From: Aurantiochytrium sp. KH105
Lineage: Eukaryota > Sar > Bigyra > Thraustochytrida > Thraustochytriidae
Direction of reading: 5' to 3'
DNA length: 64,000 bases
Assembly (NCBI GenBank): GCA_003116975.1
Contig: BGKB01000070.1
Span: 278,920-342,919, forward strand
The notes under the pieces are model-generated. The model ran no database searches, was not told the DNA's origin, and saw only the letters and a list, made by a program, of their open reading frames with translations. The position numbers were made by a program, and so were the translations under genes. Positions 1 through 64,000 of the stretch are shown piece by piece (position 1 is the stretch's first letter; each line of letters starts with the position of its first letter).

Positions 1-3000
1 CTCGATTAGACACTCGCGATGGGGTGGCAGCATTTCGGTTTGCGCTCGGATAGAGATCCAAGAGTGCGGAAGCGCTTCCCCGACGGGACTGGCGCTTCTT
101 CGTTGCACTGGCCATGGCCAAGACCGAGCCTCTTTGTTTTGAACTGCGTCTATCGTTTTCGACCTGGTCCCCTGCCTCGTCAAAAGATGCCAGAGCCGCG
201 AGGTCTTCCTCTTTGACCATGGCGTCTTCTGCAGCAATCTCAATCTTTGCTTGGGCTTCCTCGTGTTGTGCTCGAGCCTCGCGAATACGATTCACCTTGC
301 GCATCATGGCCGCACGCGCAAAGCTGATCGCCGACATGCTCGGCGCACCAGACTTCCACTTTGGCATCGAAGCAGTTTTGGCTTCGCTCTGCGCAAAAGC
401 ACTCAGCATGAGCGACTCATTCCGTGATGGCGTGGGTGTTGGCGCCAAGGCATCCTCGCCTGTCGCGATAAGTGCAGATTCGCGTTTGCGCAGGCGCTCC
501 TCGCCGTTATGAAGTTCCAGGAAAAGGTCGAGGAGCTTGGCGCGCCGCGAGCTGGGAAGGTAGTCAAAGTTCGACCCGCGGTCATTTGCCTCCCAAAAAT
601 CGCGCTCAGTGCACCGTTCGATCTTGTCGCGAGCACGCTGCAGCAAGACGGGTTGGCAGGCTTCATTGAGCTTGTCAATAATGATGTGCGCCCTGTGGAT
701 GTCCTCCATTTCGAGGTATAGCGTTGCCAAGCAGATGCAAGCTCGGGCGATCGATTCCACATTCGTTGCATGTTCAGCGCAGACGGCATCTCGACGAGCG
801 ATGCCGCTGATCGCAGATTCGTCTTCGCCTTGCGCAGGCTGCAGGGTGTCAAAGAGCGCGAGCAACTCGGCAAGCGTTCGATCGTTCGTCTTGAAGTTGT
901 CGAAACCCAAGGCAAAGGCTGTCTCACAAATACGCGCCAGATCAAAGGCAATCACCTGAACAATAAAGTCGAGGTGCATGGCCGCTGCTACGGACCCATA
1001 ATACCGAAGGTACTGGGCGATGCTGATCGCAAATCGATTGAGCACTTGGTGCTCGCCCGACGACGACACGATGAGCAGCTCAGCAAATTGACGGTATTGA
1101 TGTAAGGTATTGTACACGGCGCGAATAGCTCGTTTGTTGAGGCATGAGCGAATGTACGTGTTGAGCATTTTGATGACGACTTCGATAGTCTGGTAGTCGA
1201 GCACTTCGATCGCGAGCTGACCCATTTTAACTGTCTCAATCGCGATAAGAAAACAGCTCTCTTGCATGCCGGAAAGTGCCTCGTTGAAGAGACCAAGAAA
1301 CTGCCGCAGGAGCTTGACTTCCACCCAGGAGCGCTGCTCCGTCATCTGAAGCAGTTGTTCTGGCTCAAGAGAAGCGAAATCTTGCGAAATGCGCAAGTGG
1401 CGTCCCGTTGCTTCGAACCATCGTGGATCGAGGTCGATCTTGAGGGGAAGATAGAATTCCACGAATGCCGAGAGGATCCGTACGACATTCGTGAAGTTGT
1501 TCTTGTCCTTGTCTTGCAGTGATGCTCCGGCAAAGCCTGTCAACTGCTGCAGTAGCTTGTTTAGTAATGTTTGATTTGCAACAATCTGATCCAGGGTCGG
1601 CTGATTTTCTATTTTGCTCGCCACAGTCACCGCCATGGACCGCCGCAGCATGCGTACAATGACGCCTTGGGGATCGAGAAACTCAAAGACAATGGCAAAA
1701 TAGGGGAAAAGGAAGGTGACGAGTGATGCGACGATGAAACCACTGATGAGAAGCGCAATCTTGGGCGCATAATCCTCAGAGGCGACGTAGTGCGCACACA
1801 TACAGTACACAGCAGCGATTGTGTAGTACGTGAGCAGAGTGGACACCCGGCGATCTTGAAAGAACTGTTCGGCGATGACACCGAGAAGGTGGCGGGAGTT
1901 AATTTGCAGCATGATCAGAGTCGGTGTGAGGACGATGCAAAAAATGACAACGGAGGCTTTGGCCATCGTTTTCAGATTCTGCTGCCGATCTTCTGGCTCG
2001 GTGTCGTCGATGAAGCGGATAATGTAATCAACGCGTTGACCTTCGAGTAAAAGGGTGAGTGCCGTCAGAGCTAGAGCGATGGCGGCGAGAAGAACAACGA
2101 TGAACCACGCCTTTTGACTCGCGTTTGCCATGGACTCGCTGGCATTCATCTGGCTTTCCTTTGTGCTGCCCGAGGCCGTGTCCGCGAACTTGCTGCCTTT
2201 CGGCATTTTGGAAAAAGCAAGACTGCTCCGCTGCCGATCTGCAAGCATCCGCCTCGTACTACCCATTCGGGTTCGCATTTGCTTCATGGAAACGTGCTTC
2301 TTCGCTTCCCTGGCCTGCCTCCTTCGCGCGTGTTTCTCACTCTGACGTGCACGCAATACAATGTCGCGAGAGAACCCGCTAAAGACGGCGACAAGACTAT
2401 TTTGCTTGCTCCCAAAGCTTGTTTCGGCTTTGAGATCGCTGTTTGTCGCTTCTGCCGCTTTTACGTTGGTGCGCTGGTGAATGCGCCGCTCGAACTCGAT
2501 ACAGCGATCGCGCAGCTCGCGCGGAAATCGTTGCAGGAATTCACCGACAGCTTCATGGTGAGCAGGAACCATGTGGTCAATATTGTAGTTGCGCTCATTG
2601 ACCTCCCAAAAGTCTAGCGAGACCTCTGGTGCGCACAGCTCGGCATACGCGCGCACGATATGGTCCGTGTGCTGCTCGGTGAGGATTTCCTCGAAAAGGA
2701 GATCGACAAAGACACGGCGCTTCTGCGTAATGTAGTATCCTGCCAGCTTGATCTGAGCGCGACGTATGCCGCGTCTTCCGACTTGCGTTTCACGACTAAA
2801 TGCACGCAGAAAATGACCAAAGAGCTGGTCATGACACTTTGCGTTGCGACGAATGGCTGTCATACAGAGCACCGAAAGGTCATGGCAAATAAGCTCTGTG
2901 ACAAAGCCAATGCCCTTTGCTTGGGCCGCGAGGGCGTAGTGTCGAAGGTAAAAAGCAATCTCGGACACGAAGCGCTCGTAGCTTCCGGGCTTCATCGAGC

Positions 3001-6000
3001 CGCGGAGACAGTGAAGTCGGCCATTGATGATGTTTTCCGCAAGCTTGCGGTACTGAAAGGTGATGTTGTACACCAACCGGATGTGAAAACGGTCAAGCGC
3101 GACGCGAACGAAAGTGTTGATAAACTTGATGCACAGGTCAAAGAGCGGAAGGTCGCCCTTTCGCAGCGCAGACTCGGCAAGTTCACGCGTGCATATAACA
3201 ATTCGATAGCACGCCTCGTCAAGGTGGCCGATGCTCTCCTGAAACAAAAAGAGAAAGTGGCGCAGGAGCTTCCACTCCACCCATGTCCTGTCAGCCGAGA
3301 TGACCTGGCGATACTCGGGCGAAAGACGCGAGAAGTCCGATAATGACTTGAGCGCTGGATGTTCAAGGAACGAGTCGAAGAAGGCAGGTGGAAGGTCTGC
3401 CTTGATGTTTGCGTAGCATCGTGCGAGGCAAAAAAGTGCAGTGAGAGACTTGTACGCATTGGTCTTGTCCTTGACGCGGATTGTAGAAGATGCAAAGTCG
3501 GACACACGTTGTGTGGCTCGAACAAGCTGCAACATATCTTTGACGGTGTGCGCCGTCTTGCAACGTGCCATGCTGCCCAGCATTTTAAGGTCCTGTAGCA
3601 CGACGTGCGTGAGCAGACGGTCCTCGTCGAGGAACACGAAGAAATAGGAAAAGTACGGATAGAGAGTCATGATGCTTACCGACGCCAGCAAAAGGCTTGC
3701 CAAGGCGGCACTTGGCCGCGGAACCTCTACGGATAGACCGGTGTTCCACACTGCCATCGTCACAGCGCCAAGATTGAGAAGCCAAATGCATTGCACCCAC
3801 CTTGTCGAACGAAAAAGCATCCAGACGTGACGCACAACGCGCGACGCAGACTTTTGCAAGGCAATGAGAGAGCACATGATCACAACAGAAAACACTCGAA
3901 TCACCAATTCTGCCGGTAGCGTGGTGTCCTTCGGGTCATGCGCCGTTGACCAGACATCCTTGTGCTCAAAAGTTGCACTATCAAGCGTTTCTTCGGGTGG
4001 GTAAGCAATCGAGTCCCCGCTGAGACTCAGCGCAAGGAGCGAGCTTGCGATCATGATTGCGATGCAAATAGGAACAAGCAGCCTGCAACAAAGCTCTTTC
4101 ACCTGGAGTGATCCTTGGACCTGATCAAGGATGGCATTGAGAAAGTCGTCGAGCTGAGTTTCTTCAAAACCCGCCTGCAAGACGCTGCTTGCGCTGCTAC
4201 CAAGCATCATGGAGTGTCGTTTCGCGATCGAAGAGGAACCCACGAGCATGGAGTTTGGCTTTGACATCGACAAGGGCCTTCTCGCGAAGCTCGCCCGTCG
4301 CATGGTCCCTCCAGATCTCTGGCTAGCTTCTTCTGGCAAGGTGTTTTCACGCTTCCGAAGGCCAAAGCTCGCGTCGTCCGGCGACTTTGTCCGAGGTCTA
4401 AAGTCAAAGTCTCCCTCTGTCCCCAGCTGGTGCCGCTGGATAGCTTCTTCGATGTATGGCGCCAGGGAAGGCGCCTGCGAAGCGCCGGTGGGGTTATTTG
4501 CTTCTTCAGCGGCCTTTTCTTCCTCGACAAAGCGGAAGAACTTTGGCAATTCCATCTTTTCATCTGCGGAAAGGAACTCGGAGGGTACACCATTCTCTGA
4601 AACTTCCCAGTACTCTGCCCGGTTCGTGGAGAGCAGCTCGTCCACAATATCTTTCAGGCGCTTGTGTGTCTCGACCTCAAAATCGCTTGCTACCATGCGA
4701 GCAAAAGACTCGTTGTCAGTAAGGATATACTTGAGAGCGAGCTTAGCCTGCGCACGCCGAATGCCCACGAGCGAGTCTTGATCCTCGTCGGCAGTGTCAT
4801 CAACCGTCAGCAGGAGCTCTAGCATGTCAATGTGTACAAGCTCGTCGACTTCGAGAGCGACGCTGCATACGTGCCCAAGCGCCGTGGCTACTTGCTCTGC
4901 GATAGGCCCTAGCCCTTTCACCATTGCAACTTGCGCATAGTACTTTTGATACTGTCCCTGATCGGAAATAAGAGCGCGCCATTTTTCTTGAATCAGCGGC
5001 GGCGTGCGCTCGTCGAATTTGGTGAAGATGATCTCCTGCAGCAGATTCTGGTTCTGCGTCACAATCTTGTTTGCGATCTCGTTGTTTTTGGAGTTGATTG
5101 CTCGTCGCATGAAGGTGTTGATAAAGTTGATTGCCACTCGGTAGGCGTTTGTTTCGTTTGCGCGGATAAAACCCTTGGCAATCGCCCCGGTCTTGAGACA
5201 CACGGCCTGGCAGGCATCAACGCGGCCCATCTTCAAACACTCTTCGAAAATAAGAAGATACTGAGCGAGTACCTTCCACTCGAACCAAACCCGCTGGTTC
5301 GTGACGCGCGTGATGCGATACGCGGAAAAGTTGATGAAATCCGAGGTGCGACGCAGCAGACCGCGCACTTCAAACCACTCCTCTGGCAGCTGACTTTTGA
5401 CGGCAGCGTACTCTTTGATGATGACGAGAAGCATTGAGATGGCCTTTGTCAGGTTCGCCTCATCGGACTCGTGAACACAGGCAAATGCAAAGTCGCAAAT
5501 GCGCTTAATGTGCTCGTGAGCCTGAAACTGGTGATGCCAGACCTCGGCACGGACCTTTTCGAGGCGCCGCTGCTGAGCATTGAGGGGGCGATCTTTATTG
5601 CTCGTTTCAGGCACCGCGTAACGATCTCCCTTTGATTTATCACGCCTTTCTCGTCTACTAGCACCACCTGCGCCACCGGCGCTACTCGGCGAGCCGGGCA
5701 CGACTTTGTGCTGCTGGCGCTGCTTCTTGGCATCACCTGTGACATCGCTCGAGGAGGTCATGGAACGGAGGGAGCGTAGACGCGCGGAGCGATCGACGGC
5801 GTCCGCGACGTGATGCAAGGTACGACGTTGAATGTTGTTGAGGATGCTATCTGGTTGCAGAATGAAGAAAAGCCGTACAAAGTAGACGATGAGCAACACG
5901 AGATTTAGTGTGATGAGCACCATGATAACCCGAATGGTCCTCGTCGGGATATACGACGCTGAGGTGTTGATCATTGCCGTTGTGCACAGCATGCAAGCGA

Positions 6001-9000
6001 GAAGAATCTGGGAGAGAATACCGTACAGGATAGGATCCCGAAGAAAGGAAAGCATGTCCGGATGAAACTTGTATCTTGCCGCGACAAGCTGCAAGATGAT
6101 CATGGAACTAACGCACAGCACCACAAAGAGAAGCGCAGAGGCAACAGCCATGCCGCTGAGTATATTGTTTGTCCGTTTTTGGTCGGCGGTCGAGGCTGAG
6201 ACGAAGTCAGGCGAGATGCCGAGATCCATGGCGTAGCCGATCACGGCGCAGCATGCAACGTAAACTGCAGTTCCCGCAAAAATCCGAGGCAAACTATCCT
6301 CGCCATACAATTGGAGGCGCCAGCGAAGTGTGTTAAATTGCTTGTTGATCTCTTCCACTCCATGACGCGTGTCCACATTAAAGACGCTGTGCCGTCGCGC
6401 ACCCTCGATTAAGATCGATTGACGCCGAACGTCGATGCTGGCGCGTGTGCGTCGGCGGGCCTCGGATCGTTCGCTTACGCTCACCTCTGCAGAAATCATT
6501 GCCGCTTCCTCTTCGTCGGCCTCTTCGTCGTCAGATCTGCGCTTTACGGATGATGTGGCCTCACCCAGCGACGCATGGCCAACGATCCCAGCGTCGTCGT
6601 TGCCATCTTCCTCATCGTCGTCTTCGTCCTCGTCGACGCCCATGTTGGTGGCCACTTTGGCATAATCGAAGAGATCGGCATCAGTTTTGTTGGCCTTTTC
6701 GAAATTGAAATCCTCGAACCAACCAAAAAAGGTCTTGAGTTGCTCCTTGTACATGGGCTCCAGATAGTCAAGATTCCGACTGCGAAAAGAGATTTCCCAA
6801 AAGGACTCTGTGTCCATGGCGATCAGCTCGCGGTAAATTTGCCGAATGCGGAACGCGGGTTCCTCGTCCATATCCTCATGGATTTCCTTGGCGAGATCAA
6901 TGTCCTTGCCCACGAGGTAATAAGTAGCTAGTTTCACTTGCGCGCGCCTAATTCCACGATGCGTCTGACGTTGCGAGGCCTCGGTCTGAGTGTCGTCAAG
7001 AGTGAGAAAGACGGCCACGACAGCCTCGTGCGCGTCGCACTCGTTCTTGTATGCCTCTGCGCAGATTTCGCCCATGTCATGGGCAATTGTCTCAGCGATG
7101 TAGCCGAGATTTCGATCGGAACTCGCGACGAGGTGCTGACGCAAGTCGCTTGCAATGGTACTGAGCATTCTGTGATAGTGAAGTTTTTGGTTGATGAACC
7201 TTGCCTTCATCGTCCTCAAATGCGCTGCGGACTGCGCTTCCGCGTCCCCCGGACGGGAAGCAAAGTTATTGCCGAGCTTTTGAAAGATGCTGGAAAGCCG
7301 TCCTCGGCCGAATCCTTTTCCATCCGAGGGCGCTGCCGCGACAATGCCTCCATTGGACTCGAGACTGAACCGCCGGCTTTGCCGCTCGGCGACGCTCCCG
7401 AAGGCGCTGGGTCGACGCGTGCTCACGCTAGCGCGGGACCGGCGACCATGATGCAGACTCAGCGTTGTCGGATCAAGCGACGTACTGCTGAGCGCGGCGT
7501 TTCCATAGTGGCCTCGGATGCTCTTTCGCGTTAGAAGAATGCTCTGCTTGACGAGTCTACTTCCTTGCGCTTGAAAGTCATTTAGTGTGTCATCAATCTC
7601 CTTGATCATATTGTAGAAGAAGGCGTCCATGCGCACAATCTCGACACCGAGCTCGCGATACTCATTCAAGACTCCAGAAAGCACTTGGATGTTCTTGACG
7701 TATATCAAATACGCAATATATGTGTTGAGGAACTTGATGCAGAGCTCCACGACCTCACGGTGACCCTTTTGGGCTGCGAGCTCACCCACTTTGCGCGTGT
7801 AAAAAGCGGCCAAACCACAGAGATTGGGAAGGTCGAGAATATTTGAGGTCTCGAGCAGCAGCTGGTAGGCGCGGAAAATTTTCCACTCGCCCCACACTCG
7901 CTTGCTTACCATGCTTTCCAAGGCGTCTGCTGAGAGAGAAGAAAAGTCAGGGCGCGCTCGAATTGTGGACGAGAGGTCGTACCATTGCTTCGGGAGGATC
8001 TCGGCCGTCTTGGCCTGCGAGTACTCGCAAGCGACCGTATACAAGGAGAGCATTGCGTTGTTGGCGTTTTCCTTGTCCTTTTGTTTCAGCGTCGAAAGTC
8101 CAATATCGGTGAGAAGCTCGACGGCGTTGATCCATTCCACTTGGTGCTGCAGGATACGAAGCTCGCGCGCCCGCTGCGATTTCTCAAAGACTGCCCCGGC
8201 CACAAAGCGGCGCGAGGTTTCGCGAAAGCTCTGCGTGCTCGCCATACTCATGGCAGGAACCTCATCATGCTCTGCGTCAAGGTCTGTCGTGAGACCTGGC
8301 GCTGCTGCCCTTGCGCCGGATGAGAGATTGCCCAAATTTGTCAAACAATCGATGGCTGTTCGACAGACCTGGTTAATGAGCGACTCTGGGCTCAGAAAAT
8401 TGACCAAAAAGTTGAAGTATGGAAAGGTGATGGAGAGTGAAAGCATGCGAAGTGTGTACGCTACACGAATAGCCACGGAGATGTGGGATTCTTCCGTTGT
8501 GAGAGCGTCTAGTACCATGCAGAAGATGGCCGACATGCAAATGAAGGCCAAGATTAGGAATACTCCCCGATCGCGGAAGAATAACGAGATTGTATGCGTG
8601 AGAAAATTGGCTGCAAACATTTGCAGCACAACAAAAGAGGATGTCACGAGCAGACCAAGTATGATGACAATGTCTCGCGCGATCGCGTCAAGCGTGGCGC
8701 GAGTTTGCGTCACATCGAATGCTGCGTTTCCGACTTCGTTGCTACCGTCTAAAGCAACGAGACCGGCTTGAGCCACAAAGGCCACTGTCGGAAGCAGGCC
8801 GACCGGAATTAGATAAAATTTGACGAAGTCCCGAGGCAGACGAACGATTGCGTTATTTCCGGCTTCATGGTCCATTTGAAGACTCTCTTTGGCATTCGCG
8901 GTTTGCCCAGCGCCTTCGGCGCCTAGCTCTTCAATACCAGCAATACTTTGAAAGCCTGTCTCGTCGGATGTCCTCGTTCTAACATGGGACAAGTCATCTG

Positions 9001-9037
9001 CGGCGTGAACCTTTGCAGACTCAGCTCGAGAAGACAT
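1..9037 (-). CDS. Giant multi-pass membrane protein with four DUF2254-like tandem units (3' end beyond window)
   Basis: The frame opens at ATG 9037 and stays free of stops down to base 1, so more than 3000 codons are visible without an intron. The protein repeats one layout four times: about four hydrophobic helices, then a long helical soluble part. Unit 1 helices lie near residues 73-97, 122-142, 157-178 and 188-215. The helix pattern, with a final (F/Y)PYF segment and a following KDKxNA-like stretch, resembles the bacterial membrane family DUF2254 (single copy, function unknown). Each soluble part carries R-x-W-x-E-x-K (Trp codons at 7892, 5285, 3281 and 1325) and a (F/Y)WE motif (Trp codons at 6797, 4607, 2606 and 593). 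Three units also share GIRRAQxKLA. Ser/Arg-rich and acidic linkers join the units. The open frame is certain; the DUF2254 link is a by-eye judgement. Topology and role are unknown. Confidence 0.85.
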   Translation of the reverse strand, partial: MSSRAESAKVHAADDLSHVRTRTSDETGFQSIAGIEELGAEGAGQTANAKESLQMDHEAGNNAIVRLPRDFVKFYLIPVGLLPTVAFVAQAGLVALDGSNEVGNAAFDVTQTRATLDAIARDIVIILGLLVTSSFVVLQMFAANFLTHTISLFFRDRGVFLILAFICMSAIFCMVLDALTTEESHISVAIRVAYTLRMLSLSITFPYFNFLVNFLSPESLINQVCRTAIDCLTNLGNLSSGARAAAPGLTTDLDAEHDEVPAMSMASTQSFRETSRRFVAGAVFEKSQRARELRILQHQVEWINAVELLTDIGLSTLKQKDKENANNAMLSLYTVACEYSQAKTAEILPKQWYDLSSTIRARPDFSSLSADALESMVSKRVWGEWKIFRAYQLLLETSNILDLPNLCGLAAFYTRKVGELAAQKGHREVVELCIKFLNTYIAYLIYVKNIQVLSGVLNEYRELGVEIVRMDAFFYNMIKEIDDTLNDFQAQGSRLVKQSILLTRKSIRGHYGNAALSSTSLDPTTLSLHHGRRSRASVSTRRPSAFGSVAERQSRRFSLESNGGIVAAAPSDGKGFGRGRLSSIFQKLGNNFASRPGDAEAQSAAHLRTMKARFINQKLHYHRMLSTIASDLRQHLVASSDRNLGYIAETIAHDMGEICAEAYKNECDAHEAVVAVFLTLDDTQTEASQRQTHRGIRRAQVKLATYYLVGKDIDLAKEIHEDMDEEPAFRIRQIYRELIAMDTESFWEISFRSRNLDYLEPMYKEQLKTFFGWFEDFNFEKANKTDADLFDYAKVATNMGVDEDEDDDEEDGNDDAGIVGHASLGEATSSVKRRSDDEEADEEEAAMISAEVSVSERSEARRRTRASIDVRRQSILIEGARRHSVFNVDTRHGVEEINKQFNTLRWRLQLYGEDSLPRIFAGTAVYVACCAVIGYAMDLGISPDFVSASTADQKRTNNILSGMAVASALLFVVLCVSSMIILQLVAARYKFHPDMLSFLRDPILYGILSQILLACMLCTTAMINTSASYIPTRTIRVIMVLITLNLVLLIVYFVRLFFILQPDSILNNIQRRTLHHVADAVDRSARLRSLRSMTSSSDVTGDAKKQRQQHKVVPGSPSSAGGAGGASRRERRDKSKGDRYAVPETSNKDRPLNAQQRRLEKVRAEVWHHQFQAHEHIKRICDFAFACVHESDEANLTKAISMLLVIIKEYAAVKSQLPEEWFEVRGLLRRTSDFINFSAYRITRVTNQRVWFEWKVLAQYLLIFEECLKMGRVDACQAVCLKTGAIAKGFIRANETNAYRVAINFINTFMRRAINSKNNEIANKIVTQNQNLLQEIIFTKFDERTPPLIQEKWRALISDQGQYQKYYAQVAMVKGLGPIAEQVATALGHVCSVALEVDELVHIDMLELLLTVDDTADEDQDSLVGIRRAQAKLALKYILTDNESFARMVASDFEVETHKRLKDIVDELLSTNRAEYWEVSENGVPSEFLSADEKMELPKFFRFVEEEKAAEEANNPTGASQAPSLAPYIEEAIQRHQLGTEGDFDFRPRTKSPDDASFGLRKRENTLPEEASQRSGGTMRRASFARRPLSMSKPNSMLVGSSSIAKRHSMMLGSSASSVLQAGFEETQLDDFLNAILDQVQGSLQVKELCCRLLVPICIAIMIASSLLALSLSGDSIAYPPEETLDSATFEHKDVWSTAHDPKDTTLPAELVIRVFSVVIMCSLIALQKSASRVVRHVWMLFRSTRWVQCIWLLNLGAVTMAVWNTGLSVEVPRPSAALASLLLASVSIMTLYPYFSYFFVFLDEDRLLTHVVLQDLKMLGSMARCKTAHTVKDMLQLVRATQRVSDFASSTIRVKDKTNAYKSLTALFCLARCYANIKADLPPAFFDSFLEHPALKSLSDFSRLSPEYRQVISADRTWVEWKLLRHFLFLFQESIGHLDEACYRIVICTRELAESALRKGDLPLFDLCIKFINTFVRVALDRFHIRLVYNITFQYRKLAENIINGRLHCLRGSMKPGSYERFVSEIAFYLRHYALAAQAKGIGFVTELICHDLSVLCMTAIRRNAKCHDQLFGHFLRAFSRETQVGRRGIRRAQIKLAGYYITQKRRVFVDLLFEEILTEQHTDHIVRAYAELCAPEVSLDFWEVNERNYNIDHMVPAHHEAVGEFLQRFPRELRDRCIEFERRIHQRTNVKAAEATNSDLKAETSFGSKQNSLVAVFSGFSRDIVLRARQSEKHARRRQAREAKKHVSMKQMRTRMGSTRRMLADRQRSSLAFSKMPKGSKFADTASGSTKESQMNASESMANASQKAWFIVVLLAAIALALTALTLLLEGQRVDYIIRFIDDTEPEDRQQNLKTMAKASVVIFCIVLTPTLIMLQINSRHLLGVIAEQFFQDRRVSTLLTYYTIAAVYCMCAHYVASEDYAPKIALLISGFIVASLVTFLFPYFAIVFEFLDPQGVIVRMLRRSMAVTVASKIENQPTLDQIVANQTLLNKLLQQLTGFAGASLQDKDKNNFTNVVRILSAFVEFYLPLKIDLDPRWFEATGRHLRISQDFASLEPEQLLQMTEQRSWVEVKLLRQFLGLFNEALSGMQESCFLIAIETVKMGQLAIEVLDYQTIEVVIKMLNTYIRSCLNKRAIRAVYNTLHQYRQFAELLIVSSSGEHQVLNRFAISIAQYLRYYGSVAAAMHLDFIVQVIAFDLARICETAFALGFDNFKTNDRTLAELLALFDTLQPAQGEDESAISGIARRDAVCAEHATNVESIARACICLATLYLEMEDIHRAHIIIDKLNEACQPVLLQRARDKIERCTERDFWEANDRGSNFDYLPSSRRAKLLDLFLELHNGEERLRKRESALIATGEDALAPTPTPSRNESLMLSAFAQSEAKTASMPKWKSGAPSMSAISFARAAMMRKVNRIREARAQHEEAQAKIEIAAEDAMVKEEDLAALASFDEAGDQVENDRRSSKQRGSVLAMASATKKRQSRRGSASALLDLYPSANRNAATPSRVSNR
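510..2130 (-). repeat. DUF2254-like unit 4 of the giant protein
   Basis: Fourth unit. The membrane block is at about 2130-1660 with FPYFAIVFEFL. Then come KDKNNF, RSWVEVK (Trp codon 1325), K-M-L-N-T-Y and FWEA (Trp codon 593). The GIRRAQ block has diverged beyond easy recognition. Below about base 510 the frame continues as a basic, Ser/Ala-rich segment to the window edge, so further units could follow outside. Confidence 0.65.
2530..4120 (-). repeat. DUF2254-like unit 3 of the giant protein
   Basis: Third unit. The membrane block is at about 4105-3615 and ends in a YPYFSYFFVFL segment. The soluble part has KDKTNA, RTWVEWK (Trp codon 3281), CIKFINTF, RGIRRAQIKLA and FWEV (Trp codon 2606). 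FWE spacing to unit 2 is 2001 nt and to unit 4 is 2013 nt, so both intervals are whole codons. Confidence 0.7.
4540..6320 (-). repeat. DUF2254-like unit 2 of the giant protein
   Basis: Second unit. Hydrophobic helices lie at about 6300-6225, 6175-6080, 6040-5970 and 5945-5860. They are followed by RVWFEWK (Trp codon 5285), a F-I-N-T-F segment, GIRRAQAKLA and YWEV (Trp codon 4607). An acidic Asp/Glu-rich linker at about 6590-6650 separates it from unit 1. Confidence 0.7.
6720..8850 (-). repeat. DUF2254-like unit 1 of the giant protein
   Basis: First internal unit. It has a four-helix membrane block at about 8830-8390, then a soluble helical block with RVWGEWK (Trp codon 7892), a C-I-K-F-L-N-T-Y segment, GIRRAQVKLA and FWEI (Trp codon 6797). 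It is longer than the other units because a Ser/Arg-rich insertion sits at about 7180-7560. Boundaries are approximate. Confidence 0.7.
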
Positions 9038-9094
9038 TTTTCCCACCCGTCCGATTGGTCCCTCTCCGTGCTGCTGCTGGTCGAAGAACAAATT

Positions 9095-9130
9095 AACTAG
9101 CCGGCTGACACCGTCGCCAGCCGGCTAGTT
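9095..9130. promoter_or_regulatory. Perfect inverted repeat upstream of the giant gene
   Basis: AACTAGCCGGCT at 9095-9106 is followed after 12 bases by its exact reverse complement AGCCGGCTAGTT at 9119-9130. The inner G9107 and C9118 can add a thirteenth pair. The element lies 58-93 bases upstream of ATG 9037, so it falls in the promoter or, more likely, the 5' leader of the minus-strand transcript. It could act as an RNA hairpin or a dimer binding site. Function is inference. Confidence 0.5.
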
Positions 9131-10659
9131 GTTCCCCTCGAAGCAAGCTTATGAGCTGACAAAGGTCGTAAAAGTAGCAAGGGTCGAGGAGCTCGTTCTG
9201 TGTTGTACTCGTGTACGTCCGGCGCGGCCACGGAAACGAGAAGAGCAGGCAGAAATTCGAAAGAAGCCCCCCACCTCTTCCTCTGCGAGGACGCGCACGG
9301 CCTCTCCGCGATCCGCTCCACACGGACGCAGTCTTCCGCACGCGTTCGCTCCTTTGTCGCAAAGTCGCCAACGAGCACACGCACGTGTTGTGTAGAATAT
9401 TTACGTGTCTTGGTGTATGTGCTTGCGAGCTTGCGAGCTTCGCGCGCTCCTCCGCTCGACCCTCACCGGGCCTCCGGGCTTCGCCCAGCGAGAGCTTTGG
9501 TCTCTCGCCACGCGCGAGCGTGAGGCGGCTCGCGCGAGGTGACCAAGATTTACTCTCCCTGCCCAAGGCCGCTTGCAGCCAGCCGGGCAGCGCATCCTTC
9601 GTCTCTCGTGTGACCACCTCCGAGACTCGCGCGGTCCACGCGCCGTCGCCCTCGGGCACGCTTCACGTCTCGGCGTTTTCGTTGCACTTTGTCCAATCTC
9701 GGTACAATTACGGGGTGCTCGCTGGAAGTAACTGCGACCAGATTTCTTTCCCTCAAGGCTAATGATGTTCGAAGAAAATTGGATTGAAGTTCTAGAGTAG
9801 CCCCCAAATTGTGAGTGACTAAACCGCCGATTTACCCGAAGATTGCATAGTGCCCACTAGCTCAACGGTTAAATTTGGGCATATGGATGAACACTTGCTG
9901 GTCCCGACTTGAGTGAGAGAAGGAGCAAGCGAGCGAGCTTTGTTGTCCCAAGGGAAGCGTTGCAGCATGCGCGTGAGTTAGGGTAAAAAAGGAGGTGATG
10001 ATGCTGCTTTTGTGCTTCTCCTTTGAAACCCCAAAGAGCTTGGCCTCCTCTACTTGGTGGTACAATTCAATGACTACCACACTGCATTTGATCCGTCACT
10101 GTAATGGGGGTTGGCAAAAGGGTGGGGGGCGGCAGTGGCAGGTGGCTTGACAGGCTATAACGTCAAAAGAGACGTTCGTGTTCAAGCTGACGCGCAAGCC
10201 AGGAATCGGACGATGAAATGGGGTTGAAAACAGCTAGGAACAAGCGTAACTGAACGGCTTGCTGTCTTGGAGCACCCTGGTCTCGGAGTCCTGCTGAGAG
10301 CTGAGCGCCGAAAATAAGACATAATTTCCTCTACTAGGCCTACTACAAGGTAGAGCATTGGGGCGGAAGTCGAATGCCAATCGAGTGTGAATCCTGTAGA
10401 GTAGGTCTTTGCAGACCTGGTCGTGTGAGGCTAGGTCATGATGACTACGGATTCGGATGGAGAGGTGAACAGGGTTGTACGAGAGTGCTTTAAACGCTCG
10501 TTCGGCAACGTATTTGCGTAATGCAGCAGGTCTCACTGATCTGGTTATCCCCATGGAGTCGAGAACAGGGTTCCTTGGACGGGATTTTGGAAGGGCAGAG
10601 GACGAAGTTCTCAGGACTACAATATTCGGTGGCTGAAATAAGTTCGCAGAGAGAACTGC
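9131..10659. other. Intergenic region, no supported gene
   Basis: This stretch separates two minus-strand genes. Short open frames exist in all directions, but their translations are Arg/Ser/Pro-rich shadows of G+C-rich DNA with no family resemblance. A tRNA-like start at about 9851 does not complete a cloverleaf. It should hold the promoter of the giant gene and the 3' end of the 10660-12114 gene. Confidence 0.6.
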
Positions 10660-12114
10660 TCACTGCTTTGACATCTGGCGATACCAGCTCAGCAGCTGAG
10701 CCTTTTCTGCCTTAAGCTTGACGTTTTTATTCTTCAGATCCACGCTGTTGAGCTGCAAAGTCTTATTCTCGGCTTTTAATTCATTGATGGATTTGGCAGC
10801 GGTCTCCACGACGCGCTGTTGCGTCTCGATCTCTCTCTTGAGCGCCTCCAGCTCGTTTGTAAGGGAGCGAATTTCAAGGCGTGCAGCAGATGCCGCCAAT
10901 TTGTCGTCGAGATGCTCGGCCTCGCGGCGCGCGTCCTTCTCCTTTAGCGCCGCTAGCTCTCTCTCAAGGGAGCGAACTCCAGAAGCCGCCAATCTGTCGT
11001 GGAGATGCTCGGCCTCGCGGCGCGCGTCCTTCTCCTTTAGCGCTGCTAATTCTCTCTCAAGGGAGTGAACTCCAGATGCCGCCGATTTGTCGTTGAGATG
11101 CTCGGCCTCGCGGCGCGCGTCCTTCGCCTTTAGCTCCGCGAGCTGTCTCTCCAGGGAGCGAACGTGAAGGCGTGTGTTCAGCTCCCTGAGATCCTTGGAC
11201 TGATTTTCCAAATAGGAACCTTGATGGTGCTCATTTTGCGACCTGCGGCTTAAAGCCTTGAAGTAGTTATTCTCCTTCATCAGCTCCGATAGTTTCTTAT
11301 TGAGAGAGTGAACTTGCTGGCGAAAACCATCTGTCAGCATATTCGCTTTCTGCTGAGCAGATTCGTGGCGTGCCTTTGCAACGTCGGCATCGCGCATCAC
11401 GCGTTTGAGCTTCGCCTCCGCATCTACGGTTCTTTGGAGCGCGAGGTCCATCTCGGCCCGTCTCTTTCGCTCGGCCTGAATTTGGGCGTGCTCCATATCG
11501 CTTTTGGCAGCACGCGCGGCGGAGAGCGTGCGTCTTCCGGTCTCAAATATCTTGCCTGTCGGCGAGGCGATCTCACAGATGAGTCTCCGTTCTGCAGTAC
11601 TCCTCGGCGTGACCTTTTCGGTGAGCAGAACCCACCTGCTCGAATTCCACTCGGCCTGTTCGCCCGGCGGAGGGGGGGTCATCATGCTCGTTACCACCTT
11701 CACATCCATGATGTTTTTTAACACCCAATCATTCTTTTTCACGTTGAATGTAAAGGACTCTGGGCGGAAGTGATGCCATCTAAATTGCGCATTTGACTTC
11801 AGCGACAGAGACTTGGAGTTTGGCCGAAGTCGGGAGAAAATTTTGTCACGCGCTTTCTGGTCCTTTGGGTCTTTACCACGGCTTCCTCTAAGAATCCAGC
11901 TCATGCGGAAGTTACCCTCCTTTGCTTGGCACCATGGTAGCTCACATGCGCATCGCAATACCACTTTCCTCGTCTTCGCGGTCTTTGGGGTATTCGTGGC
12001 CTTCGCCTTGACTGATTCTGAGACCACGACAACTTCTTCGGTAGACCCTGAGGCCACGTCAGGGCTCGAAGTGGACCCCACGATCTCCACGGAGACGTCC
12101 TGCACGCTCGACAT
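10660..12114 (-). CDS. Coiled-coil protein with an N-terminal Cys/His region and 31-residue repeats
   Basis: 484 residues. The start is the first ATG after an in-frame TAG at 12187-12189. The N-terminal third has a C-x-C-x4-C cluster (CACELPWC), a W-x-L-R segment and HHFRPESF. This recalls the C2CH THAP zinc finger of DNA-binding proteins, but the Cys that normally precedes the HF is replaced by Trp, so the likeness is weak. From about residue 190 to the end the chain is charged and heptad-like, a long coiled coil. Within it three near-identical units of 31 residues (key pattern SLEREL-ALK-KDARREAEHL) lie end to end at 10885-11163. Cellular role is unknown; a scaffold, or a DNA-linked protein if the finger is real. 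Confidence 0.75.
   Translation of the reverse strand: MSSVQDVSVEIVGSTSSPDVASGSTEEVVVVSESVKAKATNTPKTAKTRKVVLRCACELPWCQAKEGNFRMSWILRGSRGKDPKDQKARDKIFSRLRPNSKSLSLKSNAQFRWHHFRPESFTFNVKKNDWVLKNIMDVKVVTSMMTPPPPGEQAEWNSSRWVLLTEKVTPRSTAERRLICEIASPTGKIFETGRRTLSAARAAKSDMEHAQIQAERKRRAEMDLALQRTVDAEAKLKRVMRDADVAKARHESAQQKANMLTDGFRQQVHSLNKKLSELMKENNYFKALSRRSQNEHHQGSYLENQSKDLRELNTRLHVRSLERQLAELKAKDARREAEHLNDKSAASGVHSLERELAALKEKDARREAEHLHDRLAASGVRSLERELAALKEKDARREAEHLDDKLAASAARLEIRSLTNELEALKREIETQQRVVETAAKSINELKAENKTLQLNSVDLKNKNVKLKAEKAQLLSWYRQMSKQ
10885..11163 (-). repeat. 93-bp tandem repeat inside the coiled-coil gene, three copies
   Basis: Three copies of a 93-base unit (11163-11071, 11070-10978, 10977-10885) encode 31 residues each and are highly similar in DNA as well as protein, which points to recent duplication. 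The unit keeps the reading frame and extends the coiled coil. Confidence 0.85.
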
Positions 12115-12162
12115 CGCGGTCGCGTCCGTGCCGGCGCAGCAAGCGCAAGATCTTGCACTCGT

Positions 12163-12186
12163 CTGCTGCTGCTGCTGCTGCTGCTG
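12163..12186. repeat. (CTG)8 microsatellite in the leader of the coiled-coil gene
   Basis: Eight CTG units, read as CAG on the minus strand, sit between the upstream in-frame stop (12187-12189) and ATG 12114. They are therefore probably untranslated leader and not poly-glutamine. Confidence 0.85.
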
Positions 12187-12189
12187 CTA

Positions 12190-12742
12190 ATCACCTCGAC
12201 GATCAGAGCTTTTGTCTGCCGGGGCAGAGTCTCCGTCTGTCCGCCGCTCGAGATCGCCTCCAAGTGCCGGGCGTGGTGTCTCCCGCGGGGTCTTCCTCCA
12301 CTGTCCTCGCGTCCTCGGCGCTCGAACGATGATTGCCGCGCGCCAAGGCACGCCATGCTCGATGGGAAAAACCCAACCCAAGTCTTCTTCTTCTTCTCCT
12401 TCTTCTTCTCCTTCTTCTTTCTTGACGATCCTTTCATTTCAAACGAGGCAAGACGAGGGAAATGATTTGAAAATTCGAAAAGGAAACAGAAACACAGAAA
12501 CAGCGATTTGAAAATTCGAAAAGGAAACTGCGAAGGGCAGAATCGAGAAGGCGAGGCGGACGCGCCCTCGCAGAGCGGGAGCGGGCTCGCGGGCGCGGCG
12601 CGAGGCGGGAGCGAGGGAGAGGGCGACAGCGCGGCGCGCGGGCTTGCTTCGCCTCGCCCAGCGCGCGAAGGCGCTCGTCTTAGGGAGGCAGGCGAGAGAA
12701 GGATCGTTCGTTCGATCGATCGAGAGATCGAAGGAAAACCGG
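12190..12742. other. Divergent intergenic region between two gene starts
   Basis: This region separates the minus-strand start at 12114 from the plus-strand start at 12743 and should hold both promoters. It contains a pyrimidine-rich TTC/TCC tract at about 12378-12422 and an imperfect direct repeat around 12466-12530 (GATTTGAAAATTCGAAAAGG occurs twice). No TATA-like element stands out. Confidence 0.5.
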
Positions 12743-13927
12743 ATGAGCGACGAAGGCGCCGACGCGAAGGGCGCGACGGGCGCAGGCGCAGAAGGCGCGC
12801 TGGAGCCGCAGACGGTGGAGGTGAACGGCGTGAAGATCACGCAGTACGGCTCCGTGCGCGTGGCAGAGAGCGTCGATGCTTTGGGGAAACGGAGCGAAGG
12901 TGACGAAGCGCCCAAGACCCACGACGATGATGCCGCAGCGCCGAAACCCGGCGAGGAAGGGTACCTGAGCGATGACGAAAAGGATGAGGAGCTCCCACCA
13001 GCGCTAAGGTTCATCGGACCTGGAGACGTTACGGACATTAGCGACCCGAACATGGAGCGATACGAGTGGATCGGAACATCGGGCCAAAAAGTGACGGTCG
13101 TCACTGGCGTTGAACACTTGACCAACCTCGAGTCTTTTTGCCTGCGAGCCAACTTTGTACGCGAAGTGTCAGGACTAGCCTCGCTCACCAACCTTGTCTC
13201 GCTGGAACTTTACGAGAACAGACTCAACACGCTCGAAGGCGTACAGCATTTGGTCAATTTGACAAATCTCGACATTTCATACAACCGTCTTCGCGAGCTC
13301 GACCCGGCAATTCTCGCGCCTTTGACGCAACTTGAGCGTCTGCACGTCGCTGAAAACAAGCTCACCAAGATTCAAGGCCTCGAGACCCTCACAAACCTGC
13401 GCATTCTCGACCTTGGCATGAATCGAATTCGAAAGATGGAGGGTCTTGAAACACTGACGAAACTCGAGGAATTGTGGCTGGGCAAAAACAAGATACAGAG
13501 CATTGAAGGGATTGACTCGTTGAAAAGTCTGGTGCGGATGTCGGTGCAAAGCAACCGTCTGCGGCACATTGGCGACGGGCTTTCCGGCCTTGCTTCCCTC
13601 GAGGAGCTGTACCTAAGTCACCAAGGTATCGAGGAGTTCAGCGGTCTTGATGCTCTTTCAAACCTGAACACACTCGATGTGAGCAACAACCGTATCACCT
13701 CTATGGATGGACTTCCGGTGGAAAGCTTGCCAAAGCTTGAGGAGCTTTGGATGAGCTACAACGGGATTGCTTCCTTTGGAGAGATTGAAAAGCTGGCCCC
13801 ACTCGGAAGTCAGCTGGCCACAATCTATCTCGACCACAATCCTATCGAGCGCGACTTTGAGTACCGGAAGCGTCTCGCAGCAACGCTTCCCTCTCTTGTC
13901 CAGATCGATGCCGTTCGCTTCCGATGA
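12743..13927 (+). CDS. PPP1R7: SDS22-like leucine-rich repeat protein (protein phosphatase 1 regulatory subunit 7)
   Basis: 394 residues from ATG 12743, chosen because the upstream in-frame part is leader-like. A low-complexity, acidic N-terminus of about 100 residues is followed by some ten 22-residue SDS22-class LRRs. These have the pattern L-x-x-L-x-x-L-x-L-x-x-N-x-I, for example LTNLRILDLGMNRI. The chain ends in an LRRcap-like segment with IYLDHNPIERDF and a final LPSLVQID. Known SDS22 proteins bind the catalytic subunit of protein phosphatase 1 and guide its assembly and activity in mitosis. The repeat class and cap fit that family well; LRR proteins of other function are the alternative. 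Confidence 0.88.
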   Translation: MSDEGADAKGATGAGAEGALEPQTVEVNGVKITQYGSVRVAESVDALGKRSEGDEAPKTHDDDAAAPKPGEEGYLSDDEKDEELPPALRFIGPGDVTDISDPNMERYEWIGTSGQKVTVVTGVEHLTNLESFCLRANFVREVSGLASLTNLVSLELYENRLNTLEGVQHLVNLTNLDISYNRLRELDPAILAPLTQLERLHVAENKLTKIQGLETLTNLRILDLGMNRIRKMEGLETLTKLEELWLGKNKIQSIEGIDSLKSLVRMSVQSNRLRHIGDGLSGLASLEELYLSHQGIEEFSGLDALSNLNTLDVSNNRITSMDGLPVESLPKLEELWMSYNGIASFGEIEKLAPLGSQLATIYLDHNPIERDFEYRKRLAATLPSLVQIDAVRFR

Positions 13928-14927
13928 TCACGCAACCACCCAATCAATACATTAGAATCTTCTTTTCTGTCACGTATGCAGTAGTATCTCTGCAACATCA
14001 GCTTGTGAACGAGCCTCTCTCTCTCTTCTCCCATAACTTCCCAGAAGCGTCTTCTTGATGAACTAACCTTTTGATCCCCCTCCCTTTCCTCCCACATGCT
14101 TCGATCGCTCAACCAGTTCCCGTTCCCGCAACGCAAAAGCGGCTGCCGCCCGTAGCCCTTTCTAGCCTCCAGCTAGGGGCCTAATTGGTGGCCGCGCGTG
14201 GGTTCCCGTCCGGTTCCGCCGCGGTTCCGAGCTCGGTGGCGCCGTCAAGCGAGCGAGGGGCGGCGGGCGGCCAGATCAACTCCACCCCGCGCGAAACCAC
14301 GCGCAGGATCGGTACGTGCAGGCGGCGGCGCCCGGGCGGCGAGGGAGGGGCGCGGAGGCCGCGGCAGCCCGCGGCGAGCTCGCGCGCCGGCGGCCTCCGC
14401 TCGAGGCGAGGCAGCGATGCGGAGAGAGTCGGCGGCCCCGCTGTGATGACATGACCATGGGCGACGACCACGAGCGCAAGGTTGGGCGGTATGACGGCGC
14501 GCGAGGACGAGGCTGCGAGCGAGCCAGCGAGCGAGCGAGCGAGCACGCGGGGTGAAGGCGAAGGCTTGAGCCCGCAATTCGCGCTGCTTTGCAGTTGTCA
14601 GACGCAGCTTTGAGGCCTGCCCATGGGTCACGGCTCTCGCAGTTGAAGGACCGCCGTTAGTCTCGGCCGGCCTCCGCGTGATGTTGTGTCACGGCTTGAG
14701 CGTCGAGGAGAGTTCAAGCGAGATAGGGGAGAGGTGAAATGCGGAGGAGGACGAGAAGGAGAAGAGAATGATGACTGACAATGTGGAAACGACAATTCGT
14801 GGCTGCGAATTCTGTTTTGGAACGTGCACAGGAGCTTGATTTGAAGGCGGGGCGACGAGAATCAGCAACAAGAAGAAGCACCCATCACCAGCTAGCGTTG
14901 TTGCAGTACACGTAGATTTCGGGCAAG
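13928..14927. other. Intergenic region, no supported gene
   Basis: This stretch lies between two plus-strand genes. It is G+C-rich with AGCG-type simple sequence at about 14515-14550. Overlapping open frames on both strands give only low-complexity Arg/Ala/Pro translations. It should hold the SDS22 terminator region and the promoter of the translation-factor gene. Confidence 0.6.
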
Positions 14928-17822
14928 ATGAGCAAGAAGAAGGGCAAGAAGATGGGCCTTGGGGAGTTCCTTGGCAAGGACTTCAAGGGTGAGAACGATG
15001 TTCTCCCCCGTGCCCCAAGTGGCATGCCCCGCGAGGACCGCCGCGGCCGTGGCGCCCCCGGCGGCGGCTTCGGCGGTGGCTTTGGCGGCGGCTTCGGTGA
15101 AGGTGGCGGCGCTGACGGCGAATGGACGCGTGGCGGCGGCGGCGGCGGCGGTGGTGCATTCGGTGAAGGCGGCGGTGGCGGCGGCTTTGGCGATGAGCCC
15201 ATGTTTTCGGCTGCCGACGAGGACACCCAGTGGCGTCGCGGCCCGGCACCCCCCACGCGTGGTGGCCCTGGTGCCGGCGGCGGCTTCGGCGGCCCTGGTG
15301 CTGGTGGATTTGGTGGCCCTGGCCCTGAGCCTGACGAGTGGCGTTCGGGTCCTCCTGCCGGTGGCATGGGTATGGACGGCCCCGCATTTTCGGCCGCGGA
15401 TGCCGAAGACGAGTGGCGCCGTGGACCTCGTGCTGGCGGCCCTGCCATGACGGGCGGCGAGGCCCCGATGGCCAGCGCCGCCGACGGCGAGGACGATTGG
15501 CGCCGTACACGCATCCAACAGGCCCCTGTTCCTGAGCGCGCGGGGTCTGGCCCCGCTCCGGTCAGCGAAGCCGATAGCGTCGACCAGTGGCGTCGGAGTA
15601 CCCCTCCTGCTGCCGCTCCTGCTGCTGCTGCCGGTGGCGCCGAATCTACAAGGGCGAATCCCCTGGCGGAGGACAACTGGCGCCGCGGCGGGGCCCCGCC
15701 CGTCCAGGCGAGCAGCACCCCGCAGCCTGAGGAAGACAACTGGCGTCGCGGACCGCCTCCTGCCGCCGCCACCCCGCCTCCGGCCGCCGAAGACGCGGAA
15801 GAGTCCCGTCCTCGTTTGAAGCTTAACAAGCCCAAGCGCGCCGGCGAGGAAACGACGAAGAAGGATTCCGAGGGCGAGGCCTCTGCTCCTGCACCTGAAA
15901 GCGAGACCCCTGCCGCTGAGGAGAAGGCTGAAAAGACTGAGGAAGCCGCGGTGGAAGACAAGCCGACGAGCCCGGCACCGGAAAAGCCGGCTGCGGGAGA
16001 GGCCAGCGAGGCTACCAGCGAGGCCGCCGAGGCGTCCAGTGAGACCAAGCCAAAGAAGGAAGGAGGCGACAAGTGGGACAGCATCTTCGCATCGTCTCGC
16101 GCCAGCAAGGACACCGAGCGTCATCGCATGTTCGGCGACCGCGACCGCGACATGGAGCGCGAGCAGGAATTTTCCGCCTTCAACTCGCGTCGCGGAGCCC
16201 CTGCTGCGCCCGCAGCCTTCAATCGTGGACCTCGCGAGGGAGGTGCTGATGGCCCGTTCGCCGGTCGCAGCGGACCTGGTGGCTTTGGTGGTCCCGGTGG
16301 ACCTGGTGGCGCTCCCCGCGAGCGTCCTGGATCGCACGCTTTCGGCACTTCTCGTCGCGGCCTCGACGAGGAGGGAGGCTTTGGCGGCCCACAGGCAGGA
16401 GGACCCGGTGCGGCCGGCCCCGGTGGCTTTGGCGGTGGCATGCGCGGTCCACAGGCGGACTTCCCCATGGGCGGTCGTCGCCAGCCCGATTACGATCGCG
16501 AGCGCGCTTCCATGGCCTTTGGAAGCAGCGGCCGTCGTGATCGGGACATGGAGCAGCAGCAGGGTGGCTTTGGTGGCCCCGGCGGCTACGGTGGTCCGGG
16601 AGGCCCCGGCGGCTACGGTGGTCCTGGAGGTCCCGGTGGCTACGGTGGCCCTGGAGGTCCTGGCGGCTACGGTGGTCCCAGCGGTCCTGGTTATGGTGGT
16701 GGTGGTAGTCGTGGCGGTGCAATGGACGACGAGCCCCCTGGCCGCCCCAAGCTGGGCGTGCGGCGTAACCGGAACCTTGCTGAGCTTGCTGAGCTTGGCA
16801 ACGCTGGCACCGACTGGGCCGAGGATGGAGCTGACGAGAAGCAGGGTGCCACCAAGCCCAAGGAGCAGAAAAAGCTTACCGAAGAAGAACTTCAGGCCCG
16901 CACCGAAGCTATGCTCAAGACGTACATGCTCATGGAGAACAAGAAGGACGCCGTGGCTGCGGTACGCGAGCTCAACAGCAAGGAGTACATGCCCCAGGTG
17001 ATTCGCAAGACGGTGCTTCGCGGCAACAAGGAGGGTGTCAAGGAGTGCAAGGTGGCTGTTTCTCTGATCACTGCTCTTGTCAAGGAGGAGATTGCCACGT
17101 CCGCCGATGTGGCCGAGGGCCTCGAGCTTGTCTGCGCCAAGCAAAAGGAGAAGATTGACGCGGGTGACGACGTTGACAAGGATCGCCTTGCCAACACGCG
17201 CCGTATTGCCAAGTTGCTTCAGGAGAACGAAGCCTTTGGTGACGAGGATCTCGGTGAGGCACTCGTCTCTGTCGCTCTGCCCGACTTTAAGAAGAAGTCC
17301 GCTGGTGAAGAGAGCGAAGGCGACTCCGTCGATACCAAACTCATTGACGAGCTCATCTCCTCGGGAGTCATGGGCAAGGACCTCGCCGACAAGGTGGACG
17401 TGAGCAAGGTCAGCGCAGACTTTGCCATTGTCTTTGTCGAGCGTGCGCTTGCTGCGCATCCCGAGTATGTCGAGGAGGAAACGTGCAAGTGGGCCTCGCC
17501 CACGGGCTATGGCCCGCTGCTTGGCAAGCTTCTCTATGCCGAGGAGCCATCGAGCGAGCAGCTGCAGCTTCAGATGAAGATGCTCTTTGCTGTGCAGGCT
17601 GCCTTTCACAAGGCGGGCTTCCCTCGCGCCTCAAACCAGCAGAGCCTCCTGGAAAAGGTGTTCATGCTCTTTTACAACAACGACGTTGTTCCACCGGAGG
17701 CAATCATCGAGTGGAAGGACGATCTCACTGACACGGATGGCAAGGTCACTGCGCTCGTGCAGACGGCCCAGTTCGTGGCCTGGCTCGAGGAGGATGATGA
17801 CGAGGACGAGGATGAGGATTAG
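14928..17822 (+). CDS. Composite eIF4B/eIF4G-like translation initiation factor (WRRG repeats, MA3, W2)
   Basis: 964 residues. The N-terminus KKKGKKMGLGEFLGKDF matches the opening motif of eIF4B. It is followed by about eight acidic-W-R-R-G repeats (such as EDNWRRG, residues 65-275), KLNKPKR near 298 and a Gly-rich GGYGGPGGP tract at about 545-585. These are eIF4B-like features, although no RRM is seen. The C-terminal third is different: an MA3 domain (about 651-775, LKTYMLMENKKDAVAAVREL) and a W2/eIF5C domain (about 802-960, ending FVAWLEE before an acidic tail). These are the eIF4A- and kinase-binding modules at the end of eIF4G. No MIF4G domain is present. The protein probably binds eIF4A during mRNA recruitment. 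Strong codon bias suggests high expression. Confidence 0.88.
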   Translation: MSKKKGKKMGLGEFLGKDFKGENDVLPRAPSGMPREDRRGRGAPGGGFGGGFGGGFGEGGGADGEWTRGGGGGGGGAFGEGGGGGGFGDEPMFSAADEDTQWRRGPAPPTRGGPGAGGGFGGPGAGGFGGPGPEPDEWRSGPPAGGMGMDGPAFSAADAEDEWRRGPRAGGPAMTGGEAPMASAADGEDDWRRTRIQQAPVPERAGSGPAPVSEADSVDQWRRSTPPAAAPAAAAGGAESTRANPLAEDNWRRGGAPPVQASSTPQPEEDNWRRGPPPAAATPPPAAEDAEESRPRLKLNKPKRAGEETTKKDSEGEASAPAPESETPAAEEKAEKTEEAAVEDKPTSPAPEKPAAGEASEATSEAAEASSETKPKKEGGDKWDSIFASSRASKDTERHRMFGDRDRDMEREQEFSAFNSRRGAPAAPAAFNRGPREGGADGPFAGRSGPGGFGGPGGPGGAPRERPGSHAFGTSRRGLDEEGGFGGPQAGGPGAAGPGGFGGGMRGPQADFPMGGRRQPDYDRERASMAFGSSGRRDRDMEQQQGGFGGPGGYGGPGGPGGYGGPGGPGGYGGPGGPGGYGGPSGPGYGGGGSRGGAMDDEPPGRPKLGVRRNRNLAELAELGNAGTDWAEDGADEKQGATKPKEQKKLTEEELQARTEAMLKTYMLMENKKDAVAAVRELNSKEYMPQVIRKTVLRGNKEGVKECKVAVSLITALVKEEIATSADVAEGLELVCAKQKEKIDAGDDVDKDRLANTRRIAKLLQENEAFGDEDLGEALVSVALPDFKKKSAGEESEGDSVDTKLIDELISSGVMGKDLADKVDVSKVSADFAIVFVERALAAHPEYVEEETCKWASPTGYGPLLGKLLYAEEPSSEQLQLQMKMLFAVQAAFHKAGFPRASNQQSLLEKVFMLFYNNDVVPPEAIIEWKDDLTDTDGKVTALVQTAQFVAWLEEDDDEDEDED

Positions 17823-18147
17823 GCTGATGGAGCGGCGATATAAACCTTCTTTGTCTGCAGCGCATCATCGAGCGAGCAAGTCACGGCTGGCAAAGGTTCT
17901 GTTGTGTGTCTGCATAAGCGCTTGCAAGCAAAGCATCGACGTGCTGCGGAGACGCTCTCCGCTCTCTTTACGGAACATCATAGTAGAAAAAAAGAGAGAA
18001 AGTAACGGGAAAAAAATCATGAAAAATGATAAAGGCTTGCCTTTGGTGAAAGAAGAAGAGGAAAAAGGGAGCAAAATGGAAGGAGATTTCGGGAGGGGGA
18101 GGCTAACGAAAGAAAATTAAAACTCTACTTGCTTCATGGCCTCCGAA
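17823..18147. other. Convergent intergenic region
   Basis: A short A-rich stretch between the 3' ends of the plus-strand translation factor and the minus-strand PPPDE gene. Purine-rich runs at about 17985-18060 are compatible with 3' UTR sequence. No gene is seen. Confidence 0.6.
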
Positions 18148-20100
18148 TCACTGCTCCTGGAGCGAACGCCGAATAGCCTCTTCGATCATCTCTTCCTCGG
18201 TCATGTTGGAGTCGTTCCCACCTTGCTGGCCTTGGCCTTGGCCTTGGCCCTGACCTTGTTGTCGTTGTTGTTGCTGCTGCTGCTGTCCATTTTGCCCAGG
18301 TCCGCCAAAACCTCCGCCAAAACCTGGCATCGGAAAGCCGCCGCCGCCGCCTCCACCAAACATGTTCATGTTGCCCATATTAGCCATGACGGAGCGGGCC
18401 ATTTCTGGATTTTGCATGAACGCCTGCATGCCAGGATTGTTCATCATCTCCTGAATGCGTTCCGGGTGCTCTTGCATTTCGCGCAGAGCATGAGCCATCA
18501 TTGGGTTGTTTTGGGCCATTTGTTGAAAGTGAGGCATCTGCGCCATGCTGCGCAGCATTTCTGGATTTGACATGATCGTTTGGAACATTTGATCAGCCAT
18601 CGGGTTCCCACCAGCACCGGGGCCAACGCCACCGCCGCCGCTGCTGCCGCCACCATTTCCAAAAAGGCCTCCTCCAAAGGGCATACCGCCGCCAAAATTG
18701 CCCGCAGAAAACGGTTGCTGTTGTTGCTGCTGTTGTTGCTGCTGTTGCTGCTGTTGCTGCTGCGAAGTGGAGCCTTCTGCGAGAATGGCCGAGAGCTTTT
18801 CGTTACCGTCAAGAACCTTTTGCCAAGCTTCCGGGGTTGCCTCGAGGACAAGAAGTTGCTCGCCAGAGTCGTCGTCGACAGCTTCTTTGAACCCGAGCGC
18901 CAAAAGACAGTCAAGTGCTCCGTCCGGAGCGAGGCGCTTCGCCAGTACCTTGTTTTCACGCTTGATCTTCCGGAACTTGGGCTCGAGCGGGAAATCGATG
19001 AGGTTTTGGACAATCTTTTGCAGCGTTTTAAGGGCCGCCTGTCGCTCTTTTGCTGGCGCTTTCGCGAGGGTCTCCAGGCCTTTCTCCAGAGGATCCTTTG
19101 GGGCTGTGTCGGATGACGAAGAAGCACCAGACGCTTTTAAGGCTTCTGTTTTCTTGCGTCCCGAGCCGGGCTTTGGCACCATATGCACAACGTCTTCTTG
19201 GTTTACACCGTACGCCGCGAGCGTTTTGGCGTCATCTTTGAGAAATTGACCCTTGTAAATGAGTCGTTGGTCCTCGGCTGCGTAGTCGGAGACCCGAGCA
19301 AGGGCGCGTTTCAGCTCTGCCACGCTTGCGTCCATGGACTTGATCTTGGGCTTGACGATTTCTTCCTGCGTGGACATCTTCACGCGCAACTCGATACCTT
19401 CTGTCGCGGCCGCAGACGCTTCCTCTTCCTCTTTGGCTGGATCAAGGGCTAGCGACGAGGATGTGGCACTAGCAGCAGCAGCAGCAGCAGGAGCAGAAGT
19501 GCCAGTGGAAGCGGCGTTTGCTGGTTCCGGGTTGGAGACCGGCGCAGCGGCTGGCGTCCTTGCATCAGCCTCCGTATCCATCGGTGTAGCGCGCATATTA
19601 GACGGCGCTGTGGTCGGCTGGTTGAAGGGGATCATGTGATCCTGCATTTGCTGCTGCATTCCTTGCATCATGGGGGCGATCATTTGGCCCAGCGGGGTAT
19701 CGAGCACACGGCTCGGAAGCTCGAGAATATGCGATGGGATGCCATTGTTGTCTCCAAGGAGAAACCTCACTACCGTGTTGGAGAAGTTGTTGCAGTTGTT
19801 GTGAAAGAGGTCGTATTTTTCCGGTGTGTAGTCTGGCGAAGCGCTCTCGAGGAACTCGTGCAGCTCCGCCTGCGTCTTGGTCGTCGTTCCGAGAGTGATT
19901 TTTTCCACAGGCGCAAGTCCGAAGCTCTGTACTACGGCGTCATGGTCCATCCGCTGGATACCTCCACCGTAAAAGTACTCCTGGCCGTACACGAGCACGC
20001 CCGTGTGGTACACCGCGTCCACGTGGAAGCCCAGCACGGACTGCGACATGGTGCGAGCGAGGCCGCGGCTCAAGTCGTACACGTGCAGGTTCACCTCCAT
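18148..20100 (-). CDS. PPPDE deSUMOylase fused to UBL, PUB, STI1-like and UIM segments
   Basis: 650 residues. Residues 1-130 are a PPPDE (DeSI-type) papain-fold isopeptidase; His32 in YHTG and Cys103 in HNNCNNFS match the family's catalytic pair. After an Ala/Pro linker comes a ubiquitin-like domain at about 236-309 (AEDQRLIYKGQFLKDD). A PUB domain follows at about 337-440, which in other proteins binds p97/VCP tails. Next are a pure Gln tract (447-463), a Gly-rich spacer and Met/Asn/Pro-rich STI1-like repeats (about 502-580, NPEMLRSM, NPGMQAFM) as in ubiquilin. The chain ends in a ubiquitin-interacting motif, MIEEAIRRSLQEQ. The domains together suggest a protease or shuttle factor linking SUMO or ubiquitin removal to p97 and the proteasome. 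That role is inference; each domain call is supported by motifs. Confidence 0.9.
   Translation of the reverse strand: MEVNLHVYDLSRGLARTMSQSVLGFHVDAVYHTGVLVYGQEYFYGGGIQRMDHDAVVQSFGLAPVEKITLGTTTKTQAELHEFLESASPDYTPEKYDLFHNNCNNFSNTVVRFLLGDNNGIPSHILELPSRVLDTPLGQMIAPMMQGMQQQMQDHMIPFNQPTTAPSNMRATPMDTEADARTPAAAPVSNPEPANAASTGTSAPAAAAAASATSSSLALDPAKEEEEASAAATEGIELRVKMSTQEEIVKPKIKSMDASVAELKRALARVSDYAAEDQRLIYKGQFLKDDAKTLAAYGVNQEDVVHMVPKPGSGRKKTEALKASGASSSSDTAPKDPLEKGLETLAKAPAKERQAALKTLQKIVQNLIDFPLEPKFRKIKRENKVLAKRLAPDGALDCLLALGFKEAVDDDSGEQLLVLEATPEAWQKVLDGNEKLSAILAEGSTSQQQQQQQQQQQQQQQQPFSAGNFGGGMPFGGGLFGNGGGSSGGGGVGPGAGGNPMADQMFQTIMSNPEMLRSMAQMPHFQQMAQNNPMMAHALREMQEHPERIQEMMNNPGMQAFMQNPEMARSVMANMGNMNMFGGGGGGGFPMPGFGGGFGGPGQNGQQQQQQQRQQGQGQGQGQGQQGGNDSNMTEEEMIEEAIRRSLQEQ
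18717..18763. repeat. CAA/CAG repeat encoding poly-glutamine
   Basis: An interrupted TTG/CTG run (CAA/CAG on the coding strand) encodes 17 consecutive glutamines between the PUB and STI1-like parts of the PPPDE protein. The mixed codons suggest selection for the tract in protein, or an older repeat. Confidence 0.85.
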
Positions 20101-21181
20101 CTTGGGCCCCCGTTTCTATCCTCACTCGTTCCCGTCCCTGCGGCGCGGCACAGCGCAGACTGTTTTACGCGCGCGCCCTATCAGCCCTGCTCCTAGCGCG
20201 CACTGTCGTCGCACGTCGTCGAGAGTCGTCGATTGAAGTCTGGAATCCTTCTTTTTTTTCTCTCAAGTTTCTTTCTTTCTCGTCACGTTGTTCTATTCTG
20301 TTCCGGAAGTTCATTGTTCTTTTTCGAGTTCCGACTCATAAATAGGCGAGCAGCTGGGTTGGGGTGAGAGCGCTTGCTCGCGCTCGCTCAATAAGGAAAA
20401 GGAACAGTTTCATCATCTGTGGCGAGGCACGAATGGTTTTGTTTGTTTGTCTCTTTGTCTGTCTACCTGTCTGCCAGTGTGTTTCTTTTTTTTTCTTCTT
20501 CTTCCCCGAGGTGAGGCAAACCTGAGCTTTCACATTACCCAGCTTGATCAAATCGGAGAACCATATCTTTGGCCTTGCAACAGGCATGGCGAAGATGGAG
20601 AAAACTTTTCTTGGCAAAGGTTTGCGCTGCGGAGTATAGAAAAGGAAAAATTAGGAAGAAAAGAATGTACAATTTTGTCCCTGAAGCGACCAGCGAGAAT
20701 TTCTTATTTGCGCAGTGTGGTAAGGGTTGACATCGTAAAAATATGCGCACATACATCCTGGCAGGGAATTCCAAATCGTCAACCATCGGACGCTCGCGTT
20801 GAACGTACTGCCTGCGGCGTGGGCGTGGACCAAGCAACTCAGCCTCGGCGCATTTACAATGCCACGGGTACTCAGAAGCGCGGACATTGCGACAATGCAA
20901 TCGCTTTTGTTTGCGCCGGGCGCCGGTGATGTCAGCGCGGGCATTGCCGCTTACATCCTTTCGCTGCCGCGCCCGATGCACGATCATTTCGTCTCCATCA
21001 TGACATCCAGTATAGCTTGGATGCGCAACTGATTGGGGCTCTGGGCTGCAGCGGCCGCGCAGACTATAAAAAGCATTGCAGCCCTACTAGAGCGCGTTCA
21101 GACGGAGCGCCTAATTGACAATATCGACGTGTGCCGTAGAGGCAGGCGTCATCCTGGCCCTTTGAGATGATCAAGGTAAAG
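20101..21181. other. Intergenic region, no supported gene
   Basis: Open frames of 150-160 codons occur on both strands at 20447-20987, but they overlap each other, lack conserved motifs and look like chance. The region holds the PPPDE promoter (upstream of 20100) and the 3' flank of the 21182-22729 gene. A T-rich run lies at about 20486-20505. Confidence 0.55.
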
Positions 21182-22729
21182 TCAGAACTGTGATTCAGTT
21201 CGATTTCGATCCGAAGGCGGGGCGTGCACGATCGTCACGGGCTTTGAAGGGTTCGGGAGCTGTGCGAGAGACATTACTGACGGTTCATGAACCACAGAGC
21301 GTGGCCAGGATCGTTGGATGCGCGTCGCAATTGGATACGATGCCTGCAAACGCTTGCAAAGACGATTGAGTGCAATGCGCAGTGCGGAATTGGGCGGCGC
21401 AGAAAAACTCTGCAAGACCTTGTACTCTCCTGTTTTCACGCAAATGCTGAGCAAGACCCCCATGTCGCGCATCTCGGTGCCTTGCGGAGCGTTTTGCGTG
21501 GGACCAACGCGAGCTACACAAGCGATGCGCACGCGAGAACCGACTGCATCAACACTTAAGAGTCGGTACTCAAAGTCTTGGAGTGAATGTGAAACGCGCC
21601 CATCTGCGATGATCGCACGAAGTCTACGGCGGGCCCGACGACGCGCTCTGCATGAGGCTGCGAACGTACAGTGATGACCAGAGCTCCTACCACCACGTCG
21701 ATCTTCCACCTCGCCTTCTTCTTCTTCGAAAGCGCCTTGAAGACGGATGCCAAGGTCCAGGCCAATGCAACGCAACAAGAGAGACTCTAAATCGATTCGG
21801 ACCTGGTCGAGAATGATGACACCCGTGGTGGCTGGCTCCGGCTGGGATGACGCCGGAAAAGAGCTGGTCATGTGAACTGTGCCCGCACAGGACGAAATCC
21901 AGCGCCAGCGGCAATATGGAACGGCAGAGGGAAAGGTGCATTTGTCACCAACGTCTTCGATCCGGCAAAATCTCGTAATCATTACCGCGTACTCGTCAAG
22001 CGGAAGCACGAGTACGTGTTCGCGTGCATTCCAGTTGAATCCAAGCACGTCCTCATTGACAATGTCTGCAATGAAACTTTCGCGTGAAAGCGAGTCCGTC
22101 AAGGACGCTAGCGAGGGTGCGGGTGAACGCGATGCAGCACCGAGATGCCCGAGAGGTCCGAGACGTCTTCGCTTACGTGCAGCTCGAATCTCTCGCGTTC
22201 GCTGCGATAGCTCGAGGCGAAAAGAAGCCACATGCTGGCAGGCTCGCGACACGGCCACGAGCGATATTTGTATTTCCCGTTCGTTGTGTAAGACTGCGGC
22301 AACCATGACGGCGCCGTCCTCGGTGAGCGTGACTGAAGCCGCGCGATGCGCCTCGTCGAGGAAGCGGAAGTTTGCCATGGGCAAAGTGACCTCAAAGTCG
22401 AGCTCGAGCGCGCCGCGATTGGCGTCGAGATGCCAACATTCAATGTTGCCGAAGGTATTCAAGGCCACGATGCGCGAGCCAGACTCGATGAAACCCAGGA
22501 GCGACGAGTGCCTCAGCCTTGCGTGCCTTTGGATTGCCTGCGCCAGCGTCAGCACGGCGCGAGGTCGCAGGGTTCTCGCGAAGAAGCCTGCGTCCAAGTT
22601 GGTCCCCAGCTCGCGCCGCGTCAGGCCGGCGACGACGCCGCATCCAGGCCTGCCGCGCCGGGCGTCGCGCTGCGCTGCGCTCGGCCCATCCGCGCCCGCG
22701 CGTTTCCGCTTCCTGGCCTCCGCGCTCAT
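21182..22729 (-). CDS. DCAF15-like protein (candidate CUL4-DDB1 substrate receptor)
   Basis: About 515 residues from ATG 22729. The frame stays open to 23065, but the extra N-terminus is low quality and the likely start is MSAEARKRKR. A basic N-terminus leads into REL-x-LDAGFFARTLRPRA and then SLLGFIESGSRIVALNT. This has the order and spacing of the DCAF15 N-terminus, where a short helical segment is followed by LGFSKCGRYVLSYT. Later, QDFEYRLLSVD and MGVLLSI align in order with the C-terminal DCAF15 segment LDFEYVINEV...IGLLL. DCAF15 proteins present substrates to CUL4-DDB1 ubiquitin ligase. Identity is low and the middle is Arg/Ser-rich, so another divergent beta-propeller protein is possible. 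Confidence 0.5.
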   Translation of the reverse strand: MSAEARKRKRAGADGPSAAQRDARRGRPGCGVVAGLTRRELGTNLDAGFFARTLRPRAVLTLAQAIQRHARLRHSSLLGFIESGSRIVALNTFGNIECWHLDANRGALELDFEVTLPMANFRFLDEAHRAASVTLTEDGAVMVAAVLHNEREIQISLVAVSRACQHVASFRLELSQRTREIRAARKRRRLGPLGHLGAASRSPAPSLASLTDSLSRESFIADIVNEDVLGFNWNAREHVLVLPLDEYAVMITRFCRIEDVGDKCTFPSAVPYCRWRWISSCAGTVHMTSSFPASSQPEPATTGVIILDQVRIDLESLLLRCIGLDLGIRLQGAFEEEEGEVEDRRGGRSSGHHCTFAASCRARRRARRRLRAIIADGRVSHSLQDFEYRLLSVDAVGSRVRIACVARVGPTQNAPQGTEMRDMGVLLSICVKTGEYKVLQSFSAPPNSALRIALNRLCKRLQASYPIATRIQRSWPRSVVHEPSVMSLAQLPNPSKPVTIVHAPPSDRNRTESQF

Positions 22730-23514
22730 GCCAGAAGAGCGAATGAAGGAATGAAGGCATGAAGGCATGGATGCTCGAGCGAGCGACGCGCGAACGAAGG
22801 AACGGAGCAATAGGCCTAACGACCACGCCTCATTTTTTCTTTCATGGCTGCGATTTGGATGACCGACCGCGTCCAAAGAGAACGCCATGATCAAGAAGCA
22901 AAAACCAAGGAAGGGCTCGGATCGACTGCGACTCGATTCGGAGGGAACGAAGGATGTCGAGCTGCTGTCAATCATGAATGTAGCAGTGAGGGCTAAGGAA
23001 ATGAAGATCGCGATGGCGGAAGATGTCGGGGCACGAGATTCTCTTGTTTGGATGACCGGCGACAATAAAAGAAGAAGAGTTGCGTCATGAATCGACGCTG
23101 GACGCAGTTTCTTCGATCACAGCAGCTAGCTGGCTGCTGACAAGTCTCATGTCTCCAAAGCCAGTGAAAGATGGACAAGCACGACATAAAAGGCTCGCTC
23201 TTTATCCATGGCGACGAAAGATTCTCGGGACCGTGATATTTCGGTCGGACGCGAGCCGCTTACTTACAGATACCGCAGACATTTTGCAAACTTCGAAACC
23301 CATCGCCGAACCGCAAGCTACAGAAGCTGGGAAGCAAAGAGCGGCAGTTCCCTCTTGCCTCCGCCGACTGCTTAGCACCTGGTCAAGTACCAGGTCAAAA
23401 AGAAATCCGAGTGGAAAAAATCTTAGCTTCAGCAGCAAAAGGTTCCCTCCCCGGGGCGCGGCCAACGAAACACGGCTCCGTCGATATTTCTTCTTCAGCT
23501 ACAGCAGCTGCCCT

Positions 23515-23949
23515 CTAAAATTCCCGTTGCCGTCCGAAGAGTCGAACTGGGTGAAAGAAACCGTCGACAGCTTGAGCGTGAGCGGCTGGCGAATGGAGAG
23601 AAAGAACCCTGCTGACGGCACGGACGCGGAGGCACGGCACGGTCGCTACAGGCTGCATCGCGGCGCGCGTGGCCATGCAGCGCTCCATCGCCTGTTCCGC
23701 CTCGCCACTCGTGACCTTGCCGTCGCCGTCGAGAGGTATCAATCTTAGTTTGGGGTGGTAGAGCTTGGAAGGACCCAACCCGAGCGGTTTGGTCACGCAT
23801 CCGTGGGTGGGTTCGAGAGACACTGTCTCTGAAAGACAGATGAATGTGCACGAATGCACGGATGCATTGATAATGCGTGAGCCATGATCAGGGGAATTGG
23901 CTGTGAGCGTCTTGACATGTCTGAACAGAAGGTCCGCGGTAGTCAACAA
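23515..23949 (-). CDS. Doubtful small ORF with one EF-hand-like loop
   Basis: 144 codons, offered only as a candidate. The single notable feature is DGDGKVTSGE (about 23711-23735), which resembles positions 3-12 of an EF-hand calcium loop, but position 1 is Pro and not Asp. No second EF hand and no supporting context are seen. The rest is unremarkable. It may be a remnant or chance. Confidence 0.15.
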   Translation of the reverse strand: MLTTADLLFRHVKTLTANSPDHGSRIINASVHSCTFICLSETVSLEPTHGCVTKPLGLGPSKLYHPKLRLIPLDGDGKVTSGEAEQAMERCMATRAAMQPVATVPCLRVRAVSRVLSLHSPAAHAQAVDGFFHPVRLFGRQREF

Positions 23950-26275
23950 ATTGAGGGTCGCTTTGTTGGAGTCGGGCTCTTATCTGGGCTGTTGAACTGT
24001 GTTAGGTAGTTGGGCAACAAAAGCGGCCCATTAAATGCGTCATAAATGTCGTGGACGGTTGGCTTGGCATGGGTGATGCACGTTCTCGGCAGGAAGAAAG
24101 AGGGCGCAGGAACTTGCCCACGGCAGCGGAACCGAGCGGAGTCCAACCAAAGAAGCTCATCCCAACGAAGCGAAGGATATCCGCGCGTTCTTCAGAGAAG
24201 TTCGGCGGTTTTCCCCATACCAAACAGAGCTCAGAAGCGGCGCCAAGAAAAAAAGTTGCAGACAAAGGTGACTGTAAGTGAGCCGCGCGGATGGGCTAGT
24301 TCCCGTGACGTAGTAAGCATGACGGCTTCCTCGCTACTAGAAGGTAAGAAGGCTTAACGGCCAAATTGCACGAGGATCAATTGCACACGACACTTTGGAA
24401 TGCAGTTGCGACAAACGCCCGAGGATCGGCAGATCGGCTCACGGGGTCAGGCTCCGCTCCGCACTGGCGGTGTCCTGTTCCTTCTTTTTTCCTGGCCTGA
24501 ATCTGTAGCTACCAGCAAGCATTGCATCACCGTCCTGTCCTCCAAAAGAATTTATGACGTCAACTAGCAGCTTTAAGCCAAGGTAACATCTTTCTTGCAG
24601 CGAGTTTGATTTGTCCCAAGGTCAGAGTTCGGCACACCATACCGGCCCCGTCGACGCCAAGAAACCGCTCGAAACGAGGTAGCAAGCAAAAAATGGCGAT
24701 TCCCGGACAACTTGCGGTGCATCGGCCTTCCTGTGGCTTGACCTCATTGATGTAGCAGCAGTCGCACGCCAAGACTGAGCAGGTCCCCTCTGGGCCGAGA
24801 AAAACCGATCCCGATCGATGCTGCCCTCTCGCGGAGGTCTCTTTCTTGTCCTTCAGGTAATCGGCGCTGACCGTCCCGACTCGAACGTGCTGCTGGCAGT
24901 GGTGTGGCTCGCGAACAGCAGTGCCATGGCTCAGGATGGAAGCGAAACTCAGGCGGTGCGACATGCTTCACGCCATGCTTCACTCTCAAGCCAAGCTTGC
25001 GATAGACCTCCCCTCTTGCATAGTGCAACCAGGAATACGATCTCCCTCGTCCGCACGATGGCTGTCTGAGGTAAGGCGCGGAAGCAGGCAATTGTGCAGT
25101 GCAGGCAAGGCACCCAGCGGGGCTCGATGTCGATGTCGATGTCATGTCGATGTCGATTTCGGTGTCAATTGAGGGTCGCAGGCGGTCGCCAGGGCAGCAA
25201 CTGCAGCAATAACAGCAGCAGCGCTGGGCCAGGCCTGAGCGTGTTGCCTTCCATCGCGCGAGAGGTAAGCTCTATCTCGAGCTAGGGCCTGCTATGCAGC
25301 AGCATCAGCGAGGCGTGGCAAGGCTCAACCGCTCGCTTTCAGGAGTGTCTCTCGCGCTTCCTACCGCTGGAGGAGTGGGAGTGCAGACAGTGGCTCGTGG
25401 CTGGCAGATAGTTGGAGCTTCGCCGCGCCTGGCTCGAGGGCGCAGAACACAGGCCAGAGCACAAGACCGGCAGCCACGGTTCTTCGCGCGCTGGAGCGCA
25501 GACGCATCCGTCAGCCCGCTAGCAAGCGAGCGAGCGAGCGAGCGACTGCGAGCTGCAGCTGTAGCTGCAGCTGTAGCTGCGCGTGGCGAGGCGTCTCGGG
25601 ACAGGAAGCCCAGATATGACCGTTACGAGAGGACGGGCCCTCGCAACTCATCGTCAAGCTGGCAGCGCAGCGATTCCATGTTCGTGGCCGACCGATGCAG
25701 CTGCAGCCGGCTGGAGAGGGCGACTTACCGTGGCCGCTCGGGGGAGGAGGCCAGCATCACCCGACTCTGCTGGGCTCGGCTCGACCTGGTCTAGACGACG
25801 AGCTAGGGGCACGACTTGAAGGGACAGAGCCACGGAGGCCCCTTTGCGCGAGTGGCACTGGAACATATGGAGAGAGTAGAGGTTACCACGTAGGTGGACG
25901 GAAGAAACGGACGGCAGCCTCCACGCACGTGGAGGAAGGAGGAAAGAGGAAGAAAACAAGGAAACAAGGAAGCAAAGAAGGGGGCGGAGCGGCAGTGGTC
26001 TCGGTCTGGACCCGACTTGGACTCGGACGGTTGGGGTGCGAGCTCGTCTGGTCGCGGCGATCGCGACACGGCGTTCCCTCTATATGCTGAGTAGCGAGCT
26101 AGACAGCTTACTTGCTTGCTTGTCGGGGCTTTTTACCGCTTCGGCGCGGTGTATATCTTCCACCCTCGCACCAAACCCCAACTTCCCCGAGGGCTGGCTG
26201 ACTCGCTCGCTTTGCTTGCTTGCCGAGGTCCGTTTGGGGGGGACGCATAGCATTGTGCGTTGCCTCGAGCTTACA

Positions 26276-26315
26276 TTAGCTTAGCTTAGCTTAGCTTGGC
26301 TTGGCTTGGCTTGGC
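26276..26315. repeat. Pentanucleotide repeat (TTAGC)4(TTGGC)4
   Basis: Four TTAGC units (26276-26295) pass into four TTGGC units (26296-26315), about 190 bases upstream of the Tmc receptor start. It lies in the promoter or leader of that gene. Confidence 0.9.
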
Positions 26316-26503
26316 TAGGTTTGCCTTGCCCTCCCCCCCATTCCCCGTCTATTCGTCCCCTGACCGAATAGGGTCAGACCTGGAACAGAGGACAGACAAT
26401 TTATAACGTGCAAGCAGGGCTGCACGGGACGGCAGTCGTCGCTGCGCAGGACAGCGGTGCCCAGCTCGGGTGACACGGTCGCTGCCTGGCTACACCCGGC
26501 ATC

Positions 26504-29500
26504 ATGATCGACAAATCACACCCGCGCAAGTATCTGAACGAGGCGCTGGGACTCGAACAGGCGAAAACAGACTTTGGAGGCGAAATCAGCAACGTTCGCA
26601 AATATGGCTCTCTCGTCGGCAAATTTCGCTTCGGCCTCCTTGGTGTACTAAGTCTGCTGCAAAAGGGACAGAACAAGACTTCTATTTGGATCACGGGCGC
26701 CACCGAGGCAATGAATCTCCTGCAGCTGCTCTCGTTCACCTTCAACGTCAACTCCGGCTTCCCCTGGAGTGAATGGGTCGCCGATAAATTCGTGCCCATC
26801 TTGCAGGCTAGCAACCTGTCAATGATCTCATCGGGGACAAGCAGTCTCACGCTGACTATGTTTCTCGCTAGCCTTTGCTTTGTCCTCGCTACCTTTGGCG
26901 CTGTCATCTACGTTGGGTATGCTTTCGCCACGGAGGGAGTCAAGCAACTCTGGCTCCTGACCCCACTGCGCCTCGCATTGGATCTTCTGACAACGGTCTT
27001 GTACGTGCCAGCGCTCGATTCGCTGCTGCAAATTTTCCAGTGCGCAGATACACTCAGCGACAACATTACGTGCGGAGGCACCGTCCATATCATTCTCGGG
27101 ACAGTCGTGGCCATTCTCGTTTTGATCTTCGTCGCCACCTCCGGTATGGCCGTCATGGTCATCATTGAGCGGAGCCCGGCTTCAGGGGACGTCGGGGCCA
27201 AAGTACACGGCCGCATGCACGCTCTTTCGTTGGGACTTCGCGGTCTCATGAGTTTCACATTTGTTGCCATTGGCTCCGATAACTCCCTCGTACTCGTCGT
27301 GCAGATTGTCATCAGCGCGCTGATCCTCAGTTTTGCTTACTTTTACTACATGCCCTTTTACTCGATGATACTCAACAAGGTCTCCATGGCCGTCTACGGA
27401 ACCTTTTTCTTCTCCACGCTCTGTCTCGTCCTGGAGATGCTCGCATATAGCGACACGGAAGATCGCTACGGCGCCTTCATGGCCTTCATCGTCGGCGCGC
27501 CCCTGTGCTGGTTTACATGCGACTCTCTGATTGGAGCTCGTCTCCGCAAGCTCAAGCACACGCCCATCAGTGGGGTCGAATCCCCAATGGTGGCAGAGCT
27601 TATCTTGCGCGCAAAGTATCCGCTGCCTCAAACCGCCTGGGAGAAGTGCCGTAAAGAATACTTGCACCTCGTCGAGGAACAGTTTCCTCGAAGCGCCTTC
27701 TTGGCTATTCATGTGTCGCTCCTGCTGCGTGACTGTGGAAAAGACACGCTCCGCTCCGAGCGGCTCATGCAAAAATGCAAGAATCTCGAGCTCCAGTTCG
27801 ACGAGCGTTTTGTTGTCTTCAAACACCAGCTCGACGTTGAAACCGCCCGCAGCACCGGTATGGAGGGCGGTGGAGCCATCAATTTCATGGCCTTTGACAA
27901 CCACATCAATCAGGCGCAGCAGACCGTCATGCAGGCCATGGAGCACATTGTCTCTGTGCTCAAGCACCTCAAATCCGGCTCTCACAATCAAGAAGAGCTT
28001 CTTCGTCTCGCGTACAAACTGCGGCGGACCTCAGACAATGCAAACTTCCACCTCGAGCAACTCATGCGCATCACCAACGATTCCTCTGTGGTCTTCCGCC
28101 TCTACAGCCTCTATCTTGAGTTCGTGATCAATGACAAGTTCATGGCCTCTGCCTTGATGGACCAGGCCATCTCTCTCGAAGAGGAGGCAGAGCGTTCACA
28201 AGGTGGTGTGATGGCCAATCTGAAAAACAGCATCCATGGCACTATGACCATAAGCGGAGAAGAATCTTCGCTTGGCATCATCCGCAGCGTCAGTGCAAAC
28301 CTTCTAAAGATGCTTGGCTACAGCAACCCGGACGATTTAGTTGGCAAGTCCATCAATATCATCGTACCTGAGCCGTATCGCAAGATGCACGACGCTTTCC
28401 TTGCCAAGCATTTGAACCAGACGACAGAATTTCTGCAGCGGCAAATCGATATTTGGAGTCTCCACGCGTCGGGCTATGCGATCGCCACGCATCTTGAGGT
28501 GACTTCCGAGATCGACCAGCAGAGCGGAGAGGTCGTCTTTCACGGCCAACTTTACCGAAAGCGAGTCGAAAAACAGGACTTTTTCTGCGTCGATCGACAC
28601 TCGTGGAACATCCACTTTGCATCGCGCGGTGCGCTGACAAAAGTTCTTCAGGTTCCTGTTCCGGACAAGGATGGCCGCATCGGGAATCTCAGGGCGTTTA
28701 TGGACGCTGACGACTTCAACGATGAATCCTTTCAGCATCTTCTTGCTACGGACGGTGAGGGACTCATGCGCCTGCACGGCATCAATTACAACGTTGAGTC
28801 CAAGGTCATCTCTAAGCAGGTCCCACCGCATCTTGACAAACCAGCAATGGACTTTAGCATTGTTGTCCTCTCCATCGATATGGAGATGGTGTTGGCCCCG
28901 CCTTCCGAGGCCTGCTCTCAAGATCTGCACTCCCGCTACGATGAGGCGTCGGTTACAAAGTCCAGCCAGCGGCTACGGGCCCCGCTGTCGCCTATTGCTG
29001 ATGGCCATGAAGTGGATTCCGGAAGCGATAGTGGGGCCGAAGTCATCCCAGACCTCCAACGCGAGGATTCTCTTGAAGGCGAGGCTGGATCTGACGATTA
29101 TGTAGAGCACGAGTCGGATGGTTCAACAGCGGTTGCGCCTGGGTCTCCGGCGAACGATACCGATTTGCTGAACATTGATCCGGACGATGTGCCAACGCTT
29201 GATGTCCTCCAAGTCACAGGTCGAGGCAAGGCAGAGGAGGACATTAATAATTCAAGTGCGCGCGTGGAAAATGGAAGCCAAGGGTCATCTGAAACGGACG
29301 AGGGCGAAGCCCTGCACACTAAGCCAGCTCTGCAACGCACCAAAGAGAACCAGGTGATCAAGCTTCTCAGCGCAGAAGCTCGGTCGAACTCGGATCGCGC
29401 GTCGAAGAAGAACCGTGTGGAGCCCGACTCCGCCCGCTCGCAGAAATCAATCGGTGCTGAGGGCCAGCAACAGTTCTCGCGCAATCTCGGAGCAAGCATG

Positions 29501-31660
29501 AAGCGTGTACTGCTTGACTCTGTGCTCGCCGCTCCGGAAAACGAAAATCGTTCGCAAGATTCAGCAAGTGAGATGGCTTCCACAATTGGACGCAAAAGGT
29601 CTGTGTATGACCGCGTGCAACGTGGCATCGCGCGTAAAGGAAAGCAGGTGCGCAAGTACCAACGTCTTACATTTCTTTCTGCGCTTGTGTGCTTTGTGTT
29701 GACGCTGACCGAGTGGTTTATCCGGCAAGAAGCATATGAGCAGGGAATGGAGGCCATTACGCAGGTAGGCAACTCAATGAAGCGTGCCTTTTACCTCATT
29801 GATTTAGCCGTCGCGGTGAGCGGGCTTAACATTGGATACGACAACAACATGACCATGACGGAGGCGCAGGAGCTCATCACGCTTATACAAACAGACAGTG
29901 CACTGTTGCTGGAGACACATGTGCAAGTCACTGAGTCAGCTGTAAACGACAACAACGAGGAACTTGAGCAACTCAACGCGGAGCCAACAATTCCGATCTT
30001 TTCCAGCTCTTCTGAGGGCTACGAAAACAGCAGTCTATGGCTCGCGGTGCATAAAGTCATTACAGAAATAGATGGCGTGCAAGAGCAAATCGAATTGGAC
30101 GACGAAGCGGATTCATTTGCCCACGCGTGCGGGAAGTCGTGCCAATACGTTCTCAACAACGCGCCCGTGTCAATCTTTGAAGCGTCGAACAAGGCCAGCG
30201 GTATATATGCCGAGATTGCAGTTGAAGAACTCGCGGCGGTGCGCACATACCAGTGGATGAACGTGATCTTTACATCGAGTGCATTCCTCATGTACACGCT
30301 CTTCGTGACGATTCCAACGATCCGTGAGGCGTACCTGTCATTTGACACGAGCTGCACAACGCTTTTCCAGGTCCCGCGAGGAATGATCAAGCGCGTGTTC
30401 CTCGAATCCCAAGAGCGAAACACGATGGTTCGCGAGCGCTTGCGGGAGGAGTTCGATTACGACTTTGACGATGGCGAAGAGAGCCGCGAAGAGGGTCCAG
30501 TTCCCCTCGGGGCGCAAAGTATCGCAGAGCGGTCCGTGGCTGAGGAAATCGAAATCGTCAAGAGACGCAACAGAGACAAGTTGGCACGCCAAGACTCGGC
30601 AGCGTCTGAAGATTTGATTGAGGCAAGCGGCAAGTCTTCTAAAGATCCACCAAATCGAGTTACATTCTCTGGGAAGCGAGAAGTTCGTGTCATCCCGGCG
30701 CGCAAGAGGCGCGAGAGAAAATCAGAAAAGCGCAAGCGCAAAGGACGTCGCAAGAATGCGCTAGCGTTCGTACGCCTCGTGACGCTTCAAAGTGCGCCCT
30801 TTCTCATCACTCTCGTATACGTAGTTGCTGTCTTCCTTTACGAAAATGTGTCCATGTCAACGCGCATCTCGCTTAGCCGCATGGTCAATGCCGCCGGAAG
30901 GCGATGGGTCACATCACACAACACAATGTACTTTGTCCAGGACGGTTTCCTCCGCATGACCAATGGAGAGATTGATGACGAGCCCTGGAGCATCTGGGAT
31001 AACAGGACCGACGAGAAATGGGCATATGCTGAAGCTCTTTTAGCGAAGGTGGAACAAACGAACAACCTCTTGACCTATGGCAACGAGACGCTAGGCATCG
31101 ATGCAGTCCAGGACAAAACTTCGTTTCCGGAGCAGTACAGCCTCCTCTTTGATGGTGCTTGCTTTGACACGTGCCAAGCGTATCCAGACCTCCCGATTAG
31201 TGACGCGGCGAAGTCTGGTTTGATGCGAGCTATGGAGTTTTTAAACGACGAGTTAGCAGCCGGTCTCGCTCTTTTTGAACTTGCACAGGATATGACACCG
31301 CCAGAGCGTCAAGCCGCCATGCAAGCTGTTGCTGAGGGAGACCAGACGCCAGTTGAGTTTCTCTTTCTCTTGCAGCATACCATTCACATGATTTCTGAGG
31401 CTTTGCAAAAGTCCATGGAGTACTTTAAAGATCACCTCGTGGACATTGTCGCCACGCAAGTCAATACGGGCCGGCTGATGCTTGTACTGAATTGGGGCCT
31501 TTTGGCCATTGGTTCCGTCTTTGTCTTTCGTCGCTATGTTGAAGTGAATCGAAAGATGCAGGACATTCAGTTTCTGCTCGTTGCCTTTCCGAGTAACGTG
31601 TTCGATGAAATCCCGAAACTCGGAAACACCATCCTCTTGGAGAATGAAAAGCGGCATTAA
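26504..31660 (+). CDS. Large Tmc-type (tiny macrocysts) multi-pass receptor with a PAS domain
   Basis: 1718 residues, intronless. The N-terminal membrane block has about seven helices (near residues 63-80, 116-141, 149-175, 191-221, 260-285, 294-313 and 323-343). A helical, TPR-like stretch follows at about 360-570, with HxNQAQQ and LRRTSDNAN segments. A PAS-like domain follows at about 580-700 (LLKMLGYSNPDDLVGKSINI, VPEPYRKMHDAFL). This order matches the protist TmcB/TmcC family named after tiny macrocysts mutants. After an acidic linker (about 840-1010), four more helices lie near 1052, 1255, 1428 and 1660, with two extracellular-size loops. The PAS domain suggests sensing or signalling at a membrane; ligand and output are unknown. 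No kinase or cyclase domain is visible. Confidence 0.85.
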   Translation: MIDKSHPRKYLNEALGLEQAKTDFGGEISNVRKYGSLVGKFRFGLLGVLSLLQKGQNKTSIWITGATEAMNLLQLLSFTFNVNSGFPWSEWVADKFVPILQASNLSMISSGTSSLTLTMFLASLCFVLATFGAVIYVGYAFATEGVKQLWLLTPLRLALDLLTTVLYVPALDSLLQIFQCADTLSDNITCGGTVHIILGTVVAILVLIFVATSGMAVMVIIERSPASGDVGAKVHGRMHALSLGLRGLMSFTFVAIGSDNSLVLVVQIVISALILSFAYFYYMPFYSMILNKVSMAVYGTFFFSTLCLVLEMLAYSDTEDRYGAFMAFIVGAPLCWFTCDSLIGARLRKLKHTPISGVESPMVAELILRAKYPLPQTAWEKCRKEYLHLVEEQFPRSAFLAIHVSLLLRDCGKDTLRSERLMQKCKNLELQFDERFVVFKHQLDVETARSTGMEGGGAINFMAFDNHINQAQQTVMQAMEHIVSVLKHLKSGSHNQEELLRLAYKLRRTSDNANFHLEQLMRITNDSSVVFRLYSLYLEFVINDKFMASALMDQAISLEEEAERSQGGVMANLKNSIHGTMTISGEESSLGIIRSVSANLLKMLGYSNPDDLVGKSINIIVPEPYRKMHDAFLAKHLNQTTEFLQRQIDIWSLHASGYAIATHLEVTSEIDQQSGEVVFHGQLYRKRVEKQDFFCVDRHSWNIHFASRGALTKVLQVPVPDKDGRIGNLRAFMDADDFNDESFQHLLATDGEGLMRLHGINYNVESKVISKQVPPHLDKPAMDFSIVVLSIDMEMVLAPPSEACSQDLHSRYDEASVTKSSQRLRAPLSPIADGHEVDSGSDSGAEVIPDLQREDSLEGEAGSDDYVEHESDGSTAVAPGSPANDTDLLNIDPDDVPTLDVLQVTGRGKAEEDINNSSARVENGSQGSSETDEGEALHTKPALQRTKENQVIKLLSAEARSNSDRASKKNRVEPDSARSQKSIGAEGQQQFSRNLGASMKRVLLDSVLAAPENENRSQDSASEMASTIGRKRSVYDRVQRGIARKGKQVRKYQRLTFLSALVCFVLTLTEWFIRQEAYEQGMEAITQVGNSMKRAFYLIDLAVAVSGLNIGYDNNMTMTEAQELITLIQTDSALLLETHVQVTESAVNDNNEELEQLNAEPTIPIFSSSSEGYENSSLWLAVHKVITEIDGVQEQIELDDEADSFAHACGKSCQYVLNNAPVSIFEASNKASGIYAEIAVEELAAVRTYQWMNVIFTSSAFLMYTLFVTIPTIREAYLSFDTSCTTLFQVPRGMIKRVFLESQERNTMVRERLREEFDYDFDDGEESREEGPVPLGAQSIAERSVAEEIEIVKRRNRDKLARQDSAASEDLIEASGKSSKDPPNRVTFSGKREVRVIPARKRRERKSEKRKRKGRRKNALAFVRLVTLQSAPFLITLVYVVAVFLYENVSMSTRISLSRMVNAAGRRWVTSHNTMYFVQDGFLRMTNGEIDDEPWSIWDNRTDEKWAYAEALLAKVEQTNNLLTYGNETLGIDAVQDKTSFPEQYSLLFDGACFDTCQAYPDLPISDAAKSGLMRAMEFLNDELAAGLALFELAQDMTPPERQAAMQAVAEGDQTPVEFLFLLQHTIHMISEALQKSMEYFKDHLVDIVATQVNTGRLMLVLNWGLLAIGSVFVFRRYVEVNRKMQDIQFLLVAFPSNVFDEIPKLGNTILLENEKRH

Positions 31661-31957
31661 ATCAATAAGAAAGATAGGGCTCATTTCATCGCGTAAAGTA
31701 AAGTACTTTGTTGCTCTTGTTCTCTTTTTACTTTTTTTTTTTGCATCCCACACGATATATTTGCGGCAAACCAGCTTGTCTCGACGGCCAAGCGCATTCT
31801 CATTCGGTGCCATCACTACACTTCCAGCCAGGCTTTAAGTCATCAAACTCCTTCGGATGCGGAAACAGTGAAGTACGTCCGTTGCTGACCTTGAGCATCA
31901 ATTTTTGACAGCAATAGGCATTGCGAACCTTGTTGTATTATTTGCTTCGCGTTTGTA

Positions 31958-33193
31958 TCAGAGAACTTCAGGCGTTGCGAACACTTTCATGCGCCTGCCA
32001 CCATTGGTGACCTCGAGCATTTGCTTTGCATTGTGATGAGAAAGCCCTGATTGACCGAGCGTCTTGATGCCTGGGAAGTCAACAGGCGCAATCAGAGCAA
32101 GTTGCCAGCCTTTGCAGTGCTCCTTGAGCTGGGATCCAAGGGCAGTGAAGATGGACTGTATTGGTCCTTTGAAGCGGGGTCCATACGGTGGATTGGTGAC
32201 GATAGCCCCTCTCGAGCATAGACCCGCTTTCATGGAATCTAGCTGGATGGCAGGCGACGCAAGGCCTTCCACGGTGATATCGCGCTGCTCAAAGGCGCAC
32301 CAGTCTTGAACGCCTGCTCGTTCTGCGCACTTCTCGGCGATTTCCACCGCGGCGCGCTCCCGATCAAAGCCGAAGGCAATCGGCCCACTTCCTTGCGGAG
32401 GACGATCCTTGCGCACAGACATGACTTCTTCAATGACTTGCGCGAATCGTTGCTCGTCAAAACTGGGCCAGTCTGCGAATGCATAGGCGCGGTTCGGATG
32501 CTGCTGGAGGCGCACAAGTCCAGGAGCACAGGTTGCAAGGATGAGGGCTGCCTCGATGGGCAGCGTCCCTGAGCCGCAAAAAGGGTCCACGATTGCGCTT
32601 GGGAGCTTGAGATCGGAGACTGTGTTGCTTTCAGCAGCCGCCCATGAAGACAAGTGGGCGCCAGCCGCCAAGGTTTCCCGGAGTGGCATAGGAGTGGCAA
32701 CTTGCTGGCGGTACCAGCGTTTATGGAGATTATCCCCGCTGCTGTTGATTGATACGGTGAATTGGTCATGCTTGAAGGAGATGACGATTTCTTGCTCATT
32801 GGCCGACCTTTCGTTCGAGTATCTGTCGAGAGCACTTTTCACGGCCTCCTCAAGAAGTGCCGTATTAATCAGCTTGGACTTTTTAGAGCTCGCGCGAACG
32901 ATTAGTTTGGTGTCGCGGGGTTGCAGGAAGGGTGTCCAGTCCATCCTTCGTAGCTTTTGCACGAGTTCTTTCTTGTGTGTGCTCTTGCCGTGGCCTACAC
33001 GGACAAGAACGCGCGACGATGTGCGCAGCCATAGGTTGGCCCGGTAGATTGCTTGGTCGTGGCCTCGAAAGTCAACGCCACCAGCCAAAGCTTTGGGCAA
33101 CGAAAAGTTTCCAAAGGGCGTGGTCTGAAGCTCGCGCAGCGTGAGAGCCTCGAGCCCGGGCGCCGCAACGGCGAAAAGCTCGCGCGGCCGCAT
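31958..33193 (-). CDS. THUMP-domain rRNA/tRNA guanine-N2 methyltransferase, RlmL-like
   Basis: 411 residues. The N-terminal half carries a THUMP-like RNA-binding region (about 50-155) and the family signature GDNLHKRWYRQ (153-163). The C-terminal half is a Rossmann SAM-dependent methyltransferase with DPFCGSGTLPIEAAL (203-217, motif I) and the catalytic NPPYG (334-338, motif IV) used for exocyclic N2 of guanine. The combination is that of bacterial RlmL (N-terminal half) and of Trm14/THUMPD proteins; compact size and motif wording look more bacterial. Modification of organellar 23S-type rRNA is a reasonable inference. The first 25 residues are not a clear targeting peptide. Confidence 0.88.
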   Translation of the reverse strand: MRPRELFAVAAPGLEALTLRELQTTPFGNFSLPKALAGGVDFRGHDQAIYRANLWLRTSSRVLVRVGHGKSTHKKELVQKLRRMDWTPFLQPRDTKLIVRASSKKSKLINTALLEEAVKSALDRYSNERSANEQEIVISFKHDQFTVSINSSGDNLHKRWYRQQVATPMPLRETLAAGAHLSSWAAAESNTVSDLKLPSAIVDPFCGSGTLPIEAALILATCAPGLVRLQQHPNRAYAFADWPSFDEQRFAQVIEEVMSVRKDRPPQGSGPIAFGFDRERAAVEIAEKCAERAGVQDWCAFEQRDITVEGLASPAIQLDSMKAGLCSRGAIVTNPPYGPRFKGPIQSIFTALGSQLKEHCKGWQLALIAPVDFPGIKTLGQSGLSHHNAKQMLEVTNGGRRMKVFATPEVL

Positions 33194-33566
33194 TCTGAGA
33201 GATGGTTTTGTTGGTGCTGCTGCCCCGGTAGGTTTGGGCCTAGGCCTAGGCTAAAAGAAGAAAAAGAGGGAGCTTCAAGCTTGACCCTTGGCGCTGTGCC
33301 GCCTCGCGTTCAACACCTTGCCTTTTCTTGCGCGAGCGGGTGGGTCGGGCAATTTTTTTACGCAATCAAGGGGTTTTGTGATTTTGGCAGGGATTTGGCG
33401 ATTTCGGTGACGACTCTTGAAAAGTTAGTCAAAGCTCTTCGGAAAATCAGGACAAAGAAACCAAAAGGAAAGAACTTGAAAGTTTGAGTCTATGCGGGCA
33501 CGTACTCGATTATGATCAAAAACAAAGAGGTTAGCATTGCTCGGATATGTTCAGCATCCATGCTAG
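33194..33566. other. Short intergenic region with AGGCCTAGGCCT-type palindrome
   Basis: This spacer holds the promoter of the RlmL-like gene and the 3' flank of the RasGAP gene. GGGCCTAGGCCTAGGC lies at 33237-33252, 44-60 bases upstream of ATG 33193. No gene is seen. Confidence 0.6.
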
Positions 33567-35207
33567 CTAGCTAAAAGACGAAAAGACAGCCAGAATGGCA
33601 CCTCGATTGGCCATGAGGAAAGCGTCAAGATCAGCGGTTTTCGCTCGAGCCGCATCTGGCGTTGCAGCGTGGTTGGCAAGGTGCTGCAAATGACGAGCAA
33701 CATCCACGAGTACTCGTTGTGCATGAGTAGAACGTGGAACTGAGACCAGGCTCGGGTTGATGAACTTGAGAATGATGAAGCCGCCAAGGAGTGGCTCGCG
33801 CAGACCGGGCGGGGCGAGCGCGGCAAGTTGACGGCACAATAAGCGCATGCCTGCAGGAACGGCGTCGGGTCGAAGCTTGCGAAGAATACGTTCTGCCAGA
33901 ATGGCGGGGTCTGAAGAAGGCCCATTCTTGGATTGTGCAGGGTCGAGTGCGCTGTCAAGAAGGGCACTCACCGCCGCCTCGCACTCGGGCCGTCGCAGAT
34001 ATGTCGTGAGAAAGAGAGAGGCAGCACTACTGCTCGAGCGCAGCCATGCTGCACCTTCGACGCTGCTTTCCTTGTTTTCGGCGCCTGAATGCGCTTGCAG
34101 TTCAGCCTCAAGAAGGTCCTCGGCGAGATTCGCGAGCAAAAGCTGCTGCCGCGGATCGCTTTCTACATCCGCAAGGCAGAGTGAAAAAAGTTCTTGCAAA
34201 ACTTGTTTTCGTTGCGGAAGCGAAAACTCTTGGTCGCATTTGAGGAAAGAGGTGACGCAATCTGGTGATTGTGTGAGAAGCTCGACGACAAGACCCGAGC
34301 GAGCACGCCACCACTCGAGCGTACGGGTATTATCCTCCGCAGATGTATGCTTGGGTCCAGCTTTCCCTGCACCGGTTGAGAGCGTGCTCGTTTTCGAAGC
34401 TGGCGGTGTTCGTGCTCGGGCAGGGAAGCGAAAGCGTGACCGCGTATGTGGGCTGGGCATTGGCAATGAATGAGTCGAGTGTGACGAGGCGCCAACGCTT
34501 GCAGGCGAAGTACCGCCCTCGGGAGTGCTGCTCGCGCTGCAATTTGGCACTTTCGAGGCGGGAAATGGAGAGCTTGGGGTGGATTGCGTCCGTTCGCGCG
34601 GGGACGATGTTGGTGATGGAAGAACAGGTGATGACCGTGAAGAGGACCGTCGCATTTTGCGTACGACGCCATCGAGCATGGAAATTCCCCGCGCGCGTGT
34701 GGATTGCGGCCGCGGTGCAGATGAAGATGTGCCGAGGTCATTGGCTTGTTGCCTCTCCTCGCTGCGCCATCTCGCGAGCCTGGGAAGACGTTGGCCAGAA
34801 GCCGAGCTGCTTTGTCTGACAAGTTTAGGCGGTTGGTGTAGTTTGGGTGACGACGCGGCAGCAACGAGGCGGAAAAATCGGCGGAGATCTTCAAGCTGCT
34901 GCGCAAGAGATTCGCTCGCTCCCGTGGGAGATTTGGCCTCTTCGGAGGAATCGATGCCTTCCTCGGCGGAGAGATTATCATCAACCGTAATGCGGAGCTT
35001 GCTCACCGCGGCACCGAGCGTGTCAGCGACGTTCTGATGCTGCTGCAGCTTGGTCGGGCTCATGTTCTTGGGAAATGATGAGTGGAGTGAGGACGGAGAC
35101 GCGAGCGGGGAGGGAGTAGAAGATTGTGTCAAAGACGTCGGCGGGAGCGGTGGGGGGGAAGCCGCTTCTGGTTCGCAAAAGCCTTGCGTGCTTTGGTGGC
35201 TGCGCAT
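33567..35207 (-). CDS. RasGAP-domain protein with disordered Ser/Pro-rich N-terminus
   Basis: 546 residues. Residues 1-300 are Ser/Pro/Arg-rich and probably disordered with many phosphorylation sites. An alternative start is Met49. From about 300 to the end lies a RasGAP-like helical domain. WLRSSSSAASLFLTTYL (388-404) corresponds to the arginine-finger segment FRxNTLATK...Y, so Arg390 is the candidate finger. GGFIILKFINPSLVSVP (475-491) corresponds to the FLRFxxPA motif, with Lys481 in place of Arg. RVLVDVARHLQHLAN matches the helix after it. The protein ends directly after this domain. It probably accelerates GTP hydrolysis on a Ras-like GTPase. The finger loop is diverged, so activity is uncertain. 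No PH or C2 domain is visible. Confidence 0.75.
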   Translation of the reverse strand: MRSHQSTQGFCEPEAASPPPLPPTSLTQSSTPSPLASPSSLHSSFPKNMSPTKLQQHQNVADTLGAAVSKLRITVDDNLSAEEGIDSSEEAKSPTGASESLAQQLEDLRRFFRLVAAASSPKLHQPPKLVRQSSSASGQRLPRLARWRSEERQQANDLGTSSSAPRPQSTRARGISMLDGVVRKMRRSSSRSSPVLPSPTSSPRERTQSTPSSPFPASKVPNCSASSTPEGGTSPASVGASSHSTHSLPMPSPHTRSRFRFPARARTPPASKTSTLSTGAGKAGPKHTSAEDNTRTLEWWRARSGLVVELLTQSPDCVTSFLKCDQEFSLPQRKQVLQELFSLCLADVESDPRQQLLLANLAEDLLEAELQAHSGAENKESSVEGAAWLRSSSSAASLFLTTYLRRPECEAAVSALLDSALDPAQSKNGPSSDPAILAERILRKLRPDAVPAGMRLLCRQLAALAPPGLREPLLGGFIILKFINPSLVSVPRSTHAQRVLVDVARHLQHLANHAATPDAARAKTADLDAFLMANRGAILAVFSSFS

Positions 35208-35395
35208 GGTGGTCTCAAAGAATGGCTACAGCAGACAAGACGAATCCTGAATTACTTGGTCGTCGCTCAAGCGAGCGGCCCAGGGACGAGAGGGGATTGC
35301 AATGTTTTCTCAGGTTGCGTCTTCCGATCCGGAGACAAATTTTCGGGACACGAGTCGATGCTTCCGACGCTTCTCCCTTGCCAGATTTTTAAAAT

Positions 35396-35400
<5 letters not shown>

Positions 35401-35430
<30 letters not shown>
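35401..35430. repeat. (TG)15 microsatellite
   Basis: Fifteen uninterrupted TG units about 195 bases upstream of the RasGAP start on the opposite strand. Confidence 0.95.
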
Positions 35431-35432
<2 letters not shown>

Positions 35433-36861
35433 GATTTTGCGTGCCTCGCTTTCGTCGGTGTTTTCGTTTCGCTCCAAAATCACACCTACTTACGAGGTCG
35501 TGTACGTAAGCGCTGTTCGTGCAAGGCGGGGAGCAAGCCTGGAGCGGAGGAGAAGCACAATGTGCTCCGTCACGAACCTGACGAGCGACCCTCGGGACAC
35601 TACTTTTGGCCCCACCCTTGAAATGAAAGACTCGTATCAGCAAGGGGCGATCAACCCGCGGAAGGTCCGCCTGCTAGTCGGCTTGGCTCCCCTGGACGAG
35701 CCGCAGGTCAACAAGCTAGCTAGCCAGCGAGCTAGCGAGTCCTTTCTCTTTGGTCCGAGTTGGGTGAGACTCGAGCGTGGGTGGGACGTCGTGATGCTGA
35801 AGCGAGATCAACGGGCGCTCGCCCGATGGCTAGCTCGCTCACCTGCAAGGGGTTTGTCTATGAAGCAGCTTTCAAGTTCGCGCGTTGATATCGTCGTAGA
35901 ATTTCGTGAATGATGACCTGCGACACGTGTCCCGTGATTTCGGAGCTAGCGCACGCCCGTCCCGGGAGGGCGCTCGCGACCGTCCGGCCGGCGAGCAGGA
36001 GTCGCAGGCGCTCCCGGCGCCTGCACCAGTCTTCCGCGCAGCCGAGCCAAGCAAGCTCCGGCTCGGCTCGGCTCGGCTCGGCTCGGCTCGGATGCCTGCC
36101 GACGACCGCGACGACTCGTCCTCCGCCCGCGAGCTCGAGTCGCCGTCCCGAGCGCCGTCCCGCGCGAAGGGTTCTCCTCCGCGCGAGGGCCTTGCGCGGG
36201 CGCCGCTGGATGGAGGGAGGGATGGAGGGATGGATGTACCGGCGCCGATCGATGGATGGCCGCCCGCGCGAACGGCTTTGCGCGCAACGCAAAAGCGCAG
36301 CCGGCGCGGCCCGCGAGGTCGCGCGCGGGAGAGAGCTCGCGAGGGCGAAGGTCGCCGGCCTGCGCGAGGCGAGGCGAGGCAGGCGAGGCAGGCGAGGCGG
36401 GCGCCGCGCTGGAGAGATGTGATGTGCGAGACCGAGACACGCGCTCTGCGTGGACGCGTGCTTGGTAACCGTCATTCGCCGGCCGTGGAGGCCAGCCGGT
36501 TGGCCGAGCTCGCGAGCGCGCGGGGGTAGCTGGACTTGTAGAAGGAGGTGCTGGTCTTGCTTGTGGAATGATGGATGGAATGGAGGAGCAAAGGCTTGGC
36601 GAAGGCGTCGGCGGCTCGAACTTGGAGCTTGGCGTTGAAAAGGGTGTAAGATGAGAGGCTGGTTGGGACCTTGGCATTCGCCGTCTCGAGCATCACTGGC
36701 CGAGTGAGTTCCTCGTGCTGTCTTGCATCGTCCCTTTCATCAAGAAGCGTCAATCAACTCAAACAGATGCGTGCGATGATCTTTGTCGATGGCGAAGGGA
36801 AGAAAGAGGCGTGATGATCTTTGTCGACGGCGAATGAACGTAATGATCTTGACTGAGAGTA

Positions 36862-36883
36862 TAGGCCTATAGGCCTAGGCCTA
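36862..36883. repeat. Cluster of three TAGGCCTA palindromes
   Basis: TAGGCCTA occurs at 36862-36869, 36870-36877 and 36876-36883, the last two overlapping. The same 8-base palindrome is present at 10335, 22811 and 33241. A regulatory role is only a possibility. Confidence 0.6.
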
Positions 36884-37464
36884 GGTAGGAAAGTGTTGGT
36901 CGCAGAGAGGTCAGGCGTTGTCTCTGGCGAGCGAAACACCAAATCTTTTATTCTTTTCACCCGTTCACTACCTCTTGTTCTTGGATTTTCACAGGCCACC
37001 TTTAAGCTTGTCCTCAGTGGCGGCTCGCACTCTTTCCCGGCGCGACCCCTCCGCCTGTCAAAAAGAAAACTCCATCCTATCCCTTGCTCTCTTCCTCTTA
37101 CACCCGCCCATTGCACCCGCCCACCTCCTTTTTTCTCCCTGACTGACTGGCCCCATAAGTTCTTTTTTAACCCTTCTTGCCAAACACAAACCAACCAAGC
37201 TGCCGCCGATGCTCACGCCTTCGACGACGCGCACCAACACCAGCGCGGGTTTCCTTGTCCTCCCTCCTCCTGCTCATGCTGAGCATGCGTCCGAGCAGGT
37301 TCTTCTTCTCATTCTCTACCCGCAATCGACGCCGCAATGCTTGCTTTTGCCTAACCAGTTGTCCTCCTCGTTGTTAGCATCGGTCATGTGCTTTTGGCGA
37401 GGCAAGGCGGGCGAGGCGAACGGCGGCGGCGGCAGCTCCACAACCCGCGCGCGCGGCTCCGTCG

Positions 37465-39513
37465 ATGCCGGCGGGGGCGCGGCAGAAGGCGCAGCGCAGC
37501 GAGGAGGTCCCCGACGTGGCGGCGGCGCTGCAGCAGGCGCGGCCGCTCGGCCCGCAGGCGCAGGCGCAGGCGCGGGAGCCGCCGGCGCGAGAGCCCATGA
37601 CGGACGGCGAGGAGCCGCGCGAGGCCGCCGAGCCCGCGCGCGAGGCCGCTGCGGCGGGCGCGGCGGGCGCGGAGGCCGCGGAGGCGAAGGACGTCGCCCG
37701 CACCGCGGCCGAGGCCGAGTCCGCGACCGCGACCGCGACCGCGGCCGCGACCGTCGAGGCCGCGGCAGCTCCGGCGGAAACGAAGGACCGCTTCGCGGAA
37801 GACGAGCAGGAGCTGCGCGCCTACGAGGAGAGCGCCAAGGCCGTGGCGGCCAAGGTGCAGCGGCAGCAGGAAGGCAAGGAAAGCGCCATGCTGGACGAGC
37901 AGCACAAGGATGAGGCGTACCTGACGGTGGACGAGATCCAGGCCCTGCTCGAGGAGCAACGGGCCGACATCCGGCGTGCCCAGGAGGGCCAGGGCGCCGG
38001 CCGCGGGCTCATGTCGACCCTCGGCCTGGTCTCCGCTCCAGGCGAGGCGCTCAGCGAGGAGGCTAAAGACCAGATCGGTGCGTGGTACCTGGAGCGATCG
38101 AGGTACATTCCTCTGCGGCTCGAGTACAAAGAGCGGGCGCGGCTCCGGTTGATCCACGCGATCATGCGCTCGAGCGATTACGCCAACGTCGTAGACGGCC
38201 GCGAGTTCAAGACGGAGGCCAAACGTCTGCACGCGCTCATCAAGTGTGTAATGGCTACGCTCACGGGTGTCGCGACCGCCTACAAGTATGATTTTGCGCA
38301 GCGACTCGTGGAAGATCGTAACTTTGCCAAATATTCAACCACCTTTCGAAGGGTCTTCGAGGTCGGTCGCAGGTACAAGGTCATGAATCCGGAAAAGATG
38401 AGGGGCACGTACGGAAAGATGATTTACCTCTTGCAGGACTCGATGATCCCCGAAGTGCGCGAGACGCTCGAGTTCTCCCTCGTCTCTCCCATGCAAACAG
38501 TGTACTCGTTGCTCAAGTCCAAGGGTGCGTTGGACGTGCTCCGCGATGAGAACATCTCGACGGCGACGATGGAGATTTTGCCAGACGGCAAGACGCGGCC
38601 TCAGATTCAGCGTGAGATCAAGCTCAAGGAGCGAGCGATCGAACTCATTTCGCGCAAATACAGCAGTCGCAGCTATGAATCCAAGACGGACATTACAGCA
38701 GACGAGATCAAGCGCTGTCTGTACAGCATCGGCGACAACTCCTCGTACCTGAATAGCAACTGCAAGCCGATTGACTACATCATTACCTTGCTCAAGGAGA
38801 ACTTTGGTGGCGAGAACGTGGGCTCCTCCAAGTGGTCATTGGCCATTTACGGCGGCGACTCGGGGTCTCGACTTACGCACACGCACGAGCGTCAGTACCA
38901 TTATGTGCTGCAGTCGCTCACGCTCTGGCGTGAGATTGTTCACGACATGTTCCGTCTCTGGAGTGTGGCCGAGAGCGATCTTCTCGACGCGGAGAGCCCT
39001 TACAAGTTACGCAACACGGGCCAGGGCGTGCATCGTCTGCAGCCTGCACCGCTCACGTCGAAAGCTATGCATGGCATCCTCTATGCTGTGCAGCAGCGTC
39101 TTGGGCACACTGTCGAGGGTTGGGTGGGCTCGAGCGTGATTCACCTGGGCGACAGCAACGTGCCGAACGCTTTGCTTTTTATCGACAAGTACAATCAGGT
39201 CCCACGCATCCTCAATGCGCTCGTCAGCTGTCTCAAATTTATCATCAACAAGCTTCCGGAAGACCCCGCTCTCGTGGACCTTGTCGAGGCGCGCTTCGGC
39301 TCCGTGGAAGACGCCGTCCGTACCATTTTGCAGGATTTCTTCAAGCGTGCTTTCGACGGTTCGGGCGCGGACAACTTTTTCGAGGCTGGATCCTGCATTG
39401 ATGGCCGCCTTACGTCGGCCTGGAACTGGTGCCACCAGCTTCCTGACGCCGAGTACTACTTTCTCTTCAAGCTTGCCGGCTTTCGCTCCTTTGACGGCGA
39501 TTTCCAAAGCTAA
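37465..39513 (+). CDS. DUF2009 family protein
   Basis: 682 residues. The first 190 are Ala/Glu/Arg-rich low complexity whose G+C-rich DNA also opens a long shadow frame on the minus strand. From about residue 205 a dense, well-conserved globular region starts with AWYLERSRYIPLR and continues through YKYDFAQRL, YGKMIYLLQD, SLAIYGGDSGSRLTH, WVGSSVIHLGDSNVPNAL and QVPRIL to the C-terminus. I recognise this as the DUF2009 family, found in plants, amoebae and other protists, with no known biochemical function. ATG 37465 is the first in frame; a shorter start cannot be excluded. It is likely cytosolic, as no signal or membrane segment is present. Confidence 0.85.
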   Translation: MPAGARQKAQRSEEVPDVAAALQQARPLGPQAQAQAREPPAREPMTDGEEPREAAEPAREAAAAGAAGAEAAEAKDVARTAAEAESATATATAAATVEAAAAPAETKDRFAEDEQELRAYEESAKAVAAKVQRQQEGKESAMLDEQHKDEAYLTVDEIQALLEEQRADIRRAQEGQGAGRGLMSTLGLVSAPGEALSEEAKDQIGAWYLERSRYIPLRLEYKERARLRLIHAIMRSSDYANVVDGREFKTEAKRLHALIKCVMATLTGVATAYKYDFAQRLVEDRNFAKYSTTFRRVFEVGRRYKVMNPEKMRGTYGKMIYLLQDSMIPEVRETLEFSLVSPMQTVYSLLKSKGALDVLRDENISTATMEILPDGKTRPQIQREIKLKERAIELISRKYSSRSYESKTDITADEIKRCLYSIGDNSSYLNSNCKPIDYIITLLKENFGGENVGSSKWSLAIYGGDSGSRLTHTHERQYHYVLQSLTLWREIVHDMFRLWSVAESDLLDAESPYKLRNTGQGVHRLQPAPLTSKAMHGILYAVQQRLGHTVEGWVGSSVIHLGDSNVPNALLFIDKYNQVPRILNALVSCLKFIINKLPEDPALVDLVEARFGSVEDAVRTILQDFFKRAFDGSGADNFFEAGSCIDGRLTSAWNWCHQLPDAEYYFLFKLAGFRSFDGDFQS

Positions 39514-40397
39514 AACCCCTCGCTCACAACTCCTGCCCTTACCCCCTTCTTTAGTAGTATACGTATGCGTAGAAAATATAGCTTGCCAGCCATCATTCCC
39601 GAGATTACCGGCATGGCATTTCCCAAAGATCTTCGTGTTCGGGGTCGACATCCCCGGCCTCTCACGCAGCAGCCGCAGCCGCAGCTTGGCCCCGGCTCGC
39701 AGTCGACGCGCCGGTCCCTTGCGCGTCGCTGTCGCTGCGTCACGGCCCCGGCGCTCGCTGCTTCCGCGGAGGTTGGCCGCCGTCCTCTCCGCCTCGCTCT
39801 TGCGTCCGTCGCGTCTCGCCCGCCTCGCCGCCGCGCCCGCCGCCCCGAGCCACGCCAGCCACGCCGCGCCAAGCCAAGCCACGGCAAGCCAGCCAACCAA
39901 GCCAGCTCGTGCCGCACGTGCCGCACGTGCCGCCGTCGTTGCGCTGTACGCGTCGCGTTGTGTGCGTGCAAGAGGTAGCAGGGGCTAGCGCCGCTCTAGG
40001 CGGCCTCCCTTTCACGCCGCGGCGCCGCGCTTTTCACGCGCTTTCCGCGCGCGTCGGCGCCGCTGCGCTGGGCTCGCTGCGCCGCTCGCGCCGCTCGCGC
40101 CGCCGCGCTTCGCCGCGCGCGCGAGGATCCGCGCGGAAAGCGCTCCGGAGAAGCGCGGGGCGCGCGGAGCGGAAGAGAGCGGCGCGGAGCGGCGTCGGGA
40201 GCGGGACGTACAGGAGCGAGGAGCAAACACTTGCGGCAAAGACGCAAGCAAAACAAGCACGCGCTGCACGCGCGGCGGGCTTGGCGAGGAAGGGAAGGCG
40301 AGGCAGACCGAGAACAGCGCGAGGAAGGCGGGCGAGGAAGGCGGGCGAGGAAGGCGGGCGAGGAAGGCGGGCGAGGAGCAGCGAGGAGCGCGGGAAG
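39514..40397. other. Intergenic region with a 13-bp repeat before the MORN-kinase gene
   Basis: This spacer lies between two plus-strand genes. The frame of the downstream gene stays open back to 39909, but that part is Arg/Ala-rich and leader-like. A 13-base unit GAGGAAGGCGGGC is repeated about four times at 40321-40376, ending 21 bases before ATG 40398. No other gene is seen. Confidence 0.6.
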
Positions 40398-41627
40398 ATG
40401 GCCAAGGTGCAGAGCGTGCAGTACCTGGATGGCGAGGAGGAGGTGGAGACGGCGGTGACGCGCGGCGGCCGCGCCAAGGTGGTCTTCACGAACGGCGACG
40501 AGTTCGAGGGCGACTTTGGGGAGGACCTGCTCAAGGCCGAGGGCGTGTACCGGTTCGCCAGCGGCGCCAGGTACGAGGGGGCGTACGCCAAGGGCGTCAA
40601 GGAGGGACAAGGGCTGTACACGTACCCGAACGGCGATACCTTTGAGGGGACCTGGGTCGGCGGCAAGAAGAACGGCCCGGGTGTCGAGGTCTTTAGCAAT
40701 GGCGACAAATTCGAAGGCGCCTGGGCCGATGACATGCGCGACGGCGACGGCGTGTACACGTACGCGAGCGGCGCCAAGCTCAGCGGTACCTGGCGTCACG
40801 GCGAGATTGTTGATGCCGCCTGGGAACATGGCTCAAAACGCATGTCGGCACGATCTGTGCTCCGTAAACTGAACAAGCACGTCTCGAAGCGCTTCTCGCG
40901 GCGCGGCGTCGCCGCCGAGGCGCAGGACCAAGAGCAGGACCAGGACCAGGACCAAGACGACAATGTTGGCCCGCTCGGCGTGATCATCTCTGGCGCCCCG
41001 GCTTCGGGCAAGGGCACGCAGTGCGAGTACATTCGCGAGGCCTTTGGGCTCGTGCACCTTTCGACGGGAGACATGCTGCGCGCAGCGGTCGCGGCCGGAA
41101 CGGAGCTGGGTAAAAAGGCCAAGGCCCTCATGGAAAGCGGCCAGCTCGTGCCCGATGACGTTGTCATTGGTGCCGTCAAGGAACGTCTCGCTCAGGATGA
41201 TGTGCAGCAAAATGGCTTTCTTCTCGACGGCTTCCCGCGTACGGCCGCACAAGCCGCTGCACTGGATGAACTCGGCGTCAACGTTCACATCTTTATCATC
41301 CTCAACGTTCCGGATGAGGCCCTCGTCGCCCGTGTCGTGGGACGCCGCATCGACCCGGAAACAGGTAACTCTTACCATGTTGAGTTCAACCCGCCTCCCC
41401 CCGAGATTGAGGAACGGGTCGTTCAGCGCGCTGATGACACCGAGGAAAAGGTCAAGGTGCGCGTCAAGGCATTTCACAAGAACATCGACTCCATTAGAGC
41501 CTTTTACGAAGCGGTCACTGTCGAAGTTGACGGCATGCAGACCAAAGACGAGGTGTGGGCCGATGTCGAGATGGCCCTTACTGCCGCGCGGGACGATCTT
41601 GCGGTGGCGCTGCAAGACGCGGAATGA
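40398..41627 (+). CDS. MORN-repeat adenylate kinase
   Basis: 409 residues from ATG 40398, where clear MORN homology begins soon after. Four to five MORN repeats (about 28-145, such as YEGAYAKGVKEGQG and FEGTWVGGKKNGPG) are followed by a basic stretch and a DQDQDQ acidic linker. A complete adenylate/UMP-CMP-like kinase follows. It has the P-loop GAPASGKGTQ (199-208), LSTGDMLR, the NMP-lid segment DGFPRT (277-282), VVGRRIDPETG and a short LID (FNPPPP) without Cys zinc ligands. Adenylate kinase interconverts ATP, ADP and AMP. MORN repeats often bind lipids or scaffold cytoskeletal structures, so the fusion probably fixes nucleotide recycling at a membrane or cytoskeletal site. That localisation is inferred. 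Confidence 0.9.
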   Translation: MAKVQSVQYLDGEEEVETAVTRGGRAKVVFTNGDEFEGDFGEDLLKAEGVYRFASGARYEGAYAKGVKEGQGLYTYPNGDTFEGTWVGGKKNGPGVEVFSNGDKFEGAWADDMRDGDGVYTYASGAKLSGTWRHGEIVDAAWEHGSKRMSARSVLRKLNKHVSKRFSRRGVAAEAQDQEQDQDQDQDDNVGPLGVIISGAPASGKGTQCEYIREAFGLVHLSTGDMLRAAVAAGTELGKKAKALMESGQLVPDDVVIGAVKERLAQDDVQQNGFLLDGFPRTAAQAAALDELGVNVHIFIILNVPDEALVARVVGRRIDPETGNSYHVEFNPPPPEIEERVVQRADDTEEKVKVRVKAFHKNIDSIRAFYEAVTVEVDGMQTKDEVWADVEMALTAARDDLAVALQDAE

Positions 41628-42166
41628 GCATAATTGAATTTGCTCCTCGCGCACGCATCACGGAGCACGTCCTGAACACTATGCGCCATGCAACAGCTGT
41701 GCTACCTTTGCTTTTCCAGTCAGGGTTTCGGTCTCTTGCACGAGTTTGACCCTGACACAAGAGTCAGACGAGGCGAGGGTCTTTCGAATCGAAACTCGAA
41801 AAGGAGGGATTGGAGAATGCCACTCGTTCAATTCTAATCAAAGGCGAACGGACTTTTGACCACATCAAATATAAAATACATTGTTTTTCTGGCTGATAAT
41901 CTTCATGCAGTTGCTCCGCAAACTTTAAACTCCTGGTCATCGTTTTCTACTGCAGCAAGAATGCTGACAAAATGTTCAGCACTTGGCCATGCGCCGAGAA
42001 TCGATTTTTTTTTAATGGCCAAAAGACTGTTTTGAGATGATTGCAATGGTGCAGTCGCATCATGTAAAGTTAGCAATGCGAATGCCTTTGTAGTAGAAGA
42101 GGATCCGTTTGATTGATTAACCTTAGTTGATGTAGAAGGCGTGATTCCGTCTGACATGTCTCGAAT
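41628..42166. other. Convergent intergenic region, relatively A+T-rich
   Basis: This stretch lies between the 3' ends of the adenylate kinase and HAD phosphatase genes and is clearly richer in A+T than the flanking genes. It contains a small candidate frame at 41903-42157 (minus), listed separately. No RNA gene is seen. Confidence 0.5.
41903..42157 (-). CDS. Doubtful 84-residue ORF just downstream of the HAD phosphatase
   Basis: It starts 10 bases after the HAD stop codon on the same strand and opens with a Ser/Thr-rich stretch (MSDGITPSTSTKVNQSN), with no motif I recognise. It could be a chance frame in the HAD 3' UTR or a small separate protein. Confidence 0.2.
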   Translation of the reverse strand: MSDGITPSTSTKVNQSNGSSSTTKAFALLTLHDATAPLQSSQNSLLAIKKKSILGAWPSAEHFVSILAAVENDDQEFKVCGATA

Positions 42167-43264
42167 TTATGCTTTCTCGGAGGAAGTGGAATCAAGATCG
42201 GGTTCTTGATCACTTGCAGACTTTGCAGGCGGGGACGAGGACCTCCGTCTTGGCGTCGCCATGACCGTAGCGTTCTGAATTTTCTCCTCGCTTATGATGG
42301 AAGCAATGTCTCCGACACCAGAGAGAATGACAGAGGGCCGATAAGAATAGTGAAGCACCTCCTCGGGGGTCGTGACGCCACTCAATACAAGCACAGTGTC
42401 GACGCCAGCCTCGACACCTGCACGCACATCGGTGTTCATGCGGTCGCCAACAACGACTGCAAGCTCGCGGGGAATGTCAAGACGATCAAGTGCACTGCGC
42501 ACCATGAGCGGATTGGGCTTGCCCACGAAATACGGTTGCACGCCGCTTGCAGCAGCAATGGGAAGAATGAGCGCGCCCGTGCCAGGGAGCATCTCGCTAC
42601 CGATTCTGTCAGCCACGTCCTCGTTGGTGCCAATCAGACGCGCGCCGCGACGTACGAGCTTGACGGCAAGCTCGATGAGGTCGAAATTGTAGAGTTCACT
42701 CGACGCGCTCTCGCCAATCACGAGAAAGTCAGGCGTGCTCATCTCGGCAGAAACCCTGTCGACCACAATGATGCCTTCCTTTTGGAGCTCGTTGCGAAGA
42801 CATTCCTCGCCGAGCACAAAGGCTCTGCCGCCCTGCTTTTGTCGTCGCAAAAAGGTTGCCGTCGACATGGCGCTCGTGTAAAAATTCTCCTCGCGTGTCT
42901 CGAGGCCAAGGGTGGCGAACTTTTCAACGAGCCGCTTGGCGCTTTTGTCACTTGCATTCGTTAAGAACAAGTGCCGCTTGCCACTCGTTTGCAAAAAGCT
43001 AACGAACTCGCGCGCTCCGGGCAGAAGATGCGATCCGTGGTATAAGACGCCGTCGCAGTCGATAATGTACCCGAGTTTCTCTGACAAGAGGCTTCGCGTG
43101 AAGTCCATGTCTGCAAAGCTTAGATTGCACGTCGTGCGTTCCTGACACAGCCGTGCGCGTTGCTGAGGATGCGGTCGCGGCAAGAGCTTCTCAGGTTGAA
43201 GAGCGGCGGCTTCTCGCAACCCCAGACTGCGCCGAAGCGCCGCTCCCGGCAAGCTTGCGCGCAT
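42167..43264 (-). CDS. NagD/PGP-type HAD phosphatase with possible mitochondrial presequence
   Basis: 365 residues. The HAD core begins near residue 54 (MDFTRS). It has the nucleophile motif DCDGVLYHG (Asp69, Asp71), LFLTNAS (motif II), GKPNPLM (the Lys motif) and GDRMNTDVRAG (metal-binding Asp motif). The IIA-type cap lies between motifs II and III. This is the NagD/4-nitrophenylphosphatase/phosphoglycolate phosphatase branch, cytosolic or organellar enzymes that clear small phosphorylated metabolites. The first 50 residues are Arg/Leu/Ala-rich with almost no acids, like a mitochondrial presequence; Met53 is a possible alternative start giving a cytosolic form. The exact substrate cannot be told. 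Confidence 0.88.
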   Translation of the reverse strand: MRASLPGAALRRSLGLREAAALQPEKLLPRPHPQQRARLCQERTTCNLSFADMDFTRSLLSEKLGYIIDCDGVLYHGSHLLPGAREFVSFLQTSGKRHLFLTNASDKSAKRLVEKFATLGLETREENFYTSAMSTATFLRRQKQGGRAFVLGEECLRNELQKEGIIVVDRVSAEMSTPDFLVIGESASSELYNFDLIELAVKLVRRGARLIGTNEDVADRIGSEMLPGTGALILPIAAASGVQPYFVGKPNPLMVRSALDRLDIPRELAVVVGDRMNTDVRAGVEAGVDTVLVLSGVTTPEEVLHYSYRPSVILSGVGDIASIISEEKIQNATVMATPRRRSSSPPAKSASDQEPDLDSTSSEKA

Positions 43265-43739
43265 CCTGCGTGTTTGCTTTGAACACTAGCGTTGCCTCTG
43301 CTCTACCACGGGCGGGAGCTGCGCTTTCTCGAACCACCCTCCGCCAGCGCTGCGAGCTCGCTGCAGCGTGAAAACCGGGTCTGTTCAATCGAGGTTGTCG
43401 CTTCATCTCATCGGCTGCCGAGTCGTCGCGACCCATTGCTCAAGTCGGCTCGCTCAAGGCTTTCTTTACTACTGTATGGGAAAAGTGCATCTTCTGCTCC
43501 GTTTACTACCACAAAGAAGGAAAAAAATGGAAATAGGAAAGGTGGCGAGGGTCAAGGTGGCGAAGACAGCCTGAGACGTTCATCGTGATGATGCCACCGA
43601 AACAAACAACTTGCAAGCACCCGCGGCGCACCCCCAAAAGAACGGTTGCAAAAAAGGAAAGAAGAAGTAGGAGAGAATGTTACGAGCGACCAGTGGACGG
43701 TGAAAGAGAATAGACACCATTTTTTAATTACAGACTTAG
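43265..43739. other. Intergenic region, no supported gene
   Basis: This spacer lies between two minus-strand genes. It should hold the HAD promoter and the 3' UTR of the Cys-rich membrane protein (A-rich at about 43500-43545). Frames here look random. Confidence 0.6.
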
Positions 43740-44690
43740 TTATACTGGAGTTGGCGGGCGACAGAATCTCTCGCCTGTGCGCACGCCATTGACGGTGAGA
43801 GGGCATCCTGCTGGGACAGATGCGCTTGATCCGTCGGCAAGCTGGACCTCTTCATACGCATCAAGACAGTAATGCCAGCCGGCATGCCGAGGGCCAGAAC
43901 GAGAGCATGCAGGTACGATGGTCTCATCGCCCAAAATAAACGAGTCGTCCTCCTCGGTTGCGTCCGCATCATCGGGCACAAAAGCGTCCTGGGGACAACA
44001 ACCAAAACGCGTAGCTAATGGAAAGTCGGGATCTGCGCAGGACAGAGCACCGGCGGATTCGCTGAGCCATGAAGCATTCCGTGCAATTGCACAATCATCT
44101 TGATTGAAGTCGTCAACGCTTTCAAAGCGCTGCGTTCCTGAACGAAGACTCAGACAGCATCGCGCACATGGAACTGTAGCGTTGTCTGCATCAAGACACC
44201 ACTCCGTACGATCTTTTCGTGCAGGTGCGAGGGAATCAATATATCGGCAAAGACCCGGATTTGCCGCAGAACAAACGCGGCAATCGTTGCGCCACAAGAG
44301 ACTGTCAAACTTTGTCCATGGCACCGGCACATCGCAGGGTGTGCACGGTTGGTCTGCAGTGCACCGAGATGTCTGGCCTTGTTCGCAATCGCGAAAAGAG
44401 ATGGCGCGTTTGCCGCCTTTAAGACTTTGTGTGCAAGCTGTAAGAATCGGGCGCTGTTGCTTGGGCAACTTTACTGCCGCGAGGCCGACAAAGTAGAATT
44501 CGACAGCCACAACTGCTACGAGCAGCAGCTTGCAGAACGAATGTCGCCAAGCCGATGTCCCCTTGTGTTGCCTTGCGCTCGAAAGTGCGCCACTTGCGAA
44601 AGCCACCACGACACCAATCGTCAAGGCGCTCGCCACGTCATTGGTTGTCCAAGCGCTCGTGCCAAGGATCGCCGTCTCGTTTCCCGCCAT
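43740..44690 (-). CDS. Two-helix membrane protein with Cys-rich extracellular domain, unknown function
   Basis: 316 residues. Two hydrophobic helices near the N-terminus (about 20-38 and 54-72) bracket a short basic loop, so the rest probably faces outside or the lumen. That part (about 80-316) contains many Cys in patterns such as C-T-A-D-Q-P-C-T-P-C, C-A-R-C-C and GCC, and N-glycosylation-like NAT and NAS sites. This fits a disulfide-rich secreted or surface module. I do not recognise the family. It sits head-to-head with the isopropylmalate dehydrogenase gene, with 819 bases between starts. Confidence 0.7.
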   Translation of the reverse strand: MAGNETAILGTSAWTTNDVASALTIGVVVAFASGALSSARQHKGTSAWRHSFCKLLLVAVVAVEFYFVGLAAVKLPKQQRPILTACTQSLKGGKRAISFRDCEQGQTSRCTADQPCTPCDVPVPWTKFDSLLWRNDCRVCSAANPGLCRYIDSLAPARKDRTEWCLDADNATVPCARCCLSLRSGTQRFESVDDFNQDDCAIARNASWLSESAGALSCADPDFPLATRFGCCPQDAFVPDDADATEEDDSFILGDETIVPACSRSGPRHAGWHYCLDAYEEVQLADGSSASVPAGCPLTVNGVRTGERFCRPPTPV

Positions 44691-45509
44691 CGTGAAAGCC
44701 TTACTTACTTCCTAGGCCGCGAGGCGATTGATCGAGACCCCTTGCTTGCCTGCCGCACAACTTCTCCCTCCAAAAGAGGCAGAAATGTTCTTTGCTTCGT
44801 TCGCTTCGCGCGCTCAGACCAGACGCGACAAGACCTGATCCAGGTCGCCGCGGGCCGCGCCGCGCCAGAGCCCCTTTCTCTCCACAAGCGCTCGCTTCGC
44901 TTCGATTCTGGCCCCGAACGAGCCCACCCCTGCCCTCCGCTGGACTGCCCTGTCTCACCATTCGGAGAAAAAGCCGTTACGGTTCGCGCAACCCAAATAC
45001 CGTTCTGTTCTTCCATTAGCCGTTCCGCTTGAGGTTCCGTATTGGTTCCGAGCTGGTTCTCCTAAAAGCCTCGCCTCGGCCCTGCTTCACCTCGCCTCGC
45101 CTCGCCTCGCCTCGCGACTCCTCGCCTCGCCCCGTTGCCGCAACGATGCGCACGCCCGCCTGCAGGCCGCGCGCGCGAGGCGGCTGCGCGCCGTTCGGGA
45201 TCCGCGCCCGGGTCGCGGGGCCCCGCGGCGCCTGCGAGAGCCAACCTGGGCACAACCTCGGGGCCAGGGAGAGCCCTCGAGACCGCACGATTGTTAAAAA
45301 AAAAAAGTATTGTATTGTGCCAGTGCACTCAATCACTGCTTGCTGCCTGCACAGGCCGGCCGAGTTGGTGGTGCAGTGCGAGCGCGAGGGCGCCGGGCAG
45401 ACAGACCTGCAAAGCCAAGCCAAGCCGAGCCGAGCCGAGGCGCGCCAAAGGGAGCCGAGCGAGGAGAGAGGAGAGAGGAGAGGAGCGCAGAAGCGAAGGG
45501 CGAGACAAG
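44691..45509. other. Divergent promoter region
   Basis: This spacer separates the starts of the Cys-rich membrane protein and 3-isopropylmalate dehydrogenase. It carries CTCGC pentamers at about 45089-45115 and an A9-10 run at about 45296. GAGAGGAGAG-type purine sequence lies just before ATG 45510. No gene is seen. Confidence 0.55.
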
Positions 45510-46953
45510 ATGAAGCGCGTTATCGCCACGCTCCCCGGCGACGGCATTGGCCCGGAGGTCATGCGCGAGGCCGTCAAGGTGCTGGTAAGTGACGTCTTGC
45601 GCGCGCGCGCGCGAGCTGAGCTGAGCTGAGCTGGGCTGGGCTGGGCTGGGCTGGGCTGGGCTGGGCTGGGCTGAGCGGAGCAAAGGGGGCCGTGGAGAAG
45701 ACAAGGGATGTATTGCGTTCTGTGTACACGTGCCGCTGACCAGAGCAGTCAGTCGACATCTGCACGCTGCAACGCAAGCAAAAGCAATACGCAAGTGCTT
45801 TTCTTTTGTATCTTCCTTGCTTTTTTCTGTTTGCAATCTCCCTACTCGTGCTCTTCCTCTGCTCTGCTTTGCCCAAACAAGAGAAATCTAGCAAGAAGGA
45901 CCTGACTGACGAGTTATGAACTTTTGTGTGACGCAGCAACGCACTGCTGGATGCTTTGGCCATGAGTTCGACTTCAAGCACGGACTCATCGGCGGCGCGG
46001 CGTGGGACACGCACGAGAACCACTTTCCGCAAGAGACCATCGACCTGTGCAAGTCGTCGGATGCGGTCCTCTTTGGCTCCGTGGGTGGTCCCGTGGCGCA
46101 CGCCAGCGAGCCGCGCTGGAAGGACGCCGAGAAAAACGCTATTCTGGGCCTGCGCAAGCACTTTGGCTTCGGCGTGAACATTCGGCCGGCTAAGATCTAC
46201 GGCAACCTGGCTGCGCTGTGCCCCCTCAAGCCCGAGATCCTGGCCCGCGGCAAGGTTGACATGGTCGTCATCCGCGAGCTCCTGGGTGACGTCTACTTTG
46301 GTGAGCACCGTACCGAAGGCGACGAGGCCTTTGACGTGATGCACTACACCGTGGACCAGATCAAGCCGCCCTTGAAGTTTGCCTTTGAGACCGCCATGCA
46401 GCGCAACAAAAAGGTCACGGTCGTGGACAAGGCCAACGTGCTGGACTGCAGCCGCCTGTGGCGCCGTGTGGCCAACGAGATGAAGGACGAGTACCCCGAG
46501 GTCGCCATGGAGTTCATGTACGTCGATAACGCCGCCATGAAGCTCATCGTGAACCCTTCGGACTTTGATGTCGTCGTTACGGCCAACCTCTTTGGTGACA
46601 TTCTCAGCGATGCGGCCAGCGTGCTCCCTGGCACGCTGGGTCTCATGCCCTCGGCGAGTCTCAGCGACGGCACGCTGCACATGTACGAGCCTGCCGGTGG
46701 CAGCGCCCCGGATCTCGAGGGTCTCGACGTCGCCAACCCGATCGCACAGATCCTTTCGGGCTCTATGATGCTCCGCTACTCCTTCAAGATGACCGAAGAA
46801 GCCGCGCTCATTGACGCCGCCGTCGACGAGGTGCTCAACAAGGGCTTCCGCACGCGTGACCTGCTCCTCCCTGGTGAGACTGAGGCTGACGCTATTGGCA
46901 CTGCGGAGATGGGAGACCGCATCGCGGATGCCGTCGCTGCCCTGCACAAGTAA
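45510..46953 (+). CDS. leuB: 3-isopropylmalate dehydrogenase, two exons (45510-45584 and 45937-46953)
   Basis: 363 residues after splicing. Exon 1 encodes the first 25 residues, including [18 protein letters not shown]. Exon 2 resumes at CAA 45937 with [17 protein letters not shown]. Family marks include [22 protein letters not shown], the DKANVLD Lys region, [12 protein letters not shown] (metal-binding Asp residues) and [17 protein letters not shown]. The enzyme oxidises and decarboxylates 3-isopropylmalate to 2-oxoisocaproate with NAD in leucine synthesis. Length matches the LeuB/Leu2 family. The N-terminus begins directly at the Rossmann strand with no presequence, so a cytosolic location as for yeast Leu2 is likely. 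The intron is in phase 0. Confidence 0.95.
45585..45936 (+). other. Spliceosomal intron of 3-isopropylmalate dehydrogenase
   Basis: A 352-base intron with a strong donor GTAAGT at 45585 and acceptor GCAG ending at 45936. A branch-like CTGACTGAC lies about 25-35 bases upstream of the acceptor. Removing it restores the continuous family alignment KVL-QRTAGC. It contains the GAGCT/GGGCT minisatellite. Confidence 0.85.
45612..45675 (+). repeat. GAGCT/GGGCT pentanucleotide repeat inside the intron
   Basis: About four GAGCT units followed by about nine GGGCT units, starting about 27 bases after the splice donor. It is transcribed as part of the intron. Confidence 0.9.
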
Positions 46954-47754
46954 GAGCTGAGGCGAGGTTCGGCCTGGGACTTTTTATATAATGATACGAA
47001 AAAGAAAAGAATAGAAAAGAAAAGATAGATTTGACATGAAGACTTTTACGCTCCAGTGCTTTACCATATCGCCCGTGCAGCTGCTAAGGTCTCTCGACGG
47101 TTGCAAGCCCTTTTTCCTATGAAGACTTTTACGCTCTAGTGCTTTACTATATCGCCCGTGCAGCTGCTGAGGTCTCTCGACGGTTGCAAGCCCTTTTTCC
47201 TTGTACATCATCTGTCTTGGTTGAAAGGCCTGGCCCCCTCTCTGTATCAGGTATTCTTGTTCGCAATAAGGACGACGCAGCAAGGCGTCAAACGCGCCCC
47301 AGTCTCAACGGCAAGAAACGCGTACCAAGGCTTTTCCTCGATTGCCACCCGATGAATGCTCCAGACGCATTGGTGAGAATACGTGTGGGGAAGAAAAGGG
47401 TTTTCTTGAATGCCTCGGGCTGTCTCATTGACGAGAATAGGTGCTAAGAATAAGAAAGAGTTTTGTTTTGGTCGCCTGTGTCGCGCTGCGCTGTTCACAT
47501 TCCATTCCAGAAATGAATCAATCTCGGAGTCAGATTGCTTGATCGTGAAGCATGTTTCTGAAGAAGATGAATGACGTTTAGATACAACAAATAAAAGTTC
47601 AAAGACCGCTGGTAGGGAGCTGTGCCTCGCAAGCAAGAACAAGCGCACTGTTGTGAAGTGTAACCTTGGTCTGAATGTACACGGCCGTCACCGCGAGACG
47701 CTCCTTATAATTCTCTCTCTCTGTTTCTCTCTGTATTTCACGATCGCAAAAAGT
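46954..47754. other. Convergent intergenic region with an 83-bp tandem duplication
   Basis: This stretch lies between the 3' ends of the isopropylmalate dehydrogenase gene and the 47755-48150 gene. It is A-rich at about 46985-47030. The duplication at 47036-47201 is listed separately. Remaining frames have no recognisable content. Confidence 0.6.
47036..47201. repeat. 83-bp direct tandem duplication
   Basis: Copy 1 is 47036-47118 and copy 2 is 47119-47201. They differ at only about three positions (CTCCAG/CTCTAG, TACCAT/TACTAT, GCTAA/GCTGA), so the duplication is recent. It sits 80-250 bases after the isopropylmalate dehydrogenase stop, probably in its 3' UTR or just beyond. Confidence 0.92.
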
Positions 47755-48150
47755 TCAGTCATGGTCCGCGATGGCGATGCAGGGGTTTTCGAGATGATCT
47801 TCGTCGTCGTCTGCGGGCGTCAGCTCCTGCACGGAGGGAAGACTCGACGCCGAGGGCGATGAGCGCGCGCGGGTGGTGAGCGCAGCAAGCTGGCTCCGCA
47901 GTTTGCCGAGGTCCATGGGCACGGGCGTGCCGCGGCGCTTGCGGAACCGGATCTGGCCCTGGCTGGAGCTGCGCACGGGCGGCACGACCATGACCTTTTC
48001 GCCGCCGAGGAGCAGCTCGTCCTGTTCCTGCGGCGTGAACCCTCTGATCTCCGACGCGGACGCGTGTCTTCGCACGGCCTCGGGCCGCTTGCCGCCGGCC
48101 TTGCTGCCGCTGCTGCCGCTGCTGCTGCAGGTCGGGCTCATGATCGTCAT
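47755..48150 (-). CDS. Small basic Ser-rich hypothetical protein
   Basis: 131 residues. It is Ser-rich at both ends, with a more ordered middle: EIRGFTPQEQDELLLGGEKVMVVPP followed by QIRFRKRRGTPVPMDLGKLRSQL. No known domain is recognised. The RFRKRRG cluster could be a nuclear localisation signal. The non-random middle supports a real gene, but a shadow frame cannot be excluded. Confidence 0.45.
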   Translation of the reverse strand: MTIMSPTCSSSGSSGSKAGGKRPEAVRRHASASEIRGFTPQEQDELLLGGEKVMVVPPVRSSSQGQIRFRKRRGTPVPMDLGKLRSQLAALTTRARSSPSASSLPSVQELTPADDDEDHLENPCIAIADHD

Positions 48151-48910
48151 GTGCGCGCCGCGCCTGCGCCTCTTCGCCGCTCGCGCCGCGGGCTCCGTCT
48201 CGCGCGCAATCGCCTCTCCGCTCCTCCCTCCGCCGCCGCTCCGTCCCGCGCGCCCTCCGCGTTCGAGGTCTGCCTCTCCGCCGCGACGCGCGACTCGTCT
48301 CCGCCGCTTTTCCCTGCACCATTGGGCCGCTACTCTCCTTCCCCTTCCTTCCTTTCTCCCTTCCTTTCCCCCTTTCTCCCTGGGAGGGAAAGGTGTGCGC
48401 CCTCCTAGGTTTCCGGCTGCTTCGCACCTAGAATCCTCGCTCAGCGCGAGCAGCCGGGCCCGCTAGCCGGCGCCTAGGAGGCCGTACGGGCGCCAGCCAG
48501 GTCTGAAAGTACTCTCTCCTGCTTCCGTGCACGCGCTGCGCCGCCTTGCACTTCGCTCGCACTGGCTGTACCGTGCGCGCCGCGACTCCTCGCCACGCCC
48601 GGCCTCGCGCCCGGCCTCGCGCCTGGCGGCCGAGGCCGCGAGGTCGCGAGGGCTGGCGGCGGCGCGCTCGATCGGCGGAGGCGAGGAGGCTGGCGGGCAA
48701 GGGCGAGGACCTGAGGGAGGGGCCGTCTTGAGTGAAGGGAGGACGAGCAAGAATGAACGAACGAACGGCGTGCACGTGCCGCGCACACCGCGCCCACCGC
48801 CCGTGCCCGGCAGCAGCAGCTAGCGAGCGAGCCGCGGGGCGCCTTCGAGCCCGCGGCCCCGTGCGAGCTCGGCGCGTGTGCGCAGCGCCGCGCTGGGCTG
48901 CGTGCAGCCA

Positions 48911-48950
48911 GTGCAGTGCAGTGCAGTGCAGTGCAGTGCAGTGCAGTGCA
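48911..48950. repeat. (GTGCA)8 pentanucleotide repeat
   Basis: Eight uninterrupted GTGCA units, followed by a degenerate unit and one more copy. Confidence 0.93.
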
Positions 48951-49417
48951 AAGCAGTGCAGGAGCAGGGTATGGCGGCGCGCTTGGGACGCCATGGCACG
49001 AGCGCTGCTGCTGGCCCGCGGCGCACTTCGACGCACCGCGGACGCCGCCCGCCACCGGTGCCATCCATGGCACGGGCTCCCAGCCGCGGCGCCGCGGGCC
49101 AGGGCCGTCAAGCGCCGCGAGCGAGCGTTTGAGCGTGCGAGCAAGCGACGCCCTGCCTGCCTGACTGACCAGCGGCCATTGCGGAGAGGAGTGGTCGTGA
49201 AGCGGACGGAGGTGCTGACCAAGCAGGCCGAACGTGACGGTAGATGCGCTGCAGCGCAGCTCGTCGCGCAATCGCTAACGAGCACGGCCCGCTGGTGTGG
49301 TCTGGTTTGTTTCGGTCTGGCCTGAACAAGAGGGGGAGGGTTTCGCAAGCCCGGTCGACCTCTCGGACTCGCGATCGCGCATCGCTTGCAGAGAGTGGAC
49401 CAGCACGCATCTTTGAA

Positions 49418-49535
49418 TGGCTTGTGGCTGGTGGATTTGGCTTGTGGCTGGTGGTAGTGGTGGCGTGTGGCTGGTGGATTTGGCTTGTGGCTGGTGGTAG
49501 TGGTGGCGTGTGGCTGGGGGTAGTGGTGGCTGGCC
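49418..49535. repeat. 43-bp minisatellite rich in TGGCTGGTGG
   Basis: A 43-base unit built from GGCTTGTGGCTGGTGG and TAGTGGTGGCGTGTGG modules is repeated about 2.7 times. Its internal sub-repeats suggest slippage. No coding role is seen. Confidence 0.8.
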
Positions 49536-49648
49536 CCAAGCCTTGTCAGTCACGCACATGATCATCATCATGGCAATCCAAGTCGTCGTCGTCGTCATCA
49601 TCATCATCACAAATTGGTTGTTTTATAGTATGTTACGCTTCGTTCGAC

Positions 49649-51592
49649 TCACATGAGGAGGCAGCCACCGCCGCCGTCGGCATCCTCAGCCTCGTCCTCG
49701 TCCTCGTCGTCCTCAGCGAAGCCGGCAGCCACGGTGACCCTGTCGAGAAAAGATCGCGAGGGGGAGACCTGCGATTGCGGTCGGGCAGCCTGGACCAAGG
49801 CCAGGTCTTCGAGCTGGGGGTACCGAGGTGCGTCCCCGCTGCGCAGAGGCTGCGCAGGGACCATAGCCACTCCTTTGGAGCGCGGGGTGTCTTTGGGCAT
49901 CGAGGAAATAGAGGAGAATCCGCGAGTATCCTGGGACTTCTCCTCCTTCTCCTCGACGATCTCGAACGAGGAGGATGTAGGGGCTGCGACAACAGAAGGG
50001 ATACGCGGCGCGCGGCGCGGGCAGAAATCGTACGAGCGTTCGAGAATCTCGCGCACCACTGTTTTGATGCTTTCCACGCCCTCAAAGCTGGCGAGCGCAG
50101 TGCCGAGCTCCACGAGACAGCGTTGCAGGCGAATAATCACCGAGGCCGGAAGCACAGCCCGGAGAGGGGCGTCCGACGATGAAGTCGAAACGAAGAATTG
50201 CTGCTGCTGCTGCTGCTGCATTTTCGCCTCGCCATCGTCCTGGCCCTTGGCGTTCTCCGCGTCGGCAAGCCCGACCCTCTTGAGCCCCTCCATCCAAAGC
50301 TCGCGCTGCGCCTGCGCGACATTACGCAGGTTTTCCTCCGAACGCGCTTGGATGCCTTCAAACTCGGCGAGACGACGCTTGATCTCTTTCAGCTCACTCG
50401 GGGCCTCATCTCCATACAGACGCAAATGCTCGTCCAGCTCCTCTCGCTTGGTCACGATGCGCCGCGCCGCCGTTTCGTTGCGTTCCTTTTGAAATGTGAT
50501 AAAGTCTGCAAGACTCTTGGCCAACTGAGGAATCTGCTTGATCACAGTTTGTGCTGCGCTGCGCGCCACGGTGCTCCTGTGATTCGACCCGCTCTCCAAA
50601 GAGAGGCGCATGCCGCCTTCCAGCGCCGTCAGAGCACTCTTGACCACAATGAGCAGGTGCTCATGCACGCGAGCGCTCTTGCGCGTATTTCCAAGAAAGG
50701 CGCTCGCGCGATCGTGCGCCTGCCGAAGACGTCGACGCTCGGCGAGAAGTGGAGCCACTTCGGGAGTCGGGTCCATGACCACGTCCAAGCACAGTGAAAT
50801 GGCGTTCGTGTTGTTCACGCTCTTGTCCTGAGTCGCCTTTTGAAGCGCGCCGGCCACCTTGGCATCTTGCTGCGCCAGAGCATCGGCGGCCTCCTTCAAC
50901 GCGTTTTCTCGAGCGGTCAGATCCGCGCGCCGCACCACAATGAGCTTGCCGACCTCGTTTTTGACTTCGGTCATGCGCTCCTCGCAGGTCCTCGCAAGCA
51001 TCTGGGCTTCCTCGCTGGCGCGGTTCGCAGCGGCGAGTGCGCGAATACTTTCGCGGCAAATTTTCGAGTGGATGTTGATGAGCTGCATCGGCGAAAGTTT
51101 TGAGTTTTGCAGCTCGGCTTCCATCTCGAGTGTGTTGGCGCCCTCGGGGATCATTTCCCGCGCCCGCAGCTTTTCTGCTGCCTCGGTCATGGTCCAAATC
51201 GCATTGGTGGCAAACTTGGCCACTGCTTGTTTCTCCGCATACGGCATTTCACTCTCGCCAAGTTTGGCGCGGAGAGAATCCAGCGGCTTGCTCAGCTGGT
51301 CCTGGACAGGACCTGGTTGCACACGAAGCATGGAAAAGAACTCTTTCGAGTTCCACGGCGCCTCGGGTGCACTGCCGCGACCCCACGCATTCGACGTCAC
51401 CCCAGCCAAGAGTGCCTCCGTTGCTTGAGTCTGGCCATCGTATGAGATGACGCGCCGCCTTTTTTCCGAGATTTTTGCGTCTTCGGTCTTGGTCTGCGAA
51501 GATGGAATCGCGCTCGAACGCGATGGACTTGCGGACGGAGAGTTCGAGGTCCGAAACGCCATCAGAATATCGTTCGTAAGGCTACGCTTCAT
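49649..51592 (-). CDS. Helical/coiled-coil protein with C-terminal CaaX box (CLLM)
   Basis: 647 residues. After a Ser-rich N-terminus, residues about 85-440 are almost entirely helical and charged with coiled-coil stretches (SEEAQMLARTCEERMTEVKNEV, ELKEIKRRLAEFEG). A short Gln run, a folded-looking helix pair (VIIRLQRCLVELGTAL) and a disordered Ser/Pro-rich tail follow. An acidic run leads into GGGGCLLM at the very end. C-a-a-M is a classic farnesylation signal, so the protein is probably lipid-anchored. I do not recognise a family. A membrane-tethered scaffold is plausible. Confidence 0.75.
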   Translation of the reverse strand: MKRSLTNDILMAFRTSNSPSASPSRSSAIPSSQTKTEDAKISEKRRRVISYDGQTQATEALLAGVTSNAWGRGSAPEAPWNSKEFFSMLRVQPGPVQDQLSKPLDSLRAKLGESEMPYAEKQAVAKFATNAIWTMTEAAEKLRAREMIPEGANTLEMEAELQNSKLSPMQLINIHSKICRESIRALAAANRASEEAQMLARTCEERMTEVKNEVGKLIVVRRADLTARENALKEAADALAQQDAKVAGALQKATQDKSVNNTNAISLCLDVVMDPTPEVAPLLAERRRLRQAHDRASAFLGNTRKSARVHEHLLIVVKSALTALEGGMRLSLESGSNHRSTVARSAAQTVIKQIPQLAKSLADFITFQKERNETAARRIVTKREELDEHLRLYGDEAPSELKEIKRRLAEFEGIQARSEENLRNVAQAQRELWMEGLKRVGLADAENAKGQDDGEAKMQQQQQQQFFVSTSSSDAPLRAVLPASVIIRLQRCLVELGTALASFEGVESIKTVVREILERSYDFCPRRAPRIPSVVAAPTSSSFEIVEEKEEKSQDTRGFSSISSMPKDTPRSKGVAMVPAQPLRSGDAPRYPQLEDLALVQAARPQSQVSPSRSFLDRVTVAAGFAEDDEDEDEAEDADGGGGCLLM

Positions 51593-53011
51593 CTTGCGCG
51601 TCTCTTATCCCTTGCCTGTGTCAACGCGCTGTTCGACGCAGCGGCAACCCTGCTCGCGTACCGCCTCACCGCCAGCACAACCCCCACCACCGCCACCACC
51701 GGCTGCTGCTAATCCTTTTCCCGACGCCGGTCTTGAGCGTGCGCGTCGGGCCGTACGTGCGCAAGCAGTGAAAACTTCTTGCCACCGTCGCGCCGGGAGA
51801 CAGAGCAGCGAGACGAGACGAGACGAGACGAGACGAGGTCGCGCACCTTGCGCTCACCGCCCCGTTGCCGATGCCGCACTTGCTGTCGCGAGCCTGCGCC
51901 GCCGCGCGAGAACCTTGTCTGTGCAAGCGTGAGCTCCAGTTGGTCGCTGGGCCTTTCCGGATTTGCTGTTGACGCAGAGGCCGTTTCGCCTTTGCCCGGG
52001 TCTGGTGTGAGATTTCAAGACGCTCCTGACATAGGCGGATTCTACAAGACTACGCGCATCTTTCGAATCAAAGAGAATTCGCCGTGCCATCGTCATGGGT
52101 GACGAGGAGCTGGAGGATCCTCGTCCATCGGTGCTGATTACAGAACTTGCGCTCTTTTCTGGGCCCACGACGAAACGAATGTGCAGGCTGTCTGCAGCGG
52201 GCTGCAGAAGAGGCCCAGAATTGAAGAGCACTAGCGGCAGTATTTCTCTTGTCGCCTGTCATCGGTCGCAGTCGCATGCACTGTCCGCCCGTGCTCCTGA
52301 CTTGCTTCGGTTCTTGGTGGGGAGGGGAATTGCGTGCTCGGCGGGCATGTCGGCGCATTGCGTGTCGATACATGCTGTACGGCAAATAGAGCAAAGGGGC
52401 GGGCAAAGCGAAGAACATGACCCCTGGTGAGCCACCGCTGACCGTGAAAACAACAATTGATGAGCGAAATGTATGGATTGCGTTTTAGAATACATGAAAT
52501 GGAAAGGACAGAGGTTTCTATTTATTGTGTGACGGCTGCCCCTGCACGCCCTTTCCGATTGCTTGAAGAGTTTTAAAAGTCTATACCTTTTGAAAACAAA
52601 ACAAGTAAGATGCGTGAGCAAGACTGGGCGAGCCGGCCGGCAATCAACTCACGATTTTCCCCCCAAAATATAAATTTAGAAAAGAAAAAAAAGAAGAAGA
52701 AGACACATTTTGTGTGCAGGCGCGCATGTCTTTTGCACCAATTTGCCTGCTTGAGTGGTTTGTCTAATCGCTTGTTTGCCCAGACGCTTGTTCGTCTGTG
52801 CGCTTTTCTTTCTTGCCAACCTTGCTATACTAGTTATAATACTAGTTAGAGGAGCGAAACGGTCAACTTCGGCTACATGTATAGCAAGTAGTATCAAATC
52901 AGAGTATGCTACACTACGAACCCAACCCAAAAGCACAGAGACCTCCATACCGGGAAGCAGGCGGGGCAAGCGCATGCTGTCTGACGAAGCGTCGTCGATC
53001 TAAAACAAACA
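51593..53011. other. Divergent intergenic region, no supported gene
   Basis: This spacer separates the starts of the CaaX protein (minus) and the 53012 coiled-coil gene (plus). It contains (AGACG)5 at 51811-51835 and an A-rich run at about 52676-52705. Frames of 116-125 codons at 51854-52430 show no family content. Confidence 0.6.
51811..51835. repeat. (AGACG)5 pentanucleotide repeat
   Basis: Five uninterrupted AGACG units about 220 bases upstream of the CaaX-protein start on the other strand. Confidence 0.92.
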
Positions 53012-54247
53012 ATGACAGCGACAATGGAGGAGGAGGCGCTCGCAGCGGCGGAGGAGCTCCTTGAACAGCTCGAAGCGAGCGAGGCGCGTCGACGTGACCT
53101 TGAACAAGAGCTTTTGACAACACGAAAACGGAACATTGACCTCGAACAAGATGTGCAAGACTTAACCGAATCGCTTCACCTCGCTGCAGAGCGGATTGCA
53201 AAAGAGGAAAATATGCGTGCTCGCGAAGTAATTTGCCGAGAAAAAGCAGAGCAAATTGCAAAAGAAGAGGCGAAACGAGCCGCCAAACTGCGCGAGAAAC
53301 TCGAGCGCACGAAGCGCAAGCTGTACGAGGCAATTAGCGGCCGCAAAGAGGCTTTGCGGGAGATCGAAACTTTGCAAACAGCTCTCGAGCAAGGAGACGA
53401 GTTCGCAGACGAAAAAGCTCGAGAGTCGCTCGCGCGTATTCTCCATGTCCACGAAGAGGTAGCTCTTGACAGTCTACCGACCTGTTCACCTCGCTCGTCG
53501 CAGGAACTCTTTTCAGAAGCCTCAAGCTCGCCTCCACGCCCAGTGTCACCGCCACCCCTGCCACAAAAGCCAGTCGAGCTGCTTCACCGACCCTTGCCTC
53601 AGAGGATGCCGCAGAGTGCTTCAGAAGAGGACGCAAGGCAAGCGAATGAGGCTTTACAGAGAGATTCCCGCCAAGAAGAAGACAAGCCGCAAAACTTTCT
53701 CAGTAGAGATGAAAAGGAAACGCCCAAAAGGAAAGGTGATCGACAACGGAGACGTCTTAAAGCACGATTTAGAAAGCTCTCGGTCGTGGATGAGAACGAG
53801 GATGAGAACAACGCAACCGATGTCAAGAGCGAGAATGAGCAACGCGAGAGGTGCGCTCTACTATCTGATCCAGCGGCCGCCTCTGCGCTTAATGATGAAG
53901 ACAACGACGTAACAGTCGATGCGGTTGAAGTGCTGTGTGGGGATCTCTGGGGAGAGCGCGTTCGTGTTGAACAAAAACCTGAAACTGACGACTCCATCTG
54001 TCGGCAAGTGCATGCCTGCGGTGATGCAAACTCATCAACTGCGAGTCGTCGTCATCGTCTTGAGAGCCTTGACACCTCGGAAAAGGCGCTGTCAACTCAA
54101 GGTCTGCACCTCTCAAAAATTCCACCACAGGCCCCTCCTGGAACGGCCGTGCCCTGGACCCCGCCAGCATCCATGTCGAAAAATCTTGCTGGTGGTGGAC
54201 GGCCTGCGGGATGGCTGTCGCAGCTGGATTGGGACACCGAGGCCTAA
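53012..54247 (+). CDS. Coiled-coil protein with Pro-rich segment, unknown function
   Basis: 411 residues. The first 145 form a strong charged coiled coil (ATMEEEALAAAEELLEQLE through KLREKLERTKRKL). A Pro-rich stretch (SPPPLPQKP, about 188-196, SH3-ligand-like), a basic patch (KRKGDRQRRRLKARFRK) and an acidic, Asn-rich tail follow. The C-terminus PAGWLSQLDWDTEA is distinct. No enzyme domain is visible. Codon use is less G+C-biased than in the FARSB gene next door, consistent with low expression. The frame is clean and there is no sign of introns. Confidence 0.7.
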   Translation: MTATMEEEALAAAEELLEQLEASEARRRDLEQELLTTRKRNIDLEQDVQDLTESLHLAAERIAKEENMRAREVICREKAEQIAKEEAKRAAKLREKLERTKRKLYEAISGRKEALREIETLQTALEQGDEFADEKARESLARILHVHEEVALDSLPTCSPRSSQELFSEASSSPPRPVSPPPLPQKPVELLHRPLPQRMPQSASEEDARQANEALQRDSRQEEDKPQNFLSRDEKETPKRKGDRQRRRLKARFRKLSVVDENEDENNATDVKSENEQRERCALLSDPAAASALNDEDNDVTVDAVEVLCGDLWGERVRVEQKPETDDSICRQVHACGDANSSTASRRHRLESLDTSEKALSTQGLHLSKIPPQAPPGTAVPWTPPASMSKNLAGGGRPAGWLSQLDWDTEA

Positions 54248-54895
54248 TTTTGTGTTTTCTTCTTCCTCGTCTTCTTCTTCGTCTTCTTCTTCTTCTTTCT
54301 TTTGTTCTGCTTTTTTATAAATCTACGTGCTTTGACATAGGCCTGCGCATGATGCTATCCTACCATGAGCAGAACCGATTGTATCGCTAGCGAATGCGAT
54401 TCTAAAGTACCCAGATACCAGGCACAGCATGCATTGGCTATTCTTAGAACGTACTTGCTTCACATACCGCGCGCCTTTTGTTCCCTTGGCCTACAACATG
54501 TCTTTACTTTGTCCTGGTTTTTAGACGTCGTCCATTATTTTATGCTGCCGCGAATGCGGAAATCCTAATGTAAACTATTCGCATTCTGACAGAGGACATC
54601 ATACATCGGAACCTAACCTAACCTACAAAACCTAACCCAAGGCACCCAATTTATAAAGAACACTAAATTCGCGACAACCAAACACGCTGCGGCGACACAT
54701 CATCAATCTTGCTTTGCATTGCTTCGCGTCGCGTTGCGTTGCTTTGCGCGGTGCGAGCTCGCGAAACACTCGGGGCGCGACAAGCACCTCGCTTAACCTC
54801 TTTCTCTCTTTCTCTCTCTCTCCCTTTCGTGCGCGCGACGCGAGTGCAGGACAGGGTCGCCGCCGCACCTTCTCGCAACACACCCAAAGGTCAAG
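54248..54895. other. Intergenic region, no supported gene
   Basis: This spacer lies between two plus-strand genes. A TTC/TCG pyrimidine tract lies at about 54258-54305, just after the coiled-coil stop. The promoter and leader of FARSB follow, with a CTTTCTCTCTCT run at about 54800-54828. Imperfect AACCTA repeats lie at about 54611-54641. Confidence 0.6.
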
Positions 54896-56767
54896 ATGCC
54901 CGTGGTGAGCGTGAAGCGCGACTCCCTCTTCCGGGAGCTGGGCAAGGAGTACACGGAAGAGGAGTTCGACCAACTCTGCTTCGACTACGGCATCGAGCTC
55001 GATGACGTCGAGGAGGAGGAGGGCGAGGTGATCTACAAGATCGATATTCCCGCCAACAGATACGACCTCCTGTGCCTGGAAGGTCTCGCGCGCGCGCTCA
55101 ACGTGTTCAACGGGAATGAAAAGCTGCCCGTCTTCAAGACGGTGGCCCCTGCTGACCCCGGCCCCACGCGGATCACTGTGCACAAGGAAACCCAGCAGAT
55201 TCGTCCCTTTGTGGTCTCGGCCGTGCTTCGCGGACTCAATCTCACCGAGGAGTCGTACCGGAGCTGCCTCGATCTCCAGGATCAGTTGCATCGGAACTTG
55301 TGCCGTCGGCGCACCCTGGTCGCAATTGGCACGCACGATCTCGACAACATCGAGGGCCCTTTCACGTACGAGGCTCTCGCTCCCGAGGACATTCGCTTTG
55401 TGCACCTCTTTGAGACCAAGGAGATGAACGCGCGCGAGATTCTCGACGACTTTCGGGTCAACCCGGAGCGCAGGGCGCTCAAGCCGTACACGGATATTAT
55501 TTACGACTCGCCCGTGTACCCGGTCATCTATGACAAAAACCGCCAAGTGGTCTCGCTGCCCCCGATCATCAACGGTTCGGTCTCCAAGATGTCCAAGGAC
55601 ACCAAGAACATGTTTATTGAGTGCACTGCCACCGACATGACCAAGGCTAAAATTGTGCTCAACACGATTGTTGCCATGTTCGCGCGTTACTGCGATACGC
55701 CCGAGTGCGTCGAGACTGTCGATGTGGTCTACAATGAGCCCGTGCTTCCGGGCGGCAGCACCGAGCCGATCTCGAACATGACGTGCCCAGACCTCTCGAC
55801 GCGTGCTGCCGATGCGGATGTTGCCCGCGTGCAGAGCACGATTGGCGCCGAAGTGCCCGCGCAGGACATGCGCCAGCTCGTTGAGCGAATGCAGCTTGGG
55901 CCGGCCACCCTCAACGACGACGAAACTGTACTGACTGTCACCGTACCCGTGACGCGTAGCGATATCTTGCACGAGGTCGACATCGCCGAGGATATCGCCA
56001 TCGCCTACGGCTACAATAACATTGTCAAGACGGTACCCGTTTCGCACCGTCCGGGCAAGGAACTCCCTGTGAACCTTTTGAGCGACCTCTTGCGTTACGA
56101 GATTAGCCGTCAAGGCTACATGGAGTGCATGACGCTTGGCTTGTGCTCTTTGGACGAGAACTTCAAGTATCTTAACCGCGAGGACCCGGGCAATCTTGCC
56201 GTGACCCTGGCAAACCCCAAGACCATTGAGTTCCAGTGTGTGCGCACCTCCTTGTTGCCTGGTGTGGTAAAGACACTGGGCGAGAACATGTCGCTCAAGA
56301 TTTCCGAGGGTATCCGACTCTTTGAAGTCTCTGATGTTGTCTTGCGTGACCCACGCACTCCTGGCGAGAAGGATATCGGCTGCCGGAACGAGCGCCACCT
56401 CGCCGCGCTGCACGCTGGCCTCGCTTCGAGCTTTGAGACCATCCACGGTCTTGTTGACCGTATCATGCAGGTTCTCTCTGTGGTCCCGGCCAAGGAGTAC
56501 TGCCCTGAGGCCCACGACAGCTCGCTGGTGCAGACTCTCATTTCCGACGGTGCCTCCATTGGCGAGTACAAGCTTGTGAGCCGTGACGAGGACCGCATGT
56601 TCTTCCCTGGCCGTGGTGCGACGATCATGTGGAAGCCCCACGACGCCACCGAGTACACCGAGCTTGGTTCCTTTGGCGTTCTCCACGTCGAGGTTCTGCA
56701 GAACTTTTCCATTCCGTTTCCCTGCACGGTTTTGGAGATGACCATCGAGCCTTTTGTTCGAGAATAA
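54896..56767 (+). CDS. FARSB: Phenylalanine-tRNA ligase beta subunit, cytosolic type
   Basis: 623 residues, the usual length for the archaeal/eukaryotic beta chain. The N-terminus MPVVSVKRDSLFRELGKEYTEEEFDQLCFDYGIELD is typical. IDIPANRYDLLCLEGLARALN, the B3/4 editing region (about 105-280), the B5 region (VTVPVTRSDILHEVDIAEDIAIAYGYNNI) and the catalytic-like core (GLCSLDENFKYLNRE, SLKISEGIRLFEVSDV) follow in order. With the alpha chain (not in this window) it charges tRNA-Phe and edits mischarged Tyr in the cytosol. ATG 54896 sits in a good context (AAGATGCCC). Strong codon bias indicates high expression. A 684-codon antisense frame is a by-product of that bias. Confidence 0.97.
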   Translation: MPVVSVKRDSLFRELGKEYTEEEFDQLCFDYGIELDDVEEEEGEVIYKIDIPANRYDLLCLEGLARALNVFNGNEKLPVFKTVAPADPGPTRITVHKETQQIRPFVVSAVLRGLNLTEESYRSCLDLQDQLHRNLCRRRTLVAIGTHDLDNIEGPFTYEALAPEDIRFVHLFETKEMNAREILDDFRVNPERRALKPYTDIIYDSPVYPVIYDKNRQVVSLPPIINGSVSKMSKDTKNMFIECTATDMTKAKIVLNTIVAMFARYCDTPECVETVDVVYNEPVLPGGSTEPISNMTCPDLSTRAADADVARVQSTIGAEVPAQDMRQLVERMQLGPATLNDDETVLTVTVPVTRSDILHEVDIAEDIAIAYGYNNIVKTVPVSHRPGKELPVNLLSDLLRYEISRQGYMECMTLGLCSLDENFKYLNREDPGNLAVTLANPKTIEFQCVRTSLLPGVVKTLGENMSLKISEGIRLFEVSDVVLRDPRTPGEKDIGCRNERHLAALHAGLASSFETIHGLVDRIMQVLSVVPAKEYCPEAHDSSLVQTLISDGASIGEYKLVSRDEDRMFFPGRGATIMWKPHDATEYTELGSFGVLHVEVLQNFSIPFPCTVLEMTIEPFVRE

Positions 56768-58600
<1,833 letters not shown>

Positions 58601-59161
58601 CCAGGGTTTGCTGGCCTGCCATTTGCGAGTAAAGTGTGTCCTCGCCTGGCTTTCGGTCGTGCACGAATCGGCCTGCTGGTCGTCGCGGCAAACGTCATGA
58701 TGCTATCGAGAACTAAGACGAAAATAAGAAACAAGATGATGGAAAATAAAGTTATCATCTTCTGTTCGGGTGCATTTTCCTCCCCTTTCCATCTTGACGA
58801 GAACGAACCAGTGCATATCGTCGATCTCAATTTCCCAGTTCACCGCAAATGTACCAATCTCGGCTGAGACGTCAAAAGAAGATACCCTAATTCTGCAAGA
58901 AAGCGAATCTTACGCACTGTCAAAACTGTAATTGAAATGTTTATCTTTTATGGTAAACCGTCGTATGCGGAAGCATCGTTTACAGTGCTAGAAGCCTCGT
59001 AAGCGACGAAAGATTCTTCTTTGTATCAGACACAACGACAGTAGTGGTAGACTGGAAGGAAAGAATGGAAAAGACCTTTTGAGAGTCTACAAAACCCCGA
59101 AGAATTACGTTGTTTACAGTGATTTTCCTTTATCCCCAGACGCCGCTCGTTAAAGGGGGTA
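58601..59161. other. Convergent intergenic region
   Basis: This stretch lies between the 3' ends of RAB2 and the 7TM receptor gene. A-rich sequence with AATAAAG-like strings (about 58744) may supply polyadenylation. No gene is seen. Confidence 0.6.
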
Positions 59162-61975
59162 TTACTTGGCTTCTGGGGCTTTCGGACTAAGAGCATCCGG
59201 GGCTTTAGGACTGAGCGCATCCGGAACTGAGGTAACCGAGGCAACCGAGGAATTCCGCATGCCACCCACAACGGAGGATCCGCGCGGCTTAACGGAGGAG
59301 AGGAACTTTCCACGAAACGCAAACGCGGCCAGGGAAGACTTGTTGCGGACATCGATCTCGCGTCGCAATACAAAGACCTTGTCACGGAGTTTATTGAGCT
59401 TTTTGGACTCGGTGTCGAGCTCCTTCTTGAGCTGGTCGACTCGATTGCCCTGTTTCTGCGTCGAGTCCACGAGGCGGTCGAGTAAGGCATCGATGCTGAG
59501 CGGTGGCTCTTCCTTGGCAACGTTGTACTTGCCGCTGCTCGAACTTGCCTCGTCTCCGTCGATGACACTTGGAGCGATCGACGCCACGGTCCGCGTATCC
59601 CCTACACCAGGCGAAGACGTCGATAGGCTTAGCACAGAGCGCAGTACAGAGCGCACAGAGTGGCGACGAAAGATTCCACGAATCGATTGGTAGCACGGTA
59701 TCATGACCATATGAGGAACCAGGACCAACTCGGAGAGAATGAGGAGGAGAGCGCCAATCATGTTCTTGGTCGTGGCTGTCACCTTTTCGTCAATTGCGCC
59801 CCAAATGAGAAAGGCCACACCCGTATAGATGACCCCGAGCGTGACAATGATCCATTGCAATCGCGAGTTATTGAAGCGCGAAGGCAGCGACTCGGTTTGC
59901 AAAGCCACCCAGCCTGCATACATTAGAGGAGGGACCTTGATGGAGGTCAAGGCGAGCATAAAGGGTCGTGCGCTGACGTCCGTCGTCGTGAGGCAGAAAC
60001 GTTGAGTATGGTTCTTGATGTGCGGCTTGGTGACGACGAGCATCGCCACGGCCACGATGAGGTCTGGCAGTGAAACAAGCACAAGCTGTTTAATCAAGCG
60101 CCTTGAGGTGAACTTGACGCGCTTCATTGCCATATACTTGTATAGGCGCACGAGAAAGGCGGACTTGATGAAAAAGGTTGACAAAACCAGGTGCATCCCC
60201 ACCAGGGGAAAAAGAACCTCAAGATGGCACGTCACGGTCTCCTCCGTTGCCGAGAGGTGATGCGAATTTTCAGGGATCTCATCGAGCGGTGTCGAAAACA
60301 TTGCCAAGAAAATACCGGCCAGACCAACCAGAAGACAACCCATACACTGGAAGACGAGAACGTCGAGCCGGTTGGAACGCACGACTGGTGATTTGCGCAT
60401 GACGAAAAAGATGATCAAGGCCAAGCCCGAGATCAAGACTGTGACGGCCCCGGCTGCAAAGGAAAGAGCGCGAAGAAAAAAGCCCATGTCGCCAGTGTCG
60501 AGCTTTTCCTCGACGTTCAGAATCACGGGCGAGACGTCTAGGTCTGTTGTGACATCGAAAAGTTCCAATAGCAGCGTCACAATCTCTTGTCCCGGGATTT
60601 CGAGAAGCCAGTACTTGCTGTCGTCGCTAAGAACGCTTGCGTTGCCGTGCAAACTGACGCCGTTTCCGAAGAGAGACCAAGCCGGCGAAAATGCGGTGAC
60701 GCGGTCTTCGAGTACGTGGTCAACGAGGAGAAAGGAGAGCGTTTCGTCTGTTTCCGTCCATGAACCACAGTTGCGGACGCGATCGCACGGGTCGCCCAGG
60801 TCGAGCAAAAATTCTTCGGTCGAATAGTCGGCAGCTCTGGCAATTTGGCGCAGGTTTGCAGAGTCAAGAGCGTACATTTCGACTGGCAGCGACTCGCGAC
60901 ACGGGGAGCAAATGCACTCGTAGTCGTCCGGACAGGCGAAACGGCTGTCCTCGGCCTCGAGAGCGGCGCAGTGCGCCGCAATCTCTGCCTTGGGATACTT
61001 TGCGTAACCTGATGGGCAAATGAGCGTTTCAACCTCACTTGAAGAAAATCGGCATGTTTCCCAACCCGTGTGAACATCCGTATGCAAGATCCCCAGGTCT
61101 CTCTGCACAATTGCCTCGTGGTGATACGAGGCGGGTGGGCCAAATTTGAAGTAGCCTCCGTCCGCCAGCTCGGCACTTTCGTTGAGATTCAGACGAAGAA
61201 CCGCCTCGAGGACCGCTTCCTGGACGTCTTCCGCGACGTGTGGAAACGCCATGAAGGCCCATTCGCTGTACAAATCAGTGCTGTGCTCATACGCAAAGTC
61301 GTCGTCGACTTCCCCAACAATCTTGAACTGACTTGCGTCGGCGAGCTGACCCTCGCGCACCATGGTCTCAAGGGTGTCCATTCTCACGAAGCCGACATCG
61401 GCAGCGCCGCTTTGAAGATCGGCGACCACATTGAATTGACTACCCGTGAATCTGAGCTGCTTTGCCGTCGTGAACGGGTGAACCTCGTGATGTATCATCT
61501 GTTCAATTTGGGCCTGGGCGCCTCCGAAGCTCTTGAGTGAGACCGCAGAGATAACCTTGCCGTCAATGTCTTCAAGGGTGTTGATCTCGTCATTATCGGC
61601 ACGCGCAATGATTTTTCCAGCGTACTGATGAAGCGTGACACCACCATGGGTCTTTTGCAGCGTAGCGATGGGAGCTGCGTGAGCGACGGCGCTGGCACAG
61701 GTCTGGACAAAAGGGTTGGCAATTAGAAAGTCCACCTTTTCTTCTTGAATGCAGTCGAGAACTTGCGAGTACTCGAGCGCCTCAAATGCAATGGAAACGT
61801 CGTCGAGAAAGGCGTGAAGAGACGCGGTGAGATTCTTGACGAGTGTCCGATTCCAAAGTTGTGTGGTTTTTTCAACGCCCTTGCTCGCAAGCACGCCGAC
61901 GCGAAGTGTCGAGGCTGCTTTGCACGGGACGTTCGCGTATGCAGCGAGCGCCGCGAGCAGGAGAAAGAGACGCAT
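59162..61975 (-). CDS. Class C-like 7TM receptor with a bacterial TtrS/PhnD-type binding domain
   Basis: 937 residues from ATG 61975. The frame extends to 62074, but MRLFLLLAALAAYANVPCKA is a clear signal peptide. Residues about 22-290 match the periplasmic sensor of bacterial TtrS-like histidine kinases and the PhnD family. The segments are NPFVQTC, ARADNDEINTLEDIDGK, SAVSLKSFGG, RFTGSQFNVVADLQSGAADVG and HSTDLYSEWAFMAFPHV, in that order. A Cys-rich segment follows at about 295-400. Seven helices lie at about 498-760, with KSAFLVRLYKY after TM3 as in GABA-B-like receptors, and Cys at the TM3 start and in loop 2 for the conserved disulfide. The cytoplasmic tail has a coiled coil (about 826-876) and a repeated PDALSPKA. 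The protein is probably a plasma-membrane chemoreceptor signalling through G proteins; the ligand is unknown. Confidence 0.85.
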   Translation of the reverse strand: MRLFLLLAALAAYANVPCKAASTLRVGVLASKGVEKTTQLWNRTLVKNLTASLHAFLDDVSIAFEALEYSQVLDCIQEEKVDFLIANPFVQTCASAVAHAAPIATLQKTHGGVTLHQYAGKIIARADNDEINTLEDIDGKVISAVSLKSFGGAQAQIEQMIHHEVHPFTTAKQLRFTGSQFNVVADLQSGAADVGFVRMDTLETMVREGQLADASQFKIVGEVDDDFAYEHSTDLYSEWAFMAFPHVAEDVQEAVLEAVLRLNLNESAELADGGYFKFGPPASYHHEAIVQRDLGILHTDVHTGWETCRFSSSEVETLICPSGYAKYPKAEIAAHCAALEAEDSRFACPDDYECICSPCRESLPVEMYALDSANLRQIARAADYSTEEFLLDLGDPCDRVRNCGSWTETDETLSFLLVDHVLEDRVTAFSPAWSLFGNGVSLHGNASVLSDDSKYWLLEIPGQEIVTLLLELFDVTTDLDVSPVILNVEEKLDTGDMGFFLRALSFAAGAVTVLISGLALIIFFVMRKSPVVRSNRLDVLVFQCMGCLLVGLAGIFLAMFSTPLDEIPENSHHLSATEETVTCHLEVLFPLVGMHLVLSTFFIKSAFLVRLYKYMAMKRVKFTSRRLIKQLVLVSLPDLIVAVAMLVVTKPHIKNHTQRFCLTTTDVSARPFMLALTSIKVPPLMYAGWVALQTESLPSRFNNSRLQWIIVTLGVIYTGVAFLIWGAIDEKVTATTKNMIGALLLILSELVLVPHMVMIPCYQSIRGIFRRHSVRSVLRSVLSLSTSSPGVGDTRTVASIAPSVIDGDEASSSSGKYNVAKEEPPLSIDALLDRLVDSTQKQGNRVDQLKKELDTESKKLNKLRDKVFVLRREIDVRNKSSLAAFAFRGKFLSSVKPRGSSVVGGMRNSSVASVTSVPDALSPKAPDALSPKAPEAK

Positions 61976-63245
61976 TTTGCGCGCGAGCCTGGATTTCCAG
62001 CCCTGCGCCGCGCCACCAACAGGGCGCCGCTCGAGGCGCGATGGCGGCGCAAAGTTGGGAAAGCCTGGACCCAAAGAGGATGCAGGCCTGGAGTGGAGGC
62101 GAACGATTCGCGTCTGACTGCCTGCTTGCTTGGCCGATGTCTATCTGGGCATACGGCGGCTCAAGTTCCTACTATGTGCGCGTGCCAGATGGTCGGTGCG
62201 CGGGGGTGAATGCGCCGGCCGGATCCCGAGGTTCGCTTTTTCCCGGGCAGCCCCGCGAGCGTCTCGGCTGCGCAAGGCTCGAAACTCGAGGCTCGAGACG
62301 GACTGCCGCGGTTCGCGCCGCGCGAAGGACAACTGCTTTTTCGTTGCGGGAGACGGCCAGGCAGGCTTGCCAAGTCTTGAGGGGCGCAGATCGTTTTTTT
62401 GGTTGTTGCCACCAACGAAGTCTCGACCTCACAGTCAGCTCGATCAGTTAGCTCAGGCAGTCAGACATGTGCCGTTACGATCGATCGAGCAATGGACTCG
62501 AGCAATCGATCGCCCTCGTTGATCTGCCTACTGCAGTGCAGGCTCGATCAAGCGAAACAGCTCGGCGCTTTGCTTCGCCGGAGTTGGGGCAGCCTGTCCT
62601 ACCTACGGCGAAGCACTCTCGGGTCGACCTTATCGCGATGCTCGAAAACCGTCCGAGGCTTTCAGCGCGTCGTGCACGGTCCATCTCGGCAACCCGCCCG
62701 TTCATCCGTCCAACTTCCTTCCACCACCTCTTCTATTCCCATCATCATACTCGCACTCGTGAATGTGTCCGTTGAGTCGGGCAAACGGAGTTGACATGTG
62801 AATGCTGTTGGCCTAGCTTACGAGCGCTGGCGACAGCGAATTGCAAAGCTTGCGTATTTTGCTGCTGCAGCTGGTGGGCGGGCATAGGGAGGGGGGGCGA
62901 TCGGCACGGGCAGGCACACGCATGGAGGCCTGAGGGTTGCAACTTCACGACTACGTCCAGGCTGCGCGGGGACCCGCGCCGGATGGCCGTCTCCTCTTGC
63001 AAATTATTGCATGGCAGGCGTGACCATGCATGCATGCGTGCTCAGAGACGTGCGTGCATCTCAAAAGTCTGTGCTCGAGTCTGCCGCCGGAAGTTTTAAG
63101 GTCGAAGTGGAAGTTGGCAGAGTCCCAGCGCGGCGAGTCGGTTGTCCCGCGGCGGCGAGGCAGAGCTCGAGATGACAAGAAGCAACAAAGCTGCGTACGG
63201 ATGCGGGGCGCTGCACCGCGTGCATGCGTCAGCGTGCATGCGTCA

Positions 63246-63280
<35 letters not shown>

Positions 63281-64000
63281 TGTGTGCGTGTCCATGGGGA
63301 TGGGCGTAGTCGTGGCGGTTGATTCATGGTAGAAAATGCGAAGACCTCTGTCACATTGCAACGGTTCAATCGTTGCGAGTCATGGTCATTAGTTCACAGA
63401 GTCGTCCGTTGGAAGCTAAATTCCCCGTGGCGAAACGAGCAGGCCAGGCTAGAAGGCAAAGAAAGCAAAAGGCAGGAGTGACTCGTGTCCTGACTAGTCG
63501 TTTCTCGAGAACTCGCGACGCACCGCGATGGGACGCGAACGGAAGGAAAGAAGGCGGGAGGGACAAAGTGAAAATCTCGCAAGACCTTGCTTTGAGTCGA
63601 GAAGCTGGAGCCTTCAAGTTGCAAGCTGTGCAAAGAAGCCATTGTATGCTGTGCTTGCAGGGGAAGCAAAGAATGACGCAGGCAAGCAGCACATCATGGC
63701 GGCAGGTGACGGCGCGCTGTCAAGCATGCTTGGCGCTCCGCACTCACATCTGTTCAGTACAACCAGCGTGAAGGGGGGGGGGTGAGGGGAAAAGGCAAGG
63801 GAGAGGCCATAACCAGCATTTCATTGCTGCGTAGGTCATTGCTCCTTGCTGTTACGGGTGCACAATGGTCAGAAGGGAAGCACGGTTGTCCATCTATTGC
63901 TGAAGCAAGTCGCACAACGTGAGGGGGGGGGACCCGCTCGTTTTTCTGTCTTTTGCATCGTCTGGCCGCGAGACGTTGGACAGTCTGGCCTAGAGGCGTA
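61976..64000. other. Right-end region with no supported gene
   Basis: This stretch holds the promoter of the 7TM receptor gene. A GATCGATCGAG-type palindromic patch lies at about 62475-62515, and (GCGT)n lies at about 63247-63280. G-runs lie at about 62888 and 63770-63782. Frames up to 202 codons (61843-62451) extend out of the receptor gene on the opposite strand and are shadows or low-complexity. A gene starting beyond the right edge is possible. Confidence 0.55.
63247..63280. repeat. (GCGT)n tetranucleotide repeat
   Basis: About eight GCGT/TGCG units in the gene-free right end, followed by degenerate GTGT sequence. Confidence 0.9.

Follow-up and report, generated by a model that had tools for sequence, protein, structure and literature searches.

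A predicted class C receptor of Aurantiochytrium sp. KH105 with a TtrS-like sensor domain of probable bacterial descent

A single chimeric receptor gene

The window, the 64,000-nucleotide stretch of Aurantiochytrium sp. KH105 DNA analysed here, carries one constrained chimeric gene, and its product is probably a class C GPCR of this thraustochytrid whose flytrap descended from a bacterial sensor module that is part of many membrane signalling proteins. From the N- to the C-terminus the protein displayed a signal-peptide-like start, a PF12974 sensor, a nine-cysteine linker, a class C seven-transmembrane (7TM) core and a coiled-coil tail:

59162..61975, minus strand: complete receptor gene, intron-free, of 937 codons and a stop codon (open frame; same 937 codons in a second copy)
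61916..61975, minus strand: signal-peptide-like start, residues 1-20 (basic start, hydrophobic stretch and first in-frame ATG in both copies; read from the sequence)
61076..61915, minus strand: TtrS-like sensor with a predicted type II periplasmic-binding-protein fold, residues 21-300 (PF12974, NCBIfam TtrS, profiles, tree, model)
60491..61075, minus strand: linker, residues 301-495, with nine cysteines at 308-403 (without known family)
59651..60490, minus strand: class C 7TM core, residues 496-775, with Cys583 and Lys604 in TM3 and Cys661 in loop 2 (7tm_3; A5, an alignment of six receptors of this genome; profile of A5)
59375..59500, minus strand: predicted cytoplasmic coiled coil, residues ~826-867 (heptad score against shuffles)

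The frame (59162-61975) was open over all 937 codons, with M1 as the first in-frame ATG. Two Pfam domains were matched within it above their curated cut-offs, Phosphonate-bd (PF12974; residues 53-267; 91.6 bits, cut-off 27; E 6.4e-26) and 7tm_3 (PF00003; residues 507-748; 52.7 bits, cut-off 33.5; E 6.3e-14). When the tail was shuffled 500 times, the heptad score of the coiled coil (residues ~826-867) was never reached. Another contig, C181, carries a second copy with the same uninterrupted 937-codon frame, free of indels, and its 7tm_3 match reached 52.3 bits. The two copies differed at 14 of 937 amino acids and are under constraint along the whole frame (dS 0.129; dN 0.0071; dN/dS 0.055), with dN/dS values of 0.064 for the sensor, 0.035 for the linker, 0.056 for the 7TM core and 0.082 for the tail. 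The single chimeric gene, class C core and coiled-coil tail proposed in the initial annotation were thus all recovered. Neither of the two outcomes named there as refuting emerged from the sequence analysis.

In both copies the end of a contig is ~2 kb away from the gene, as might be expected of an assembly or contamination artefact or of two adjacent genes read as one, but we put the chance of this close to nil. The two contigs carry the same frame and have 94.6% DNA identity over 10 kb, and residues 440-520 displayed eight synonymous and four other changes between the copies (ratio 0.15). Codon choice was host-like throughout: in each of the four parts it resembled that of four neighbouring genes more than a random choice of synonymous codons did. 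It is the second copy that led us to reject an artefact or a pair of genes.

The sensor is of the bacterial receptor type

The initial annotation had read the ectodomain as a TtrS/PhnD-type domain that follows the sensor of bacterial TtrS-like kinases, and a sensor that is TtrS-like rather than transporter-like was supported. The ectodomain motifs it quoted were present and aligned with bacterial receptor-type sensors. Besides the Pfam match, an NCBIfam search placed TtrS (6.7e-21; 74.4 bits, where the cut-off for the whole protein is 750) ahead of PhnD (9e-10). The protein scored 193.0 bits with a receptor-type profile built from bacterial sensors only, compared to 61.5 bits with a transporter-type profile. 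As the best of 200 ectodomain shuffles reached 4.6 bits with the bacterial-sensor profile, the likeness exceeds chance. In a phylogenetic tree, 55 receptor-type rows and the protein of the window were separated from 20 transporter-type rows with a split support of 96/97. The receptor-type set was collected by similarity to the window's protein, which biases the tree and the profile comparison in that direction and leaves the NCBIfam comparison unaffected.

Individual residues followed the same division. Arg198 was kept in 52 of 55 receptor-type and 0 of 13 transporter-type sequences, Trp239 in 55/55 and 0/15, Glu203 in 53/55 and 3/15, and Gly152 in 54/55 and 4/15, respectively. Ser232 and Tyr236, which are typical of receptor-type sensors, were also retained. 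The likeness extends to a Pro...Tyr...Leu motif that precedes the membrane helix in the bacterial proteins. Three positions were changed compared to the bacterial sensors: a Tyr/Phe (52/55) is Gln91, a proline (55/55) is Ser237 and an aromatic residue (53/55) is Ala153.

An AlphaFold2 model of the sensor (pLDDT 80.5) predicted a two-lobed binding-protein fold of type II, unlike animal receptors, which have the ANF type. Foldseek gave PtxB as the best match to this model (E 2.8e-16), and the nearest solved structures were PtxB, ArrX, HtxB and PhnD (sensor profile against PtxB, 9.4e-14). These neighbours, and the fact that PF12974 spans both kinds of protein, would fit a sensor taken from a stand-alone transporter protein of the PhnD/PtxB type with phosphonate or phosphite as ligand, an origin that we regard as extremely unlikely. 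Set against it are the profile scores, the rank of TtrS over PhnD and the split in the tree; phmmer, moreover, matched only one of the 20 transporter-type tree frames (L117; E 0.0056). The Ser-Thr-Ser of PtxB corresponds to Ser149-Phe150-Gly151 and its histidine to Gln180, and the contact residues of PhnD, AioX and PtxB are partly changed in the sensor. A transporter origin was rejected by the profile, NCBIfam and tree results. The sensor is TtrS-like and of the receptor type, not transporter-like.

The bacterial relatives carry several output domains

Across 398 Pseudomonadota genomes, 38 of 39 matches to the sensor lay in frames of at least 455 amino acids, and the bacterial matches had 22-35% identity. 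When 32 relatives were scanned for an output domain, 30 had a signalling output, namely HisKA (21), GGDEF (6), SpoIIE (2) and a LuxR-type domain (1). Frame length and three scans had suggested that the relatives were all histidine kinases; this was ruled out by the GGDEF, SpoIIE and LuxR-type outputs in 29 further scans. The 'TtrS-like kinase' of the initial annotation therefore stands as regards the sensor and is too narrow as regards the kinase.

In bacteria the sensor module is, on this distribution, itself exchanged between outputs; the distribution does not single out one of them for the donor. The module directly adjoins a membrane helix on its outer side in the bacterial proteins, and a 7TM core would thus be one more change of output. 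Comparison with the bacterial sequences suggests that the module was transferred from bacteria to the protist.

The linker and the 7TM core

The linker matched no Pfam family at E 10, NCD3G included, and a search of its own genome at E 10 returned only the two copies; on these two results we rejected its assignment to a known domain. A single plasmid match had an E of 0.8. In the 170 residues at the position of the linker, each of 20 bacterial loci viewed had at most two cysteines.

The 7TM half is the weaker match of the two. Where seven membrane stretches are expected, hydropathy at a threshold of 1.5 marked six, leaving TM5 unmarked, and a full-length model of low confidence (pLDDT 58.8, poor outside the sensor) displayed eight helical pieces in the 7TM region with TM5 split. 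The linker and 7TM parts of this model were set aside as too uncertain. The count of seven helices therefore comes from the 7tm_3 alignment. As regards the GABA-B-like marks described in the initial annotation, a profile of A5, which includes this protein, placed GABA-B2 first (7.1e-43), but a PDB search with the whole protein alone retrieved no GPCR at E ≤1. Cys583, at the start of TM3, was invariant across the six receptors, and Cys661 was no more than one column away from the loop-2 cysteines in the other receptors. The core formed a long branch of its own (3.17) in a 7TM tree, and no PF12974 locus besides these two was found in the genome; a recent exchange with a paralogue in this genome was thus unsupported.

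Comparable 7tm_3 fusions of Plasmodiophora have been called novel transporters in the available text of one study (PMC4815078), and the protein might by analogy be a transporter or scaffold instead of a GPCR. We regard this as very unlikely: Cys583, Lys604 and Cys661 align with class C receptors of the same genome, the genome holds 27 G-alpha loci above the cut-off, and Pfam found no transport-related domain besides the binding domain. Neither HisKA nor HATPase_c was matched in the protein by Pfam at E 10.

Proposed mechanism and ligand

As a class C GPCR, the protein would be sent to the cell surface, where a small solute may close the two lobes of the sensor. By analogy with the solved relatives, this solute would most likely be an anion. 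Closure could then be transmitted via the cysteine-rich linker to the 7TM helices of a dimer, held together partly by the cytoplasmic coiled coil, and the helices would activate one of the host's many G-alpha proteins. The surface location, the dimer, the coupling and the class of ligand are all predictions.

A narrower reading is that the GPCR directly senses a sulfur or phosphorus oxyanion (tetrathionate, thiosulfate or phosphonate) through a bacterial sensor module on a GABA-B-like 7TM core. This is possible, though we hold it only tentatively; if correct, bacteria and a protist living among them would read the same environmental cue.

GABA-B2 acts as a silent partner in a heterodimer. An ectodomain that binds no ligand could give the present protein a similar role, in keeping with the changes at positions conserved in bacterial sensors (Gln91, Ser237, Ala153) and with a gene that has no near paralogue. 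We think this unlikely, however, as the sensor was about as constrained as the 7TM core (dN/dS 0.064 and 0.056, respectively) and has retained Arg198, Glu203, Ser232, Tyr236 and Trp239.

With the class C receptor reading preferred, a sensor known from bacterial kinases, cyclic-di-GMP enzymes and phosphatases would now stand on a GPCR core, with a kinship that can be traced residue by residue. This makes it testable how a class C core takes on flytraps of unrelated type and bears on the origin of these receptors. The same genome carries class C cores with four or five further kinds of ectodomain, a good set for studying module exchange. Should a ligand be found, the receptor would offer a natural model on which to build biosensors for eukaryotic cells.

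Comparison with known systems

The initial annotation described class C ectodomains as normally of the LIV type, or of the BMP type in some amoebae. That the range is wider is shown by published examples with OpuAC, PBP_like_2, SBP_bac_1 and LysR_substrate ectodomains in the available text of two papers (PMC3251606, PMC4815078), as well as by further kinds in this genome. Fungal proteins (those of Allomyces macrogynus, and SPPG_ sequences) combine 7tm_3 with these four ectodomains of the PBP clan CL0177; an ectodomain of that clan on 7tm_3 is shared with the present receptor, and PF12974 is absent from the domain list in the available part of that paper (PMC3251606). Plasmodiophora brassicae has seven 7tm_3 fusions with SBP_bac_1 or PBP_like_2, following the same principle of architecture with different binding families, again in the accessible text (PMC4815078). 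Protists and fungi are already known to place bacterial binding modules on a class C core, and the concept is not new. A TtrS-like module on a class C receptor was not found in the literature searched.

Six exact peptide patterns, whose reach is limited to close relatives, found no kin of the whole receptor in viral contigs. Phage sequences yielded a single weak sensor match, from a record without annotation, and matches in a viral fold library were limited to distant binding-protein folds. Among other markers of the genome, PUFA-synthase pieces, which are linked to thraustochytrids, fit such a source but stayed below the whole-protein cut-off (930.4 bits; cut-off 1010.1). Four triosephosphate isomerase frames (263-293 aa) lacked the in-frame fusion known from stramenopiles, and a labyrinthulomycete primer matched nowhere.

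The GABA-B subunits were the best solved match of the six-receptor profile. GABA-B has an ANF domain and lacks NCD3G in the text available (PMC12716839), whereas in the receptor described here the sensor is of type II and the linker is rich in cysteines. It differs from the mGlu/CaSR group in that NCD3G was not matched at E 10, though the linker has nine cysteines. With the solved oxyanion binders PtxB, HtxB, PhnD, ArrX and AioX the sensor shares a fold and a distant sequence kinship; those are free periplasmic proteins, and their contact residues are only partly kept here. Compared to TtrS-type bacterial receptors, the protein has no kinase or cyclase output and some conserved residues are altered. 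TtrS and the other bacterial PF12974 membrane receptors are nevertheless like it in the sensor, in the signature residues and in the position of the module outside a membrane helix.

Gene layout and domain organisation

The first in-frame ATG of the receptor frame, read from the sequence, is M1, and a signal-peptide-like stretch starts there. The following features were found.

59162-61975, minus strand: receptor gene, an intron-free open frame of 937 residues
Residues 53-267: PF12974 (Phosphonate-bd), 91.6 bits, above the curated cut-off (Pfam)
Between sensor and 7TM: linker of ~195 residues, nine cysteines at 308-403
Residues 507-748: 7tm_3, 52.7 bits, above the curated cut-off (Pfam)

Both Pfam matches bear out the initial annotation, which had read the frame as a TtrS/PhnD-type bacterial sensor on a class C 7TM core, as does the NCBIfam TtrS match to the ectodomain (6.7e-21). 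The linker had no Pfam match at E 10 and no relatives in the genome besides the two gene copies; a plasmid search with it returned one match (E 0.8). In the ~160-residue tail after the 7TM core, residues ~826-867 displayed a strong heptad pattern, with a score equalled by none of 500 shuffles.

A single gene in two copies

In the 76-Mb assembly, the window forms the terminal part of contig C70. Contig C181, 94.6% identical to C70 across 10 kb, holds a second receptor copy with the same 937 codons and no indels (dS 0.129, dN 0.0071). Between the copies the sensor had a dN/dS of 0.064, the linker 0.035, the 7TM core 0.056 and the tail 0.082; residues 440-520 gave 0.15, calculated from eight synonymous changes and four others. 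In each of the four parts, codon choice was closer to that of four neighbouring genes than were 200 random synonymous versions. The second copy, the dN/dS values and the host-like codons make it very unlikely, on these sequence data, that the frame is an assembly chimera, comes from a contaminant or merges two genes in reading. A phenylalanyl-tRNA synthetase beta chain and a Ras-family GTPase, encoded next to the receptor, had dS values of 0.065 and 0.076 between C70 and C181, and the two copies are therefore probably alleles or homoeologues of a single region. Across window 54896-61975, receptor dS was nearly twice that of the neighbours. Both contigs stop ~2 kb upstream of the receptor gene (window 62000-64000; L011:1-2000, the C181 region), and a GCGT repeat lies at window 63218-63290; the contig ends may reflect a repeat that is difficult to assemble or else the end region of a chromosome.

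The sensor groups with bacterial receptors

As PF12974 covers binding proteins of transporters as well as sensors of receptors, the type of the sensor was tested. The NCBIfam TtrS model, built independently of the present search, matched residues 20-285, followed by a phosphate/phosphonate transporter subfamily (2.8e-11) and PhnD (9e-10), all three below their whole-protein cut-offs for the receptor. An architecture-blind search of 398 Pseudomonadota genomes gave 39 sensor matches in 34 genomes, 38 of them in frames of at least 455 aa and the remaining one in a frame of 268 aa. A PF12974 search of ten genomes, in which transporter-type frames (~300 aa) scored up to 234 bits, returned 30 loci: 20 transporter-type frames that entered the tree, eight long receptor-type frames, and two loci (L124, L134) left out of the tree. 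With the window's sensor as phmmer query, one of the 20 transporter-type frames was matched (E 0.0056) and receptor-type frames reached 104 bits. The protein scored 193.0 bits against a receptor-type profile (55 domains) compared to 61.5 against a transporter-type profile (15 domains, omitting the five most divergent of its rows), with best scores of 4.6 and 2.1, respectively, among 200 shuffles. A 76-row tree separated the 20 transporter-type rows from the window and the 55 receptor-type rows with support of 96/97, the receptor-type set for both the profile and the tree having been collected by similarity to the window. The window was placed among the receptor-type rows with a long terminal branch (2.08), adjoining an unresolved fork. 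Similarity extended to a motif just before the bacterial membrane helix (Pro281, Tyr284, Leu294), which points to a membrane receptor, and not a free protein, as the putative source.

A Pfam scan of 32 receptor-type relatives identified HisKA in 21, GGDEF in six (one with EAL), SpoIIE in two and a LuxR-type DNA-binding domain in one; one had PAS only (455 aa) and one nothing further (268 aa). A description of the sensor's relatives as all histidine kinases is too narrow, as GGDEF, SpoIIE and LuxR-type outputs are also present. The non-HisKA outputs, GGDEF-EAL included, occurred among the Pseudomonadota loci L077, L079, L082-L084, L092, L093, L099 and L100. Tree rows near the window included GGDEF (L079, L082) as well as HisKA (L088) proteins, which leaves more than one candidate for the donor's output. 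Given this range of outputs, the 7TM core would thus be one more output added to a module already exchanged by bacteria.

Binding pocket

The sensor gave a good structure model (pLDDT 80.5, pTM 0.75), and its best solved Foldseek matches were PtxB bound to phosphite or methylphosphonate, followed by ArrX and HtxB, with PhnD lower down. The residues Arg198, Glu203, Ser232, Tyr236, Trp239 and Gly152, typical of receptor-type sensors, were present. In an alignment at 25-30% identity, from which the following positions were assigned, PtxB has Ser-Thr-Ser where the window's sensor has Ser149-Phe150-Gly151; in the bacterial receptors Thr was never second and Gly was third in 45 of 55. The PtxB histidine is replaced by Gln180 (receptor-type rows: His 17/55, Gln 14/55), whereas one PtxB tyrosine is retained as Tyr69. 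Gln91 stands where 52 of 55 rows have tyrosine or phenylalanine, and Ser237 where all 55 have proline. Contact residues of AioX and PhnD are described in the accessible part of PMC5908839, and the window's positions would be equivalent to these. Salmonella TtrS likely binds tetrathionate via such a domain (PMC5408782, accessible part). By kinship the ligand is likely a small anion, with tetrathionate, thiosulfate and phosphonate as possible candidates.

7TM core

Cys583 and Lys604 were invariant across an alignment of six receptors from this genome, in which Cys661 sits at the loop-2 cysteine, and the first solved structure matched by their joint profile was GABA-B2 (7.1e-43). Searched alone against the PDB, the window's protein retrieved no GPCR with an E-value of 1 or less. 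Hydropathy at a threshold of 1.5 marked six of the seven expected membrane stretches, and the full-length model was weak at the 7TM (pLDDT about 40-65, TM5 split). This weaker helix evidence slightly raises the odds of the alternative of a transporter rather than a G-protein-coupled receptor, which we nevertheless regard as improbable. A class C receptor with a sensor from bacterial membrane signalling proteins is the explanation we hold to be reasonably likely; the wider range of outputs among the sensor's relatives lowers our confidence in it slightly, since a histidine kinase donor had been part of that explanation. Among 32 7TM domains placed in a tree, the window's formed a lone branch (length 3.17), joined solely by its own second copy.

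Receptor repertoire and other gene families

The genome contained 69 7tm_3 matches, mostly paired by eye (two genome copies). Besides the window's, 34 frames were scanned, one being the second copy of the receptor gene. Among the remaining 33, some possibly two copies of one gene, ANF_receptor was over cut-off in nine, PBP_like_2 in four, OpuAC in two and sCache_2 in one; Peripla_BP_6 occurred alone in one and just below cut-off in another. No recognised ectodomain was over cut-off in 15 of the 33, some of these sequences having been retrieved incompletely. Example class C receptor loci were:

L016:4408-7839
L024:2177-5638
L031:465-3299
L013:4631-7870

The PBP_like_2 receptors grouped together in the tree of 7TM domains (100/99), as did the OpuAC receptors (100/99); the sCache_2 receptor fell within a clade of four (100/100) and ANF receptors in at least three places. 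From these sequences, most ectodomain modules seem to have been fused long ago and inherited since.

For thraustochytrid genomes an enrichment of three GPCR domains and of one G-protein domain is reported (PMC6050695, accessible part), which would fit a thraustochytrid source here. In this genome (G000), 27 G-alpha loci were over cut-off. A near full-length G-alpha match at G000:C314:13060-14091 and C245:49750-50781 carries one in-frame TGA in each copy, which could point to an intron, to a lesion common to both copies or to read-through.

Two pieces of a PUFA synthase of PfaA type, which we take to be a pointer to a thraustochytrid, were present in two copies each and scored 930.4 and 455.9 bits, all below the whole-protein cut-off of 1010.1. 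A labyrinthulomycete primer sequence gave no match in the genome, which speaks against that assignment.

G000:C72:311448-314582 and C155:172083-175217: PfaA-like front part
C61:32-2791 and C290:39390-42377: PfaA-like rear part

The rear piece on C61 starts at the contig end, and the break may be located in putative tandem carrier-protein repeats. Open frames of 5708 and 5831 aa at G000:C27:303609-314666 and C56:295285-306354 had several ketosynthase-region matches apiece.

Comparison with published receptors

Fungal class C receptors with the type II binding domains LysR_substrate, PBP_like_2, OpuAC and SBP_bac_1 are described in the accessible part of PMC3251606, Plasmodiophora class C receptors with SBP_bac_1 and PBP_like_2 in that of PMC4815078, and diatom receptors with sugar-transporter-like binding domains in that of PMC3727952. 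No paper combining PF12974 (Phosphonate-bd) with a class C GPCR was found in a literature search of mainly open-access papers, and a TtrS-like sensor/7TM fusion was absent from the accessible parts of PMC3251606, PMC4815078 and PMC10445921. The initial annotation knew of no described example. The principle is already published for fungi and Plasmodiophora, and the receptor so represents a known principle carrying a module not met in print. To our knowledge, this would be the first tested kinship of such an ectodomain, here this one alone, to bacterial signalling receptors over transporters.
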